A DNA stretch of 64,000 nucleotides from Verrucomicrobiota bacterium (lineage in GTDB: Bacteria > Verrucomicrobiota > Verrucomicrobiia > JADLBR01). Positions 1-64,000 of the stretch are shown here, in pieces (within the stretch, counting starts at the first letter, position 1; each line of letters starts with the position of its first letter). The stretch covers positions 1-64,000 of the forward strand of contig JAKQKQ010000154.1 of assembly GCA_029560585.1 (NCBI GenBank), in the 5' to 3' direction. The position numbers were made by a program, and so were the translations under genes. The notes under the pieces were generated by a model. The model made no database searches. It was not told the origin of the DNA and saw nothing but the letters and a program-made list of their open reading frames with translations.

Positions 1-1
1 C

Positions 2-844
2 GACGATCAGGCTCGCATCCGGGTGGAGGGGGAGGGGACGCTGTTCCGGCCGTATGACCCGATGGGGCCGATGGGCGAATCCGGGGCGTACCTGGAGGTG
101 GGCGCCAATCCCAACCAGTACGTCAACCCTTACTACGGCGCACTGGGCACGGCGGTGGTGGAGCTGGCCGGGGGCGCGGCGATCGACGGGACCGTGATCC
201 TTTACGACCGCGGGGTACTGAGGTTTGTCGATGGAGGTGGGCAGGTCACGGGTGGACTGACCATGACTGGCGGCACGGTTCGTGTCGAGGGGGCATCTAT
301 CGCGGAACTCGCCTACTTGGACAGCAATCCGGGTTCAGAGTTCTGGATCGATCCGAATGCCCGCGCGCGCTTCTCCGGCCTTGTGACAGGCTCGGCGGAT
401 TTCCGGGGTGGGGGAACCGTAGAATTCCTCGGTGGTCTCAGCCCGGGCAATAGCCCGGCGGCGATTTCCTTTGAGGGCGACGTCCTGCTTGGATCGAACA
501 ACGTGCTGACGCTGGAACTCGGGGGCTTGATCGCCGGCAGCGAGTACGACCAGCTGATCGTCGATGGCAACCTCGCTTTTGGTGGCACGATGGAGGTGTT
601 GCTGATTGATCTGTTCGATCCGGCCGCGGGCGACGCTTTTCGCCTGTTACAGTTTGGTTCATCGAGCAACACCTTCGTTTCGATATCCCTGCCGAGCCTC
701 GAGGGGGGGTTGACCTGGGATACCACCCGACTTTACAGCGAGGGCTGGCTCTCGGTGCTGGCGATCCCCGAGCCCCACCCCATTTTCGCCGCCATCGGTT
801 TGCTGATCGGCGCATGGGCGCTGCGGCGGACGCGACGCCGTTGA
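2..844 (+). CDS. PEP-CTERM surface protein, 3' part (5' truncated by window edge)
   Basis: The reading frame is open from the first bases, so the N-terminus lies outside the window; about 280 residues are visible. They are rich in Gly, Leu and Thr with short beta-strand repeats (a GGGQVTGGLTMTGGTVRVEG pattern), as in autotransporter-associated beta-helix passengers. The protein ends with IPEP, a hydrophobic helix (IFAAIGLLIGAWAL) and the basic tail RRTRRR. This is the PEP-CTERM tripartite sorting signal, in which the motif is recognised by exosortase and the helix is removed. Inferred role: an exported, surface-anchored or secreted structural protein. No exosortase gene is in the window. The nearest gene downstream is convergent and separated by a repeat-filled gap. 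Confidence 0.8.
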   Translation, partial: DDQARIRVEGEGTLFRPYDPMGPMGESGAYLEVGANPNQYVNPYYGALGTAVVELAGGAAIDGTVILYDRGVLRFVDGGGQVTGGLTMTGGTVRVEGASIAELAYLDSNPGSEFWIDPNARARFSGLVTGSADFRGGGTVEFLGGLSPGNSPAAISFEGDVLLGSNNVLTLELGGLIAGSEYDQLIVDGNLAFGGTMEVLLIDLFDPAAGDAFRLLQFGSSSNTFVSISLPSLEGGLTWDTTRLYSEGWLSVLAIPEPHPIFAAIGLLIGAWALRRTRRR

Positions 845-869
845 TGTCAGCTCGGGGGGTGCTCAGCTC

Positions 870-1010
870 GGGGGGTCAGCCCTGGAAACTTGAAAAATCG
901 CCATCTGAACGCATCGCGTTCTGCGGCGGGTTTTCGGTCCAATCGCGCCGGTGGATCGACCGGATTCACGGCGCGCGTCTCCCCGGCCCGATGGCGGCAC
1001 GCGAATCCTC
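870..1010. repeat. dispersed repeat, copy 1 (second copy 16812-16950)
   Basis: From about 906 to 1007 the sequence matches 16851-16949 base for base except for a handful of substitutions (core: gttctgcggcgggttttcgg, then gatcgaccggattca). In the second copy the segment sits beside a REP-type transposase remnant, so this may be the solo 3' end of such an element. That relationship is inference. Confidence 0.75.
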
Positions 1011-1122
1011 GCGGTCTTGCTATCTGGAACTCAGGAAGCCAGGAACCGAGAGCCGTTCCCGGTTTCCCTGATCGATCACAGCGGCACCCATGGCAGCGCG
1101 CCATGACGCGACCCACGCATCA

Positions 1123-1219
1123 GGGGTCACGTCGAAACATCCGACAGACCGACTCGCGCCGCGGTCGCGTGTTTCGACTCTGGCCGGCCCCATTTTGCAG
1201 AATGTCGAGATGTGACCCC
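1123..1219. repeat. TIR element, copy 1 of 3
   Basis: About 97 bp bounded by inverted ends: GGGTCAC-GTCGAAACAT on the left, and the reverse complement of GGGTCACATC on the right (gatgtgaccc). The centre (cgcgccgcggtcgcgtgtttcg) is shared with the copies at 4077-4179 and 6654-6755. No coding capacity is seen. It resembles a MITE or other non-autonomous palindromic element. Confidence 0.75.
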
Positions 1220-1373
1220 CTTGTGTGGCAAGCCGAGCCGTGAAGGCGGGTGGCGCCGCCACGAGTAGAGTGTTTGCCTCGGGGTCGGACCACAGGTTGC
1301 ATTAAAATGGCAACGCATTGCATGGCAGGTGGCACGGGTTCTGGGGCGTCCGATGATCTTGATCAACGGTCTG

Positions 1374-3929
1374 CTAATGATCGAACCCCAGATCCTCGCC
1401 CTCGTGAAAGACCACGCCGATCTGTTCGACCCTCCGATTCCGGCCGTTGTACCAAAGCAGCCATTTCTGTCCGTCGAAGATGGCGCAGGGCTTGTAGCAG
1501 GCGTCATGATCCCATTTTTCGAACCCCGGCCGCACGATCGGATTGGACGGATGACGCTGCCAGTCGGTGATGCCATCTTTGCTGCGGGCGACGCCGATCT
1601 GTGCGTGATGGATGTCGCGGAAGCCGATGTAGAACATCAGGTGGTAGTCACCGCGTTTTTCGACCTGGCAGGCCGTCACGCGTTCCTTCTCCCATTCAAT
1701 CGCCGGATCTCCAGTAAAGACAGGATTCGCCGCGTGCTTCATCCAGTTCAGTCCATCCTTGCTCGTCGCGTACCCGATGGCGTTGGGTTCATACTGTTCG
1801 CCGCCCGAATACCACATTCGGTACAGGTTTGCCGACTCATCCCAGATCACATGAGGACACATGACGGCGGCGTTCTCCCACGCTATCTGCGGCGATAGCA
1901 CCGGCTTGTCGCTCATGCGCTTCCAGTTGATGCCGTCGGGGCTCGTGGCATAGCCGATCCAGGAATGATCCTTCGCCTGACCAGTGTACCACATGTGATA
2001 GCCATCCGGACGCTTCAGCACCACGGGCCGGTTGATGGTGCTCTCCCAGCCGTTTTCTGGTCTCGGGCCCAGCACAATCTGCGGCGGGCCGCTCCAGTGC
2101 ACCCCATCATTGCTCTCCACCAGGGCCACGGACTTTTCGGGCCGCCAGGACAGCCACATGCGGTACTTGTCGTTCTCGTGCAGCACGGAGATGTCAAAAC
2201 AGGTCCCGTATTGCCCACCCATGACAGGATTGCCCTCGAATTTCTTCCAGCCAGCCGATGTCTCTGGAGCGGTGACCGCAGGCGCTGCCGATAGCTGTCC
2301 GGTCACCCGTGAGAGATTCGCCACCGCCGCTATTTCCTTTCCGTCGCTGAAAATGTGGAGGCCCTTGCCTTTGCCGTAGCGCTGGCCGCTCTTGTCAAAG
2401 AGGATGGTCAGCCAGTGCCCGTGATAACGGATCCGGTCGAGGCAGAAGTAATCCCACGCGGCTTCCGGCACTAGAGGGTTGACCTCGACCGTGTCGTCGG
2501 AGCGCGGTCGAAGGCCGATCAGACCGCTGATTACGAGGTCGCAGAAGGTGGAGTGATTGTAATCCTTGCCCCGTTCCTCGCCGCCTTTGCGGGAATCCCA
2601 CGTGCCGTTCTTCGAGGTCTTCAGCCGTGTCCGCGAGATCCAATCGCCGGTGGCCGGGTTGAGGTTTTCGTCGATCCACGGCACGACACGGCCATCCGGT
2701 TGCTTCAGATGATGTGACTTTGTGTAGATCTTCAGCAGGGCGAGGTAGTCTTGCTTCGTGACTATTGTCTGGTCGCAGTGGTTCAGGAGGTTTGCCAATC
2801 CTGTCAGCGTGATGGCGGTCGCGAATGGCCAGCTCGGGCCGTTCCATTGGCACTCGTGGCCTTCGTACGAGACGGAATATCTTGGGTGGCGCTGTTCTGC
2901 CGTTGTGGGACCGAATGGCGCGTAGAACCCCTGCGGGTCCATGATCTGTCTCCACGCGACCGATTTGTCGGGGTCCGGCAGGTTGAAATACCACGGGGTG
3001 TAGCCGTGAAGCTCGCGGACATCGGACAACTTCGTGCCTTCACCTCGCGGCAGCACTTTGAAGAACTTGGCGTCGGGGTCCCAGAGCTTGTCCTGCACGA
3101 GCTGCTTGATCTCGGCCGCCTTCGCGCGGAACCGGGCAGCGACATCCGCCTGGCCTGCGCGTTCCGCGATCTGCGCGATCGCGAGCGCATCGCCAAACAT
3201 GTAGCTGTTGATCGTTGCGCGGTAACCCTGATGCTTGGGATGCAGCCCCCCACTGATCGAGACCTCCATGCCGTCGCGATCGTCCACCTGCCAGAAAAGC
3301 CCATTCGCGTCGCGGTGGTCGGTTTCCCAGGCTTCAAAATTCCGAATCAGGTCGGGCAACAGTTCTTTGGCGAGCCGCTCATCGCCGGTGACGAGCGTGC
3401 GCGCCCAGATTGAATCGGCGGCCCAGAAACTGTAGCTGCGGACACTGCCGCCCTTGCGGAACCAGAATACCGCGTAATCATCGAGGAATTTGGGATCCGC
3501 GAGCCATCGCCCTTCGTGAAGGTGATGACCGGTTGGACAATTGATCGTATTGTGTTTGCCTGCCCACCCGACCTTCGGGAGGAACTCCGTGATCACCCAG
3601 CCATCCGGTGTCTGCTTGATGTGTTTCCGGAACGTCCACCACCGGAAATAGTAGATCTCCTCCAACTCCTTGTCCGGGCAGTCCAACAATGGAATGTTCG
3701 CCCTCAGGAATTCCCACGCCTGCGAGTTTGGGAAATGCTGGGTGTAGAGTTCGTTGTCGTGCTGATTGAAATCATCGATGTAGTGCCGGAAGCTGTCGCC
3801 TTTCAGCACGAACGTGTCCTGCGCCGGCAGAACGGACCCGCACAAGATGAACCCTGCGGCACAGAATGCGATTTGCATTCCCATCATCAGCGCATGGCCG
3901 CGGGTGTAAAGGTGAATATGGCTCTTCAT
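1374..3929 (-). CDS. exported two-domain glycosidase: MGH1/GH63-like toroid plus GH43/GH130-like propeller
   Basis: 851 aa with an N-terminal hydrophobic export segment (residues ~15-36, ending VLPAQD). Residues ~40-530 look like an (alpha/alpha)6 toroid of the MGH1/GH63 type: a QVDDRDGMEVSISG segment, then YEGHECQWNGPSWPFAT, which resembles the conserved W-x-GP-x-WP stretch of that fold. Residues ~560-845 are a second module of five similar strands (YRMWLSWRPE, YHMWYTGQ, YRMWYSGG, YHLMFYIG, WLLWYNGR), each followed by an IG-[VY]-A-[TR]-S-x-DG signature. This is the five-bladed propeller seen in GH32/43/130-type enzymes. Inferred role: periplasmic or extracellular cleavage of a polysaccharide by two linked catalytic or binding modules. 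Substrate is unknown. TIR elements flank it on both sides. Confidence 0.75.
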   Translation of the reverse strand: MKSHIHLYTRGHALMMGMQIAFCAAGFILCGSVLPAQDTFVLKGDSFRHYIDDFNQHDNELYTQHFPNSQAWEFLRANIPLLDCPDKELEEIYYFRWWTFRKHIKQTPDGWVITEFLPKVGWAGKHNTINCPTGHHLHEGRWLADPKFLDDYAVFWFRKGGSVRSYSFWAADSIWARTLVTGDERLAKELLPDLIRNFEAWETDHRDANGLFWQVDDRDGMEVSISGGLHPKHQGYRATINSYMFGDALAIAQIAERAGQADVAARFRAKAAEIKQLVQDKLWDPDAKFFKVLPRGEGTKLSDVRELHGYTPWYFNLPDPDKSVAWRQIMDPQGFYAPFGPTTAEQRHPRYSVSYEGHECQWNGPSWPFATAITLTGLANLLNHCDQTIVTKQDYLALLKIYTKSHHLKQPDGRVVPWIDENLNPATGDWISRTRLKTSKNGTWDSRKGGEERGKDYNHSTFCDLVISGLIGLRPRSDDTVEVNPLVPEAAWDYFCLDRIRYHGHWLTILFDKSGQRYGKGKGLHIFSDGKEIAAVANLSRVTGQLSAAPAVTAPETSAGWKKFEGNPVMGGQYGTCFDISVLHENDKYRMWLSWRPEKSVALVESNDGVHWSGPPQIVLGPRPENGWESTINRPVVLKRPDGYHMWYTGQAKDHSWIGYATSPDGINWKRMSDKPVLSPQIAWENAAVMCPHVIWDESANLYRMWYSGGEQYEPNAIGYATSKDGLNWMKHAANPVFTGDPAIEWEKERVTACQVEKRGDYHLMFYIGFRDIHHAQIGVARSKDGITDWQRHPSNPIVRPGFEKWDHDACYKPCAIFDGQKWLLWYNGRNRRVEQIGVVFHEGEDLGFDH

Positions 3930-4076
3930 CGCGATGGCTCTCTTTGTTCGGTTTGATCGGCGGGAGTAACAAGGTTAACCCGTGTCACGATGTGCCTCTG
4001 CTGAAAACAATCTGTTCGTTTTCGGAGTCACAAAGAAGCGCAAAATGCGGTCCTTGTGGAAGAACATGCCGCAGCA

Positions 4077-4179
4077 GGGGCCACATCGAAACGTTCAACA
4101 GATCGGCTCGCGCCGCGGTCGCTCGTTTCGATTCTGGCTGGCCCCATTTTGCAGAATGTCGAATGTCGAGATGTGACCC
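4077..4179. repeat. TIR element, copy 2 of 3
   Basis: The left end is GGGGCCACATCGAAAC and the right end ATGTCGAGATGTGACCC. The centre matches copy 1 (gctcgcgccgcggtcgctcg, then ccccattttgcagaatgtcg). The right side carries an extra gaatgtc duplication absent from copy 1. Confidence 0.75.
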
Positions 4180-4261
4180 TCTTGTGTGGTGATGACCCTC
4201 TTGTGTGGTGACCCTCTTGTGTGGAGCTCTTGTGTGGACTCTTGTGTGGACTCTTGTGTGG
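4179..4261 (+). repeat. short tandem array of CTCTTGTGTGG, six units with shrinking period
   Basis: CTCTTGTGTGG begins at 4179, 4198, 4214, 4227, 4239 and 4251, giving periods of 19, 16, 13, 12 and 12. The lost bases come from the spacer (tgatgacc, tgacc, ag, a, a). The array starts exactly at the right end of the TIR element, as if the element's flank had been amplified. Confidence 0.85.
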
Positions 4262-4325
4262 AGTGTTCAGATGACCCCAGGTCCGTCAGAAGAGGGAATC
4301 TACTGGATGGCGTCCGGGCGCGGGT

Positions 4326-6539
4326 TCATTTCGTCGATCTGTAGCTGCGGATCATCGCCTCACACATGTGCACGAAGTTGGTGTTGCCCTCGGCCTCCGC
4401 CTGTTTCCGCAGCTCCTCCCACGCGGCGATCCCCCGCCCTTCGGGTTTGGCACGTGTCGGGACGGCGCCCGATCGGAATTTGTGGAAGGCCTTGTCTGTC
4501 GCGAAGCTTTGGCGGCCCTGCGGTGCTCTCGGGCCGAGGACCGGAGGGCGGCCACGGAAGGGCCCCGCAAAGCTGATCGGGCTTCTCACCATCCGGAACA
4601 GGGCCAGGCAACTGCTCAAGCCGACGAGTCGGTCGAAGTAATCGATGAACTTGCGTGCGCTGTTGGCCGCCACCACGCCCTGCTTGGCCTGGTAACAGAA
4701 GGCCAGCGAAACGAACCTGTCCCTGGCGCTCTTGACGTGCGATTGGAGACGAAACCAGTCGCAGTCCACCAACATGTCCTGGTTGTCCCAAGGCAGGACG
4801 GGGCCGTGGATCACGACCTCGTGGGTGAAGGCCAGCGGAAACCTAATCTGAAAGGGGTGTCGGCGCGGCGGGGTGGTCGGGGGGCACGCCAGGAACCTGT
4901 TGAGCCAGCGGGCGCAGTAGCGGAATACCTTCAGGTTGTTCTCCCTGTCCGTTGACACACCGGAGCACAGGAATCGGCCCTCCACCATGACGTGGTTATG
5001 GTCCCGATCATCCTCCACCCGCAGCGGGGTCTTTGGGTCCCTCTCGACCTCCCTGAAGAAACTCTGCAGCTCCCGCGCCTCACTTTCGGCAAACTGGTCC
5101 CGGCCGATGCGGAGCAAGGTCGCCCGGAGTAGATCGGCCTCCGAGCCGGTCGCCTCGAGGCACATGTCCATGTGGTTTCGCGTTGAAAGCGGGTCGATGT
5201 AGAAATTCTCCCGCAGGTGCCACCGCGACCCGGCCGCGGCCGCGTGGGGGATCGGCATGAGATCCCGTGCCTCCCCGGAGACACACAGCCCGAGCCCGTA
5301 GTCGGGCAGGCACTGGCTGAAGGCATCGCCACCGGCGCCCAGGGCGGTGGCATCGGCGAAGAATCGGTTGCCGTCGAGCACGTAGGTGACGATGGCGTGA
5401 TTGAAACACGACAGGCCCGGCAGGAATTCGGCCACCCCGTGGCGATACTGGCTGCTGACCAGCACGGGTTGGGCCTCCACCCCGAGAGACCGCAGCAACA
5501 CGCATAGGAGGAGTGACTTGTCCTTGCAGTCGCCGTAACGGCGCCTGATGACCTCGCGGGGCGAGGTCGGCAGGATGCCGCCCAGTCCTGTGGTCATGGC
5601 CATGTAGCGGATGTCGTCCTGGACGAATCTCAGGAGCCTGAGGATCCTCCCCGGCAGATCCTCTCCCAACCCCGCCGGGTCCACCTCATCGGCGCTCACA
5701 GGGTCCGGGGCGACTGCAGTCCAATTCTCGTCGAGCAGTCGGGCGACCTCCGCCCAGTCCGAGTAGGCGGACAGGTTGGCGATCGGGAGGACGGGCTGCC
5801 AGGGGGGGACGCCATCCTCGGACTGGAGTTTCTCGTGGCGCGAGCCGGACCAAACGAAGACGAACTCGCCCTCGGACTCCGACGCCTCGTATGGGGTCGC
5901 ATTCTCGCCGATTGTCTTGAAATAAGGCAACGGCCCCTTGGGAATGCGCACCGTGACATACCACGCGGCGGTCCGGAGTGGCCGGTCCACGGCGAAGGCT
6001 ATCTCCGATTTTTCGCCGGGCAGCCGGTTGTGCGTTCTTCTGGAAAAGGAGACATCCAGGGCGTCGCCGGACCTGACGTCATCGAGGATCAGGACCGCGG
6101 ATACCCTTCCGTGGATGATTTGGGACTCGAGCGCGTCCTCGCGCTGGCGGAACAGGAAACGCCCGGGGTCCACGTAGCTCCGAGAGACCCCTTGGCGCCA
6201 GAGGCGCACGTCGTGGACGATCAGCGCTTCTTTCTCCGGATCGAAATCGATGACAACATGGGAGAGATTTTGGACGGCATCGGCGGTATTGAGCCGTTCG
6301 ACATTCCGGGTGAAGGTGACCGCTCGGTCCGGGGCGTGCACGGTATCGGAGAGGAGGATGTCGACGTGGCTGTCGGAATCTTGAGGGAAATCCCAGGGGA
6401 TCTCTCGCTCGGACACCCAGTCTGGAGCCGGGCCGATGGAAAAAGAGTCGCTCCAGTTGGCGTGAGGGGTGGTTGGCAGCGCTGGGGTCTTGCCGGCGTC
6501 GGGAATCGCAGGCTCCATGTCGGGCACGCGGTCGATCAT
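4326..6539 (-). CDS. DUF3857/transglutaminase-like protein
   Basis: 737 aa with no signal peptide. Residues ~60-250 form a beta-rich DUF3857-like region (AVTFTRNVERLNTADAVQNLS). A transglutaminase-like core follows at ~300-400 with RRRYGDCKDKSLLLCVLLRSLG. The papain-like triad is visible as Cys338 (GDCKDK), His381 (FNHAIV) and Asp396 (FADAT), so the fold looks catalytically intact. Families of this architecture are widespread in Bacteroidota and PVC bacteria; most lack a defined substrate, and cross-linking or proteolysis of peptides is the usual suggestion. The last ~120 residues are Arg/Pro-rich and not recognised. TIR elements border the gene on both sides. Confidence 0.75.
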   Translation of the reverse strand: MIDRVPDMEPAIPDAGKTPALPTTPHANWSDSFSIGPAPDWVSEREIPWDFPQDSDSHVDILLSDTVHAPDRAVTFTRNVERLNTADAVQNLSHVVIDFDPEKEALIVHDVRLWRQGVSRSYVDPGRFLFRQREDALESQIIHGRVSAVLILDDVRSGDALDVSFSRRTHNRLPGEKSEIAFAVDRPLRTAAWYVTVRIPKGPLPYFKTIGENATPYEASESEGEFVFVWSGSRHEKLQSEDGVPPWQPVLPIANLSAYSDWAEVARLLDENWTAVAPDPVSADEVDPAGLGEDLPGRILRLLRFVQDDIRYMAMTTGLGGILPTSPREVIRRRYGDCKDKSLLLCVLLRSLGVEAQPVLVSSQYRHGVAEFLPGLSCFNHAIVTYVLDGNRFFADATALGAGGDAFSQCLPDYGLGLCVSGEARDLMPIPHAAAAGSRWHLRENFYIDPLSTRNHMDMCLEATGSEADLLRATLLRIGRDQFAESEARELQSFFREVERDPKTPLRVEDDRDHNHVMVEGRFLCSGVSTDRENNLKVFRYCARWLNRFLACPPTTPPRRHPFQIRFPLAFTHEVVIHGPVLPWDNQDMLVDCDWFRLQSHVKSARDRFVSLAFCYQAKQGVVAANSARKFIDYFDRLVGLSSCLALFRMVRSPISFAGPFRGRPPVLGPRAPQGRQSFATDKAFHKFRSGAVPTRAKPEGRGIAAWEELRKQAEAEGNTNFVHMCEAMIRSYRSTK

Positions 6540-6653
6540 GTGCAGTCATCTGGAATTCCGCAAGAATCGGGTAGGGTGCGCCAAGACGCGCAGGCATCGC
6601 CAGACCCGGAGACCGGGCAGCGACCGGGGTCTCGCATGAACATTCTGCATCAT

Positions 6654-6755
6654 GGGTCACATCGAAACATCCAAGAGATCGGATCGCGCCGCGGTCGCGT
6701 GTTTCGATTCTGACCGGTCACATTTTTCAGAATGTCGAATGTCGAGATGTGACCC
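6654..6755. repeat. TIR element, copy 3 of 3, with partial duplication to 6800
   Basis: The left end is GGGTCACATCGAAACAT and the right end GTCGAGATGTGACCC. The right flank (gaatgtcgagatgtgaccct, then cttgtgggg) is repeated once more at about 6769-6797, so the outer 31 bp are duplicated in tandem. Confidence 0.75.
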
Positions 6756-6810
6756 TCTTGTGGGGCGAGAATGTCGAGATGTGACCCTCTTGTGGGGCAG
6801 AAAATGGGGT

Positions 6811-6888
6811 GTAGGAGCGCGCTTGCGCGCGATTCGAATCGCCTGCAAGCAGGCTCCCACGATTCGATGTCTGAATTTTCGAGTCAGA
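6811..6888. repeat. REP/REPIN-like doublet A
   Basis: GTAGGAGCGCGCTTGCGCGC followed within a few bases by the inverted mate ATCGCCTGCAAGCAGGCTCC, then the conserved tail TGAATTTTCGAGTCAG. Same layout at 14100-14176 and 14416-14492. The head strongly resembles gammaproteobacterial REP sequences; the likeness is by eye. Confidence 0.75.
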
Positions 6889-6892
6889 CATG

Positions 6893-6927
6893 ATGCCCGC
6901 GCGGCGGGCACCACCGGGGAGGAAAAT
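6893..6927. repeat. GC-rich hairpin repeat (second copy 14374-14410)
   Basis: ATGCCCGCGCGGCGGGCACC with a perfect GCCCGC/GCGGGC stem, followed by ACCGGGGAGGAAAAT. The copy at 14374-14410 has a compensatory change (GCCCCG/CGGGGC), which argues that the stem is maintained. Confidence 0.65.
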
Positions 6928-7220
6928 CAGTGGCGAAGCCGATCGCCAGAGGCGATTTTACGAACATTCCGGCTTCGGCCCCCGCTCGGCCGCCGCCGAA
7001 GGGCGCAAGCCCTTCGCTGCCGATCGATACACCCTCTTTTCGAGTCAGCCCACTGATTTCGGTGGTTTCAGCGCAGCCGCGGATATGGACCGCGGAGTCC
7101 TTCCTGCCTTTCTGAGTTCCACATTCAAGCCCGCACAAACCCGGCTTTCGAGACCCGGTGTTTCGCATCCTGAATCCGGAACTCAGGAGATCAGGAGAGC
7201 CCTCGCCAAAAAGCGAGCGC

Positions 7221-7258
7221 ACACAGATTCGTGTTCATTCGTGCCCATTCGTGGTTAA
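7221..7258. repeat. TTCGTG-type palindromic repeat, copy 1
   Basis: ATTCGTGTTCATTCGTGCCC followed by ATTCGTGGTTAAC. It belongs to a dispersed family also found at 8867-8930, 16064-16145, 16725-16765 and 47808-47886. Confidence 0.7.
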
Positions 7259-7335
7259 CAGGGTTGGACTCGTGGCCTCGGTGTTCTCGCGTGCGGGGGG
7301 TTGAGAATTGGGGGCGGAGGCCGCAGCATGGGGCC

Positions 7336-8820
7336 ATGACCGCCAAACGGATTCTCGCCGCGGCGCTGCTTGCGGCGCCGGCTGTTCTCTCGGTTGGCGC
7401 CACTCCGGTCTCGACGCCCACGCGCCCGAACATCGTCTTTATTCTGGCGGACGATTTGGGCTGGGCCGATCTGCCCATGTATGGCAACCGGTTCAACGAG
7501 GCGCCGAACCTGACCCGCCTGGCCGAGGAAGGGATTCGCTTCACCGATGCCTATGCGGCCGCCCCCGTCTGTTCCCCGACGCGCGCGAGCATCATGTCGG
7601 GTCAGTATCCGGCACGAGTCGGTGTCTTTGAATGGATCCCGGGCCATTGGAGGCCGTATGAGAAAGTCACGGTTCCCAGCAATCGGACGCAGTATCTGCC
7701 CACCGAGGTCGTGACGATCGCCGAGGCGCTGAAGGCGGCGGGCTATGCGACGGCGTTCTTTGGGAAATGGCATCTCGGCTATCAGAAGGATCACCATCCC
7801 TCCAGGCAGGGTTTTGATGAGGCGAACGTCGCCCAGGGCTATTACAACGTGCGATTCGATCCGCCGCGGAACGATTCCGCCGATAAGATCATGGCCGAGC
7901 GGTTGGCCGACTTCGGCATTGATTTCATCGACCGCAACAAGGCGAGGCCATTTTTCCTGTTTCTGTCGCATTGGGACGTGCATGTGCAATTCGATGCCGA
8001 ACAGGTGCGGATCGACAAGTTCCTGAAGAAGTCCGCCGTCGCGGGATATCCCTGCCACGCGATCTATGCGGCGATGATAGAGCAATTGGATCATAGCGTG
8101 GGGCGCGTGGTGGATAAACTGGATGCCCTGGGGCTGCGGGATAACACGCTGGTGGTCTTCTTTTCTGACAACGGAGGGCAGATCAGCAACGACCGCTATC
8201 CCGGGGTCCAGGAGGCGAAGATGCCGGTGGCGGTGCCCTCCAGACAGGGGATCTATCGCGGTAAACCGCTGGCCTATATCGCGACCTCGAACGCGCCGCT
8301 GCGGGGAGAGAAGGGCATGCTCTATGAGGGCGGCATCCGCGAGCCCCTGATCATGAACTGGCCCGGTCGCATCAAGCCGGGAAACCTCTGCCAGACGCCC
8401 GTGACCAGCGTGGATTTCTATCCGACGTTTCTGGAACTGGCGGACGCGAAAAAACCGGAAGGCCAGGTGCTGGATGGGAAGTCGATTCTACCCGAGATGC
8501 TCAACGGCCAAGGCGCCCCGGACCGGGCGCTCTATTGGCACTATCCGGTCTACCACCATCATGTCCCCGCCGCAGCTATCCGGAAGGAGGCATGGAAACT
8601 TGTGCAGAACTTGGTCTCGGGAGACCTCGAGCTCTATCAACTTACGACCGACATCGGCGAGACGACTGACCTGTCGGGGGTCTTCCCCGAGAAGGCGAAC
8701 GAGCTCCATGGGTTGCTGAAACAATGGCAGGCGGAAGTGAAGGCGGAGTTTCCCCAGCCGAACCCGGCATTCGATGAGAAGCGACGATTCGAATGGGACA
8801 GGCATCCCCGGCCGAAATAA
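7336..8820 (+). CDS. exported sulfatase (arylsulfatase family)
   Basis: 494 aa from the ATG at 7336. That start is chosen because MTAKRILAAALLAAPAVLSVGA is a signal peptide and the upstream in-frame sequence is repeat DNA. The catalytic core is complete: Asp39-Asp40 (ADDLGWAD), Cys79 in C-S-P-T-R, which a formylglycine-generating enzyme would convert to formylglycine, Lys144/His146 (FGKWHLG), His212 (SHWDVH) and Asp278-Asn279 (FSDNG) for calcium binding. Sulfatases of this type remove sulfate esters from glycans in the periplasm. The gene starts a plus-strand run with a Gfo/Idh oxidoreductase and a ThuA protein, which suggests a sulfated sugar substrate. No maturation enzyme gene is in the window. 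Confidence 0.93.
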   Translation: MTAKRILAAALLAAPAVLSVGATPVSTPTRPNIVFILADDLGWADLPMYGNRFNEAPNLTRLAEEGIRFTDAYAAAPVCSPTRASIMSGQYPARVGVFEWIPGHWRPYEKVTVPSNRTQYLPTEVVTIAEALKAAGYATAFFGKWHLGYQKDHHPSRQGFDEANVAQGYYNVRFDPPRNDSADKIMAERLADFGIDFIDRNKARPFFLFLSHWDVHVQFDAEQVRIDKFLKKSAVAGYPCHAIYAAMIEQLDHSVGRVVDKLDALGLRDNTLVVFFSDNGGQISNDRYPGVQEAKMPVAVPSRQGIYRGKPLAYIATSNAPLRGEKGMLYEGGIREPLIMNWPGRIKPGNLCQTPVTSVDFYPTFLELADAKKPEGQVLDGKSILPEMLNGQGAPDRALYWHYPVYHHHVPAAAIRKEAWKLVQNLVSGDLELYQLTTDIGETTDLSGVFPEKANELHGLLKQWQAEVKAEFPQPNPAFDEKRRFEWDRHPRPK

Positions 8821-8866
8821 CGAATCGCGTTTCAAGTCTCAGGTTTCAAGTTTCGAGGTGGCTCGT

Positions 8867-8930
8867 GGATTCGTGTCCATTCGTGGTTCCATCCCCACAA
8901 CCCAACCACGAAGAGCGCGAAGGGCGCGAA
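8867..8930. repeat. TTCGTG-type palindromic repeat, copy 2
   Basis: GATTCGTGTCCATTCGTGGTT is followed at short distance by the inverted arm AACCACGAAGAGCGCGAAGG. The pair could form a long imperfect hairpin between the sulfatase and the Gfo/Idh gene, possibly an intercistronic structure. Confidence 0.65.
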
Positions 8931-9000
8931 AGGGCTTCGCTCTGTAGTTTCTGTATCGTTCCATCTCGACCTTGGGATGGCCGTCCGCTACGGAATCGTC

Positions 9001-10311
9001 ATGGCCGAATCGAAGCTATCGCGCCGCACGTTCATCCGCGGCTTTGCGGTCGGCACCGCGGGCGCCTTGGCCGCGCCTGCGATCATCCCTTCGTCCGCCC
9101 TGGGCGCGCCGGGGCAACCGGTTCCGTCCGATCGTCTGGCCATCGGGATGATCGGCATGGGCAAGATGATGTGGGGTCATCTCAACAATCTGCTCGGTCG
9201 CACGGAGGTGCAGGTCGCGGCGTTGTGCGATGTCGAGAGCGAACGTCTTGAGCGCTGCGCCCGGCGCGTGAAAGAGACCTACAGTGGCCGGTTCGGGGCC
9301 GACTACGCCGGCTGCCCGACCTATCGCGATTTTCGGGAGTTGATCGCGCGGCCCGACCTCGACGCGGTCGTCGTGGCCACGCCAACCCACTGGCACGCCA
9401 TCGTGTCGGTGGAGGCCATGAAGGCGGGCAAGGACGTGTACTGCGAGAAACCGCTGGCATTGACCATCGCGGAGGCCCAGGCGGTCGCCGCCGCCGCGCG
9501 ACGCTATGACCGGGTCTTCCAGGTCGGCAGCCAACAGCGCTCCGACGTCAAATTCCGGTTCGCGTGCGAGCTGGTGCGCAACGGCGCCATCGGCAAGCTG
9601 AAGGTCGTCCACGTCAATGTCGGCGGCCCGGCCACGGCGTGCCACCTTCCCGCCCAGCCGACCCCCGCCACGCTCGACTGGAACCTCTGGCTCGGACCTT
9701 CGCCCTACCGGCCATACAACGCCGAGATCTGTCCCCTCGACAACTATGCGGTCTTTCCGAACTGGCGGCGTTATCGCGACTATTGCAATGGTGGCCTCTA
9801 CGACTTCGGCGCCCACCATTTCGACATCGCCCAGTGGGGACTCGGCATGGACGGCAGCGGCCCCGTCCAGATCATCCCTCCCGACCAGGGCGAGCACCCG
9901 CTGCTGACCTTCATCTATGCCGACGGCACGCCCATGACGCATGGCGGCGCCAGCGGCCAGGCCTCCATCGAATTCGTCGGCGAGCGCGGCACCGTCGCCG
10001 TTAGCCGCAGTTCTTTAACCACCGAGCCCGCCGATCTCCTAAAGATGAAGTGGGGACCCCGCGACATCAGGCTCTACGAGAGCCGGGACCACATGGCCAA
10101 CTGGCTCGAGGGCATCCGCACGCGGCGCCCCTGCATCTGCACCGCCGACATTGGCGCCAGCACGCTGACCGTCTGCAGCCTCGCCGGGATCGCCTATCGC
10201 CTCAGACGCTCGCTCGCCTGGGACCCCGCCACATCGCGCTTCACCAATGACCCGACCGCCGACCGCCTCCTGGAGCGACCCTTGCGCGCGCCCTGGGCGC
10301 TCACCATCTGA
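9001..10311 (+). CDS. Tat-exported Gfo/Idh/MocA oxidoreductase
   Basis: 436 aa from the ATG at 9001. The first residues read SRRTFIRGFAVGTAGALAAPAIIPSSALG, a twin-arginine signal, so the enzyme is probably exported folded with its NAD(P) bound. The dinucleotide-binding loop is IGMIGMGKMMWG (residues ~48-59), and the family's EKP motif is at 149-151 (CEKPLALT), providing the catalytic-region lysine. The C-terminal substrate domain (HHFDIAQWGL) follows. Such enzymes oxidise or reduce sugar hydroxyls. The next gene, 30 bp downstream, encodes a ThuA-domain protein, and ThuA/ThuB pairs are known for 3-keto-sugar metabolism, so C3 oxidation of a glycoside is a reasonable inference. Confidence 0.9.
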   Translation: MAESKLSRRTFIRGFAVGTAGALAAPAIIPSSALGAPGQPVPSDRLAIGMIGMGKMMWGHLNNLLGRTEVQVAALCDVESERLERCARRVKETYSGRFGADYAGCPTYRDFRELIARPDLDAVVVATPTHWHAIVSVEAMKAGKDVYCEKPLALTIAEAQAVAAAARRYDRVFQVGSQQRSDVKFRFACELVRNGAIGKLKVVHVNVGGPATACHLPAQPTPATLDWNLWLGPSPYRPYNAEICPLDNYAVFPNWRRYRDYCNGGLYDFGAHHFDIAQWGLGMDGSGPVQIIPPDQGEHPLLTFIYADGTPMTHGGASGQASIEFVGERGTVAVSRSSLTTEPADLLKMKWGPRDIRLYESRDHMANWLEGIRTRRPCICTADIGASTLTVCSLAGIAYRLRRSLAWDPATSRFTNDPTADRLLERPLRAPWALTI

Positions 10312-10340
10312 CATCGCCCGATGTGAAAGGGTATCCCATC

Positions 10341-13300
10341 ATGATCGCCGCACGCACGGGCATCCTGCCCATCGTTCTCACGCTGCCCCTCTTCGCCAAC
10401 CTCCCCGCCGCGGAACTCAAGCCGCCCACGGCCGATGAGATCGCGCGCATGGAGAGCGCCTCACCCGCCAGGCCGACGGCCAAGCCGACACGCCCGCGCA
10501 AACTGCTGATCGTTACGCAATGCGAGGGCTTTCCCCATTCGTCGATCCCTTTTGCCGCGAAGGCCCTCGAGATCATGGGACGCAAGACCGGCGCATTCGA
10601 TGCCACTGTCGTCGAGGACCTCTCCATTTTGGAACGCCCCGAATTCGATGCCTTCGACGCCATCGCGATGGATAACACGACGCTGCGCCTGCCGCTGCTC
10701 CCGCTCGATGTGCGGGGCATGGATGCCGCGCAGAAGTCGGATGCCGATGCCCGCGACGGCCGCGCACGCCAGCGATTCCTCGACTTCGTCCGCAATGGCA
10801 AAGGCCTCGTCGGAATCCACGCCGCCACGGATTGCCTCTCCGATTGGGCCGAGTACGGCGAGCTGATCGGTGGCTACTTCGATGGCCACCCATGGAGCGA
10901 GAACGTCCGCGTCAAACTCGATGATCCGGGCCATCCGCTGCTCGCCGCGTTCAATGGCCAGCCGTTCGATGTTGCCGACGAGATCTACCAATTTCGCGCA
11001 CCGTATTCGCGCGAGAAATTGCGCGTCCTGCTGAGCCTCGACGTGGGCGCCATCGACATGTCCAAGCAGGGCATCAAACGACAGGATAAGGACTTCGCCG
11101 TCGCCTGGATTCATGAATATGGAAAAGGGCGCGTCTTCTACTTCTCGCTCGGCCATCGCCACGAGGTCTTTTGGAATGCCCCCATTCTCCGGTGCTATCT
11201 CGACGGAATCCAGTACGCCCTCGGCGATCTCGCGGCCGACGCGAAACCGAGCACGAACCTCAGCCGGGAAGAAATCGATCGCTCGCGTTCGACCGGCATC
11301 GCCGCCGGCCTCCAGAACATGCTCCGCGACCTTTCCTCCTATTATACGCTCGATCAAGGTCCCGGCCTCCCCGATCAACTCGAGCGCCTGGTCAGCGATA
11401 CGCTCGCCCCCGGCGCCGCCGCGCAGCGGACCGCCCTCGCCGACGGCCTGGCCACTATTGCCGCCAACCCCCGCGCCACGCCCGACGCCCGCGCCCTCGC
11501 ATGCCGCCACCTCGCCCTGATCGGGACCGAACATGTCGTGCCCACCCTCGCCCCACTGCTCACCGACGGTGCCATGGCCGACTGGGCCCGCCACGCGCTC
11601 ACCGGCATCCGCGGACCCGCCGCCGACAGCGCCCTGATCGCGGCGCTGCCCCGCGCATCCGGACCCAACCGCGTCGGGATCGTGGGACTGCTCGGTGCAC
11701 GCCGCGTCGCCGACGCAATCCCCGCCCTCGCCAGCCTTCTCGGCGGGGGGGATGACACGGCCATCGCCGTCGCCGCCGCCGAAGCCCTCGGTCACATCGG
11801 CGGCAGCGCGGCGGAGAGCGCGTTGACCAAAGTCCGCGCCGGTAACCGCCCACCCGCGGTCAACGCCGCCATCGATCGCGCGCTGCTCGAAATCGCGGAG
11901 ACCGCCCGCTCGAGCGGCGATCGGGCCTCCGCGACACAGGCCTATGCGCGGCTCTCGGCGGACGAGACCGTAGCCGCCCATATCCGCGCGGCCGCCTTCT
12001 ACGGCGCCACGATGTTGAAGGGAGAATCCGGAGCCACCGACGCGGTCAAATCCCTCAGGGGCGATAACGTCGAACGGGCACGGGCCGCCGCCCGACTGGT
12101 CACCGATCTTCCCGGCCAGGCCATCGCCCAGGCGACTGCCGACGCATTGCCCACCCTTCAACCCGTCAGCCAAAACCTCGCCATCGATGCGCTCGCGAAA
12201 CGCGGCGAGCGCTCTGCGCTTCCCGCGGTGATGTCGCTGCTCGCCGCCCAGGACGGCAGCGTCCGCCTCGCGGCCTTGCGCGCGATCGGGCGCCTCGGCG
12301 ATGCCAGCACCGTCGAGCGGGTCGTCGCCGTCGCCTCGGATGAAGCCCGCGATCGCGCGGAGCGCGATGCCGCGCGCGAGACGCTCGCCTCGATGAACGG
12401 CCCCGGCATCGATGAGGCCCTCATCGCGCGCATGCAGACGGCGAAGGGAAGCGCCAGGTCGGAGTACGCCAAGGCGCTCGGCACGCGCAAGGCGCGCGTG
12501 GCTTTCCCGGCACTCATCGCGGCCGCGCGTGACAGCGACGCCGCGCTGGCGCGCGAAGCCCGCAAAGCCCTCGGCCAACTCGCGCAACCCGCCGACCTCG
12601 GGGCGCTCGTGGCCCTGCTCGTCGATGCCCCGGACGCGGCCGCCATCGACCAGATCCAGGCGATCATCGTCGCGACGGCCCAACAGGCCGACACCGCCCA
12701 GTTGAAGACCGCTGCCATCTTGACCGCACTCGCGGGTCACCCCAGCGACAACGCTCGCGGCGGACTCCTTACCGCGCTCGGCAAGATAGGGGACCCGACC
12801 GGTCAGCCCTCCCTCATCTCGGCGCTCGGCGACGCCAACGCCTCAATCCGGCGCGCCGCCATCAAGGCCCTCGCCGACTCATGGCCCGACGCCGCCCCCA
12901 TCCTTGCGCTGCGCGATGCCAGCCGCAACGACGCCGACGAGGGGAACCGCGTCCTGGCGTTGCGCGGCTACGCGCGCATGCTCGCCATGCCGAGCCAACG
13001 CCCCATGAGAGAGACGCTCGATCTCTACCGCGAGGCGCTCGATCTCGCGAAGGGAAAGCAGGAGAAGTGCGCCCTCATCGCGGGCCTCGGGAAGCTCGCC
13101 CACCCCGACGCGCTCGAGTTCGTGAAGCCGTACTTCAACGATCCCGACGCCCGCACGGAGGCCTTCGTCGCCGCCCTCGCCATCACCGATGGCCTCGCCG
13201 GCGGTGGCATGGTCCTGACCGCCAGCCTCGGGCATGGCTCGGAACGCAACGCCATCGACGGCTCGGACAAGACCCGCTGGACCACCGGCAAACACATGGC

Positions 13301-14000
13301 CGGCGGCGAGTGGTTCATGATTGACCTCGGCTACGAGACCGAACTCCGCGAACTCTTCCTCGACGCCGGCCCCACGGGCGCCGATCAACCGCGCGGATAT
13401 GAGATCTATTTCTCCCTCGATGGCAAGTCCTGGGGAAAACCGGTCGCCACGGGCGGCGATCCCGGCAAGAAAGCCTTCACCATCGCCATCCCCCCAACGT
13501 ACGGACGCTTCATAAAGATCGTGCAGACCGGCCAGGCCGGACTCTTCTGGTCGATCAACGAACTGCGCGTGAACGGCCTGCCCGACCACCGCGCCGCCAC
13601 ACCGCTCGACCGAACGGGCTGGACGCTCTCCGCCTCGCGCTCCGGCGGCGGCAGTCCCCCCGAGAACGCCATCGGTGGCAACAGCGAAAAACGCTGGGGC
13701 ACCGGCGGCCCCATGCGCCCCGACGACTGGTTCATGGTGGACCTCGGTGCCGAGCACGTCATCCACGCGGTCGTCATGGACGCCGCCAAGTCCGGCAACG
13801 ATTATCCCCGCGAATATCGCATCGAGACCTCGCTCGACGGCCAGAGTTGGGTCGGGCCCGTCGGCGCCGGCAAGGGCACCAAGGCCCTCACCACCGCGCG
13901 CTGCCTTCCCACACGCGCCCGCTACGTGAAGATCCAACAGACCGGTTCCCACGACTTTAACTGGTGGTCCATCCACGATCTCCAGATCCTCGGGGAATAA
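10341..14000 (+). CDS. giant exported ThuA-HEAT-discoidin protein
   Basis: 1219 aa. The ATG at 10341 is preferred over the GTG at 10323 because it opens a signal peptide (MIAARTGILPIVLTLPLFANLPAA) and has AAAGG about ten bases upstream. Residues ~54-297 are a ThuA domain (a glutamine-amidotransferase-like Rossmann fold: LLIVTQCEGFPHSS ... KGLVGIHAATD ... GRVFYFSLGHRHEVF). Residues ~340-950 are HEAT repeats (helix pairs with A-L-G-x-I-G patterns). Two F5/8-type-C/discoidin carbohydrate-binding modules end the protein at ~955-1080 and ~1090-1218. They share a DIDG/IGG-N-S-x-K-R-W-x-T-G ... W-F-M-[IV]-DLG pattern. Inferred role: glycan-tethered metabolism of an oxidised sugar made by the upstream Gfo/Idh enzyme. 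Confidence 0.88.
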   Translation: MIAARTGILPIVLTLPLFANLPAAELKPPTADEIARMESASPARPTAKPTRPRKLLIVTQCEGFPHSSIPFAAKALEIMGRKTGAFDATVVEDLSILERPEFDAFDAIAMDNTTLRLPLLPLDVRGMDAAQKSDADARDGRARQRFLDFVRNGKGLVGIHAATDCLSDWAEYGELIGGYFDGHPWSENVRVKLDDPGHPLLAAFNGQPFDVADEIYQFRAPYSREKLRVLLSLDVGAIDMSKQGIKRQDKDFAVAWIHEYGKGRVFYFSLGHRHEVFWNAPILRCYLDGIQYALGDLAADAKPSTNLSREEIDRSRSTGIAAGLQNMLRDLSSYYTLDQGPGLPDQLERLVSDTLAPGAAAQRTALADGLATIAANPRATPDARALACRHLALIGTEHVVPTLAPLLTDGAMADWARHALTGIRGPAADSALIAALPRASGPNRVGIVGLLGARRVADAIPALASLLGGGDDTAIAVAAAEALGHIGGSAAESALTKVRAGNRPPAVNAAIDRALLEIAETARSSGDRASATQAYARLSADETVAAHIRAAAFYGATMLKGESGATDAVKSLRGDNVERARAAARLVTDLPGQAIAQATADALPTLQPVSQNLAIDALAKRGERSALPAVMSLLAAQDGSVRLAALRAIGRLGDASTVERVVAVASDEARDRAERDAARETLASMNGPGIDEALIARMQTAKGSARSEYAKALGTRKARVAFPALIAAARDSDAALAREARKALGQLAQPADLGALVALLVDAPDAAAIDQIQAIIVATAQQADTAQLKTAAILTALAGHPSDNARGGLLTALGKIGDPTGQPSLISALGDANASIRRAAIKALADSWPDAAPILALRDASRNDADEGNRVLALRGYARMLAMPSQRPMRETLDLYREALDLAKGKQEKCALIAGLGKLAHPDALEFVKPYFNDPDARTEAFVAALAITDGLAGGGMVLTASLGHGSERNAIDGSDKTRWTTGKHMAGGEWFMIDLGYETELRELFLDAGPTGADQPRGYEIYFSLDGKSWGKPVATGGDPGKKAFTIAIPPTYGRFIKIVQTGQAGLFWSINELRVNGLPDHRAATPLDRTGWTLSASRSGGGSPPENAIGGNSEKRWGTGGPMRPDDWFMVDLGAEHVIHAVVMDAAKSGNDYPREYRIETSLDGQSWVGPVGAGKGTKALTTARCLPTRARYVKIQQTGSHDFNWWSIHDLQILGE

Positions 14001-14099
14001 CGCAGCCGAATGCGTGAGCGTTTGGCCCGCACCGCCAGAAGGTCGGCGCCCAATCGCCGCAGGTGATCGGCACCATTCCACCGGCGCGGAAAACCGAGC

Positions 14100-14176
14100 G
14101 TAGGAGCGCGCTTGCGCGCGATTTGCGCGTGGGATCGCCTGCGAGCAGGCTCCCACGCCCTGAATTTTCGAGTCAG
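14100..14176. repeat. REP/REPIN-like doublet B
   Basis: GTAGGAGCGCGCTTGCGCGC head, inverted mate ATCGCCTGCGAGCAGGCTCC, and tail TGAATTTTCGAGTCAG. The one difference from the mates of copies A and C (CGAG versus CAAG) leaves the stem largely intact. Confidence 0.75.
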
Positions 14177-14263
14177 CGCCGCCCCCGGCGCGCGCGGGGC
14201 GGGCCGTTTTGGTATCGGGCGGAACGCCGGCTCCGCCGGCCGCGGAAAGCGGCGGCGTCGCCG

Positions 14264-14305
14264 CCGCACTCCAAAACGCGAGGGGCAGGAGTTTTTGGAG
14301 TGCGG
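14264..14305. repeat. inverted repeat with 13-bp arms
   Basis: CCGCACTCCAAAA at 14264-14276 and its exact reverse complement TTTTGGAGTGCGG at 14293-14305, with a 16-base loop. The left arm is preceded by a second small stem (gcggcggcgtcgccgccgc), giving nested hairpins. Confidence 0.7.
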
Positions 14306-14373
14306 CGCGCAAACGCACCGCTTTGGCCGTTGGTCCCACACAGGCAAGGCGGTGGCGCCGCCCCGATCATCCC

Positions 14374-14410
14374 ATGCCCCGTGCGGCGGGGCACCACCAG
14401 GGAAGAAAAC
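14374..14410. repeat. GC-rich hairpin repeat, copy 2
   Basis: ATGCCCCGTGCGGCGGGGCA then CCACCAGGGAAGAAAAC. It matches 6893-6927 with covarying stem bases. In both places it lies beside a REPIN-like doublet, but on opposite sides. Confidence 0.65.
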
Positions 14411-14415
14411 CGGAC

Positions 14416-14492
14416 GCAGGAGCGCGCTTGCGCGCGATTCGCGCATGGGATCGCCTGCAAGCAGGCTCCCACGCCCCGGATTTTCGAGTCAG
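14416..14492. repeat. REP/REPIN-like doublet C
   Basis: GCAGGAGCGCGCTTGCGCGC, mate ATCGCCTGCAAGCAGGCTCC and tail GGATTTTCGAGTCAGG, same order and orientation as copies A and B. Confidence 0.75.
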
Positions 14493-14600
14493 GCAGGACG
14501 AATCTGTATCGGTGCCTTGTTTTTGCTGGGCCTTTTTGAGACATTCATGCCCAGCGCCGCTTTTGAGGCGGCCGGCATCAAAACCTATCCCTGGTGCGTC

Positions 14601-16025
14601 ATGAAATATTCCCAATCGTTCGACAGGCCCGGCCGTCGGGCATTCCTCAAGCGTGCCGCTCTCGCGGGTACGGGGTTGATCGCCGCCCCGTTGATCCTGC
14701 CTTCGCGGTTATTAGGAGATGCGGCCCCGAGCAAGCGGCTCAACATCGCCGCCATCGGGACAGGAGGGCGTTGCCGCGCGCTGATCACGGAGATCCTGCG
14801 CCAGGGCGAAAATCTGGTGGCGATGTGCGACGTGGATAAACGGCAGTTCGACCCGATGCGAAAGGCCATGGCCGGTGTGACAGATGGCGCGGACGAGGTG
14901 ATGGCCAAGGTCAGGATCTACGAGGACTACCGCAAGATGCTCGACGAGGAGAAAACGCTCGATGCCGTGGTCATCGCGATCGGGTCGCGCTGGCATGCGC
15001 CGATTTCCGTTCGTGTGATGAAGGCGGGCAAGCACGTCTATTGCGAGAAGCCGCTGGTGCGCACCATCACCGAGGCCCGGGAACTGATGGATCTGGCGCC
15101 GCGGTGCAAAGTTGCCACGCAACTGGGCACCCAGGGCACGAGCAGCAAGTCGTTCCGCCGTTCCGCGGAGGTCATCCGGGCGGGCGTGCTCGGCCAGATC
15201 GAGCAAGTCTATCTCTGGTCGGACTACTGCGGCAAATTTCCGCCTAGTCAGGATCGTCCGTCGGGCGAAGACCCGGTCCCCGATGGATTGAACTGGGATT
15301 TCTGGCTGGGGCCTGTGCTATGGCGGCCGTTCAAGGCGGGTGCCTATATGCCGGGTTGTATTAAGGCGCAGAACTGGCTCGATTTCTGCAACGGCATGCT
15401 GTCGGGCCAGGGCTGCCACACTTTCCAGTTGCCAGTCCGCGCGCTGAAGCTCGGTCCACCCGTCCGCGTCACCGCCGAGCTTCCCGAACCGGTCAAGGAA
15501 ACCTATGTCTCGCGCGGCTGCTTCCAGTTCGAATTTCCGGCGCGCGAGGGGCTGGCGCCCGTCACAGTCTGGTGGGGCGACGGCGGCAAGTACCCGCCCG
15601 AAGAGATCACTGACTCCGTCAAGCAATGCCGCGGCACGCTGCCGACCACCGGTTGCCTTTTTATCGGACGGCGCGGCCAGCTTTATACCGACGGCTGGGG
15701 TGTCTCCGGCATCATGAAACTCGAGGGCGACGAGCGGTGGCGAGGCGTGTTGGATCACGACGCTGTCAAGACGTTGCCGCTCAGCGTGCCGCGCCTAACC
15801 AATGACAACCACATACAGGAGTGGTTCCAGGCGTGCAAGGGTGGACCGGCCACCTACAACGGCTTCGAGATCGGGGCGCGCGTATGCGAGGCGTATCTGC
15901 CGGGCATTTTATCATTGCGCCTGGGTCGGCCCATCGAATGGGACGCCGCGGCCATGAGGGTCAGGGGCGCGCCAGAGGCCGACCGCTGGATCCAGAATTC
16001 GTATCGGATGAAATGGTTGAGTTAA
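14601..16025 (+). CDS. Tat-exported Gfo/Idh/MocA oxidoreductase
   Basis: 474 aa from the ATG at 14601. The start is set by the export signal (GRRAFLKRAALAGTGLIAAPLILPSRLLG); everything in frame upstream is repeat DNA. NAD-binding loop IAAIGTGGRCRA (~49-60), EKP motif at 149-151 (YCEKPLVRTI). The C-terminal domain (LNWDFWLGPVLWRPF, DFCNGMLSGQGCHTFQ) is of the planctomycete/verrucomicrobial secreted-dehydrogenase type, where WLGP and GCH are common. Substrate is unknown. It differs enough from the copy at 9001-10311 that recent duplication is unlikely. A small thioredoxin follows after a repeat. Confidence 0.88.
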   Translation: MKYSQSFDRPGRRAFLKRAALAGTGLIAAPLILPSRLLGDAAPSKRLNIAAIGTGGRCRALITEILRQGENLVAMCDVDKRQFDPMRKAMAGVTDGADEVMAKVRIYEDYRKMLDEEKTLDAVVIAIGSRWHAPISVRVMKAGKHVYCEKPLVRTITEARELMDLAPRCKVATQLGTQGTSSKSFRRSAEVIRAGVLGQIEQVYLWSDYCGKFPPSQDRPSGEDPVPDGLNWDFWLGPVLWRPFKAGAYMPGCIKAQNWLDFCNGMLSGQGCHTFQLPVRALKLGPPVRVTAELPEPVKETYVSRGCFQFEFPAREGLAPVTVWWGDGGKYPPEEITDSVKQCRGTLPTTGCLFIGRRGQLYTDGWGVSGIMKLEGDERWRGVLDHDAVKTLPLSVPRLTNDNHIQEWFQACKGGPATYNGFEIGARVCEAYLPGILSLRLGRPIEWDAAAMRVRGAPEADRWIQNSYRMKWLS

Positions 16026-16063
16026 GGCAGGGCGATGAGTATCAGGTTTCAAGGCTTGGATCC

Positions 16064-16145
16064 AACCACGAAGGACACGAAGCGAACGAAGGTTGACGAT
16101 CCCTTGAATCCGGCTTCGTGGCCTTCGTTTTCTTCGTGGTTCACG
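16064..16145. repeat. TTCGTG-type palindromic repeat, copy 3
   Basis: AACCACGAAGGACACGAAGC on the left and TTCGTTTTCTTCGTGGTT on the right form a long imperfect hairpin with about 40 bases between the arms. It lies between the Gfo/Idh and thioredoxin genes. Confidence 0.7.
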
Positions 16146-16208
16146 TTGATGATGGTGGCTCGACTGAAGGGGCATTCGGGCTAAGGTTTGGATCATAGGA
16201 GGGCGATG

Positions 16209-16700
16209 ATGAGACATGCATTGCGGCTGATGGTGTTGTGGTGCCTTGCCGTGGGAGCGGCCCACGGTGAGTGGTTGACCGATTATGACGTGGCGTTGAA
16301 GGCATCGGCCAGCAAGGGGCGGCCGGTCCTGATTGACTTCACCGGCTCCGATTGGTGCGGCTGGTGCATCAAACTGGATCGCGAGGTCTTCTCGACGCGC
16401 GAATTCCGCGATTATGCGGACTCCCGACTCATCTTGTTGAAACTGGATTTTCCGCGCAGCAAGCCGCAGAAGGCCGAGGAAAAGGCGAAGAACGAGGCGC
16501 TGGCGAGCAAGTATGGGGTCGAGGGATTCCCCACGGTGCTGATCGTCGATAGCGCGGGGAAGGTGCTGAAGAAGACCGGCTACGTGCCGGGTGGCCCGGA
16601 GGCGTTTATCAAGGGAATCTCCGATGTCGCGCCCAAGGGATCCGCAGGCTCAGGCATGAAGGTCATCGACCTCGAGGCGCTGCGGAAGCAGAAAAAATAG
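16209..16700 (+). CDS. exported thioredoxin-like protein
   Basis: 163 aa. Two adjacent ATGs (16206, 16209) follow a near-perfect AGGAGG; the second has the better spacing. A signal peptide (MRHALRLMVLWCLAVGAAHG) is followed by a thioredoxin fold of the Thioredoxin_7 type: LIDFTGSDWCGWC with redox cysteines Cys50 and Cys53, and the cis-proline loop GVEGFPTVLI. The mature protein should act as a periplasmic disulfide reductase or oxidase. Secreted proteins with many cysteines nearby could be clients, but nothing in the sequence identifies a partner. Confidence 0.88.
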   Translation: MRHALRLMVLWCLAVGAAHGEWLTDYDVALKASASKGRPVLIDFTGSDWCGWCIKLDREVFSTREFRDYADSRLILLKLDFPRSKPQKAEEKAKNEALASKYGVEGFPTVLIVDSAGKVLKKTGYVPGGPEAFIKGISDVAPKGSAGSGMKVIDLEALRKQKK

Positions 16701-16724
16701 ACACAAATTTACAGGAATGGGGAG

Positions 16725-16765
16725 GGACCTTCGTGTTCGTGGTTCACCGCGTGGTGTTCACCACC
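16725..16765. repeat. TTCGTG-type palindromic repeat, copy 4 (degenerate)
   Basis: ACCTTCGTGTTCGTGGTTCA followed by CCGCGTGGTGTTCACCACC. It is a shortened member of the family, at the 3' end of the thioredoxin gene. Confidence 0.55.
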
Positions 16766-16811
16766 AATAGACGCGAATCCTTGTTCCGTATCCGGAGTCA
16801 CATCGCCAGCT

Positions 16812-16950
16812 CGAGGGGTCAACTCTTGAACCTTGAAAGTCGCCGTCTGAACGCATCGGGTTCTGCGGCGGGTTTTCGGTCCAATCGCGCCGGTGGATCG
16901 ACCGGATTCATGGCGCGCTTCTCCCCGGCCTGGTGACGGCACGCGAAGTC
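16812..16950. repeat. dispersed repeat, copy 2 (first copy 870-1010)
   Basis: Very close match to 870-1010 over its central ~100 bp. It lies immediately 3' (on the minus strand) of a transposase N-terminal fragment, hinting that both are parts of one mobile element. Confidence 0.75.
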
Positions 16951-17013
16951 CCGGGCTGCCCGACCATCCGATCCCCATCCAATTTCCTGCGATTGCCATG
17001 CGATGCGATCTCC

Positions 17014-17085
17014 GCACCGCCCTTCGCCCCGGGCCATGACGTGATATACCGCGTCCAAGAGGACGACCCGGATGGCTCTCGCCAT
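17014..17085 (-). pseudogene. REP-associated tyrosine (Y1) transposase, N-terminal relic
   Basis: Reading from 17085 on the minus strand gives MARAIRVVLLDAVYHVMARG, which closely follows the start common to REP-associated Y1 transposases (M-A-R-x-x-R-x-x-x-x-x-A-x-Y-H-V-x-x-RG). After about 24 residues the similarity stops. The HUH and catalytic Tyr regions are absent, and the frame runs into repeat sequence. A relic of this family fits the REPIN-like doublets elsewhere in the window, because REP sequences are mobilised by such transposases in other bacteria. Confidence 0.65.
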
Positions 17086-17161
17086 ACTGAAGGAGAATGG
17101 AAGCCGCGCCGATTTTCAAGTTTCAAGAACTGACCCCAGCCCGACCCAGTCCGACGGCGGG

Positions 17162-17191
17162 ACGCGGCCGCCGGGGCCGGCGTCCCTCCCA
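17162..17191. repeat. GGGAGGGACG hairpin repeat (second copy 32862-32890, opposite strand)
   Basis: On the minus strand it reads GGGAGGGACGCCGGCCCCGG then CGGCCGCG. The copy near 32.86 kb reads GGGAGGGACGCCGTCCCCGG then CGTCCGCG on the plus strand. A GACGCCG/CGGCGTC stem is possible. Confidence 0.55.
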
Positions 17192-17220
17192 AAGGAAGGC
17201 ACGGCGTCTGGGGGTCGCTG

Positions 17221-18501
17221 CTACTGCTCGATTGCGAGGAGGCGGAGGAATCCTTTGGGCTGGGAGCCGACGAAGACCGTGAAGGTATTGGTCGTGCCGG
17301 TCCCGGAGTTGGTGACGGCGGCCCAATTGATCAGGTTGGTGGAGGACTCTGCCCCGTAGGTGATGCCGCTGACGCCGTTCGGTTCGGGGAATTCGATGGT
17401 CAGGTTGCCACCGCTGACGGTGCATTTCGGGAGCTGCCCGGCGTTGCACTGGAGGGGGTGCAAGCCGAAGGCGAACTCGATGAGGTTCGGGATGCCGTCC
17501 TGTTCGGGGTCGGCGGTGTTGGCGGCATTGCCGGTGTCCTCGGTCGTACCGAAGTACTGGAAGCGCCACGATTCCAGCGCGGTGGGCTGCTGGATCTTCA
17601 CCACGGTCGTGTCGTTCGTGGAGTTGTAGGTGACCCGGATCCGGTCGTTGCCGGCCGAGTGGTAGATGAGGCCTGCTGAGATTGCCTGCTGGATGACGGT
17701 GGTTACGTTGCTGAACACGTTCCAGACACCGCCCTCGAAGTCCACCGTGCGGCCGGGGCAGAAATTGATGGGGGGAGCATTAGTGTTGGGGTTACCGATG
17801 ATGTTTAGGACGCCGTTGCTCATCGTCATGATACCCCAGTTGGGGGGGCCATTGTTGGTCCGCCCAAGAAGCAAGAATTCGACCGTCACTTGGGCGGTGC
17901 CCCCGATGTGGATCTGTGCGTTCCCTTCGCCCATCCTGAGATAACCGCTGGTACCAGCAGGGCTGGGGTCGGTCTCGGCGAGGATAAACTCGCCGCCGGT
18001 GATGATCACCGTTCCCGTGGCACCAGGCGAGGTCGCGGCGGTCAGGCGGTCGCCGCGGAATGTGCCGCCGCTCATGGCGAAGGTGCCCACCATATTCGTG
18101 CTCTCCGCGATCGTTGTGAAGTTACTGGGGAACTCGACGAGGCCGCCGGTCAGGGTGAAGAGGCCCGTTGATCCGAATACCTGGCCCACATAAAGGACAT
18201 CGCCGAAAGTATTTGTGCCTTCAGAGACCAGCAGTTCGCCCATCTTCCCGGCCTGGGTGCCAGTGCGAACGCCGCCGGAGAACTTCACTGACGAATGGAG
18301 GGTGGTGGAGATCACCGCCCTGTTGGCGCCCGCGAGATTGACGTTGAAAGCGTTCCCCTGAAAAGTGGTGGGGACAGGGAACCAATTGCTGAAGCTGCCA
18401 AAGTTGTTATCGCCGAGGCTGTTTGACCAGTTGCAGGTGATTGCCGAGCCGATTGGAGCGAGGGCCATCGCCAGCGCTGCAACGAGCAGAGTCTTCTTCA
18501 T
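17221..18501 (-). CDS. secreted beta-helix-like protein with verrucomicrobial C-terminus
   Basis: 426 aa with a clear signal peptide (MKKTLLVAALAMALAPIGSA). Residues ~20-300 contain repeating Gly/Thr/Asn-rich strands (TLTGGLVEF, AMSGGTFRG, IITGGEFIL, MSNGVLNII), as in autotransporter-associated beta-strand repeats. The C-terminal ~110 residues include DPEQDGIPNLIEFAFGLHP, the calcium-binding-like D-x-x-x-DG-x-x-N-x-x-E motif common at the ends of verrucomicrobial secreted proteins, and SSTNLINWAAVT. A similar SSTNLVDWTQV occurs in the protein at 44253-47678. No catalytic motif is seen. Probable role: extracellular structural or adhesive protein. Confidence 0.75.
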   Translation of the reverse strand: MKKTLLVAALAMALAPIGSAITCNWSNSLGDNNFGSFSNWFPVPTTFQGNAFNVNLAGANRAVISTTLHSSVKFSGGVRTGTQAGKMGELLVSEGTNTFGDVLYVGQVFGSTGLFTLTGGLVEFPSNFTTIAESTNMVGTFAMSGGTFRGDRLTAATSPGATGTVIITGGEFILAETDPSPAGTSGYLRMGEGNAQIHIGGTAQVTVEFLLLGRTNNGPPNWGIMTMSNGVLNIIGNPNTNAPPINFCPGRTVDFEGGVWNVFSNVTTVIQQAISAGLIYHSAGNDRIRVTYNSTNDTTVVKIQQPTALESWRFQYFGTTEDTGNAANTADPEQDGIPNLIEFAFGLHPLQCNAGQLPKCTVSGGNLTIEFPEPNGVSGITYGAESSTNLINWAAVTNSGTGTTNTFTVFVGSQPKGFLRLLAIEQ

Positions 18502-18600
18502 GGTGTCTTTCCTTCTCCCTTTGGTTTCTAGCGGCGGATCGAGAAATTCGCTTTCGACGGCTCCTTCCGGACGATGACCCCAGCCTGAACCCGGCCGCCC

Positions 18601-19908
18601 ATGTCTAAGTGTAGCAGTGGCGCGGCCGAAGTCCAGTCGCCGCCGAGCATCTGTGAAAGACCTGGTGGGGCAATTCTTGGGCAGGCGACAGAGGGGGAAC
18701 TGACGCTGGTCCGACGGGAATTTTTCGGCCGCGGGATGGCGCTGCTGGGTGGGGCGACTTTGCTCGGCGCGGCCGGACGCGCCTTCGGCCTCACCCCGGC
18801 GAAGGGGTCCAGCATCTCACCTGGAGGAGATGCGGGGCGACCCTCCACGACGAGCGAGGCCGCTGATGGAGAATCGCCCGGTCGATGGTCCATGACGAGG
18901 GCCAGTCGGTGGTACGTCGGCCAACCGTGGCCGGTCGGATGCAATTACGTCACGTCCAGCGCGATCAATCAGATCGAGATGTGGCAAGAGGAATCCTTCG
19001 ACCCGAAGACGATCGATCGGGAGCTTGGCTGGGCCGAGGCTCTCGGATTCAATACGGCGCGCGTCTTCTTGCGCGACCTCGTGTGGGAGGCCGATCCCGC
19101 CGGCCTCAAGAGGCGCCTCGGCGCATTTCTCGATATCTGTCAGCGGCGCCACATGCGCGCGATCGTCACATTCTTCACGAATGGGTGCTACGGGTTCGCG
19201 GGAGAACCCCGACTTGGGAAGCAGCCCGATCCGGTGCCGGGGGTTCACAACTCGGGCTGGGTGCAGAGCCCAGGGGCCGCCGACGTGAACGATCCCGCGA
19301 AGTGGGGCCGCCTCGAGAGATACGTCAGGGACGTGATGGGGGCGTTCGGCCGGGACGAGCGCGTCCTGATGTGGTGCCTGTACAATGAGCCGGAGAATCC
19401 AACGAAGGGCGCGAGGAGCCTGCCCCTGTTGCGCAAGGTCTTTGAATGGGCCCGCGCGGAGGACCCCGCCCAGCCGCTGACCGCCCCCATCTGGGGATTG
19501 CCCGCTGGGCCGAGGACCTCCCTCGACATCGTCTGTTTCCTCGGGGAGAACTGTGACGTCATGACATTCCACTCGTATGGCAAGCCCAAGGATGTCGAGG
19601 CATTCATCAAATTGCTGAGGTCATTCGAGCGCCCCATCGTGTGCACGGAGTATATGGCCCGCCCCAAGGGCTCCACGTTTGAGGCGATATTACCCCTGCT
19701 GAAACGAGAGCGCGTCGGGGCCATCAGCTTCGGCCTCGTCGTGGGCAAGGGGAACTTCATCTACCCGTGGGGGAGCCAGAAGGATGCGCCGGAACCGAAA
19801 GTCTGGTTCCACGACATCTTGCGGCCGGACGGGACACCGCATGATCCACGCGAGGTCGAGTTGATCAAGAGGCTCACCGGACAATCGGCTTCTGGGAAGT
19901 CGGAATGA
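18601..19908 (+). CDS. exported GH5-like glycosidase (GH-A clan TIM barrel)
   Basis: 435 aa as drawn. The true start may lie within the first 35 codons, because a Tat-type signal (VRREFFGRGMALLGGATLLGAAGRAFG) begins only at residue 37 and no other ATG lies between. The barrel begins with a substrate-pocket segment (PVGCNYVTSSAINQIEMWQEE). It shows the expected clan GH-A carboxylates: Glu263 in Y-N-E-P-E as acid/base and Glu350 in V-C-T-E-Y as nucleophile, with His324 (FHSYG) on strand 6. Family members hydrolyse beta-glucans, mannans or xylans; the exact specificity cannot be read. It is flanked by a convergent, decayed GH28 gene. Confidence 0.82.
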   Translation: MSKCSSGAAEVQSPPSICERPGGAILGQATEGELTLVRREFFGRGMALLGGATLLGAAGRAFGLTPAKGSSISPGGDAGRPSTTSEAADGESPGRWSMTRASRWYVGQPWPVGCNYVTSSAINQIEMWQEESFDPKTIDRELGWAEALGFNTARVFLRDLVWEADPAGLKRRLGAFLDICQRRHMRAIVTFFTNGCYGFAGEPRLGKQPDPVPGVHNSGWVQSPGAADVNDPAKWGRLERYVRDVMGAFGRDERVLMWCLYNEPENPTKGARSLPLLRKVFEWARAEDPAQPLTAPIWGLPAGPRTSLDIVCFLGENCDVMTFHSYGKPKDVEAFIKLLRSFERPIVCTEYMARPKGSTFEAILPLLKRERVGAISFGLVVGKGNFIYPWGSQKDAPEPKVWFHDILRPDGTPHDPREVELIKRLTGQSASGKSE

Positions 19909-19979
19909 TCCGGTGCCGTGCCGCAAGAGGTGGCTCGGCAACGTGCGGGGCAAAATGACGCGTTTTTTCCAGAGCCCGG

Positions 19980-20110
19980 ATCGAGAACGCGCCGCATCAT
20001 TCATGTGGAAACTTCTGGTGGATCGCGGAGTGCCTAAAGGCACCACTACGAACATTCCCGCGGTGTTGGGAGCCCCGGGCCGTGGGGCAGACAATCCTGT
20101 CTGCCGCCAC
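19980..20110. repeat. palindromic repeat segment interrupting the GH28 gene
   Basis: It includes the near-perfect palindrome GGCAGACAATCCTGTCTGCC (20086-20105), a GCCCCGGGC stem, and GAGTGCCTAAAGGCACCACT. The segment starts exactly where the GH28 protein loses its similarity, so it probably arrived as an insertion or replacement. Confidence 0.65.
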
Positions 20111-20920
20111 CCGCGCAGGGCCGCCGACGCAGTCGTCGCCGGTGTAGAAGTGGCAGCGGTCTATCTTGATATTGTAGCAGGCGGACAGGTGAATGCCGTA
20201 GTGACCGGCGAGCACGGTGATATTCTCCGCGGTGATGCCCTGGCTGAAAAAGATGGCATGCGCCCAGTTCGCGCTGTTCTTCACGGTATAGCCCCGCAGG
20301 GTGATGCCCCGGCAGTTGTGCATGCCGATGCAATGCGGGCCCCGGTAATGTTCCTCCCCCGTTTCGTCATAGCAGTCGCTGCCATCGATGACCGAGCCCT
20401 CGTCGCCGATGATTGATATGTTCTCGGCGTCAATGGCCCGGATGAGCGCGTTGTTCCAGCGGCTTCCCACCGTCCGCATGAAATCGTTGTTCCGGTCGGG
20501 ATCGCTCGCCGGCCGCCAGAGCGCGGTGGTTATCCGCGCGGGGTCCAGCGGCTCGATCTTGTCGACGAGGTATTCTGCGTAATCCTCCGGATTCCGGCTG
20601 CCGCACAGCACCGCGCCTCGCAGAAGACGCAGCGTCACTCCCGATCGGAGCCGGAGGCCGCCCGTGCGGAATTTGCCCGCCGGGATCTGCACCTCTCCTC
20701 CGCCGTGGAGAAAACGGTCATCGATCGCCGCCTGGATCTTGCCGGTCTGGAGTTCGCCGTCGGGCACCGCGCCGAAGTCCGCTATGGAAACGGTGCGCCT
20801 CTCCGCCTTCGTCGGCGGAGGTGCCGCGCCGAATAGCGGTTTGGCCATTCCCACGGCAAAGATGTTGTTTGCAAAACCCAGGCATGTGACCGCCAGGGGC
20901 GTAAGGAGTGGATGGTGCAT
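19997..20920 (-). pseudogene. GH28 polygalacturonase-like, C-terminally truncated
   Basis: The ATG at 20920 opens a signal peptide (MHHPLLTPLAVTCLGFANNIFA). The following ~260 residues are GH28-like: VSIADFGAVPDGELQTGKIQAAID, a parallel beta-helix, and DRCHFYTGDDCVGGP with the conserved catalytic Asp pair. Immediately after that motif the reading enters repeat DNA (about 20110 downward) and ends at 308 residues. Intact family members are usually 400-500 residues and need the later G-H-G and R-x-K motifs, which are missing. Pectin breakdown was the likely ancestral job, and a PL22-like lyase occurs at 27.2 kb. Confidence 0.8.
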
Positions 20921-21148
20921 GCGATTCTGTCGGTGGTGTCCCGATCCACGGAAAGGAAACACCGTCAATGGGCAGAAGTCCATCATCCGCGCGCATCGAA
21001 GGGATCGGCCGACCCCGCTCCATGGAAGGGTGAGAAACTGCGGAAACGATGGTGCCCGATATGATGCCGCGCGCGAGCGGAGGGATGGGCCGCCGCATCC
21101 GATGAGGCTCGACGTGTTCGGCGGCGAGGGCATGCTGAAGGCCATCGG

Positions 21149-22525
<1,377 letters not shown>

Positions 22526-22674
22526 GACTCTGGCGGCCAAACGCCGGCGCGTCTGGCTGCGGGGCGCCTCGCGCCCGGCATGGTGCACCACGGTGCATGG
22601 GCAGATGCCGTCGTCGGCCCGGGGGATCGGCATTCTCACTCGACCTCCGGTGGGTCGTTTGTTACGGAGTGTCC

Positions 22675-23679
22675 ATGCATGTCAAGTGGGACGATGGGTG
22701 GCGGTTTCCCGCCCTGTTGAAACCGATCGCGTCGGCGCTCGCCGTGACGGTCGCCGCTACGGCGCTCGGGTCGGATGCGGGAAAGTTCACGCTCACCTGC
22801 CTTGAGATTCCGGACATCGGGCGCGGCGCGGGTCTCGCGCTGGTGCTCCAGACGCCCGGTGGGAAGACGTGGCTTTACGATACGGGCTCCGGCTACCGGG
22901 AGAAGGACGGCAGCTGGACCGGCAACCACAATTCCGGCCGCGATCTCATCGCGCCTTTCCTGAAGGAACGGGGCATCAAGGAACTCGATGGCGTGATCAT
23001 CAGCCACGCCCATCTCGACCACTTCGGCGGCCTCGTCTGGTTGGTGGACAACGTGGGGATCCGAAGGTTGATCGATTCTGGCTACAAGTTCGGCGGCAGC
23101 AGCACCCCCGATTACCAGTCCGAGCTGGGGATGTACGAGAATTTGCGCGAGGGATTTCAGCGGCGGGAGGGCGCGTATCGGGCGGTCCATGCCGGCGACA
23201 AGCTTGCGCTGGATGATTGCCTTGATGTCGAGGTGCTCGCACCGCCTAAAGAGTTCTTTGCCGAGCTGCACCCGGAAAAGCGCCCGAAGAATGACCCGGC
23301 GGCCCACTATCAGCTCAACGCCAACGCGCTCATCCTGCGCATCACCCATGGCAGAATCGTTTTCCTCCTCGGCGGCGACATCGAGCTGCAGGACCAGGTA
23401 GAGCACCTGCTGCCGAGCGTGCCGCGGGAGAAACTGAAATGCCATGCGCTCATCGCACCCGGCCACGGCCTGCACTCCGCGCCCGAGTTCGCGGAAGCGG
23501 CACGACCCGAGGTCACCGTCGCCAGCATCTTCGGCCGATGGGGCAAGGGCTGCACCGCACGGCGGGTGTATGCCGCCGTCGGTTCAAAGGTCTACGTCAC
23601 CGGGCTTCACGGAAACGTCCGCATCGAATCGGATGGCGCCAGCTATCGCGTCGAAACGCAGCGCGAGTCGAAGGACTGA
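22675..23679 (+). CDS. exported metallo-beta-lactamase-fold hydrolase (ComEC-like)
   Basis: 334 aa from the ATG at 22675, with GGAG five bases upstream. The N-terminal hydrophobic stretch (LLKPIASALAVTVAATALGSDA) suggests export. The metal site is complete: His111-x-His113-x-Asp115-His116 in ISHAHLDHFGG, preceded by the YDTGSG strand and followed by LLGGDIE and a late APGHG. The order resembles the soluble ComEC/Rec2-type domain rather than beta-lactamases. It is probably a zinc or di-metal phosphodiesterase or nuclease in the periplasm; the substrate is not deducible. Confidence 0.82.
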   Translation: MHVKWDDGWRFPALLKPIASALAVTVAATALGSDAGKFTLTCLEIPDIGRGAGLALVLQTPGGKTWLYDTGSGYREKDGSWTGNHNSGRDLIAPFLKERGIKELDGVIISHAHLDHFGGLVWLVDNVGIRRLIDSGYKFGGSSTPDYQSELGMYENLREGFQRREGAYRAVHAGDKLALDDCLDVEVLAPPKEFFAELHPEKRPKNDPAAHYQLNANALILRITHGRIVFLLGGDIELQDQVEHLLPSVPREKLKCHALIAPGHGLHSAPEFAEAARPEVTVASIFGRWGKGCTARRVYAAVGSKVYVTGLHGNVRIESDGASYRVETQRESKD

Positions 23680-23905
23680 TCCCGGACGCGAGGCAAGTCG
23701 CGCGTTTCCTTCGTTCGGCATTCAGTTCTGGGTGCGAACAGGCGTGCCTTGGGGCGTCAGGGTCAGTCTTCGGAGCGATGTCGCCACCGGGGATGTCAGG
23801 AAAGCGACGAGAATGCGCCCCGCGTCATCCCTGCCATCCGCGGTTCCACACTGCCATTGCGCCACGCACTTGCGTCCACTTGGCCGCTTGGGCATGTCAA
23901 GGTGC

Positions 23906-23934
23906 TTGACTGGTGGGGGCCCAAAGCGTATGCG
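23906..23934 (+). promoter_or_regulatory. weak candidate sigma70-type promoter
   Basis: TTGACT at 23906-23911 and TATGCG at 23929-23934 with a 17-base spacer, 43 bases before the next start. Only half of the -10 positions fit, and no experimental support is implied. Confidence 0.25.
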
Positions 23935-23976
23935 CCAGATATTCGGGTGGATGGCCCGATAAGGGAGGTGCGTGCC

Positions 23977-24912
23977 ATGGCTCAAGCGTTGCATGGAAGG
24001 AAAGTGAAGGCGACGTGGGGGGGTGTGCGTGTCGGGACGGCGGTGGCGATGTTCACACTGTGTGGGGCGGGGGCGCTGGGGCAGGAGAACTCGGCGCAGA
24101 TCACCGACGCACAAGCGATAGAGACCGCCCGCAAGCTCAAGGATGAAATTGTGCAAAAACTCAGCGTCAAGCTGGTGACCGAGGAATCCGAGCACTTCAT
24201 GGTTCACAGCGACGCCCCGGCATCGGAAATACGGGCCGTGTTGAAGGATGGCGAGGCGGTGTACAAGAAACTCGACAAGAAGGTCGGTGGCCTGTTTCCG
24301 ATCGACGCCGAAACAAAGCCATGGAAGGGAAAATACGTTGTCCTGTTGTTCAAGAACAGGCAGGAGTACACGGATTATTGGTACAAGATGCGCGGATCGA
24401 GTGGTGCGTTGGCGGGATCTCAGGGCACGCGCTTTGCTCCGGGGATCAGGGGATACGTTGCCAACGCCACGCCGGGTCGAGAGTCGGACGAATCCGGCGA
24501 TTTGTACTTCTATCTATCGGGCCTGCTTTTGAGCGGGTACGCGAAAGACACGCGTCTCCCCGCCTGGGTCGAAATGGGGTTTGTGATGTACACTTGTGAT
24601 GTCCTGGCGCGAGAGCACCAGGACGCGGAGCGGGCGCGGCGACGTGTCAAAACCATCATCAGCCAGGGCGGACAGCGAACTTTTCAGGCCATTCGAGACA
24701 CGGCGAGTTGGCCTCACACCGATATGGATGGGCGCAGACTGTGTTTTAGTCTGGTGGACTTCATGATGTCTAAGAACCAGGAGAATTTTGTTCGTTTCGT
24801 GGACTCCCTGAAGTCGGGCACCTCCCTCGATGATGTCATCCGAAACATCTTCGGTGTGGATGCCGCGCAATTTGAGAAGGACTGGCTCGCCTATATCGTG
24901 AAGAAATACTAG
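23977..24912 (+). CDS. peptidase MA-like (DUF1570-type) protein without HExxH
   Basis: 311 aa. The start at 23977 is supported by GGGAGGTG seven bases upstream and by a following signal-peptide-like stretch (VGTAVAMFTLCGAGALGQ). The body resembles the gluzincin-type peptidase MA/DUF1570 family: FMVHSDAPASEIRAVLKDGEAVYKKLDKKVGGLF, then YVVLLFKNRQEYTDY, then LPAWVEMGFVMYTCD (the family's P-x-W-x-x-E-G segment). Where active members carry HExxH, this protein reads YLSGLLLSGY, so the metalloprotease site is lost. It may be a pseudoenzyme with a binding role. Confidence 0.62.
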   Translation: MAQALHGRKVKATWGGVRVGTAVAMFTLCGAGALGQENSAQITDAQAIETARKLKDEIVQKLSVKLVTEESEHFMVHSDAPASEIRAVLKDGEAVYKKLDKKVGGLFPIDAETKPWKGKYVVLLFKNRQEYTDYWYKMRGSSGALAGSQGTRFAPGIRGYVANATPGRESDESGDLYFYLSGLLLSGYAKDTRLPAWVEMGFVMYTCDVLAREHQDAERARRRVKTIISQGGQRTFQAIRDTASWPHTDMDGRRLCFSLVDFMMSKNQENFVRFVDSLKSGTSLDDVIRNIFGVDAAQFEKDWLAYIVKKY

Positions 24913-25351
24913 GCGTTCTAAACGGGATGGCCTGGGGCTCCGGTGGACCGGGTGGCAGTGGCTTTGATTTGTATGGTGTCCTGGTTCGAAAGGGCACGTG
25001 GCCGGAGGGGTTAGCCGCAGAGGGTGCCGATGTGCCCAGATCGCAAACCGTTGGGAATACGTGAACTCCAGTGGTCCGACCCCAAGTGCGGCGATTTCGG
25101 TGTCTGGGGCAGGCCTGATGTTTGCAGACGGTTCGTGTAAAACGCCGCACCTGAGCAGCCTTGCGTGCGAGCGTCGTCCGATTAGCCGGATGAATGCTGA
25201 ATACACGACCGAGACTGTCTCAAGACAGGCGACGGAATTCGATGGGTGCCCCAAAAACGGACTTTTTTTGTTGACGGTAGTTCCTATTATCTACATAGAC
25301 CCGATTTGATTCGCGTAAGAAATCGAAATAGTCGATTTGGATTCGTGGCAT
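24913..25351. other. intergenic region, no feature recognised until its AT-rich end
   Basis: The first ~340 bases show nothing recognisable. The last ~90 bases turn AT-rich and contain a promoter-like patch (see 25271-25297). Confidence 0.5.
25271..25297 (+). promoter_or_regulatory. candidate promoter for the autotransporter gene
   Basis: TTGACG at 25271-25276 and TACATA at 25292-25297 with a short 15-base spacer, in the most AT-rich part of the gap, 54 bases before the start codon. Weak match. Confidence 0.3.
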
Positions 25352-27109
25352 ATGAGCAAGATCAGAGTTTTGTCGTGGGTGGCGGGTGTGGTGGCGCTGA
25401 GCAATGCCGCCAGTGGCCAGGTCACGGTACTGACATTTGAAGGACTAAAGGACTTGGAGTCCATCGGAGAGTACTACAACGGCGGGTTTGGCGGCAGCGG
25501 CTCGGGTCCTGGACCGGACTACAATATCAGTTTCAGTTCGGACGCTCTTGCGATCATTGATAGCGATGCGGGCGGGACTGGAAACTTTGGTGGCGAGCCC
25601 TCGCCGAGCACCATCGCGTTCTTCCTGACGGGGACGGCGATCATGAACGTGCCGGCTGGCTTCGACACCGGATTCTCGTTCTATTACAGCGCTGTCAATA
25701 ACCCCGGCTACGTCAACGTCTATTCCGGCCCGAACGGAACGGGCACTCTCCTCACGAGCCTGCTGTTGCCCATCACCGCATCCGATGGCGGCGATCCGAC
25801 TGGGAACTTCAGTCCCCTGTTTGCGCTCGGCGTCCAGTTCAACGGGATCGCGCAGTCGGTCGATTTCGGTGGCACCGTGAACCAGATTGGTTTTGACAAC
25901 ATCACCCTGGGATCGGCCACCCCGGTATTTCTGGATTTTGTAGCGATCCTGGTCGACCTCCGGGCGATCGATTCGGCGATAACACGCGGGCTACCGATGG
26001 CGATGGCGCAGCGGGAGCTGGCCGTGGGCATGGCCAAGACGGCGACCCGCGACCTGAACGGACGGCTCTATCGGCTGCGCGCCAACGCCGGCCGGGAACC
26101 GGTGGGGCTCACATGGAACATCGCTGCGGCAGCCCAGAACATGGCGGGGACCAGGGACTTTGACCCCAAGGCGGTGCAGGACAGCAAGGTGGTGGTCGAC
26201 AATAAGGCCGTCGTGCAGCCCGATACCGCGCCGCTGAATTCGGACCGCTGGAGCGTTTTCGCCGCCGGTGATTTTCGCAACATCGAGACCGACCAGCAGG
26301 GCGATCTGGAGGGATTTGATTCCGACACCTTCGGGGCCACCGTCGGCATCGAGTTCCGCGCCACCGACCATCTCGTCTTTGGTCTGGGCTCGGCCTACCT
26401 GGAGAACCAGACCCACATCAGCGGCGGGGTGGGCGACGCGGATCTGTGCGGTCACACGATCTCGCCCTACGTGTCGTTCGTCCAGGGCAGCTTCTATGCC
26501 GATCTCCTCTACAACTTCGCTCTCTTCGATCACGACATCCGGCGCGAGACGGGCTATGAGGGAACGGCGTACGGGGATCCGGAGAGCTACAACCACAGTG
26601 TCGAGTTCAACATGGGCTACAACTTCGTCTTCGACAGGCTGGTGACCGGACCTTTCGTGGCCGTCGAGTACCTCAACGGCGAACTGGAGGGCTACACGGA
26701 GACGGAAGGCGGCGAGGCCAACCTCGTGGTGGACGCGCAAACCTACGAATCCCTGGTGACCCGCCTGGGCTGGCAGGCCTCCTATCACTTCAACACCCCC
26801 CTCGGGGCGGTGGTCCCGCAGGTCCGCATCGGCTGGGAGCGGGAGAATCTCGACGACAGCGAAGACGTGACCGTCGCCCTGGAGCATTCGCCCGTGACGA
26901 TCTACACCGGCAACGGCGTCAGCACCGGTCCCGGTTTCCGCACCTCGGCGCCCACCGCAGGTTTCCAGGAGGACTACATGTGCGTGGGTGCCGGCGTGAT
27001 GGTCGGCATCACCGACTCAGTCAGGCTGCTTCTCGACTACGAGGGGCAGTTTTTCCGTGAGAACTACAACTCACACATAGCTTCGGTCAGGCTCTCGATG
27101 GCCTTTTGA
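25352..27109 (+). CDS. autotransporter with a PEP-CTERM-like lectin passenger
   Basis: 585 aa from the ATG at 25352 (signal peptide KIRVLSWVAGVVALSNAASG). Residues ~25-200 form a beta-sandwich-like passenger: TVLTFEGLKDLESIGEYYNGGFGGSG ... GFDTGFSFYYSA ... NQIGFDNITLGSATP. The F-D-N-I-T-x-G strand followed by P normally precedes the PEP-CTERM anchor, but here no anchor follows. Instead, residues ~300-585 are an autotransporter beta-barrel (SVFAAGDFRNIET, ATVGIEFRATDHLVFGLGSAY, alternating aromatic strands), ending in the terminal Phe of SMAF needed for outer-membrane assembly. It implies a diderm envelope and self-secretion of the passenger. Confidence 0.82.
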   Translation: MSKIRVLSWVAGVVALSNAASGQVTVLTFEGLKDLESIGEYYNGGFGGSGSGPGPDYNISFSSDALAIIDSDAGGTGNFGGEPSPSTIAFFLTGTAIMNVPAGFDTGFSFYYSAVNNPGYVNVYSGPNGTGTLLTSLLLPITASDGGDPTGNFSPLFALGVQFNGIAQSVDFGGTVNQIGFDNITLGSATPVFLDFVAILVDLRAIDSAITRGLPMAMAQRELAVGMAKTATRDLNGRLYRLRANAGREPVGLTWNIAAAAQNMAGTRDFDPKAVQDSKVVVDNKAVVQPDTAPLNSDRWSVFAAGDFRNIETDQQGDLEGFDSDTFGATVGIEFRATDHLVFGLGSAYLENQTHISGGVGDADLCGHTISPYVSFVQGSFYADLLYNFALFDHDIRRETGYEGTAYGDPESYNHSVEFNMGYNFVFDRLVTGPFVAVEYLNGELEGYTETEGGEANLVVDAQTYESLVTRLGWQASYHFNTPLGAVVPQVRIGWERENLDDSEDVTVALEHSPVTIYTGNGVSTGPGFRTSAPTAGFQEDYMCVGAGVMVGITDSVRLLLDYEGQFFRENYNSHIASVRLSMAF

Positions 27110-27210
27110 TCCTGTCTGCCGAGCCTGCCTGCGATGTCCGAAGCTGCGGGCGCCACCGGAGGTGGGAATCGGTTTGCTGTAGAAACGGATGCGCCCATCG
27201 GCCAGCCGCA

Positions 27211-28572
27211 TTATCCGTCATCCGACGCCAGAGGCCGATCTGTCACGACATAGACCTGGCTCCAGCCATCTCGGTCGCTGGTAAAGACGACGCGGCGGCC
27301 GTCGGGCGAAAATGATGGGTGGGGATGGCTCCATTGCGGGCCGTAGATGGATGAGGGGTCGTCGGGTTGGGGCGGGCGATCCAGTTCGGGCCGGTCGCCG
27401 CGAATGATGCTGGTATCGATGCCGGCTCCCTGGGCGGGGACGGAGAGCGCCCACTGCGTGCCGCGGTTGGTGGCGCGCGGCCAGCATAGCGCGCGCCGCT
27501 GCCCGGTGCGCGCACCGACCAGCTGTAGCCCGATGTCGGGATGGTTCGTATCGGCCACAATCCTGTCGCCGGCGCGGTCCCCACAGGCGTGCCACGCATT
27601 GAACGCCGCGATGGTGCGCGCGCGCGACCCGTCCCGGCTGATGGCTCGCAGTGCGTGCGGCCAGTGCGTGAAGATGATCTCGCTCCCGTCGCCAAGCCAA
27701 CTCTCATGGACGATCCACTCGCCGGGCCTTTGCGCGTAGAGATTCCGGTCCTCGGTGCCGTCGGAGCGGATTGTCCAGATGCGCGCGCCGGGGGTGCCGG
27801 AGTATTCGAGGATGCTGTCGTCGGCCGGGCAGAACTGCACGTGGCCGACCTCGGCCTTTTCGACTAGGAAGTGCGCTTGGCCCGACGCGGGCTCGACGAG
27901 CGCGAGCCGGCACGATCCCTTGAATCGGACGCCTAGGGCCAGGCGCGAGCCGGCGGGGTTGAGCGAGCAGTTACCGAGCCTCGCGCCATCAAATTTCGCC
28001 ACCACGCGCTCGCGAAGCGTCTCGCGATCCAGCTCGACTACGCAGTCTCTTGCGGAGAAGTAGATCTTGCGGCCGTCGCGCGTGGCGGCGGGCGAGAATG
28101 GATTGGTGTCGGTCCGGGCCGTCAGTTGGGTGATGGTGCCGTCGGTCTCTGCGGCGGCAAAAATGTTGGGGTGGCCGGTGCGGTAGCTGATGAAGTACAG
28201 CTCGCGCCCGTCATCTGGCCACGAGGGATTCGTGAAATAGAAATGGTGATGCATCGCCGTCGCGGCGGTGATCTGCCAGACGTCCGCGCCGGTCTTCTCG
28301 TCGCGCAACAACTGCCGCTCGGAGGGGATTCGCCGACCGGCCGCAGAGGGATCGGTGCCACGCACCAGCAGGTTGCCGCCGGCCAGCACCGCCGCCGTGA
28401 GGAATCTGCGCCGCGTGGTGGGATGCGCGATTGACGGCTCCGTCCCGTGGCGGGCGCGGCAGGAATCCGTTGTCCGCTCGCGTCTGATGTCGGCGAGCTT
28501 ATCCTCCGGCGCCGCGAGGGTGTCAAGCGTAGGCGCCGAATGCAGGCTGAGGAATCCAATGCTGCGGGGCAT
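27211..28572 (-). CDS. exported PL22-type oligogalacturonate lyase-like propeller
   Basis: 453 aa. A Tat-like signal is internal (HPTTRRRFLTAAVLAGGNLLVRG, ~50-72), so the true start could be later than the ATG at 28572. The rest is a seven-bladed TolB-like propeller (PSWPDDGRELYFISYRTG, PHPSFSPDGRRVVFTSDRDGWSQVYVV). Near the end, Gln413-x-x-His416-x-His418 (QWSHPH) matches the Q-x-x-H-x-H manganese site of characterised PL22 lyases. His289 (VHESW) and His328 (AWHACG) are candidates for the catalytic and fourth-ligand histidines. PL22 enzymes split unsaturated digalacturonate by beta-elimination. It is probably co-transcribed with the gene at 28627-31677, 54 bases upstream. Confidence 0.75.
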   Translation of the reverse strand: MPRSIGFLSLHSAPTLDTLAAPEDKLADIRRERTTDSCRARHGTEPSIAHPTTRRRFLTAAVLAGGNLLVRGTDPSAAGRRIPSERQLLRDEKTGADVWQITAATAMHHHFYFTNPSWPDDGRELYFISYRTGHPNIFAAAETDGTITQLTARTDTNPFSPAATRDGRKIYFSARDCVVELDRETLRERVVAKFDGARLGNCSLNPAGSRLALGVRFKGSCRLALVEPASGQAHFLVEKAEVGHVQFCPADDSILEYSGTPGARIWTIRSDGTEDRNLYAQRPGEWIVHESWLGDGSEIIFTHWPHALRAISRDGSRARTIAAFNAWHACGDRAGDRIVADTNHPDIGLQLVGARTGQRRALCWPRATNRGTQWALSVPAQGAGIDTSIIRGDRPELDRPPQPDDPSSIYGPQWSHPHPSFSPDGRRVVFTSDRDGWSQVYVVTDRPLASDDG

Positions 28573-28626
28573 CTCACCGCAGAGGACATGGCGCGCACGG
28601 GGCGTGGGCGGTCCCCGGGATCCGCG

Positions 28627-31600
28627 TCATTCGGACATCGGCTGCAGGGCGATGGATGTCTTTATCAGGTAGCTGCACGTGCAGCGATCGGTGGCGTCGG
28701 GCATGAGCAGGAGTCCTCCGGCAGGGACCGCGTTGATCCAGCAACCTGGGCGAATGCCGCCAAAGCTCCGGGTATTCTGGGGTTGCTCCAGGTCCACGTA
28801 ACCGAGGGTGGCCGAACGAAACGCCATGAGGTGGCGCGAGGCGCTCGGTATCCCGCAGCCGTAGGATCTTGGAAAGGCAAGGCCCTGGGCCTGGCCGGTC
28901 ACGATGTCCCAACCGCGTGATTGGAATAGGACCGTCCGGCCGTGAAGCACGGGCCGCGTGCTGTAGGATGCCTTGATGTCCCAGCGACGTTGGCCGGTGG
29001 CGATATCGAATGCGGCCATCCGGCCGCCGATTTCGGACACCAGCTTGAATTTGGAATCCTGGAAACACATCAGGAGCGTCTTGTATTCCTCGCTCAGGGC
29101 CAGCAGCGTCCCGAATATCTCCTCTGTGGATTCCCACGCGACACGCCCCGTTGCGAGGTCGAGGGCAATCAGCCGCCCATCGGGGTGGACGAAACCGGGA
29201 TCTGGCACGGACCGTTTCTTTTCCTTCGTGCGGTCGGCGAGGGCGATCGGCCGATCGATGACGTACGCGCGCCCGCCGCCGATGGCGATCGCATTGTGCC
29301 GGATCGAGTTTTGTGGCCGCCAGGTCCATTTCACCTCGCCCGTTACCGCGTCGATGGCGAACAAGAGGCTGGACTCGGTCCACTGCTCTTGCATGTCGCC
29401 GGGGCGGTAGCGATACGTCACGACGTGGCCCGTGTCTGCAAGGCTGCCTATGATCGTGTCGCCCGCGCACGCGATCATGCCCCACTCGCCGGGTCGCCCA
29501 TCCGGGTGGGGCGGCGCCGATAGCCTGCCGAGGAGCTTTCCGGTTTCAGGGTCGAGCCGGAGGCACTGTTTTTCCGTCCGGATAAACAGGCCGCGTTCCC
29601 CGACGCAGATGTTGCTGCCGGTGCCAGAGACCCCCATCAGGTGCTCGCCATCATAAGGCTGCAAGATCTCGGGCAGCGGATACTCCCACAGGGGCCTGCC
29701 GTTGTACGCGTCGACGCATCGCAGCGCATTCAGGCCCTCGATGAACAGCAGGCCCCTGTAAAAGAGCGGGGCGGGACCGCGCCCATGACGGCTCGGCATG
29801 GTGAACTCGAGGTCGTTGAACCAGCAGATGCCAAGCGGCCCCCGCAGGAGCGAATCACTCGAGCAACACGTGTTTGCCGCATCGCAGTACTGGTGGGTCC
29901 AGGCCCCGGCGCCCGCCAGATCCCCGCGCGTCGCAGTTTGCATCAGGCCCGGCTTTCCGATGCACGACTTGCCGCCAAACGGCCGCAGCACCCGGTTGAT
30001 GAGTTCCGAGGAGACGACGTCGGCAGCCCCGTCGACCGAGCGGCCCGCGACGACGAGGTTCGCAAAATAGCTGGGCAGATTCTGGCAGGGCGGCACGGCC
30101 AAGTGGGTCGTGATCCGGGTCCCGAGCAGGCCGGCGGCATCGAGCCTTCTTTGAATGGCGGCGACCTCCCCGGGATCGGGGTTCATCGCGCAGATGTGGA
30201 GCCTCGTCTTCTTTGCGAGCGCGATCGCCAGGGAGCCATCGCCGCATGCGGCGTCAAGACAGTAACCCTCGGTGATCCCTGTTTTTTGGATGATCTCGTC
30301 GGCAGCTGCGTCTGCCGCGGCGGGGGTGGCGGGTGTTGCGGGCGGCGGTGAGATGTTCTTGGGCGCGGCCGCGTGGCTGCCATCAAAGCACTGGATTGCG
30401 CCGGTTGCGGTGCTGACGAAGAGGCGCCCGTTTGACGCCGCCAGCCCGACCGCTTCGCCGTCGGTCTTCTTTGTGAGAAGGATCTGGCGCGAGGGGATAT
30501 CGGCGACGGCTATCCCGCCCCCGCCACCCACGACGGCCTTGTCGCCCGCGACGATCAGGCAGGATGGCGGGCTGATTGGGTTCGCCATGCGCCAGATTGG
30601 TGTGTTGAGGACCCTTTGGCCGATCATCTTTTTCGTCTTGGGGTCCGCGACCTTTCGCTCGCGCCATGGGTTTGCGCGGTCGATGGCGGCGATCTCATTC
30701 GTCGTGGCAAGGAGCAGCGAGTCGGGCGCGACCGCCATGACCATCGCGTTGGAACCCGTGAGGCAGGCCTGTTTGCCGGTCGCGAGATCGAACGCGCATG
30801 CGCCATTGAAGAACTGCGAGTCGGTGGCCACGATCCCGGAACCCCCGACCTTCCCGAACGTCTGAAGGTGGAAGAATAGGAACTTCCCATCGGCGCGGCT
30901 AAAGGCCGCTGGCACTCCCCGCCCCGTTGGCACCAGCAGGCGATCGCCGACGACAACCAGGTCGCCCTGTGCCGATACGCCGCTCTGGGCCACGGCGCCC
31001 GGATGCGGCTGGGGCATCAGCATGCCCGCCGCGGTGGTGTTGCGCCAGATCACCCGCCCGTCTGCCGCGTCAACGGCATGGATGAAAACGCCCTCGCTCG
31101 GCCAGATTCCGGCGGCCCAGTAGACGATGCCGTCCGCTATGACCGGGCCGCCGCGGGCCGGCCAGCGCGAAATCAGTCGCCCGTTGCCCAGCACCATGCT
31201 GGCGCCGTCGCCCCCGCGGATTCTCCAAAGCATTTTTCCGTCTCGCGTCGCAAGGCAGTAGAGGAAGCCGTCATCGCTGACGACGAAAGCGCGATCGCGA
31301 TAAATGGCGGGCGCGAACCTGACGGGGCCGGCGGCCAGGAAGGACCAGAGCTCTTCGCCCGTCGCGGCGTTTAGAGCCATCACCTTGCCGTCGGCAGAAC
31401 TCCCGAACAGCAGCGTGTCGCCCGCGATCACCGCATGGAATGCGCGGTCAAACGGCATGCGCGTATCTCGCCCGGGCCATGCCGGCTGCGGCGCGTGGCG
31501 GGGCCTGTAGGTCCAGCGCGGCGAAAGATCGGCCGGCAGGGCATCTGCCGTGTATCCGCTGCGAGAGCCATCGGCGCGATACGTTGGCCAATCTGAAGCG

Positions 31601-31677
31601 GCGCCGACATGGGGCGCGGCCGTGAGGAGGGTCAGGGCGATCACCCAACCGAATTTCCGCTGGGTCGAAGTTTTCAT
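28627..31677 (-). CDS. secreted PQQ-type propeller with inserted methyltransferase-like domain
   Basis: 1016 aa from the ATG at 31677, chosen because MKTSTQRKFGWVIALTLLTAAPHVGA is a signal peptide; an ATG nine bases earlier is also possible. Residues ~28-430 and ~600-1005 are PQQ-like beta-propeller blades (GKVMALNAATGEELWSF, GRVIWRN, GRLIALDLATGRVAWES, GQRRWDI). Between them, at ~460-575, sits a Rossmann-type domain with EGYCLDAACGDGSLAIALAKK, the SAM-binding loop of class I methyltransferases, followed by INRVLRPFGG as in C-terminal methyltransferase strands. Quinoprotein dehydrogenase activity is not assured, since PQQ ligands cannot be confirmed. The combination is unusual for a protein that appears exported. 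Confidence 0.78.
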   Translation of the reverse strand: MKTSTQRKFGWVIALTLLTAAPHVGAASDWPTYRADGSRSGYTADALPADLSPRWTYRPRHAPQPAWPGRDTRMPFDRAFHAVIAGDTLLFGSSADGKVMALNAATGEELWSFLAAGPVRFAPAIYRDRAFVVSDDGFLYCLATRDGKMLWRIRGGDGASMVLGNGRLISRWPARGGPVIADGIVYWAAGIWPSEGVFIHAVDAADGRVIWRNTTAAGMLMPQPHPGAVAQSGVSAQGDLVVVGDRLLVPTGRGVPAAFSRADGKFLFFHLQTFGKVGGSGIVATDSQFFNGACAFDLATGKQACLTGSNAMVMAVAPDSLLLATTNEIAAIDRANPWRERKVADPKTKKMIGQRVLNTPIWRMANPISPPSCLIVAGDKAVVGGGGGIAVADIPSRQILLTKKTDGEAVGLAASNGRLFVSTATGAIQCFDGSHAAAPKNISPPPATPATPAAADAAADEIIQKTGITEGYCLDAACGDGSLAIALAKKTRLHICAMNPDPGEVAAIQRRLDAAGLLGTRITTHLAVPPCQNLPSYFANLVVAGRSVDGAADVVSSELINRVLRPFGGKSCIGKPGLMQTATRGDLAGAGAWTHQYCDAANTCCSSDSLLRGPLGICWFNDLEFTMPSRHGRGPAPLFYRGLLFIEGLNALRCVDAYNGRPLWEYPLPEILQPYDGEHLMGVSGTGSNICVGERGLFIRTEKQCLRLDPETGKLLGRLSAPPHPDGRPGEWGMIACAGDTIIGSLADTGHVVTYRYRPGDMQEQWTESSLLFAIDAVTGEVKWTWRPQNSIRHNAIAIGGGRAYVIDRPIALADRTKEKKRSVPDPGFVHPDGRLIALDLATGRVAWESTEEIFGTLLALSEEYKTLLMCFQDSKFKLVSEIGGRMAAFDIATGQRRWDIKASYSTRPVLHGRTVLFQSRGWDIVTGQAQGLAFPRSYGCGIPSASRHLMAFRSATLGYVDLEQPQNTRSFGGIRPGCWINAVPAGGLLLMPDATDRCTCSYLIKTSIALQPMSE

Positions 31678-31891
31678 CGGCCGCATCAGAGCGTGTTGAT
31701 GCGATGGGCGCAGGGCAACGAGAAAATCATCGCCGTGAGGGATCGAGGGGAACGTAGATCGCTCTGCGAACCCTAACCTCCTGCTTGTACTCGGCATTCC
31801 CGTGTGGCAAGGGTAGATAGAGGGTTTGGACGGCGAATCCGACGGAAGAGGGCGCGAGTGTTCGGGCGTTTGCCGATCCATCGCCCCCCGC

Positions 31892-32821
31892 ATGAGCATG
31901 AAGCGCTACCGCCAATGCATCCTAGCCACTTGCTGCGTGCCGTGGAACGAGGACTACACCTTTGCCGAGGAAATCTTCCGGCGCCAGGTGCGCCGTCTGA
32001 TTTCGGAGGGCATCCAGGACCTCTACATTTTTGGCACGGCCGGCGAGGGCTACGCGGTGAGCGACCGGCAGTTCGACGAGATCACGCGCGTCTTTCTGGA
32101 GGAGACCCGCACGCGTGACGTAAAGGGGATGGTTGGCGTCATTAGCCTTTCGCTTGGGACCATCATCGAGCGGATCGAGCGCGCGAGGGGGATGGGTGCG
32201 CGGGTCTTTCAGCTGTCACTGCCGAGCTGGGGCGCGCTGCGGGATTCCGAGCTGGATGTTTTCTTCGATGAGACGTGCGGCCGGTTTCCAGACTGCGAGT
32301 TCCTCCACTACAACCTCCCGCGGGCGCAGCGCCTCATCGCGCCCGCCGAATACCGCTGGCTGGCGGACCGGCACCCGAACCTTATCGCGACCAAGAACAG
32401 CACGACGGATGTGCAACGGCTGAGCGGGCTGTTGTCGGAAGCGCCCCAGCTTCGGCACTTTGTCACGGAGGTCGGGTTCGCCGATGCGTCGGTGCTGGGC
32501 GAATGCGGTCTGCTGATCTCCGTGGCAAATACCAACCTCGCCCTGGCCCGGGCCTATTTCGAGGCCGGCTGTCGCCGCGATGAGGCCGCCCTTGCCGAAA
32601 CGAGCCGCGAGGCTGGCGAGCTCGTCGCCGAATTGAAGAAGCTCGTTGGCCCGGATGTGCACATGGACGGCGCCTTCGACAAGATGTTCTGCCGGGTGAA
32701 CGACCCCGCGTTTCCGCTGCGCCTGCTGCCCCCTTACGCGGCCGCGACCGAGGGCGTTTTTGAGCGATTCGCGAGCTTGCTGAGAAAAAAATATCCGCGC
32801 TGGCGTCCGACGCGGGGGTAG
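31892..32821 (+). CDS. DHDPS/NanA-family aldolase or lyase
   Basis: 309 aa from the ATG at 31892. Class I aldolase of the dihydrodipicolinate synthase superfamily. The Schiff-base lysine is in LIATKNSTTD and the catalytic tyrosine in FLHYNLPRA, and the substrate loop FGTAGEGYAVS replaces the usual GTTGE. It is divergent from the usual DapA sequence and more like sugar-acid lyases of this fold (N-acetylneuraminate or keto-deoxy sugar acid aldolases). It is transcribed away from the PQQ-propeller gene across a 214-bp shared upstream region. Reaction inferred: reversible cleavage of a 2-keto-sugar acid to pyruvate. Confidence 0.82.
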   Translation: MSMKRYRQCILATCCVPWNEDYTFAEEIFRRQVRRLISEGIQDLYIFGTAGEGYAVSDRQFDEITRVFLEETRTRDVKGMVGVISLSLGTIIERIERARGMGARVFQLSLPSWGALRDSELDVFFDETCGRFPDCEFLHYNLPRAQRLIAPAEYRWLADRHPNLIATKNSTTDVQRLSGLLSEAPQLRHFVTEVGFADASVLGECGLLISVANTNLALARAYFEAGCRRDEAALAETSREAGELVAELKKLVGPDVHMDGAFDKMFCRVNDPAFPLRLLPPYAAATEGVFERFASLLRKKYPRWRPTRG

Positions 32822-33122
32822 CGGCCCGTTGAAAAACCCACACAACAGCCGCGCCGGGTATGGGAGGGACGCCGTCCCCGGCGTCCGCGATTCACCAGCC
32901 GCGCAACGCCCGGGCCAACCCGGCCCGCGAGGCCGCGGGCCCTCCCGGCGGAATCGGGCCCCGCGCGCCATCAGGGGGAATCGCTGACGTCTTTCAACGG
33001 GATGCCAGCGGCGGGACCACGGGCGCCCGTGGGTTCCTGTCACGGCGCTGGGTCTGTGGTGTTACGCTCATGCGGGCGGAGATTCCCTTGACCCGAGATG
33101 GGGCGTCCGACACGGTCTGTCC
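32822..33122. other. short intergenic region with a GGGAGGGACG hairpin
   Basis: The 301 bp hold the repeat at 32862-32890 and otherwise nothing recognisable. Confidence 0.5.
32862..32890. repeat. GGGAGGGACG hairpin repeat (other copy 17162-17191)
   Basis: GGGAGGGACGCCGTCCCCGG then CGTCCGCG; opposite orientation to the copy at 17.16 kb. Confidence 0.55.
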
Positions 33123-36029
33123 ATGTTCCGGAGAATTCGGCTGCGGCCGATTGTGCCGGGGAAGTCCCTGGCGAATGCGTTCGCCCGCAGGATAGTCGCA
33201 AACAGATTTCGATCGAGGGTGTTTGGGGTGCTCTGTTTGTCGGGGTCGGGGACGGTGGTGCCTGGAGCACCGACGCCGATGCCGCAGTGGATTGGCGCTT
33301 CCGCGGCCCCGGCGCCGGGTCAAAATACAATCTTTGCCCGCGGCTTTGAGTTGGGGGGGACGGCCCGCAAGGCGCTGGTGCGGTTGGATTCCGATGATCG
33401 TTACCGGCTCGCCATCAATGGGCATGCAATCAGCGTGGGCGACACGCCATGGGATGCAGAGACCTACGACATCACGCGGCTGCTGGTCCAGGGCACCAAC
33501 ACGCTTTTGGTGACTGCGGGCTCCGACACGCCGCGCCCGGCTAACTGCTGGGTGTGGATGCGCCGATGGCTGGCTGCGCCGGGGCACTTCACGCGGCTGA
33601 GCTTTAAGACACGGGGTGCCCGCGCGGATGAATGGCTCTATGTCGAGGTCGTCGATGCGCGGGGCCATACCTCGGGATTCTACTGCCCGGAGAGAAAACG
33701 GCGGGACCTGCTGCTGGGTCACGGTGGCGCCGCGGTCGAGCATGTCATCGAATTGGGCAAGGAGCCCACGCTCGCACATCGGCAACAGAGCGGCGATCAG
33801 GCCGGGTGCGACTTCACGCAGATCGCCTCGGTCGGCATCCGCATCGACCGCAAGAATGTCCTGGAGAAACCGGCGGGGCAGGTCGAATTTGCGGCCATCA
33901 GGCTACAGGGCGCAACGGAGTCAGACATCGGCGAGGTGGCGGGATGGCGCATCGAACCGGGAACCGGCGAATGGCGTCGCAGCAAACTCGAGCGCGGTGA
34001 CGACGGATACTTCACGCTCCGCTATGATTTCACACCGGCGGATGACCCTCTCATTGCCCTCGATCTCCGTGCTTGGGGCGCGGAAGGCGAACTGGCGCGA
34101 GTGATGAGCGGCCCCGGTTGGCGCGCGAATGGCGCACCGGTGCGGGTCGCGAAGTCGCCGTTGGACTCCGTTTCGTGGACGCGGCTTGCCATCGATGGCC
34201 CCGAAGAAACTCCCGTGCAACCGCTGGCGGCGGGGTTGAGCTGTGATTTTGGGGCCGAGCGTGGCGTCGAAGGGCAGGGTCGGGCGGTCCGGGTCAACGT
34301 GTGGGCCGCAGAGCCCATGCACGAGGCGCGGATTCAGGTCAGGGTAGAGAACTGGGCCGGGGCCGAAGTATTCCGCCAAGAATCGGCTGTCTCGTGGGAT
34401 GGCGCGGTGGGGCATGCGGAGTTCCGCGTGCCGGGTCTCGCCCGGGGACTGTACCGTTTCGATGCCTCGCTGCCAGGAGTGCCGACCCAGAGGCGTCACG
34501 CCGCGCTGGCCGTGCTCGCGCCAGGGCAGACAGGGGTCATGGACGTTTTTGACACGTTGACCCCAATCGCGAAAGGCGGGCCGCTGCGCGGCATCGACCT
34601 GAACTGGAAGGATAGTCCGGCGCTGATGCTCGGCATCCGCGACCAGGGCGTGAACTTTCTGCAGGTTCACCTGAATCCGGCGCAGCTCGACAACGGCGAG
34701 TTGGCCGAACTTCTGGCATTTTGTAAGGCAACCGGACTGCATTTCGCGCTCAACAACGAACATGCCAATTGGGTGGCAAACGCCCCAGATCCATCGGGGC
34801 GCAACCGCTTCGATGCGCCGGGGGGCTGCCACCGCTGGGATATCGAACCCGCGGCCCTTGATGCGGCGACGGCGACGGGATTGTTCGAGGGCGTCGTCTA
34901 TGACGAGGGCGAACACATGCAGCTTTGCCGCAATAAATACGCCCGCTTGCCGGACGACGTCCACCGCAAGCCCTATCTGGTGGAGACCACGGGCATGACG
35001 CTGCCCGCGGCCCACGACACCTTCGTTGCCGCGGCGCGGCAAGTGCGAGCCTACCACCGCCAGCATGGGACCCGGATGATCGTCGAGAGCGTGTTTCCGG
35101 CGCTGTGGCATCCCCTGGCACAGGCCGGGGTCACGCTGTGCCCGAAATTGCTCAAGGAGGATATCTATCCCGTGGTGCTGGCCCTCGCGCTGGGGGCCGC
35201 GCGGCAGTACAACGCCGAGCTGTGGTTCACTCCCGATTTCTGGGCGTGGGATCACTTTCCCGGTCATCCGTTGAAGAACTATGTGGCGGCCTTGCGGCTG
35301 GCCCATGCGGTGGGGGTGGACAACATCTATACGGAGTTCGTCCACGGGCTGTTTCGCGTGCGTGGGAACACTTATGAGTCCACCGATTACGGGGCGGCGC
35401 TGCAGGCGCACATCCGCGAGTACCTGCCCGCCCATCCGCGCGGCTACGACTATCGCGACTACGAGCCCGAGGTCGCCATCATCCGCTTCCCCGACAGCGA
35501 TTGGGGCCAGGCGTCCTGCTATTATTGGAAGACACTCTACGGCGCCGAGGACTTGCCGCCCACGCCGGAGACCGGGGAGTGGATGCAGGTGTTCAGTCTG
35601 CTGACCGCCGGGAAGACCGACCCGCGCGCGGTCAACGCCAACAGCAGCGTCTATCCGCGCTACCAATCGCCCGCGATGATCCCCGCGCCGCCGACGGCGG
35701 TCTACGACCACCTCGCCGGGCCGGACTTGCTGCGCTCCGTCGGCACGATTTTCCTGTGTGGCGTGACCATCTCCGAGCCGACGCTCGCGGCAGTGCGGGG
35801 TCGCGTGAATGAGGGTGCGGTCTGTTTCGCGCCATCCCGATTGTGCCCCGAGCGGGTGAGGCGGCAGGCGAAGGCCCTGCCCGCGCGCATCACCGATGGC
35901 CAAGGCTCGTGGATCGTCCTTGCGGGATTCCGTCCCGAAGATGTCGGGCCGTACCGATCGCTCGTCCCGGCGGCGGGGACCACCTTGCGCCTGAAGTTCA
36001 AGGGGCAGGTGGTCCCTCTCAGCGAATGA
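33123..36029 (+). CDS. large secreted protein: rhamnosidase-N-like sandwich plus unclassified TIM-barrel-like region
   Basis: 968 aa. The start is uncertain: the first ~40 residues are basic, and the export-like stretch FGVLCLSGSGTVVPGA comes after them. Residues ~54-135 (MPQWIGASAAPAPGQNTIFARGFEL ... YRLAINGHAISVGDTPWDAETYDITRLLVQGTNTLLV) match the jelly-roll found at the N-terminus of GH78 rhamnosidases and GH2 enzymes. From ~480 on there is a barrel-like region: GIRDQGVNFLQVHLN, HFALNNEHANWVAN, GVVYDEGEHMQLCRN, MIVESVFPALWHP, LWFTPDFWAWDHFPGHPLKNY. Acidic residues in YDEGEH and IVESVF are candidate catalytic groups. I cannot place it in a known glycosidase family. It is followed after 171 bp by a WbsX/GH99-like gene on the same strand. 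Confidence 0.65.
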   Translation: MFRRIRLRPIVPGKSLANAFARRIVANRFRSRVFGVLCLSGSGTVVPGAPTPMPQWIGASAAPAPGQNTIFARGFELGGTARKALVRLDSDDRYRLAINGHAISVGDTPWDAETYDITRLLVQGTNTLLVTAGSDTPRPANCWVWMRRWLAAPGHFTRLSFKTRGARADEWLYVEVVDARGHTSGFYCPERKRRDLLLGHGGAAVEHVIELGKEPTLAHRQQSGDQAGCDFTQIASVGIRIDRKNVLEKPAGQVEFAAIRLQGATESDIGEVAGWRIEPGTGEWRRSKLERGDDGYFTLRYDFTPADDPLIALDLRAWGAEGELARVMSGPGWRANGAPVRVAKSPLDSVSWTRLAIDGPEETPVQPLAAGLSCDFGAERGVEGQGRAVRVNVWAAEPMHEARIQVRVENWAGAEVFRQESAVSWDGAVGHAEFRVPGLARGLYRFDASLPGVPTQRRHAALAVLAPGQTGVMDVFDTLTPIAKGGPLRGIDLNWKDSPALMLGIRDQGVNFLQVHLNPAQLDNGELAELLAFCKATGLHFALNNEHANWVANAPDPSGRNRFDAPGGCHRWDIEPAALDAATATGLFEGVVYDEGEHMQLCRNKYARLPDDVHRKPYLVETTGMTLPAAHDTFVAAARQVRAYHRQHGTRMIVESVFPALWHPLAQAGVTLCPKLLKEDIYPVVLALALGAARQYNAELWFTPDFWAWDHFPGHPLKNYVAALRLAHAVGVDNIYTEFVHGLFRVRGNTYESTDYGAALQAHIREYLPAHPRGYDYRDYEPEVAIIRFPDSDWGQASCYYWKTLYGAEDLPPTPETGEWMQVFSLLTAGKTDPRAVNANSSVYPRYQSPAMIPAPPTAVYDHLAGPDLLRSVGTIFLCGVTISEPTLAAVRGRVNEGAVCFAPSRLCPERVRRQAKALPARITDGQGSWIVLAGFRPEDVGPYRSLVPAAGTTLRLKFKGQVVPLSE

Positions 36030-36200
36030 GACGGGAGGGGTGGGAAACCCTCTTGCTTCTGGGTGGGACCACGGTTCTTTCGCACGCGGTCGCGAGTGGC
36101 GCTTTTTGAGGGTCGAGTTTCGCTGCGGCATTCTCACGGGCGCTTATTGTCGCATGATAACGGGGCGGCACGCGACGACCCTGGAGAACGGGAATTGACA

Positions 36201-37520
36201 ATGAAGCGAACAGTATCGGTTGCCTCTTTAGTCGCGGTGACCGCCGTGGCGGTCTTGGGCGAACGCGTGTCGCGCGCATGTGAAAAGGGCGAACGTGAGA
36301 CAGGCGGCATCAGGGGGGACGACATGTCCCACGCGAGCCGCGGGGACTTGCGGGGGGAGCGACAGCGGCCTCTCCTCGGCGTGATCCGCTGGGACATGTA
36401 TACCGGCCACCCTTATACGACGCAGAAGCAAGAGTTCGGATTCCTCAAACCGGAGCAGTACCATTGGCGCGCACCGTTTTTCGTCCGCCGCACCGGCAAC
36501 CCCGAGGCACCGCTGGCGTTCAATCCCGCCTACTCGCAGGATGTCTACCAGCAGGCGATGGAGCAAGAGATCGAGTTTGCGGCGTCAGCCGGGATCGACT
36601 ACTGGGCGTTCGGTTACGAGGCGCACCCTGCACCCGGCGAGCGGCGATGCCTTCGCGACGCGCTGGACGCCTATCTGGCGAGCCCCCGGCGGGACCGACT
36701 TCATTTCTGCGTGATCGTCAACTGCCCGGCCGTCGCCAAGGTCGCATACTACGAACCGCCGCGCGTGCGACACACCGAGGAAGAGATCGCAAAAGCCTGG
36801 GCGGACAATTACCTCGCGGATATCGCCGCCCTTGCCAAACTACCCGCCTATCAACGCGTGCTTCGCGACCGGCCGCTGATCTACCTCTATCAGCCGGAAT
36901 TTCTCGGTGAGGGCGTCCGACGGACTCCCGCTCCCGGACCGCGCGTGGAACGCTGCCTGCGGGAGCTTCGGGGGCGGCTGATGCAAGCCCGCGTTGGAAA
37001 CCCATATGTCGCCGGCATGATCAACCCGCAATCGAAAGAATGGGAGTCGCTGTACGACAAGGGACTGCTCGATTGTGTGACGCTCTATCACCAACGCTAC
37101 GCGGGAACCAACTTGCGATACGGCACGTTGTGGGGCTTCATCAAGAGCAATACGCTCTTCGGCACTTTCAAACGACCGGACCTGAAGGTCATCCCGCCGA
37201 CCATGTCTGGGGCCAACGGCGTGCCCCGCTACAAGAAGGGCGGCGCGTTTCCCATGTGGGATTGGACAGAGCCCGCTCCCGGCGAACTGACGGCGCACCT
37301 CTTCGGCGCGTTCGACTACGTGGCGGCAAACCCGGCGAAATGCGAGGCCAATACGGTGATCATGTACGCCTGGAACGAACACTCCGAGGGCGGCTTCCTC
37401 TGCCCGACGATGGGCGATCCGCCCGATTACCATCCCGTGACGCGTCAGCTCGACGAGCTGGCCGTGACCCTCAAGACCTGGCTGCCCCCCGTGCTCCGCA
37501 CCCAGCCTCAAGCGCCGTAA
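36201..37520 (+). CDS. exported GH99/WbsX-like TIM-barrel protein
   Basis: 439 aa from the ATG at 36201, which opens a short export segment (MKRTVSVASLVAVTAVAVLGERVSRA). The body resembles the GH71/GH99/WbsX barrel group: GVIRWDMYTGHPYTTQ near the start, then EQEIEFAASAGIDYWAFGY, and MYAWNEHSEGGFLCPT near the end, where the A-W-N-E-x-x-E-G motif carries the usual catalytic or binding carboxylate. GH99 enzymes act on endo-alpha-mannans; WbsX proteins occur in polysaccharide loci without a settled activity. Export and its neighbour point to degradation rather than synthesis. Confidence 0.68.
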   Translation: MKRTVSVASLVAVTAVAVLGERVSRACEKGERETGGIRGDDMSHASRGDLRGERQRPLLGVIRWDMYTGHPYTTQKQEFGFLKPEQYHWRAPFFVRRTGNPEAPLAFNPAYSQDVYQQAMEQEIEFAASAGIDYWAFGYEAHPAPGERRCLRDALDAYLASPRRDRLHFCVIVNCPAVAKVAYYEPPRVRHTEEEIAKAWADNYLADIAALAKLPAYQRVLRDRPLIYLYQPEFLGEGVRRTPAPGPRVERCLRELRGRLMQARVGNPYVAGMINPQSKEWESLYDKGLLDCVTLYHQRYAGTNLRYGTLWGFIKSNTLFGTFKRPDLKVIPPTMSGANGVPRYKKGGAFPMWDWTEPAPGELTAHLFGAFDYVAANPAKCEANTVIMYAWNEHSEGGFLCPTMGDPPDYHPVTRQLDELAVTLKTWLPPVLRTQPQAP

Positions 37521-37773
37521 CGTGCGCTTTCGAAGCCCACTGAGTGTCATTTGTGGACGCGAGGGTCGCAGCGTGTCGGGAATAGAGAGTTGGTCGTGAC
37601 GCCCGGAATCAGAACGACTTGACCCGATCGCCGAGCCCCGGCAGACTGCGGTCATCATCACGGATCTGCGGAGGTCGACAGCCTTTCGTGGGCCAACATG
37701 GGACGTGGCCATGCGCGCCGCGTGCCGTTTTTGTCGGTAATGGCCAACGATTCGCGCACATGAGGAGAAAGAG

Positions 37774-39876
37774 ATGAAACGTTTCCTTAATGCAACGCCT
37801 CTAACTTTGCCGGTTTTTGGCAAGGCGTGCCGCTTGGTCGGGGCGCTTTCGCTGTGGTTCTGCGCCGCTGTGGCCTGGGCGGAGACGCCGCTCTTCAGTT
37901 TTCGTTCGGCGGAAGGCTACGAAGGCTACACCAGTTTCGATGTGCTGGATACCAATGTGACCTATCCCGTCACCCGGGCGATCTTCCTCGAAACGAGGCT
38001 CGAGAACTCGGTGACCAATCCGCCGGTGCAGATCAGTGACCTGGTCATCTCGTGCGCCATTCCTCTCGGCCTCGGGGTGTCGGTGGCGGACTTTGAAGAG
38101 CCATTCTATCAGCAATGGAATGCCTCGGCCACGAGCTTCGTGTTTCGCGCTGCGGTCCCCATGACCAATGAGACCTACTGGTGGCCGAACATCGATCTGA
38201 TCTGCAGCAACGCATGGGCGAAGCCCAAGATTCAGGTTCAGCGTGCGGCTTTCCCGACGCGCGTGCCCGCGGGGCAATCGGTGACCCAGGCATTCATCAT
38301 CACAGCAAACGTGGCGCCTGGTGCGCTGAGCGGGTATGGGTGGCTTTCGCTGCAGTTGGACGTTAACGATACCGAATCGTCCGGCGTCGCCGTCCAGTGG
38401 CTCACCAACATGTGGCCGTCCTCGAGCTTCTACGCCAGCGACGCGATGGGGTTGCCCTATTACTTTTCTCAGAATGCGCAGGCGCTGTCCGGTCTCTATA
38501 CCTTCACCAACATCCTGTGGCTCACCAACGCCAGCGCCTCCGACGTGAACTTCATGCCCGGGTTGCAGGTGGTCTACAGTCAGGAGCAGACGCCATGGAC
38601 CCCCCGCGGCCAGGGCACGGTCTGGGCGCACAGTTTCACCAACGGCATCGTGGTCCGCGCGTCCACCCCCGAACCGGTGGAATGGCAGGAGCAGCAAGAG
38701 AGAAATCGCAACTATTGGGAGCTGGCCCCCAAGTGGTGCCTGGTGAGCAATGACTTGCCGGGTTTTGAGAGGATCAACCTGATCCGCGGCACGACGGTGG
38801 GTTACGATGGCACCTCGGCGCACCGGGTCATGGTCGACGGGAGCGGATCCAATCTGGTCGGCGCTTCGATCACCACGCCGGACAACATGACTTATCCCAT
38901 GGAGGTGGAGTGGGGGACCGGCTGCTACTTCGAGGTGGCGACGCGCACCGCGAGTGACCTGTCGCGGTTCACGAATGGGATCTACACCATCCGGCTGTAC
39001 GACTTCACCAACGGCTTCCGGCAGACCTACTCCGTGCCGCTCATGGGCCAAGACGTGACGCAGGTCCCGCAGGCGCTGTCGCCCACGGGTCTGTCCATGA
39101 CGAACACGAAGCCGACATTGACCTGGGGTCCGATAACCGACTTCAATGCCAATGCGGGGGTGCTGACGATCCAGAATCATCAACTGGGCGATGACCTCAC
39201 CCAGATCTGGACCATCTTCCAGCCCATGACCAACTACACCGTCCCGCAGGATCTGTCTGCGGCGTGGGGGTACGAACTGTATTTCGGAGGCGCGCTCACG
39301 ACATCGGTCAATCATGCGGAGTGCATCTCGGCCCATGTCTCGGGTCGGGATGGACTGTTCAATACGGTCACCAACGGCAACCCGAACCTGGCATTTGCCC
39401 GCGGTGTCACCACGGTGCCCCGGGTCTTTGTGGGGCAGGATTTGGGGATGGGCCTCGTCGATTATGGATTTCTGCCCGGGTCAAGCTGCACATTCGGCGT
39501 GGACTTCGGTGACGGGAGCGCAACGAATGGGACATTGACGACGCATCGGTACGACGGTGCTGGCGAGTACGGGCTGCGTTTCGTGGTGCTGGACAACACC
39601 GGTGTCGCCGCCACGGGTCTCGTGACCGCCGCTGTGTACGAACTGCCCCGCATCCTGGGGGCGTGGCGGACAAACGTCGCGTCGTTCGCGATGAGCTTCC
39701 CGACGATCGATGCCGCATTTTATCGCGTCGCCTACAGCGATAATCTGGCCACCACGAACTGGGGTGGCACCGTCACCAACCTGTTCGGCGACGGCGCCAC
39801 GAATATCGTGCAAGATGCGCCCGGCGGCGGCGTTCCGCGCCGGTTCTACAGGGTGGAGTGCGATCTGAATCCCTGA
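37774..39876 (+). CDS. large secreted protein with PKD-like domain
   Basis: 700 aa. The ATG at 37774 is preceded by AGGAGAAAGAG. A signal peptide (LVGALSLWFCAAVAWA) is followed by a long beta-rich region with many Thr/Asn strands. Residues ~560-625 (PRVFVGQDLGMGLVDYGFLPGSSCTFGVDFGDGSATNGTLTTHRYDGAGEYGLRFVVLD) are a PKD-type immunoglobulin-like domain with the FGDG-to-HRY-x-x-x-GEY spacing. The C-terminus (FYRVAYSDNLATTNWGG ... RRFYRVE) resembles the C-terminal tail found in other secreted proteins here (17221-18501 and 44253-47678). No enzymatic motif. Probably a surface or secreted structural or binding protein. Confidence 0.72.
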   Translation: MKRFLNATPLTLPVFGKACRLVGALSLWFCAAVAWAETPLFSFRSAEGYEGYTSFDVLDTNVTYPVTRAIFLETRLENSVTNPPVQISDLVISCAIPLGLGVSVADFEEPFYQQWNASATSFVFRAAVPMTNETYWWPNIDLICSNAWAKPKIQVQRAAFPTRVPAGQSVTQAFIITANVAPGALSGYGWLSLQLDVNDTESSGVAVQWLTNMWPSSSFYASDAMGLPYYFSQNAQALSGLYTFTNILWLTNASASDVNFMPGLQVVYSQEQTPWTPRGQGTVWAHSFTNGIVVRASTPEPVEWQEQQERNRNYWELAPKWCLVSNDLPGFERINLIRGTTVGYDGTSAHRVMVDGSGSNLVGASITTPDNMTYPMEVEWGTGCYFEVATRTASDLSRFTNGIYTIRLYDFTNGFRQTYSVPLMGQDVTQVPQALSPTGLSMTNTKPTLTWGPITDFNANAGVLTIQNHQLGDDLTQIWTIFQPMTNYTVPQDLSAAWGYELYFGGALTTSVNHAECISAHVSGRDGLFNTVTNGNPNLAFARGVTTVPRVFVGQDLGMGLVDYGFLPGSSCTFGVDFGDGSATNGTLTTHRYDGAGEYGLRFVVLDNTGVAATGLVTAAVYELPRILGAWRTNVASFAMSFPTIDAAFYRVAYSDNLATTNWGGTVTNLFGDGATNIVQDAPGGGVPRRFYRVECDLNP

Positions 39877-40266
39877 GGATCGCCGTCCTGACCGTTCGCG
39901 CGCCCGGCCCCCGATCGAAAAACCTGGCACATGGCGCACCGTCCCCGGCCTGAAGGACGCTACTGCACGCAGTAGATGCAGCCGTCGGAACCCTGAACGA
40001 TGATCGAGACGCTCCCCGTGCCGCCCACGTCGGCTATGGCGGGCGCACCGATTTCGCTGGGAAACTGGATTTGCCGTTGCCGTTGCCGGGGACCACGAGC
40101 GCGGTGTTCCCCGGCCCGGCCTTGACCTCCAGGAGAGTATCAATGGCGCCGACGAATCGCTTCCACGCGATCTTCGGTTGCGTGATGTGGACCATGAGGC
40201 CATGCGTGGCCCAATCCCGCCGGATATGGCAACGTTGCGCGCGGCTCTTTCAACGGACACCTCTCG
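39877..40266. other. intergenic region with a decayed gene end
   Basis: Apart from the propeller fragment at 39960-40220 nothing is recognised. Confidence 0.5.
39960..40220 (-). pseudogene. frameshifted C-terminal fragment of an FG-GAP/propeller-type protein
   Basis: On the minus strand, one frame gives HGLMVHITQPKIAWKRFVGA followed by IDTLLEVKAGPGNTALVVPG. A shift of one base near 40072 leads into a second frame reading IQFPSEIGAPAIADVGGTGS, then VSIIVQGSDGCIYCVQ and a TAG stop at 39960. GAPAIADVxGxGxxxIIVxGxDGxIYxV is the hallmark of FG-GAP/VCBS or PQQ-like blades at a protein's end. The two frames together look like one broken gene. Confidence 0.6.
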
Positions 40267-41238
40267 TCACTCTGGTCGCGATTCCAGTCTGACGCCACTG
40301 AGCGGATGCCGGATGACGGTGTTCCAAGCCACCTCTTGCAGCAGGAGGTTCAGCTTCTCCCTCTCGGTCGCATCACGGATGGTTGCCAGGTCCTTGGGCA
40401 CCGGCAGCCCCACGGGGCTGCGGCGATAGATCACCGAAAAATGGCAGTAGCCCGCCAGCACCTGCAAGGGCGCCTTGGGATGGCCCCAGCAATCGCGGAA
40501 CAGATCCCACTGCGCCTTCAGCCCCGGCGCCTGTCCCGCGACGATTTTCTCCCGGAGCGCGATCGAGGCCTGACCGACCGGCACGATGAGCACCGCGTCC
40601 TTGCCCAGCCGCCTGTTCAGATCGCGGACGAATTCTTCCATGTCGCGGCAATACAGCGCATTCTGTTTGCGCAGTTCCGCGATGTCCGTGGCGTCGTGGT
40701 CCACCTTCTTTTTGGTCTGCAGCGGATAGACCGGCACGTATTCGTCGTTTGGCAGCCAGAATTCCTGCACCGTGATCCGGATGTCCGGGTTGTGCTCGAG
40801 GCCCAGCCTGACGAAATTCTCGATTCCCTCATCGGGCAGCCAGATTGGCGACAGGGTCAGCGCGTCCACCCTCCCTGCGCGGAGGGCGGCCCTGGCCTCA
40901 TTCTTTTCCTCAGAAACGTCCCAATGCTGGATGACGCGCGAGCCGCCGATTCGCGACAGGCCGACGGATTCGTGGCCCGAGATACCCGCGGCTTTGGCCA
41001 TCTCATCCAACAGGCGATAGACGAAAACGTGGAAACTATGTGCGCACGTAAACACCCGCTGGCCCCGGGCCACGAATCCGCCAACGACGCCGTCGTTCGC
41101 CAAAGGCTGGGCCGCCAGTGCGGGCGTCTCGTTGGCGTTCGCCGAGGTCCTTGGATTGTTGTCTGCGGCGAGAAGACTGTGACCGGCCAGCGTGGCGGCG
41201 AGGGCGGCCATTCGCACCATGGGCAAGCGCGCGCTCAT
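40267..41238 (-). CDS. exported SGNH/GDSL-like (DUF4886-type) hydrolase
   Basis: 323 aa with a signal-like N-terminus (MVRMAALAATLAGHSLLA). The segment RVFTCAHSFHVFVYRLLDEMAKAAGI parallels the N-terminal block of SGNH-like DUF4886 proteins, in which the first strand ends in N-S-[FY], so Ser68 is the candidate nucleophile. The C-terminal block DCWGHPKAPLQVLAGYCHFSVIYRRSPVGLP carries the expected Asp/His region before the last helix. The Gly-Asn usually seen before the serine is changed to Ala-His, so activity is uncertain. Such proteins often deacetylate glycans. Confidence 0.65.
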   Translation of the reverse strand: MSARLPMVRMAALAATLAGHSLLAADNNPRTSANANETPALAAQPLANDGVVGGFVARGQRVFTCAHSFHVFVYRLLDEMAKAAGISGHESVGLSRIGGSRVIQHWDVSEEKNEARAALRAGRVDALTLSPIWLPDEGIENFVRLGLEHNPDIRITVQEFWLPNDEYVPVYPLQTKKKVDHDATDIAELRKQNALYCRDMEEFVRDLNRRLGKDAVLIVPVGQASIALREKIVAGQAPGLKAQWDLFRDCWGHPKAPLQVLAGYCHFSVIYRRSPVGLPVPKDLATIRDATEREKLNLLLQEVAWNTVIRHPLSGVRLESRPE

Positions 41239-41569
41239 GAGCGGAGTGAATCAGGTGTCTGGCGGAATACCAGACCTGGGCATCGTGCCGTCTGCGCCGG
41301 CCGTCTTGCTTCGGCCGACGGCCGGCCCAACGTGGGTCTGAGGGTCGAGCACTTCGATGTTGATCCGGGCTGGGAGACGCGATGTTATAAACGGTTTCAA
41401 CGCCGAGAAACGGGCCTGCTGACCATTCCAGAATCACTTCATATCGCCGGAAGCAGCTTGGGCGCGGCCGGGCGAAGGCTGCGGTCCTCCGCCGCTTTTC
41501 GAAGGGTCCCTCCCGAGCCCAAGCCGACGGTGTGACGGGCGAGTTTTTTCAACGGTCTGTCAGGTGATG
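41239..41569. other. intergenic region with one strong hairpin
   Basis: 331 bp between two minus-strand genes. Besides the hairpin at 41296-41326 nothing is recognised. Confidence 0.5.
41296..41326. repeat. perfect 10-bp-arm hairpin
   Basis: GCCGGCCGTC, an 11-base loop, then GACGGCCGGC. There is no following T run on either strand, so it is more likely a repeat or structural element than an intrinsic terminator of the cpaE-like gene, which ends about 240 bases away. Confidence 0.6.
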
Positions 41570-43009
41570 CTACGCCGCTTCCTCGTCCGGGCCCAGTCCG
41601 AGGACCCGTTTCCACCAAGGGATGGCGGACGACGAATGTTGAGCGCCGAGGAGGCGTTCGGCGAGGGCGCGCACGGCCTTGGACAGCGGCTTGTTGGGGG
41701 CGGTCATGACGAAGGGGACGCCCTTGTTCACGGACTCGATGGCCATGGCGGGATCGAAGGGCAGCACGCAGGCGATCGGGGTGTTGAGGATGCGCTCTGC
41801 GTCGGCCAACTGGATGAGGGGCTGCTCGCTCTCGCTGACAAGGACGGTGAGGATGTGGGCGGGGTCCGCCCCGTCCTGGGTCAATTCTTCGATGAATGCG
41901 GCACCCTGCTGGAGGCGTATGAGGTCGAATCCGATGATGACCACGACCGCGTCGGTCATGTCGAGCATGGAGCGTACGGAGCCGGTGAGGCCGGGCGGGG
42001 TGTCGACGATGGTGAACTCGTGCTGCTCGCGGGTGAAATTCAGGAGCCGCTGGATGAAATGCGGCGTTAGGGAATCGTTCTGGAGCGTGCCGGAGCGGGG
42101 CGCCGGGATGACGTTGACCCCCGTGGCGTGTCGGACCAGGACGCTGCCGATCATCTCCCGCTCGATGTCCCCGGCGGCCAGGGCGAGGTCGCCGACGCTG
42201 TAGTGGGGGCGGATGTCCAGCAGGGAGGCGATGTCGCCGCCGTCGCTGTTGAGGTCCACGAGGCAGACGGATTGGTCGCGCGTTGCCAGGGAGACGGCGA
42301 GGTTGCAGGCCAGCAGGCTACGGCCACAGCCGCCCCTCGGGCCCGCGCAGACCACGACCTTGCGCTGACTGACAACGACCGCCGGCGCCGGAGCCGCTAC
42401 CGATTTTGACGCGATATGTGACCGCAGGGTGTGCTGGTGGTCGATCACGTGGTTGATTTGTTCGAGAAGGCTGTCCAGAGGAGCGGGGTACGCGACGAAG
42501 CCCGCGACCCCCGCGTGCAGGAGGTCTCTCCAGTGGGTGTCCACCCGGATCCATCCGGTCGTCATCAGGATCACCGCGACCTCGGGCATCTCGTTGGAAA
42601 TGGTTTCGGCGACCTTGAGGCAATCCACCACCTGCACGGTGTCCTTGAGCAAGACCACGTCGGGCTTGTGCCGACGCGTCAGGTTCAGGCATTCCGCGCC
42701 GTCCCGCGCGACCCCCACGAGGTCCATCGCGAGGCGTTGCGAAAGCGCCATGTGGAGACTCGCCGATTCATTCCTGTCTTCATCGACGATCAGGATTCGC
42801 ACCGCATCGCGCGCGGTGCCCACCGCCGAACCGTTCCCGCTCACTGAACGGGTTTCGGTATGCCTATTCGGCGTCGGCGGGGGCACCGCGGCCGTGCGCA
42901 CCTCCCCAGGCGGGCAAACCGGGCCATGGCCATTCAATCGTTCGGAAAGATCTGGGATCTCGGCCGTCTCCACCCGTGACGGCACCTCGACATTTCGCGT
43001 TCCGAGCAT
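41570..43009 (-). CDS. cpaE: CpaE-like protein: pseudo-receiver plus MinD/ParA-type ATPase
   Basis: 479 aa with AAGGGGG before the ATG at 43009. Residues ~70-190 form a receiver-like fold (RILIVDEDRNESASLHMALSQRLAMDLVGVARDG). The usual phospho-acceptor position reads Lys122-Asp123 (VVLLKD), so phosphorylation is doubtful, as in other CpaE proteins. Residues ~215-470 are a MinD/ParA-type ATPase with loop GPRGGCGRSL (223-232), VDLNSDGG and a late FTIVDTPPG. CpaE places type IVc (Tad/Flp) pilus machinery at the pole. No other tad/cpa gene is in the window, so this copy is an orphan. AT-rich DNA upstream suggests its own promoter. Confidence 0.82.
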   Translation of the reverse strand: MLGTRNVEVPSRVETAEIPDLSERLNGHGPVCPPGEVRTAAVPPPTPNRHTETRSVSGNGSAVGTARDAVRILIVDEDRNESASLHMALSQRLAMDLVGVARDGAECLNLTRRHKPDVVLLKDTVQVVDCLKVAETISNEMPEVAVILMTTGWIRVDTHWRDLLHAGVAGFVAYPAPLDSLLEQINHVIDHQHTLRSHIASKSVAAPAPAVVVSQRKVVVCAGPRGGCGRSLLACNLAVSLATRDQSVCLVDLNSDGGDIASLLDIRPHYSVGDLALAAGDIEREMIGSVLVRHATGVNVIPAPRSGTLQNDSLTPHFIQRLLNFTREQHEFTIVDTPPGLTGSVRSMLDMTDAVVVIIGFDLIRLQQGAAFIEELTQDGADPAHILTVLVSESEQPLIQLADAERILNTPIACVLPFDPAMAIESVNKGVPFVMTAPNKPLSKAVRALAERLLGAQHSSSAIPWWKRVLGLGPDEEAA

Positions 43010-43579
43010 GATGGCCCCCTTGCATTGAAAAAGTTAACGTCTCCCCGGTCGCACGGTCATTTCACGCATATGGAACGTTTCAATTCGCTGAAACAAAGAC
43101 TGCCCATGAACGCGCTGTTGTCAATTAAAATTGGCGAGGATGCATACTAAAAGAACAGTATTAAAACTGCTTTTTGATAGGACAGGGAGTCCAGTAGTTT
43201 AGTTTCAGGGGGCTGCCTTGGGGTCGGAACACAGGATGTGACTAGATGGCAGCATGTTGCGTTGTCGATGACGCTGGTGCTGGGAGATCCGGGCCATGAA
43301 AATGACTTCTGGGCGAAGGAAAGGAGGGTTCAGGGTGCCCTTCCCCAAGGGGCGCCTTTGGCTCAATCGCCGCGCGGGCGCCCAGCTCGAATTCATTGGC
43401 GAGGACGAGATCGCCCACAGCCTTTAGGCTGAATCGGGCACGAAACTGGCTGAAGCCTGGACTCCAACGGCTTCGGTCGAGCGAACCCAAAGCCCTGGAT
43501 GATGGCATCGGCCGGTATATCTGATGTTGAATCTGCCGTGTCTGGAGCGGATGCTCGAGAGATCCGACAAAGGAGCCCC
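43010..43579. other. 570-bp intergenic region, AT-rich near the cpaE-like gene
   Basis: The first ~190 bases are the most AT-rich of the window and probably hold the cpaE-like promoter. On the minus strand TTGACA occurs at 43124-43119, but the -10 region 17 bases on is poor (AGTCTT). A small palindrome CAGTATTAAAACTG lies near 43158. The rest (43200-43579) contains repeat-like patches related to 1278-1325 and to 61110-61160 but no gene. Confidence 0.45.
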
Positions 43580-44250
43580 ATGAGACCGCACGGAAGCTTG
43601 GCGATATTGCTGCCCTGGGTCCTGGTGACGAGTGTGCTGATCGACCGCGTGGTCGCGGGCCGGGGGCATGACCCCGAAAGGCGCCTATTGGATGCATTAC
43701 GGCCGCAAGCCGGGGGAGACGAAGGGCGAGTGGTATGTCGCCGACTGCGCGAGCATCGCGATGGGCGTGCTGGCGACGGCGGTGCGTTGCGAGAATCCGG
43801 CCGATCGCCGGCGATACTTGGATTCGGTGACGGCGTACGCGAAGCTCGTCATGGACAACTACGTTCGGCCGAGCGGCGGGATCACCGATGGGCTCTGGAG
43901 CAAGTTCGATGGCGAATGGTGGTGCTCGTCGGGCATCTTCGGCTCGCTCGCGTTCCTGCTCTACGTGGAGACGGGCAACGAGGAGTACCTGAAGGTTGGC
44001 CTGGGCGCAGTGGATTGGCTCTACCGAATGGACTTCCGGAAGGCCGAGCACATCGGCTTCAAGGAGGCGGCCCCGGCGGTGGTGATGTATGTCTTCGAGG
44101 CATTCTCGGCCGGCATGGCGCACATCGATCTGTGCAGTCCGCTGGGCGAGGCGAGCGTGGCACACATCCGCGCGGCGCTGGAGTGGATGGGCGATAACCA
44201 GCGCGGCCGCGGCGCGAACTGCCCCTGGGACTACGAAAAGCAGTGGGACC
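43580..44250 (+). pseudogene. frameshifted and truncated six-hairpin glycosidase-like gene
   Basis: The ATG at 43580, behind AAAGGAG, opens a signal peptide (LAILLPWVLVTSVLIDRVVAG). Around 43664-43680 the frame must shift by one to continue as PKGAYWMHYGRKPGETKGEW, YVADCASIAMGVLATAVRC, AYAKLVMDNYVRPSGGITDG and so on, helical repeats resembling an (alpha/alpha)6 barrel. The similarity stops at CPWDYEKQWD near 44250, where the convergent gene ends. So it carries both a frameshift and a 3' loss. Enzyme family is not determined. A sequencing error could explain the frameshift but not the truncation. Confidence 0.65.
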
Positions 44251-44252
44251 GA

Positions 44253-47200
44253 CTATCTCGGTCCGAAGAAATCCGGGAGACCGGGGGGGCAGTCGGGGAC
44301 GAGGGTCCGCAGGCGCCAGAATTTGGAGGGTTCCGCGGGCGTGCCGATGGCGATGACGGTTTCCTCGGGGTTGCCGGATCCGTTTGACGAGAAGACCTGG
44401 GTCCAATCGACGAGGTTCGTCGAGGATTCGACGATGTAGTTCACCTCCCTGCGCACCATCGGGAAGGAGAATTCCATCTGGCCGTTGTCGAAGTCGAGGT
44501 GCGGCAAGCGGCCGACATTCCTTTCAAACGGGGTGGCGCCGAGGGCGTAGTGGAGTGCCAGGGGCTCGCCGTCGGGCCCCCATTCGCCATCGACTCCCCA
44601 CATGCACTTCCATTGCTCGAACAGGGATGCCGGAACGGGGATGGCAGGTGACCACTCTGAAACGCCGCGGGCATTGAACGCGGCGATGCGGAAAAACGAA
44701 GGCCAGCAGTCCTCCGACAAGATTTCGGCATACCTCACATCGCCCTCCGCGAGCACGACGGTCACCCATCCACCGATGCCGTCGGCGCTGCCCTGGATGA
44801 CGTAACCGCGGGGCCCGATGCCGAGTTCGACCGGGGACCAATCTCCCCGCAAATGCGAGGTCAGGGAGGGGCCACGCCATGGGCCCACGAAGAACTCCTC
44901 TGGCGCGCACGGCGGCCCAGACAGCGGATTCGCGGCCAGGCGCACGAGGTCGTTGCGGGCGATGCCGTTGAAACTGGCAAAATCGCCCGCCACCAGAAGG
45001 TGTCCCGATCCGTCCTTCGCGAGCGCCCGGACCTCTCCGGCGGAGACGCCGGTGCCCACGTCGAAAGCGGCATCCTCAGATCCATCGGCCTGCAGCCGAA
45101 TGAGGCAACCCCTCGCGTTGCCCGCCCATTGCTGAAAGTTGCCGCCAACGAACATGCCCCCGTCGGGTTCCGGAAGGATGACGTGCACGATGGCGTTCGT
45201 TTCGGGCGGGGAGGCGAACGCGGCGTCGCGCGAGCCATCGGTGAGCAACCGGGCCAGCGCCGGAGCCGGCTGATCTCCCACGCGCGCGAATGCGCCACCG
45301 ACCAGGATGGCGCCATCGGGAAGGGCGACCAGCGCGTTGACCGATCCATCGGCCGATCCGGCGAATGTCGTGTCCAGTGATCCGTCGGGATGAAGCCGCG
45401 CGAGGTTGGAGCACGACTGGCCGTGCACCGAATCAAAAACTCCACCGATGAGCACGTCCCCGTCGGCCTCGAGTGCGGCGGCGTTCACGACACCGCTCAC
45501 CCCGCAGCCGCCGGAGAAAGTGGTATCGAACGTCCAGCCCGCGATGACCGTGATTGTCGTGGTGGCAGGGCCGTGCGGCGGGAAGGAGATCACGATATTT
45601 GTGCTAACCGTCCACTCCATGCGCGCGACGCCCGCGGGGATGAGCGCTTCTCCGCCTGGGCCGGTGACGTTGGGCTGCGGGAAGCCGCCGGCCACGACGA
45701 TCTTCCCATCTTGCTGGCGCGCCATGGCGTTGACCCCCGGCGCGAGCGATTGGAATGGAGGCAGCGTATCCGGGCTCACGACGCCGTTGGTCTCGAGCAG
45801 GGCGAAATGATAGGCGGTCACTCCGGTGCCCACCGCATTTGTCTGCCGAGACGTGGCCGAGAACGTGCCGCCCGCCAGAATCTGCTCTCCGGTGCATGAC
45901 AGCACCGAATGCACCTCGCCGGAATTCCAGATCGGAGGCATGAAGCTCGAATCCCGCGCACCATTTGGTAGGACGCGTGCCAGATTCGAACAGGCCGAAG
46001 ATGCAAAGACGGGACTGCCCAGCGAATTGGTGGTCAGATCGCCGAAGATCCCAAAATTTCCCCCGGCGACCACACCGCCGTTCTCCATGAGCGAGAGACA
46101 GAAAATGCTCCCGTCTCCTCCGGTCTGAGCCGAGAATCCCGGATCGATTTCCCAGGTGGCGGTGTACTGCGGGACAACCACGCGGACCGGCTCAGAGAAA
46201 GGCCCGGGCCCGGTCTGATTGGAGACGCCGACCCGATAGAATACCTCATCGAGGCCGATGAGCGGTGCGTCCACGACCGAGAACTCTCTTCTCCCGTCGA
46301 TGGTATAAGGATATGGGGGGAAAATGATATGGCCGGGTTCCTCCACCGGTCCGCGGGTGCCGTCGCTGGCGATCGTGTGGACGGGGATCCACCCGTCGAT
46401 GCCGTTCGTGCTCCGCTCCAGGAAGTACTGTGTGGCCCGGGGCGATGCATCCCAGCGCAGGTTGGCTTTCCATGCGGTGACGGCAGTGGCGGCGAGCCCC
46501 TCGGCGCGCGTCGGGGGGAACAGCCGTCCGCTGAGATTCAGCTTGGCCGCATAGGGATGGGACACGTTGTCGACCCGCGTGAAGTAGCCGCCGATCCAGA
46601 CGCTATTGGTTTCGCCGACGCCCACGCAGAGCGCGTTGTCGTTCAGCGTCACGGCGAATGACGGGTCCGGTGTGCCAGTGGCGGAGAACCGGTGCACGTT
46701 GTTCGAGGGCCGAGGTTCATCCAGCACGGCATAGAATCCGTCGTTGGCGGCGAGGGCGATGTCCAGGACGCGCGGGCTCCCCGGCCGCAGGATGCCGCCA
46801 TTTCCGAATGACAGATACAGGTTGCCGTTTGTGTGGACGCAGACGACGACCGCGCCTGTCGTGCTCAGGTCCTGTCCCGCGATGAGCAGGCGGCTGTCGG
46901 CGCGCTCGATAATCCGCGAGACGACGATCGTGTGTCTCAGCGTGTTTTCCATTTGGAACGAGGTGTCTCGCACGCCCCCCGGTCGCAGCGCCACCAATTC
47001 CGGGCCGGGGAACAGAGGCCCCTCTATCGATGCCAGGACCCGGCTGTTGCGGCGTATGTGGATCTGCCGGGCCCAAACGTTTTCCTGCAGGGGCTCTGGG
47101 GTATAGGAAGTGTCGATGACGCCATTGGTCTCGATCCGGAACGTGTTCGGGATCAGGATGGTGTTGCTCTGCCCGTCCAGGGCCTGTTCCGCGCCCGACA

Positions 47201-47678
47201 CGAGTAATCGGCCGTCCAGATAGCCGGCGAGCGCGCGCACCGAGAAGGGCCCGTCGGCCAAGTGCGGTGGCGTGTAGCCGGGGTCGTCCGGGCCTTCCGG
47301 GGTGAGGCGCCGGAGCCCGGTGGCGTCGTCCGCCACCGCCACGGACCCATTTGTCAGGACCACGAACCCGCTGAGCGCGTTCGAGCTGTTGTAGAAATCG
47401 TCATCAAAGCCCGCCTCATCCAGGCAACCGAGCCTGTGGTAGCTGGGGCCTGCGCTGTTCTCGTAGCGGAACCAAAAGATCGCGTCCCCTTGCGCGCGCG
47501 GCGCTATCTGTACCCCGCGGTATCCGCCGTTGGTTTCAGGATTGCCGGGGTCGATGATGATGACCCCGCCCTCTGCAATGTGGCCCGCGGTTAGGCCGCC
47601 GAAAAATGTGCAGAGGCCGAATCCCAAGGCCACGATATGATCCCGCACGACTACCATTCTTCCGATAACTCGATTCAT
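44253..47678 (-). CDS. giant secreted delta-60-repeat protein with fibronectin-type inserts
   Basis: 1141 aa from the ATG at 47678 (GAGGGT upstream; hydrophobic export segment IVALGFGLCTFFGGLTAGHIA). It contains at least ten delta-60 repeats, recognisable by [IV]-L-[IV]-G-G-x-F ... L-x-R-L-x-x-DG-S-x-D-x-x-F (for example DVLIGGVFDSVHGQSCSNLARLHPDGSLDTTF). Around residues 430-530 and 960-1020 lie fibronectin-III-like segments. The end has the SSTNLVDWTQV tail typical of other secreted proteins in the window. Such proteins form propellers on the cell surface; function is unknown. Its stop codon lies within a few bases of the end of the decayed convergent gene. Confidence 0.82.
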   Translation of the reverse strand: MNRVIGRMVVVRDHIVALGFGLCTFFGGLTAGHIAEGGVIIIDPGNPETNGGYRGVQIAPRAQGDAIFWFRYENSAGPSYHRLGCLDEAGFDDDFYNSSNALSGFVVLTNGSVAVADDATGLRRLTPEGPDDPGYTPPHLADGPFSVRALAGYLDGRLLVSGAEQALDGQSNTILIPNTFRIETNGVIDTSYTPEPLQENVWARQIHIRRNSRVLASIEGPLFPGPELVALRPGGVRDTSFQMENTLRHTIVVSRIIERADSRLLIAGQDLSTTGAVVVCVHTNGNLYLSFGNGGILRPGSPRVLDIALAANDGFYAVLDEPRPSNNVHRFSATGTPDPSFAVTLNDNALCVGVGETNSVWIGGYFTRVDNVSHPYAAKLNLSGRLFPPTRAEGLAATAVTAWKANLRWDASPRATQYFLERSTNGIDGWIPVHTIASDGTRGPVEEPGHIIFPPYPYTIDGRREFSVVDAPLIGLDEVFYRVGVSNQTGPGPFSEPVRVVVPQYTATWEIDPGFSAQTGGDGSIFCLSLMENGGVVAGGNFGIFGDLTTNSLGSPVFASSACSNLARVLPNGARDSSFMPPIWNSGEVHSVLSCTGEQILAGGTFSATSRQTNAVGTGVTAYHFALLETNGVVSPDTLPPFQSLAPGVNAMARQQDGKIVVAGGFPQPNVTGPGGEALIPAGVARMEWTVSTNIVISFPPHGPATTTITVIAGWTFDTTFSGGCGVSGVVNAAALEADGDVLIGGVFDSVHGQSCSNLARLHPDGSLDTTFAGSADGSVNALVALPDGAILVGGAFARVGDQPAPALARLLTDGSRDAAFASPPETNAIVHVILPEPDGGMFVGGNFQQWAGNARGCLIRLQADGSEDAAFDVGTGVSAGEVRALAKDGSGHLLVAGDFASFNGIARNDLVRLAANPLSGPPCAPEEFFVGPWRGPSLTSHLRGDWSPVELGIGPRGYVIQGSADGIGGWVTVVLAEGDVRYAEILSEDCWPSFFRIAAFNARGVSEWSPAIPVPASLFEQWKCMWGVDGEWGPDGEPLALHYALGATPFERNVGRLPHLDFDNGQMEFSFPMVRREVNYIVESSTNLVDWTQVFSSNGSGNPEETVIAIGTPAEPSKFWRLRTLVPDCPPGLPDFFGPR

Positions 47679-47807
47679 CGTTCTACCCTCAGAACATTTT
47701 GGCACCCCCCGGCCTCTGGGCGCAAGCGGATAGGCCCCGGTTAATCGATAAAAGTGACATCGGATATGGGACGTGGACGGGGTCTTTTGAGGGGGTGCGG
47801 CTGGGGT

Positions 47808-47886
47808 CCAACCACGAATGGACACGAATGAACACCAATGTCCAACCACGACTATTCGTGTTCATTCGTGTTCCTTCGTGGTTGGA
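47808..47886. repeat. TTCGTG-type palindromic repeat, copy 5 (best hairpin)
   Basis: CCAACCACGAATGGACACGA on the left and TTCGTGTTCCTTCGTGGTTGG on the right form an almost perfect hairpin of about 79 bp with inner copies of the same motif. It lies between the delta-60 gene and the amidohydrolase gene that ends the operon. Confidence 0.8.
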
Positions 47887-47938
47887 AACCGCGAGTGACC
47901 GGAGGGTCGTTGTGCGGATTGACGAGGGGTGCCCCGGA

Positions 47939-48820
47939 TCACTCCAGCCTCAGGAGTCGGCTCGCGTTGTGCCAGGAGATCTTCTCGAGGGCCGCGGTGC
48001 AGACGAGCTGGTCTTCCTCGAGTTTCTTGAAGTAGTCCACGATGGGGAGTTTCTGGGGGACGTTGGCGATATCGGTGCCGAAGTAGAGGCGGTCCTGGAA
48101 TTCCTCCATGAAGCGATAGCCAAACTCGGGGTCGCGGGTGATCGCGTTGTAGCCGCTGCCGGCGGAGAGATCGCCGTGCAGGTTGGGATACTGGCGCATG
48201 AGTTCGACCACGCGGCCGGGCGTGACCTTCCCTTGCGGATAGCCGGCGCGGGTTTTCTCGTCGGGGGCGGCGCTGATCTCCGCCCAGAATGATTGCGAGT
48301 GGCCGAGCAGGACCAGCCGCGGGAACGCCTTGAGGACCCGCTCGAGGCGGGGGAGGCCTGGCTCGTCCACGCAGCCATAGTAACCGCCAATTTTGGGCGC
48401 GAGATGGAAGGTCAGGGGCAGGCCGGACTCCTCGACCTGCGCGAAAAAATTCATATTCAGCGGATCGTCGAGCCAGAGGTTCGGGACGTATTCGCCCACG
48501 CCCCTGCATCCGAGTTCTTTGTAGGCGGCGAGCAGGGGGCGGAAGTTCGCGCGCGTGTCGTTCGTGAGCCATCGCGGGTCCACGTTGCAGAACGGGATCA
48601 GGCGATCCGGGTGCTGCGCGCAGATCTCGATCGTCTCCTCCGGCGACACGCTCGTGTATCGCATTTCCGGGCTGACGGTCGTCATGACGGCGGCCTTCGC
48701 GATGCCGGCGCCGTCCATCATGGCGATCAGCGTCTTGGGGTCGGGGTACGCCGTGCCGTTGGGACGGGTCACCTTGGGGTGCCGCGGGCGGCAGGTGTGG
48801 ACGTGGATGTCGATGAGCAT
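47939..48820 (-). CDS. amidohydrolase-2 family protein, probable sugar lactonase
   Basis: 293 aa. Metal-site residues are His6-x-His8 (DIHVH), His139 (LTFHLAPK), His174 (LLGHSQSF) and Asp250 (FGTD), as in the amidohydrolase-2 superfamily, which includes sugar-1,5-lactonases and decarboxylases. It is cytoplasmic (no signal). It is the last gene of a contiguous minus-strand set, 89 bases after the DHDPS-like gene. Next to an SDR dehydrogenase, an aldonate-type dehydratase and an aldolase, the most economical role is opening the lactone made by the dehydrogenase. A decarboxylase role cannot be excluded from sequence. Confidence 0.75.
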   Translation of the reverse strand: MLIDIHVHTCRPRHPKVTRPNGTAYPDPKTLIAMMDGAGIAKAAVMTTVSPEMRYTSVSPEETIEICAQHPDRLIPFCNVDPRWLTNDTRANFRPLLAAYKELGCRGVGEYVPNLWLDDPLNMNFFAQVEESGLPLTFHLAPKIGGYYGCVDEPGLPRLERVLKAFPRLVLLGHSQSFWAEISAAPDEKTRAGYPQGKVTPGRVVELMRQYPNLHGDLSAGSGYNAITRDPEFGYRFMEEFQDRLYFGTDIANVPQKLPIVDYFKKLEEDQLVCTAALEKISWHNASRLLRLE

Positions 48821-48909
48821 GGCCGAACTCCTTTCCGAACCAGACTGTCGGTACGCCCGCGCCCGGCGGAAGGCAATCTCGATCGGGAGGCCTTCATGGC
48901 GCAGGCAAA

Positions 48910-49851
48910 TCAGGACATGCCGGTCGACGATCGAGTTCGCTCGTCCATCTCCTGGAGAATCGCTTTCACGTTGGCGCGTTCTCCGTCCGAGAGTCCCTCA
49001 AACGGCTCGGACATGCGGTCCTGGCAGATCCCGCGGAGTGCGAGAGCACACTTGATGCCCTGGATTGAGGCCGTGGCGCCACGGCCGACGGCGTAGATCC
49101 GCCGCTGGCAGGTCAGGCTTCCATGGATTTTCTCGAGACGCTCATGGTCGTTCGCGACGGCAGCCTCGTAGAGTGCCACCAGAAGGTGTGGCGACAGGTT
49201 CGCGCCCGCGCAGACGCCGCCATCGCCGCCGGCGCGGATCGCATCGGCCAGCATGTGCTCGAATCCGATCAACAGGGACCAGTCCGGCCGTTGACGCGTG
49301 ACCTGGCGAAAGGCAAGAAAGCAGTCCATCTGTCGCGAGCTATCCTTGAGGCCGACGATCCCCGGCATGTCGAGCAGCTGGCGAATCGTCTCCGGCTCGT
49401 AGCTCACTTTGGTCAAAGCCGGAATGTTGTAGAGCATCAGCGGCAAGGGGAGTTCTTCGGCCAGGCGGCGAACATACCGGATCAGCTCCGACTGGTTCAT
49501 TGGGAAGTAGTACGGTGGGGCCAGCACAACGGCGCTGGCGCCGGCCTCTGCGGCGGATCGGGCGAGGTCGAGCGTCTCGGTGACGGAAGTATCCGTGACA
49601 CCCACCAGCACGGGAAGGCGTCCATGAACCTGTTCGCAGGTGCGCCGGATCACGTCGCGACGGAGGCGATAGCTCAGGCAGGTGGCCTCACCGGTGGTGC
49701 CGAGCACGAACAGTCCGTGGACGCCACCCGCCACGAGATGTTCGACGAGCCGCTCGAGCCCTTCAACGTCGAGCGTGTCACGGTCCAGCAAGGGAGTGAT
49801 CATCGGCGGAACTATGCCGCGCAGGGGCGTTGGCAGGGAGGAGTCAGTCAC
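48910..49851 (-). CDS. DHDPS-family 2-keto-3-deoxy-sugar acid aldolase-like
   Basis: 313 aa if translated from the GTG at 49851, which overlaps the stop of the previous gene by 8 bases and suggests translational coupling. The upstream ATG at 49896 lies deeper in that gene, and the ATG at 49803 would remove the first strand of the barrel, so the GTG is preferred. Canonical (beta/alpha)8 class I aldolase: Gly-Thr-Thr-Gly-Glu at 51-55, Tyr141 (LYNIPALT) and Schiff-base Lys169 (VGLKDSS). In its pathway context it should cleave a 2-keto-3-deoxy-sugar acid to pyruvate plus an aldehyde rather than make dihydrodipicolinate. Confidence 0.82.
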   Translation of the reverse strand: MTDSSLPTPLRGIVPPMITPLLDRDTLDVEGLERLVEHLVAGGVHGLFVLGTTGEATCLSYRLRRDVIRRTCEQVHGRLPVLVGVTDTSVTETLDLARSAAEAGASAVVLAPPYYFPMNQSELIRYVRRLAEELPLPLMLYNIPALTKVSYEPETIRQLLDMPGIVGLKDSSRQMDCFLAFRQVTRQRPDWSLLIGFEHMLADAIRAGGDGGVCAGANLSPHLLVALYEAAVANDHERLEKIHGSLTCQRRIYAVGRGATASIQGIKCALALRGICQDRMSEPFEGLSDGERANVKAILQEMDERTRSSTGMS

Positions 49852-52489
49852 AGGTGGACACGGGTTTGGCGCCAAGGGTTGCGCTGGCATTGGCATCGCG
49901 GGTTACGCGGGCTCGCCATAGATCGCGCCGCGCGTTGGCGGCATCGTTCGCCTCCGCCAACGTCTCTCCCGCATAAAGAGCGACCACCGTGTAGGATTCG
50001 ATGCGGGGGACAACGACCGTGGCCCAGCCATTGGAGATCTCGACCGGCAGCGGCCTGGTCTGACTCGGCTCGGCCTCGTCGGGCGTGATGCTGACGGCCC
50101 GGTCCACCGAAAGGCCGGCCGGCAATCGAACGCGCCAACGACTTTCCTGGATGGGCCGAAACAGGTCGGCCTCCTGGTCGATGCTGCCATTCACTAGGTG
50201 CAGCGAGAGCACCTGCCGGGTCTCGTTCAGCCAGAGGTTGGCCCAAACGTTCGCCGGCGCGTCTGTCTCTAGGATTCTGTCCTCGGCCACGGCACGCGCG
50301 AGCGTGGTGCGCAGTTCATTGGCGGTCGCCTGCGTTTCAGGCGCGTTTGTCGCGGGAGCCTTCTCGCCGGCTTGGGCATACCGGGTCAGGAGATCCGGGG
50401 CGATCTCGAAGGATCGTTCGCCCCGTCTTATCGGTGGCTGGCCGTCGGGACGTGGCACCGCATCGGCGTTGCACGAGTTTGGGCAGGCCACGTGGATGAC
50501 TCGCCCGCCACGCGCCTGAAATGCTCGGATGGCTTCCTGCTGCGCATCGGTAAGGCAATCGACCCCGGGTAACACCAGGACCTGGTACCTCTGGAGCCGC
50601 TGTAGCGACACGAGGTCATCGCCCAGCAACGGGTGCCACCAGCAGTTGACCTCGTAAGGCACATGGGTCTCCTCCAGAAGTCGCGCGCAGGCGGTGAACC
50701 ATCTCTGGTGCTGGCGGGATGAGAGGCCGAACGCCGGGAACTGGCGCCAGGCGTGGGTCGGCAGTGAATAAACCAGTCCGACATTGGCCACGCGGTCGCA
50801 GCGGGCAAACAGGGCCCGGTTTTGTTGGACGAACCGGCACAATCGGGCCTCCGCGTCGTAGAACCAGCCGCTTGCTCCCGAGGCGGTGGCCCACGGCATG
50901 GGCCGGCCACCGTCGGCCCAGGCTTGCCCGGCCACTGTGCGGAGCCGGCAGCGGGCGGCTTGGGGAGCATGGAACAGCGACGAGAGACAAAGGAACACGG
51001 GCCGGCGGTAGTCGCCGGCGGCCAGTCCGAGCTTGGTTGCCAGGGCGGCTTCCGCCCGCATCTGCGGCATCCGGCAATCCGCTTCGGCTTCCGTGAAAAC
51101 CGCGTCGCCAATCCGCGAGAGTGCGACGGAATAGGGCCTCGCCCCGCCCGCTCCCCACTGATTGCCACAGACGGCGATCGGGTGGCCAGCCGCTTTCTGG
51201 GCGGCGGTCACGGCATCCCGCCAGCGATCGGCCTGGGACGCATAGCTGAACTGAACGTATGCCCGGAGCACGGGATCGGCCAACACCGCGTCGCCCCCTT
51301 TTGCAATCGTCGCTTGTGCCCTCTTGAAATACGCGAGCACGTCCAGCGAAGCCGGATCGCCGATGCCCGCCGCGCGGCTTTGTGCGGGGCTCCAGCGTTG
51401 CCGGAGCCAGTCACGGAAGCCATCGCGGCAATCCTGGCAGAAGCAGCCCTTTCCCGGGCAGAGGAACGAGGGCGTGCAGATGTTGTCCTGAGAGAGGAAC
51501 TGCACTTCCGGAGCGATTCGGGTGAATTGCTCTTTGTAATATGAATGCCACGCGGGCGAGTTGTGGCACATGTTATATCCGGGCCAGAGCCGGTTGGCGT
51601 AGCCACGGAGGCTCTCGCCGTCCAGGTTTCTCGCCATGCCTCGATCGCGGAATTGACCGACCACGGGATCGTCGGCCGCCAGGTGATTGTACTCTTGTTC
51701 CCAATGTCCGCCGCCCGCGGCGATCCCACGACGCGTGAAGAATCCGTCCCAGTTTAAGTAAACCCCATTGTGGCCGCCGACCACATCGGGATCGAGTGTC
51801 TTGATGAGCGTCTCCCGTTCGTCGGCGAGACGCGCGGCGGTGCGCGAAGCGTCGAAGAGGTTTTGCGGATTCCACCAGGCGCGGTCCTTGCGGGTCAGGC
51901 GGAAACCTTCGGCGAAATAGAGGCATGGCAGTTGCTTGGGCGATCTGGCATGAACCACACACCGCACCTCGCGCGCCGCCCCACTTCCAAACTCTACCCG
52001 GCCGGGTGCCCAGTCGCCGGAAACCAGCGGCACCGGCGCCTCGGCCAGGACGCGGTCATTGGCATCCAGCACGCTGGCCAAGATCTCGACGCCGGTGTCC
52101 TGAGGCGTGCCAAAGCCTCCCCCTTTGCCGGGCAGATGGACCAGGACTTCAAAGAGGTAATTGGCCCGGGGATCGACGATCGCCGAGAGACCGTCGCCGC
52201 CTTCCAAAGCCTCCTGGCGCACGAGTACGGCGCCGTTGCCACGGACACTCCGGCTGGTCAGCCATCGAATGATCGCGTGGCGCCACGGCCGCACGCCGTT
52301 TTCAGCCGGCGTGTAGATGCCCGCCTGGCAGCCGCCAACCGCGGCCGCGGGCATGGCGACGACCAGCGCGTCATTGACCCAGTCGGGCGACGCCAGAGCC
52401 TCACGTGACTCGCGATCGGCCGCCAGGCAGGAACTCGCAAATAGGACGGTCGTCAGCAACAGAGGTAAGTTCAGAAATTCGGTCTTCAT
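49844..52489 (-). CDS. exported GH42-like protein with trimerisation-type domain (1)
   Basis: 881 aa from the ATG at 52489 (signal peptide EFLNLPLLLTTVLFASSCLA); an ATG at 52522, directly after the preceding stop, would add 11 residues. Residues ~50-200 are a beta-sandwich. The region ~200-560 resembles a GH42-type barrel: QFLSQDNICTPSFLCPGKGCFCQDCRDGFRDWLRQRW includes a C-x(4)-C-x-C-x-x-C cysteine cluster reminiscent of the GH42 zinc site. From ~570, VGLVYSLPTHAWRQF ... YEVNCWWHPLLGDDL ... LVLPGVDCLTDAQQEAIRAFQARGGRVIHV is the flavodoxin-like GH42 trimerisation domain. Beta-galactoside or arabinoside hydrolysis is likely but unproved. Confidence 0.72.
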   Translation of the reverse strand: MKTEFLNLPLLLTTVLFASSCLAADRESREALASPDWVNDALVVAMPAAAVGGCQAGIYTPAENGVRPWRHAIIRWLTSRSVRGNGAVLVRQEALEGGDGLSAIVDPRANYLFEVLVHLPGKGGGFGTPQDTGVEILASVLDANDRVLAEAPVPLVSGDWAPGRVEFGSGAAREVRCVVHARSPKQLPCLYFAEGFRLTRKDRAWWNPQNLFDASRTAARLADERETLIKTLDPDVVGGHNGVYLNWDGFFTRRGIAAGGGHWEQEYNHLAADDPVVGQFRDRGMARNLDGESLRGYANRLWPGYNMCHNSPAWHSYYKEQFTRIAPEVQFLSQDNICTPSFLCPGKGCFCQDCRDGFRDWLRQRWSPAQSRAAGIGDPASLDVLAYFKRAQATIAKGGDAVLADPVLRAYVQFSYASQADRWRDAVTAAQKAAGHPIAVCGNQWGAGGARPYSVALSRIGDAVFTEAEADCRMPQMRAEAALATKLGLAAGDYRRPVFLCLSSLFHAPQAARCRLRTVAGQAWADGGRPMPWATASGASGWFYDAEARLCRFVQQNRALFARCDRVANVGLVYSLPTHAWRQFPAFGLSSRQHQRWFTACARLLEETHVPYEVNCWWHPLLGDDLVSLQRLQRYQVLVLPGVDCLTDAQQEAIRAFQARGGRVIHVACPNSCNADAVPRPDGQPPIRRGERSFEIAPDLLTRYAQAGEKAPATNAPETQATANELRTTLARAVAEDRILETDAPANVWANLWLNETRQVLSLHLVNGSIDQEADLFRPIQESRWRVRLPAGLSVDRAVSITPDEAEPSQTRPLPVEISNGWATVVVPRIESYTVVALYAGETLAEANDAANARRDLWRARVTRDANASATLGAKPVSTCD

Positions 52490-52522
52490 GCTGAAAGAAT
52501 GCTTCGTGTTGCCACGTTTCAT

Positions 52523-54028
52523 TTAGTTTTGCTCATCGCATTCGTACCGCGTGTGCCATGTGAGCCCGATCAGCGAGGTGTCACCCTTGGGCGGCCAGAA
52601 GAGGCTGGTGGCCCAGCCGATCACGAACGCTGTCACGCTTCCCAGAATCGGATACCACAGGAACGATGTGTTCGTGAACATGGCGGCGGAGCAGGTCGCC
52701 AGCGCACCGGCCAGCCAGCCGAGAACCGCCCCGGGGGCGTTCGCCCGGCGGGAGAGCATTCCCAGGAGGAACAGTCCCAGGAGCGGGCCGCCGATGAGGC
52801 CGAAGAGTTTCACGGGGGCCTCGATCAACGAACCGAATCGCCCGGCGGCAAAAGCCAGCGCCACGATCAACAGTCCATAGGCCAGGGTGAGCCGGTGCGC
52901 CAGGCGGAGTTGGTGTTCGGGGCCCGCATCGGGTTTCCAGAGCCGCTGATAGACGTCGACAAGGGTGACCGTGGTCAGCGAGTTGATCCCGGACGAGATG
53001 GTGGACATCGTCGCGGCGAAAACCCCGGCGATCAGGATGCCGGGAAGTCCCCGGGGCAACTCGTTGACCACGAAAAAGGGCAGGATCTGGTCGGCTTTGT
53101 CGATCTGGCCGGCCGCCAGGGGATCGGTGCCGCCATGGTGATAGAAGGCGAACAGGACCAGGCCGGTAAGGTAAAACAGCGACAGGGCCGGCAGGGAAAT
53201 CACCAGCTTGATCCACATCGAGCGGCGCGCCGTCTTCAAGCTGGTGGCGGTCATGTAGCGCTGGATCGAAACCTGATCGGTCCCCAACAGCACCAGGTTG
53301 TGGCAGGTGCCACCGATCAGGATCGACCACACCGTCACCCGAATGGCCGGATCGAGGCTGAAGCTCAAGTCGAGCCGACCCGCCTCGCGGGCCAGATCCA
53401 CCACGCCGCCCATGCCGCCAGGGATATCGGCCAGGGCCACCGCCAGTATCACCAGCTGGCCGCCGCAGAGAACGACGAACTGCATGACATCACACCAGAC
53501 CACGGCCCTCATCCCACCCAGCGTGGTGTAAAGCGTGGTCAAACCGCCGGTGACCAGGATCGAAAGCCAGAGCGGCATGCCGGTGACATGCTCCAGCGCC
53601 AGTGCCGGGGCGTAGGTGGCAACCGAGAGCCACAGGGTCACGCGGCTGATGAACAGCACGGAAGACAGCGTTCGCAGGCCGACCGAAAACCTCTCCTCCA
53701 TGTACTGATACGCGCTGTAGTACTTCGCGCGGTAGAAGAAGGGCATGAAGATGGTCGTCATCACCGGCGTGGTGATGAATGTCCCCAGGACGATCAGCCA
53801 GTATCCGACGCCATGCACATAGACCTCGCTGGGCGTGCCAAGATAACTGATGCCGGAAAAGAGACTGGCGATCACGGTGATCGCGACCACGACCGATCCC
53901 ATGGAACGGCCGGCGAGGAAATATTCCTTGATCGTCCGCTGCCCCCGCGTGAATGCCACGCCAATCCCCAGCGAGACCAGCAGATAGGCCACGAAAACAC
54001 CGTAGTCCAGCCAACCGAAACGGGCCAT
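52523..54028 (-). CDS. sodium:solute symporter (SSS family)
   Basis: 501 aa with about 13 hydrophobic helices. The N-terminal half contains SLFSGISYLGTPSEVYVHGVGYW, the SSS sodium-site region, and AVVWCDVMQFVVLCGGQLVIL on helix 5. Family members couple sodium entry to uptake of sugars, sugar acids, amino acids or sialic acid. Here it lies between the sugar-acid dehydratase and a GH42-like gene, with gaps of about 50 and 33 bases, so the mono- or oligosaccharide released by the flanking glycosidases is its probable cargo. It is the only transporter in the operon. Confidence 0.92.
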   Translation of the reverse strand: MARFGWLDYGVFVAYLLVSLGIGVAFTRGQRTIKEYFLAGRSMGSVVVAITVIASLFSGISYLGTPSEVYVHGVGYWLIVLGTFITTPVMTTIFMPFFYRAKYYSAYQYMEERFSVGLRTLSSVLFISRVTLWLSVATYAPALALEHVTGMPLWLSILVTGGLTTLYTTLGGMRAVVWCDVMQFVVLCGGQLVILAVALADIPGGMGGVVDLAREAGRLDLSFSLDPAIRVTVWSILIGGTCHNLVLLGTDQVSIQRYMTATSLKTARRSMWIKLVISLPALSLFYLTGLVLFAFYHHGGTDPLAAGQIDKADQILPFFVVNELPRGLPGILIAGVFAATMSTISSGINSLTTVTLVDVYQRLWKPDAGPEHQLRLAHRLTLAYGLLIVALAFAAGRFGSLIEAPVKLFGLIGGPLLGLFLLGMLSRRANAPGAVLGWLAGALATCSAAMFTNTSFLWYPILGSVTAFVIGWATSLFWPPKGDTSLIGLTWHTRYECDEQN

Positions 54029-54077
54029 GTGTGCCGGACCTCCCTACCGATGCGACGAGACCGCGTCCATGTTGGGG

Positions 54078-55241
54078 TTATCGGATGAACCACTCCCGGG
54101 CATCGGGCGGACGGATCGCGGTCAGATCGCCCCGGTAGTGCCGCAGGCGGTGCGGTTTCGGCGGGTGTTTTTCCAGTTCGGTCTCATTCAATTCGATGCC
54201 CAGCCCCGGGCGCGTGGGGATCAGCATCTGGCCGTCCTCCACGCGAATCTCCTCGTCGCTGATCTCCTTGCGCCATGGCACGTCGTTGGCCATCGTTTCC
54301 AGGAGGAAGAAGTTGGGGGTGCACGCGGCGATGTGGAGCGTGGCGATATTGGTGATGGGACCCATCGGGTTGTGCGGACAGAAGCCCACGCCAGCCGCGT
54401 CGGCCCAGCCGGCGATCAGCCGGAGCTCCCGGATGCCGACGCGGCTGATGTCGGGTTGAATAAAGTCGCCGCATCCGCGGGCCAGGTAGTCGCGGGCCTG
54501 ATAGCGGTGGTAGATGCGTTCCCCGGCCGCGATCGGCACCGGAATGCGGCGCCGCAGGCCGGCCAGTTCCTCCAGCAGTTCGGGGAAGAGAGGTTCCTCG
54601 AACCACAGGATCCCGAAAGGTCTCAGGGCCTCCGCGATGCGCAGCGCGCTCTCCACGTTGAACCGCCCGTGGCCCTCGATCATCAGGTCCACCGAGTCGC
54701 CCACCGCCTCCCGAACGGCAGCCACGCAGCGGATCGATCCCAGCAACTCGTTGCGCGTGATGTCGCGATAGAGGCTGCCGAAGGGATCCCATTTGAGCGC
54801 TTTCCATCCGCGGGCGACGGCCTCCCGGGCCTTGTCGGCGAATTCCTCCGGCGTCTTTGCGGGCACGAACCACGCATTGGCGTAGCAGCGCACCCGGTCG
54901 CGGCACTGTCCGCCCAGCAGTTGCCAGACCGGCTGCCCCAACATCTTGCCCTTGATGTCCCAGCAGGCCATCTCCACGCCGGCCAGGGCACTGGTCAGGA
55001 CCGGCCCAATGCGCCAGTAGGAGTCTCGGTAGAGATCGTGGCACAGCGCTTCGATGTCCAGTGGGCTGCGGCCCAGGAGCGAGGGCGTGAGATCATCGAC
55101 CATGCCCATGACGGCATTCTCGTGGAGCCCGATGGACGCTTCGCCGTAGCCATGGAGGCCCTCATCGGTCTCGACTTTCACGAAGGCCAGATTCGTGCGA
55201 TACGCGTCCACGAGCCATTTCTTGATCGCTGTGATTCTCAT
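54078..55241 (-). CDS. enolase-superfamily sugar-acid dehydratase (galactonate dehydratase-like)
   Basis: 387 aa from the ATG at 55241 (GAGAAAG upstream; the upstream in-frame ATG at 55286 adds residues without homology). Mandelate racemase/muconate lactonising enzyme fold. The spacing matches D-galactonate dehydratase (DgoD): metal ligands Glu189 (MIEGHGR), Glu215 (WFEEP) and Glu241 (AAGER), His191 next to the first ligand, and His290 (CPHNPMGP) at the end. The first ligand is Glu where DgoD has Asp. A KWDPFG segment at ~150 fits the dehydratase subgroup. Predicted reaction: aldonate to 2-keto-3-deoxyaldonate plus water. Exact sugar unknown. Confidence 0.85.
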   Translation of the reverse strand: MRITAIKKWLVDAYRTNLAFVKVETDEGLHGYGEASIGLHENAVMGMVDDLTPSLLGRSPLDIEALCHDLYRDSYWRIGPVLTSALAGVEMACWDIKGKMLGQPVWQLLGGQCRDRVRCYANAWFVPAKTPEEFADKAREAVARGWKALKWDPFGSLYRDITRNELLGSIRCVAAVREAVGDSVDLMIEGHGRFNVESALRIAEALRPFGILWFEEPLFPELLEELAGLRRRIPVPIAAGERIYHRYQARDYLARGCGDFIQPDISRVGIRELRLIAGWADAAGVGFCPHNPMGPITNIATLHIAACTPNFFLLETMANDVPWRKEISDEEIRVEDGQMLIPTRPGLGIELNETELEKHPPKPHRLRHYRGDLTAIRPPDAREWFIR

Positions 55242-55329
55242 GATGTCTTTCTCGCTTCCCGCCCGCTCGGCGTGATTGTGATCCACGGCAGACCAATGAT
55301 GGGGCCAACGGTGCGAGGGGCTTTCATTG

Positions 55330-57234
55330 TTATTCTGTCACCTCGTACAGCGTTGTGCACGGGGCCGTAAGCATGTCCTCGAAACGGCTGGCGTTCTCGG
55401 CCACCACGCGTCCGCTGAACAGTTCGGTGACGCGCCGGCATTTTTTTGGCAACACGACCGTCCGGCAACCACCCTCGATCGTGTGCAGGGCAATCAGCCG
55501 GCGGTTGGCATACAAGGGTTCCTCGTTCTCCCAGTAGATGTGGGCGCCCGCCTCGCGGGCGAGCCGCCGCAGGGTGCTCGCCGGCACGTTCGGCTTGGGT
55601 GAATACACGGAGCGCCAGCCGTCCATTTGACGCGTGGTGAGTTCCTTGGCCTCCCAGGGAATGCCGGTCAGTCTCTCGACCTGACTGGGATCGTACCTGC
55701 CGTCGGCGATGATCCCGGGTGAGTAGCCCCAGAGCACGGTCTTTCCGCCGGTGCAGACTTTTTCCCGCAATAGCGATCGTCGCTTGGCGTCAACCACAAA
55801 CAGATTCGGCAACACGACCAGCCGGTAACGCGACAAATCCAATGTGGGCAGGTCGGCGAACGAATAGAGATCGTAGGGCGTGCCCATGCGGTACAACCCG
55901 TATCGCTGCCTGGAAAGAAGATCGCCGTAGAATTTGGCCTTGGCGTCGAGATAGTACATGCTCTCGGCGTCCACCAGAACGGCCACTTGAGCCGTTGATT
56001 CTTCGCGGGGTCGGGCCAGGCGTTCCCACAGTTCGCGCATCTGGGCAATCGAATCGAAGATCGCTTGCCCCTCGAACCAGTGCCCAAACAGATCAAACCA
56101 ATAGGTCGAAATCCCGCTGATCAGACGGAGTGAGAACTCGCGACGCAGGCCGGCGATGCAGGCCGCTTCATCGGCAAAACCGCTCTCGTGGCCGGGGACG
56201 GCGCGGCCCAAGAGCGACACGCTCCGGGCCGACGGTGTTCGATGGTCCATGCTCATCAAGAAGCCTTTGCCGTGATGCTGGATCGAGCTGATCGGAACCA
56301 TGAAACCACTGGCCCCGCCGATCTGCCGGTCGTGATACGAGCCGGGCGAAATGAACCAATCCAAGTCAGATGAGGCATACACGCGGTCAAAGTCCAGATG
56401 CCCATTGTAAAGCTGGCTGCCGGTCAGCTCCATGATGTAGCCGTAGCACAGGCCCAGCGGCACGCGATGCCTGATCACTTCCTGCGTGCTGGCCGCGAAA
56501 TATAGGATCGTGTCGGCGATGAGGGCGTGCGAGAATTTCCAGTAACTGACGCCCAGGGCGTCGCCGACCGGATCGCGAAACGGCCCGTGCGAAACGTGGT
56601 CGCGCACCGAGGCTGGCGGAATATCAATGGGATCGGGCTCGCCGCGCTGGATCATCCACCGCCGCCAAGCCTCGCGGCGAGTCCGACTTTCCTCGCCCGA
56701 GCTACGATCCAGCCACTCGATGGTCGAGCCGCAGGCGAGGAAATAGGCGATGATGACATCCCGATGCTTGGATTCGAGATGCCGCAATACGGCCTGCAGA
56801 TACTCACGCGTGTCGCGCCGCCACACCTCGCTGGCCGCCACCCGGCCCAGTTCGTTGAAGCTGTCGGGACTCTTCTCGAGTCGGCACCACCAAGTGGGCG
56901 TGTTCAGGTCGAGGAAGAAAATGAACTTCGCCTTGGGATTCACGGCCAGTTTGTCGGCCACTTGCCGGTCCAGGCACTCGAAGTCGTACTTGCCCGGTCC
57001 GAGCCAGATGGGCGGATAGGCGTTGTTGTAAGGCACGCCTGTCATGCCCAGCACATTGGACGGGAAGCACACAATCGTGTTCACCCCGGCCTGGGCGAAA
57101 CGGCGAAGGGTTTCTGCATTCGGGGCGTAGGTGTTGAAACCAAACCAGCGCGGCGGTCCTTCTTCGGAGGGCACAACCTGTCCGGCCAGCGCGTTTGTGA
57201 CCCATGCCAGACCAACGATGCAGAAGGTTTTCAT
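55330..57234 (-). CDS. exported GH42-like glycosidase (2)
   Basis: 634 aa from the ATG at 57234, which opens the signal peptide MKTFCIVGLAWVTNALAG; in-frame ATGs at 57252 and 57270 are alternatives. The barrel starts with FGFNTYAPNAETLRRFAQAGVNTIVCFPSNV and includes IIAYFLACGSTIEWLDRSS, where Glu is the likely acid/base (cf. N-E of GH42). A trimerisation-type domain follows (VAVLVDAESMYYLD, YRLVVLPNLFVVDAKRRSLLREKV, GGKTVLWGYSPG). It differs strongly from the protein at 49844-52489, so the operon has two distinct GH42-like enzymes. Its start lies 86 bases beyond the stop of the SDR gene. Confidence 0.72.
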   Translation of the reverse strand: MKTFCIVGLAWVTNALAGQVVPSEEGPPRWFGFNTYAPNAETLRRFAQAGVNTIVCFPSNVLGMTGVPYNNAYPPIWLGPGKYDFECLDRQVADKLAVNPKAKFIFFLDLNTPTWWCRLEKSPDSFNELGRVAASEVWRRDTREYLQAVLRHLESKHRDVIIAYFLACGSTIEWLDRSSGEESRTRREAWRRWMIQRGEPDPIDIPPASVRDHVSHGPFRDPVGDALGVSYWKFSHALIADTILYFAASTQEVIRHRVPLGLCYGYIMELTGSQLYNGHLDFDRVYASSDLDWFISPGSYHDRQIGGASGFMVPISSIQHHGKGFLMSMDHRTPSARSVSLLGRAVPGHESGFADEAACIAGLRREFSLRLISGISTYWFDLFGHWFEGQAIFDSIAQMRELWERLARPREESTAQVAVLVDAESMYYLDAKAKFYGDLLSRQRYGLYRMGTPYDLYSFADLPTLDLSRYRLVVLPNLFVVDAKRRSLLREKVCTGGKTVLWGYSPGIIADGRYDPSQVERLTGIPWEAKELTTRQMDGWRSVYSPKPNVPASTLRRLAREAGAHIYWENEEPLYANRRLIALHTIEGGCRTVVLPKKCRRVTELFSGRVVAENASRFEDMLTAPCTTLYEVTE

Positions 57235-57319
57235 TCCAGGGATCGGTCGCATTGGCATGACGGGTCTCATCTCTAATCTGCCGCCGGAGATCGGCTCTGG
57301 TTTCTGATTCTGCCATCTT

Positions 57320-58075
57320 CTACGGAAGGACAAAGCGGCCCCCGTTGACGTTTATGGTTTCGCCAGTGATGAATTCGGCCTGTGCAAGAAACAGCACGGC
57401 ATCGGCCACCTCCTCCGGTCGGCCCGCTCGCCCGATCGGTACGCTGGCGGCCATCGCGTCCATCTTTTCGCGTCCCCAGCGGGACTCCATGACTTCGGTT
57501 TCGATGTAGTCCGGCGCGACGGCATTGGCCGTGATACCCAGGCGCATGCCGCGCCGCGCCAGTGAGCGTGTGAGGCCCAGCAAGCCCGCCTTGGCGCAGC
57601 TGTAGGCGATCCAGTCGTCCTCGACCTTGCCCAGCAGGGCCACGACCGAGGATATGTTGATGACCCGACCATACCCCTGTCGTCGCATCGGTTCCCACGC
57701 GGCCGTGGAACAGAGATAGGCCCCCTTGAGGTCCACGGCCATCAGGCGATCCCACCACTCGTCGCACGAGAGCCCCTCGGGGCGGGGTGGTTCGACGCGG
57801 GCGCCGTTGACCAGGATGTCCAGGCGCCCAAGCCGTCGCAGGATCTCGGCCATCATGGCTTCGACTTCGCTCCGGCTCGAAACGTCGGCCACGGTGGCAA
57901 CCGCCACACCGCCCGCGGTGGCGATCTCGGCCACGACGCGATCGGCACGGCCGCGCTCCACATCGTTCACGGCGACTTTTGCGCCGCGCGCGGCCAGCGC
58001 CCTGGCGATCGCTCGCCCGATTCCCTGTCCCGCCCCGGTGACCAGGGCCACTCTATTCTCGAAGGGTGAATCCAT
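57320..58075 (-). CDS. SDR-family sugar dehydrogenase
   Basis: 251 aa from the ATG at 58075. Classical short-chain dehydrogenase: nucleotide loop T-G-A-G-Q-G-I-G (13-20), NGAR at 90-93 instead of the usual NNAG, catalytic Ser142/143 (NISS), Tyr158 and Lys162 (AYSCAK). Asp38 after the second strand (VAVNDVE) favours NAD over NADP. In the operon it would oxidise the imported sugar to its lactone, the first step of a non-phosphorylative route. Alternatively it could oxidise the 2-keto-3-deoxy acid, as SDRs do in some fucose pathways. The C-terminus (FITGETINVNGGRFVLP) is typical. Confidence 0.88.
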   Translation of the reverse strand: MDSPFENRVALVTGAGQGIGRAIARALAARGAKVAVNDVERGRADRVVAEIATAGGVAVATVADVSSRSEVEAMMAEILRRLGRLDILVNGARVEPPRPEGLSCDEWWDRLMAVDLKGAYLCSTAAWEPMRRQGYGRVINISSVVALLGKVEDDWIAYSCAKAGLLGLTRSLARRGMRLGITANAVAPDYIETEVMESRWGREKMDAMAASVPIGRAGRPEEVADAVLFLAQAEFITGETINVNGGRFVLP

Positions 58076-58127
58076 TTTCGTCCGTCTGTCTCCTCGTTGA
58101 GTCACATCGGGAATCGCGATCGCCCCC

Positions 58128-59645
58128 TCATTTCGGCGCGGGCATCACGACTTTTCTATCAGTGATAAACACGGGCGCATCGTACAGCGGTATGTCCTTC
58201 AACAGGGTCTTGCTTTGTTCGATGGTGATTCGATCTTTGGGCAGCTCATAGATCGCTCCGGTGACGACATCGACCCAGACGGGGTCTTCAAAGGTGATCC
58301 CGGGCAGAAGGAACTGCGCCGGTGTTGTCTCGTTTCCATTGTCGGGATGCGAGGAGCAATCCCAGAAGGCGAGGAGACTCGCGCCGCCCCCCTTTTTCTT
58401 GAACAGATAGGCCGCGACCTGTCTCGCGCATTGGATGTCGCACGAGAATCCGACGACCGGCTCCATGGAGGCGTCGAAGACCGAGGCGATGTTCTGGACG
58501 GTGTTGTACGCCGGTTTGACCTTCAGCACCCTGCCGTCCTCGTTGCACTTGATCAGCCCCATGCGTTTCATGAAGCGGTCCTCGCGGGTGCGAATCCACA
58601 GGGGATCGACGAACTTGGTATAGCGCTCGGGGTGGTCGTACGCGGGATCGTAGAAGGTGAACAGGAGCGACTCGATGCCGTGGCCGACGTCGCCGATCAT
58701 CCGACGCGCGTCCCATTTGCACTGCGTCAGCTCGCTGTTCCAATCCGCCGACGAGATCGGGGCCGAATAATGTGGGCTGGATGTCGCCCCCGATTCGCCC
58801 TGCCAGATTCTTATGCCGGGCGCGTACCGGTGGATCACCTTCTGAAATTCTTCGACTTTCGGATACACGCTGTCCGGGTTGAGCGAGTAGTCGTGATAGA
58901 TTATCCATTCGAAGAGCCCGGTCTTGTCCCTGTCTTTGAGGATCTTCATGTAGGGCTCGGCAAACTTCACGCTCGGGCTGGAGAGCACCAGCCCGGCGAT
59001 CCGCGCTTCCGGGATGTGCCTCTTGATGATCTCGGCGGTCCGGATGTTGTTGTCGGCGACCACCTCCGGCGTGTTCGTTTTGCAGTTGTTCGGCTCGTTC
59101 CATGTTGACCAGTCTCGCACCCGGCCCTTGTAGTGGCCGGCGAGCGCCGCGATCCAAGAATCCCACGCGGCCAGGGCCACGTCCCCGCTCGGAAGCCCGT
59201 CGCTCAGCGAGGCCCCGCCGCCGCCGGGATACAGCGGGTTCCCATACGATGTCTCCATCAGGACATCCATCCCCTGGGCGATCAGATAGTCCACCTGCCT
59301 GTCCAGCCAGGCAAAGTCATAAGTGCCATTGACCTTTTCCGTTTTCGCCCAGCCGGCCTGGAGCCGGACGCGCTTTATCCCCAGCGGCCCGATATAGGCC
59401 TTGAAATTCTCGAAGTTCCCATAGTCACGATCCAGCATCTCGCAGCCGATCGCCAGGTTGGACCGTCCGACTTCCCTGGCGCATCGCGGCTTGAGTGTTC
59501 CTACCCGCTTCATGCCGGGCTTCAGGGTCGTCTGGACACGATCGTGGGTGTAGTCGATCATGGGTTCCGCGGTGTCCTTCGCCCCCATCGAGAGGAGCGG
59601 TGCGATCAGCAATGCCCATGTGACGGACGAGGCGATGGTCTTCAT
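58128..59645 (-). CDS. exported GH39-like glycosidase
   Basis: 505 aa with GGAG upstream and a signal peptide (MKTIASSVTWALLIAPLLSMGA). It is a clan GH-A barrel: IKRVRLQAGWAKTEKVNGTYDFAWLDRQVDYLIAQGMDVLMETSYG, acid/base Glu184 in TWNEPNN, and nucleophile Glu284 in WQGESGA. The order and spacing resemble GH39 (xylosidase, iduronidase) more than GH5. After the barrel a C-terminal beta domain (ASLLAFWDCSS, WVDVVTGAIYELP) is seen. It is the promoter-proximal gene of the operon, transcribed divergently from the regulator, so it should be expressed early on induction. Confidence 0.8.
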   Translation of the reverse strand: MKTIASSVTWALLIAPLLSMGAKDTAEPMIDYTHDRVQTTLKPGMKRVGTLKPRCAREVGRSNLAIGCEMLDRDYGNFENFKAYIGPLGIKRVRLQAGWAKTEKVNGTYDFAWLDRQVDYLIAQGMDVLMETSYGNPLYPGGGGASLSDGLPSGDVALAAWDSWIAALAGHYKGRVRDWSTWNEPNNCKTNTPEVVADNNIRTAEIIKRHIPEARIAGLVLSSPSVKFAEPYMKILKDRDKTGLFEWIIYHDYSLNPDSVYPKVEEFQKVIHRYAPGIRIWQGESGATSSPHYSAPISSADWNSELTQCKWDARRMIGDVGHGIESLLFTFYDPAYDHPERYTKFVDPLWIRTREDRFMKRMGLIKCNEDGRVLKVKPAYNTVQNIASVFDASMEPVVGFSCDIQCARQVAAYLFKKKGGGASLLAFWDCSSHPDNGNETTPAQFLLPGITFEDPVWVDVVTGAIYELPKDRITIEQSKTLLKDIPLYDAPVFITDRKVVMPAPK

Positions 59646-59718
59646 GATCTATCGTTTCTCCTTTCGCTGAAGCTGTACCCAATGTGCACTCCCCCTGGTT
59701 TCGGCGAAATACACGGGT

Positions 59719-59745
59719 GCGCAAAATCGGCATGCTCTTTTGCGC
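59719..59745. promoter_or_regulatory. perfect inverted repeat in the divergent promoter region (candidate operator)
   Basis: GCGCAAAA at 59719-59726 and its reverse complement TTTTGCGC at 59738-59745, separated by TCGGCATGCTC. It lies 74 bases upstream of the GH39-like gene and 45 bases upstream of the regulator start, a position suited to control both. Confidence 0.5.
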
Positions 59746-59783
59746 AATGCGCTTGGCCGCCGGGCGTGGCATCGGCATGCTCT
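59726..59783. promoter_or_regulatory. 13-bp direct repeat, period 45 (candidate AraC-type operator pair)
   Basis: ATCGGCATGCTCT occurs at 59726-59738 and again, identical, at 59771-59783, just before the regulator's start codon. AraC-family proteins commonly bind paired direct repeats. The first copy sits inside the loop of the inverted repeat. Confidence 0.5.
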
Positions 59784-59789
59784 GGATCA

Positions 59790-61013
59790 GTGAGGAAGCT
59801 GCTCAAGGCCGCCCCCCGCGTGTTGGTTCAGATCTCGACGGTCGCCAAGTCCAACCGCGACAAATTGGCGGGGATCCTGCACTACGTCCGGTTGCACACG
59901 CCATGGGACGTGCAGCTCATCGACCGCGTGGATGACGCCCCGAACATCGCGGATATCCGCAGGTGGCGAGCCCACGGCATGATCGTGAAGCGAATGCCGG
60001 ACGAGCCGGGGGGCCTCATTGATCTGCGCATCCCCACCGTCGTCATCGATGCGCAACTGCCGCGCTACACGGGACTCAAAAGAGCTTCCTACATCACCTG
60101 TGACGCCAGGGCGGTCACTGACGCGGCTGCCGACTATCTGGTCAAGAAGGGATTCAGCAACTTCGCCTACATCGTCGATGACAGGATGAGCGAATGGTCG
60201 GTGAAGCGCGGGGGGCTTTTTGAGGAGCGGTTGCGCGAACACGGGTTCGCCTGTTCGATCTACACCCCCCGGGGGCGGGGCGGCCACAGATCCGGGAATT
60301 GGCACCGGGAACAGGACGCGCTCATCTGCTGGCTGCGGTCTCTAGAGAAATGGACGGCAGTGTTTGTCTCAAACGATCGTCAGGCCCGCCAGATCCTGCA
60401 ACTCTGTCAGCTGGCAAAGATCGGCGTACCCTGCGATCTCGCGGTTCTGGGGTGCGATAACGACGAGCTTCTCTGCGACAACACGACGCCGCCGCTCTCC
60501 AGCGTGGAGCCGGATTTCGAGATGTGCGGGTACCGCGCGGCGCAGCTGCTGGAGGATCTGATGTTTCGCAGGCGGCGCTCCCCGCAGTACCTCCTCTATG
60601 GCGCGAGGCAGGTTGTGGAACGGGAGTCGAGCCAGCTGGGCTCGCGAGTGTCGGATGGTCGGGTGGGCCGGGGCCTGGACTTCATCCGGTTGAACGCCGC
60701 GCGCTCGATCGGCGTCCCCGACATCGCCCACCACATGCGCGTGTCGAGGCGCATGGCGGAACTCCTCTTCAGGAAGCACTTGGATCACTCCATCACGGAG
60801 GAGATCCAACTGGCGAGGGTGGAGAAGATGAAGCGCTTCCTGTCTGGCACGGATCGCCCCATCACGATGCTCTGCGACGCGTGTGGCTATCAGAGCGAGG
60901 CGCATGCCAAGCGTCTTTTCAAGCGCGTGACCGGGCTCACGATGAGCCGATTCCGCAAGGAGCAGCGAGCCGACAAGATGTTATCCCCGTCTCCGAATGT
61001 GCCGGTGGCGTGA
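59790..61013 (+). CDS. XylR-type regulator: LacI-like sugar sensor plus AraC helix-turn-helix
   Basis: 407 aa from the GTG at 59790 (VRKLLKAAPRVLVQISTVAKSNRDKLAGILHY). No in-frame ATG fits, and this start gives the usual XylR-like N-terminus directly before the sensor. Residues ~10-290 are a periplasmic-binding-protein/LacI-like domain (IPTVVIDAQL, YITCDARAVTDAAADYLVKKGFSNFAYIVD, AVFVSNDRQARQILQLC, LAVLGCDNDELLCDNTTPPLSSVEPDFEMCGYRAAQLLEDL). Residues ~300-400 are two AraC helix-turn-helices (IADIAHHMRVSRRMAELLFRKHLDHSITEEI; LCDACGYQSEAHAKRLFKRVTGLTMSRFRKEQ). E. coli XylR has this order and activates xylose genes. Divergence from the operon implies control of it; the effector is unknown. Confidence 0.88.
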   Translation: MRKLLKAAPRVLVQISTVAKSNRDKLAGILHYVRLHTPWDVQLIDRVDDAPNIADIRRWRAHGMIVKRMPDEPGGLIDLRIPTVVIDAQLPRYTGLKRASYITCDARAVTDAAADYLVKKGFSNFAYIVDDRMSEWSVKRGGLFEERLREHGFACSIYTPRGRGGHRSGNWHREQDALICWLRSLEKWTAVFVSNDRQARQILQLCQLAKIGVPCDLAVLGCDNDELLCDNTTPPLSSVEPDFEMCGYRAAQLLEDLMFRRRRSPQYLLYGARQVVERESSQLGSRVSDGRVGRGLDFIRLNAARSIGVPDIAHHMRVSRRMAELLFRKHLDHSITEEIQLARVEKMKRFLSGTDRPITMLCDACGYQSEAHAKRLFKRVTGLTMSRFRKEQRADKMLSPSPNVPVA

Positions 61014-61340
61014 GCTATGTCGCCGCCGGTGACATTCCAACATGGCGGCCAGGAGGTGACCCTAGCCCGGATATTTCACAGCCGTCAGGCCGTGAAATTC
61101 CGGGCTCTGGGAAAACCGCGCCATGAAAACGATTTCCGGGAACCGATATGAAAGATCCGTTGCTTTTTCGCAGACGCAAAGTGTGTTTCGCGACCCAATG
61201 GCCACGACACTCCAAGAGGGCCATTCGCCGGAGCGCGGTTTTCCGTTGAGCCTGCATATTCCACGCGAAGGCGTGAAATATGCAGGCTAGAGCCGGGGGC
61301 AGGCAAAGTTCCTCGCGATCCAGAGATGGCGTGGCAGACC
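61014..61340. other. intergenic region occupied by a composite palindromic element
   Basis: Of the 327 bp, 61064-61288 is an element with nested inverted repeats. The flanks show nothing. Confidence 0.6.
61064..61288. repeat. 225-bp composite palindromic element
   Basis: Terminal hairpin A at 61064-61106 (AGCCCGGATATTTCAC ... GTGAAATTCCGGGCT) and terminal hairpin B at 61249-61288 (AGCCTGCATATTCCACGC ... GCGTGAAATATGCAGGCT). Inside them GGAAAACCGCG (61110-61120) is mirrored by CGCGGTTTTCC (61234-61244). The middle has no coding potential. The architecture suits a MITE-like or structured-RNA element. Confidence 0.7.
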
Positions 61341-62183
61341 CTATTTTTTCAGGTTCGCTTCGGCCAAGAATCGCCTGGCTTCGTCCGCATGGATCTTTCG
61401 CACGAAGATATTGCGCCACCGGATCTCTCCGCCGTGCGTCTGCAACATGATGGGGCCTTTCCCCGGCAGTGGCTTCGTCTTGTCGGGGTAGTTTTCCATC
61501 GCGGCGCCGTTCACCACGAGCTTGTCGTTGAGCCACACCCACGTCAGCGCTCCGATCTGCCGGATGCGGAAGGTATTCCACTGGTCGAAAGGCTTGTCCG
61601 CCACCACGATGGGATCGCGGCCGGGGGTCTTCGGCGTGTTGTTGAATAGTCCGCCGGAACCGAGCCTGGGGTGGCGGTCCGGCTTCTTGGGGTCATCCGG
61701 CTGGTTGATGTCCCAGATCTGCACCTGTGGCGTGCCGCGCAGGTAGATCCCGCTATCGGCGCCCGGCACCGTCCGGTAATCCACCAGCAGTTCGATATCG
61801 CCGAAATCCTCGTCGGTGGTGGCGTAGGGACCGGTGCCGCCATTGACGAGTTCGCCATTCTCGACGCGCCAATGCTTCGGGAACTCCTCGAGCATGGCCT
61901 TCCGAGCGGTCTCCTTCTTCTCCTCCTGCAATCGATAGATCTGATGGGGATTGAGCCCATGCCAGCCGGTGAGATCTTTGCCATTGAAGAGCGCCTGGAA
62001 TCCCTCGGGCGGGGTTGGTTCGGCCGCGTCAAGCGTGGCGAGCGGTATCGCCAGCAAGGCGGTGCCCGCCAGCGTGGCGCCTTTCAAAAGGGTCGGGATT
62101 CTCCTGGCCCCGCGGCCGGGCGCGACGCCCCGATGAAGGGCTCTGGGGTTGGCGCAGATCCGGGCATGAGGCTCAGCGATCAT
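61341..62183 (-). CDS. exported DUF1080 / 3-keto-disaccharide hydrolase family protein
   Basis: 280 aa. The annotated ATG at 62183 gives a long basic leader before the hydrophobic segment (LKGATLAGTALLAIPLATLDAAEP, ~33-56); a later non-ATG start is possible. The mature part is a concanavalin-like jelly roll: GFQALFNGKDLTGWHG, FGDIELLVDYRTVPGADSGIYLRGTPQVQIWD, GSGGLFNN, WNTFRIRQIGALTWVWLNDKLVVNG and RWRNIFVRKI, the order typical of DUF1080. Members have been shown to hydrolyse 3-keto-glycosides. It follows the Gfo/Idh gene at 62242-63690 with a 58-base gap, so an oxidise-then-hydrolyse pair is likely. Confidence 0.87.
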   Translation of the reverse strand: MIAEPHARICANPRALHRGVAPGRGARRIPTLLKGATLAGTALLAIPLATLDAAEPTPPEGFQALFNGKDLTGWHGLNPHQIYRLQEEKKETARKAMLEEFPKHWRVENGELVNGGTGPYATTDEDFGDIELLVDYRTVPGADSGIYLRGTPQVQIWDINQPDDPKKPDRHPRLGSGGLFNNTPKTPGRDPIVVADKPFDQWNTFRIRQIGALTWVWLNDKLVVNGAAMENYPDKTKPLPGKGPIMLQTHGGEIRWRNIFVRKIHADEARRFLAEANLKK

Positions 62184-62241
62184 GCGGAGAGCCTAGTTGA
62201 TGCGCGTGGGGATCGTCGAGCGGGATTGGGCGCCGCGGGAT

Positions 62242-63690
62242 CTATGCCTTCACCTCCGGTACCTCGAACGGCTTGCGATAGAAGCCGCGGACCAGCTCGT
62301 TCGCTTTCGCGTTGTCAATGAAGCGCTCGTTCGCGCCGTCCCATTCCAGCCAGGGGCCGAGAAGCGATTCGCCTGGTTTCACGCCGTGGGCGTCGAGGTG
62401 CGCGAGATAACGGTCGAGCGTCTCCTGAAACAAGGGCAGCTCACCGATCTGCGCGCGCATCTCGGCGGCACCGGCCTTGCGCCCGAGCCGATAGGAAATA
62501 TTCCCGGCATGGCAGATGCAGGTGGAGATGTGGCCCTCGAGCACGTCGGCGTGGAGGTCCTCCCGCCTGCCGCTGCGCATCGCCCCGATGAAGTTCTCGA
62601 AGTGCCGGTCGCCGCCGGTGAACTTCTTGATCTCCTTCCCGTCGTTGTCCATGACGCGGCCCGCGTGCATCAGCACGCGCCCGCCCTCGCAATGGACCAC
62701 CGTATCGGTGCGGACGCCGCGATAGTCCGGCGGTTCCTTCGCCGTCTTCGACGCAAGCAGATTGTGAACTTCGTAGATGACCGGGACTGAGTAGTCGTAG
62801 TATGCGATCTGCGTGTTGGGCACTTCGCCGACATCGTCAAACACGAAGCGCCCCCCGATGCTCATCATCCTGCGCGGCAGCCCGGTCTCGCCGAGGACCC
62901 ACCGCGCCACATCGAGTTCGTGGACGCCCTGGTTGCAGGACTCCCCATCGCCCGTGTTCCAGATGAAGCTGCAGTCATACTGCAGCTTGTCGCGATAGAT
63001 CGGCTCCTTGCGCGCGGGCCCGCACCACAGCTCATAGTCCACGGAGTCCGGGATCGGCAGCGGCTCGGTGCGCCTGCCGATCGATTTGCGCGGCTTGTTG
63101 GCGCAACAGACGATGTGTTTGATCTTCCCGAGCTGGCCCGATCGGATGAACTCGAGGGCCTGCCGGTCGGTGTCGCGCGAGCGGGCCTGCGTGCCCACCT
63201 GAACGAGCCGATTGTGTTTCCGGGCCGCGTTCACCATCTGACGTCCTTCCCAGATGAAGTGCGCGAGCGGTTTCTCGACATAGACATCGCGGCCCGTCTC
63301 GCACGCCCAGATCGTTGGCAGCGAATGCCAGTACTGCATCGTGGCCACGGAGAAGGCGTCGATGTCCTTCAGCTCCATCAGCCTCCGGACATCCACCACC
63401 TCAGTGGGCCGATACCCGAATTTCGCCTCGATGGAGTCCGCGGCCGCCTTGAGCCGCACGCGATCCGGATCGCAGACGGCCGCGATCCGAACGCCCTTTT
63501 GGCCCCCGTAGCCGGCGATGTGCGCCCCGCCCCTGCCGCCGCAGCCCACGAGGGCCACGCGGATCTCGTCATTGGCCCCCGGCACGCGGGCGCCGGCCGA
63601 CCGCGGCAAGGCGATCGTCGCCGCCGCGGCTGCGGTCCGGATGAATTGTCGGCGGGTCTGGATGGTGGGGGGCCGTGTTCTCGCGGGCAT
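62242..63690 (-). CDS. Tat-exported Gfo/Idh/MocA oxidoreductase
   Basis: 482 aa from the ATG at 63690. Twin-arginine signal QTRRQFIRTAAAAATIALPRSAGA. NAD loop VALVGCGGRGGAH (~46-57), EKP motif at 139-141 (YVEKPLAHF). The substrate domain includes IWNTGDGESCNQGVHELDVARWVL, in which the G-x-H-x-x-D motif carries the catalytic His. Co-directional with the DUF1080 gene 58 bases downstream. Family members use tightly bound NAD to oxidise or epimerise sugars. With DUF1080 next door, 3-oxidation of a glycoside is the best-supported role. Confidence 0.9.
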   Translation of the reverse strand: MPARTRPPTIQTRRQFIRTAAAAATIALPRSAGARVPGANDEIRVALVGCGGRGGAHIAGYGGQKGVRIAAVCDPDRVRLKAAADSIEAKFGYRPTEVVDVRRLMELKDIDAFSVATMQYWHSLPTIWACETGRDVYVEKPLAHFIWEGRQMVNAARKHNRLVQVGTQARSRDTDRQALEFIRSGQLGKIKHIVCCANKPRKSIGRRTEPLPIPDSVDYELWCGPARKEPIYRDKLQYDCSFIWNTGDGESCNQGVHELDVARWVLGETGLPRRMMSIGGRFVFDDVGEVPNTQIAYYDYSVPVIYEVHNLLASKTAKEPPDYRGVRTDTVVHCEGGRVLMHAGRVMDNDGKEIKKFTGGDRHFENFIGAMRSGRREDLHADVLEGHISTCICHAGNISYRLGRKAGAAEMRAQIGELPLFQETLDRYLAHLDAHGVKPGESLLGPWLEWDGANERFIDNAKANELVRGFYRKPFEVPEVKA

Positions 63691-63773
63691 GGGCCTAACA
63701 TAGCCGGGAGCGTCTTCGGAGTCGAACATCGAGTTCCATCGGGAGGGCCCGTGGTGTCCGCCTCTTGGCGCGC

Positions 63774-64000
63774 TCACTCGCCGTTGGATTCGATGCCGCC
63801 GACGCGGCGCGCCACCTCGTTCTGGATGACGCTGCACAGCTCCAGCGCGCAGAGGAGGGACTTGCCGACTTTCGGGAAGCCCTCCAGTTGGAGGCTGAAG
63901 TGATCGAGCTGTGGCAGGGGATCGGGGCGGTGCATGCGGTCCCAGCAGTAAAGCCTCACATCGTTGAGGGTGCGGAGCAGCGAGACCACGTCGTCCATGG
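63774..64000 (-). CDS. unidentified protein, cut by window edge
   Basis: The minus-strand frame ending at 63774 stays open to the window edge (an ATG occurs at 63998 but the real start may lie beyond). About 74 residues are visible: LLRTLNDVRLYCWDRMHRPDPLPQLDHFSLQLEGFPKVGKSLLCALELCSVIQNEVARRVGG. A helical C-terminus is likely. I do not recognise the family. It lies 83 bases upstream of the Gfo/Idh gene on the same strand and could be the start of that operon. Confidence 0.4.
   Translation of the reverse strand, partial: MDDVVSLLRTLNDVRLYCWDRMHRPDPLPQLDHFSLQLEGFPKVGKSLLCALELCSVIQNEVARRVGGIESNGE

Follow-up and report, generated by a model that had tools for sequence, protein, structure and literature searches.

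Class I methyltransferases carry a motif I that combines an acid with GxGxG, and the acid that ends strand beta2 binds the ribose of SAM. BamB (YfgL) represents the exported propellers built from PQQ_2-type blades, and the PQQ-dependent alcohol dehydrogenases (type I quinoproteins) are more distant propeller relatives. Pseudoenzymes, a class reviewed in PMC10211241, keep an enzyme fold after loss of the catalytic or cofactor site. A combination of these features, in which a methyltransferase-like domain (M) lies between two propellers (A and B), was not found described in the literature on PQQ-like proteins, methyltransferase fusions, export and permutation, a search with most subscription journals outside its scope, nor did it yield any exported propeller protein that contains a pseudo-methyltransferase; broader reading on pseudoenzymes and domain order supplied background. 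A planctomycete subcellular proteome paper (PMC8567305) mentions neither PQQ nor propellers.

The window, a stretch of 64,000 nucleotides from a Verrucomicrobiota bacterium (assembly GCA_029560585.1, contig JAKQKQ010000154.1), had been predicted from its letters to encode a secreted PQQ-propeller protein with a methyltransferase-like domain spliced into it. The span given for the gene, 28627-31677, proved exact, the coding strand being the minus strand (Table 1), and the loop LDAACGDGSLA corresponds to residues 474-484 of the 1016-aa product. An in-frame ATG at 31686 is a possible alternative start; the one used here is supported by three orthologues (L002, L003 and L008), in which an in-frame stop stands two codons ahead of the equivalent methionine. 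In the alignment of orthologues, the hydrophobic N-terminus stops just ahead of the DW with which propeller A starts.

Table 1. Features of the double-propeller gene, with positions in the window and the evidence for each.
Feature	Position	Strand	Evidence
Whole gene, 1016 aa + stop	28627..31677	(-)	open frame without stops
Putative Sec-type signal peptide, about residues 1-27, MKTSTQRKFGWVIALTLLTAAPHVGA/ASDW	31597..31677	(-)	sequence; hydrophobic N-terminus; own rule-based scan
Propeller A (complete), residues 29-438, BamB/PQQ-like blades	30364..31593	(-)	PQQ_2; AF2; Foldseek
Domain M, residues 453-583 (about), predicted class I methyltransferase fold, shortened	29929..30321	(-)	AF2; Foldseek + profile match to 3dlc
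Motif I, residues 472-481 YCLDAACGDG: D475 retained, first glycine replaced by A477	30235..30264	(-)	alignment; family statistics
N499 where the ribose-binding acid is expected, end of beta2	30181..30183	(-)	alignments
Propeller B, residues 587-1016, starts LAGAGAWTHQY	28630..29919	(-)	PQQ_2 stretches; AF2; HMM comparison of A vs B
Four-cysteine signature C941, C979, C999, C1001 (C..C..CxC), last blades of B	28675..28857	(-)	

Pfam PQQ_2 matches flank M on both sides (E 2.3e-38, three stretches), as expected from the predicted pair of blade sets; these sets belong to two separate propellers, and M lies between them instead of being spliced into one. The AlphaFold2 (AF2) model of the whole protein, built from ten sequences, has a mean pLDDT of 70.8: propeller A, with blades mostly at 70-92, and M are mostly well modelled, whereas the C-terminus is poor, and values below 50 at residues 590-625 and 968-1016 make propeller B and the M-B interface unreliable in the model. 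BamB is the best Foldseek match of this model and shares with the protein its exported PQQ_2-type propeller, but the protein differs from BamB in having two propellers plus M, in having no lipobox and in scoring 64.5 bits against an equivalog cut-off of 285.2. Similarity to the type I quinoproteins is confined to the propeller and distant, the scores lying far below the cut-offs of the PQQ-enzyme models (53 bits against 480 for TIGR03075, 30 against 833 for TIGR03074), and no PqqE match above cut-off was found in the 96%-complete genome of the window, which leaves room for PQQ uptake. PQQ binding is unsupported, if still conceivable, and 'PQQ' serves here as no more than a name.

Domain M is predicted to fold as a class I methyltransferase. 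Modelled alone (residues 446-592), it adopts a Rossmann/methyltransferase fold with a pLDDT of 83.8 and a pTM of 0.82, and its top solved-structure match by fold is the SAM methyltransferase 3dlc (Foldseek E 8.7e-10; 31% identity across 128 aligned columns), which a sequence profile also retrieves (E 2.9e-14), in agreement with the domain type first read from LDAACGDGSLA. The TM score is 0.70 by query and 0.48 by target, the latter being lower because M is shorter than 3dlc. The Pfam match itself is weak (Methyltransf_25, residues 474-525, E 8e-4, under the curated cut-off). With MMP1179 (3dlc), RebM (3bus) and AtmM (6uv6), M shares the Rossmann-like core, the helix before beta1 and the motif I region, and it clearly descends from a real SAM enzyme; unlike these enzymes, it appears to be exported, is fused between two propellers and, in the window subfamily, is shortened after beta5. 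The model contains beta1-beta5 and one further short strand ahead of propeller B, and strands beta6-beta7 with the acceptor-binding region are not evident in it or in the alignment against longer paralogues. These longer paralogues appear to retain the beta6-beta7 region, and the shortening is not family-wide.

A search of PVC genomes recovered the same architecture, as A-M-B or M-B-A, in Verrucomicrobiota and Planctomycetota, where it forms a multi-paralogue family. In one species-genome scan, nine full-length orthologues from other genomes were identified at 33-74% identity, all with the A-M-B order: four from Verrucomicrobia MAGs (67-74%) and five from Planctomycetaceae MAGs, of which four share 45-47% and the fifth 33%. 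These matches point to a verrucomicrobial lineage for the window. A profile of M plus linker matched in at least 26 of the 289 genomes sampled from the window's phylum and in at least 53 of 294 from the phylum of a planctomycete relative, these counts being lower bounds as the best ten first-look candidates per genome were scored. Matching genomes often hold several members, and six are present in the window's genome (C104, the member in the window, C213, C256, C268, C17 and C317); on plasmids, propeller matches were partial only. The window protein shows the features that define the A-M-B form of the family, namely the module order, a signal-like N-terminus and C..C..CxC in B. In L001, the orthologue has a diverged A-M-B paralogue (4830-8048, minus strand) as its neighbour, encoded on the other strand.

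Among 97 non-redundant ORFs, 79 had the order A-M-B and 18 the order M-B-A; the window's genome has examples of each. When HMMs built from A-M-B proteins only were applied to the M-B-A proteins (C317 counted), the first propeller was of type B in 19/19 and the second of type A in 19/19. The two orders cluster on the propeller-A tree far beyond chance (3 changes, where shuffling gives 16 on average). Several independent permutations, suggested by the 2-3 changes under parsimony, were considered and set aside; since the AU test does not reject a single M-B-A clade (p 0.51), one circular permutation is enough to explain this branch. Permuted relatives, running from signal through M and propeller B to propeller A, include L070 (G000 C268), L071 (C17), L184 (C317), L076 and others, and L123 (G270 C9:40000-55000) has a cluster of three M-B-A paralogues on a single contig.

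The protein is predicted from its N-terminus to be exported through a Sec-type signal. By our own rule of thumb, which asks for a basic n-region, a hydrophobic core of ten residues and a small-x-small site, 69 of 78 A-M-B and 17 of 18 M-B-A proteins have a signal-like segment immediately before their first domain; the rate among internal segments is 15%. This is in line with the secretion originally proposed, and most of the A-M-B proteins that fail the rule carry additional sequence ahead of propeller A. In the permuted M-B-A proteins, M comes immediately after the signal, which indicates that M itself is exported. The C317 paralogue (L184, G000 C317:57000-62584) has a lipobox-like LMGC and an M without any glycine loop.

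Several longer paralogues carry C-terminal Malectin and CBM96 domains, and these tails point to glycans and to the cell exterior. Such paralogues share the A-M-B core and the four cysteines with the window protein, and differ from it in their longer C-terminal carbohydrate-binding modules, in a longer M and, in some cases, in an insert that resembles a coiled coil towards the end of A. A long charged insert of this kind precedes the last blade of propeller A in L048, L054 and L060.

In the window protein, D475, G479 and G481 of the SAM site are present, and A477 (giving AxGxG) and N499 are substitutions. Decay of the acid and glycines extends across the family. Of its 97 members, 16 have the motif I acid and 34 a strict GxGxG; among 28 ordinary methyltransferases encoded in the window's genome, the counts are 26 and 18 (Fisher p 9e-14 for the acid, 0.008 for the glycines). 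These p-values are indicative, given that the 97 members are mutually related and that the 28 controls, picked as Pfam matches, favour canonical motifs. D or E occupies the beta2-end position in 69/97 members. GxGxG and the beta2 acid occur together in 29/97, and a near-canonical site in 8/97, and for this reason some members may still bind SAM or a nucleoside. On the propeller-A tree, many branches of which are weakly supported, the state of the loop changed at least 21 times by parsimony. The most conserved columns of M (P566, G471, R/Q509 and G519) are not SAM-contact positions.

M is nevertheless retained. In the window's genome, a profile of the end of B retrieved the six family members and nothing else, each of them with M, and in four planctomycete genomes it matched 28 places, 24 of them with an M profile match; two further places have a strongly decayed M recognised by eye, and the remaining two lie at contig ends. 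M is therefore present in 26/26 untruncated B modules of these four genomes (two judged by eye), and it was kept beside B despite site decay in every complete ORF checked. A kept fold, a lost site and a constant linkage to B form the pattern expected of a pseudo-enzyme.

We consider it fairly probable that the gene encodes an exported scaffold protein with a pseudo-methyltransferase module. Secretion would follow the Sec route, with each propeller folding into a rigid disc. Between the two discs, M would keep the class I methyltransferase fold as the descendant of a SAM enzyme turned pseudo-enzyme, transferring no methyl group, and, joined to propeller B, would serve as a spacer or a docking part. 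In B itself, disulfides (or a metal site) formed by the four invariant cysteines would most likely lock the last blades once outside the cell. Given the malectin and CBM96 modules that several paralogues carry, the whole protein would most likely work at the cell surface, with glycans or other polymers there as its partners. Of the options originally raised for a SAM-type domain outside the cytoplasm, a repurposed Rossmann fold is thus favoured by the recurrent decay of SAM-site residues in a retained M.

Among the alternatives, M could be an extracytoplasmic ligand-binding (sensor) domain in which a small molecule other than SAM, a nucleoside for instance, occupies the old SAM pocket; re-tuning of this pocket in each paralogue would then explain why its residues vary. 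We regard this as unlikely, although about half of the family (54/97) has [GA]xxxG together with the beta2-end acid, the many paralogues differ in exactly the SAM-site loop, and Gly1 of this loop ranks ninth in conservation among the 144 columns of M; against it, the glycine loop is absent altogether from L009, C213, C317, L075 and L188/L189, the motif I acid position is mostly hydrophobic, and the window subfamily is without the strands that usually complete the sheet. Equally tentative is the broader proposal of PVC-wide exported receptors, whose methyltransferase fold would bind a non-SAM ligand through a loop diversified among paralogues, within a compact three-module unit that tolerates circular permutation.

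The most invariant feature found is the C..C..CxC pattern of B, which is more conserved than the SAM loop: C941, C979, C999 and C1001 are present in 71/71 aligned A-M-B members, and the pattern recurs in 18/18 M-B-A members and in 0/79 A propellers. This conservation, and the structural relationship to BamB-like and quinoprotein propellers, would suit an exported redox enzyme centred on a metal or thiol site at these cysteines, in which M would bind a cofactor or position the substrate. The cysteines may make up a metal or redox site; as an account of the whole protein, the redox enzyme is distinctly improbable, since the quinoprotein enzyme models all score below cut-off, the window's genome has no PqqE above cut-off, and disulfides account more simply for four conserved cysteines in a protein that lies outside the cell.

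The derivation of M from SAM methyltransferases and the canonical site retained in a few members would also be expected if M were an active methyltransferase, in a protein that is not exported or that acts before export. This is very unlikely in view of the signal-like N-termini throughout the family, the signal directly before M in the permuted form, the lipobox-like motif in one paralogue, the A477 and N499 substitutions and the recurrent loss of the SAM site. An artefact (frameshift, mis-assembly, or ordinary propeller blades mistaken for a methyltransferase loop), for which the sub-threshold Pfam match might speak, has a negligible probability beside nine full-length orthologues of the same order, an open frame without stops and a confidently modelled methyltransferase fold that Foldseek matched to 3dlc.

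Two phyla with an abundance of surface proteins encode many proteins of A-M-B or M-B-A build, and the evidence here does not support the labels 'PQQ' and 'methyltransferase' that their parts invite. As examples of an enzyme fold that left the cytoplasm and was retained after decay of its cofactor site, these proteins would be clear ones, and the natural permutation of module order and the invariant four-cysteine site provide experimental handles.

None of the window gene's neighbours recurs beside its orthologues, and there are no conserved operon partners among them; as shared neighbours were seen among close relatives only, the context is uninformative on function. Around the gene lie a 1013-aa open frame without a Pfam match at E 0.001 (32988..36026, plus strand), an autotransporter beta-domain protein (25319..27106, plus strand; PF03797, E 2.9e-41) and, directly downstream on the same strand, an oligogalacturonate lyase-like protein (PF14583) with PD40 repeats (27214..28626, minus strand). 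Outside this family, a canonical methyltransferase motif occurs inside a 1339-aa open frame in L160 (G000 C155:62525-62809).
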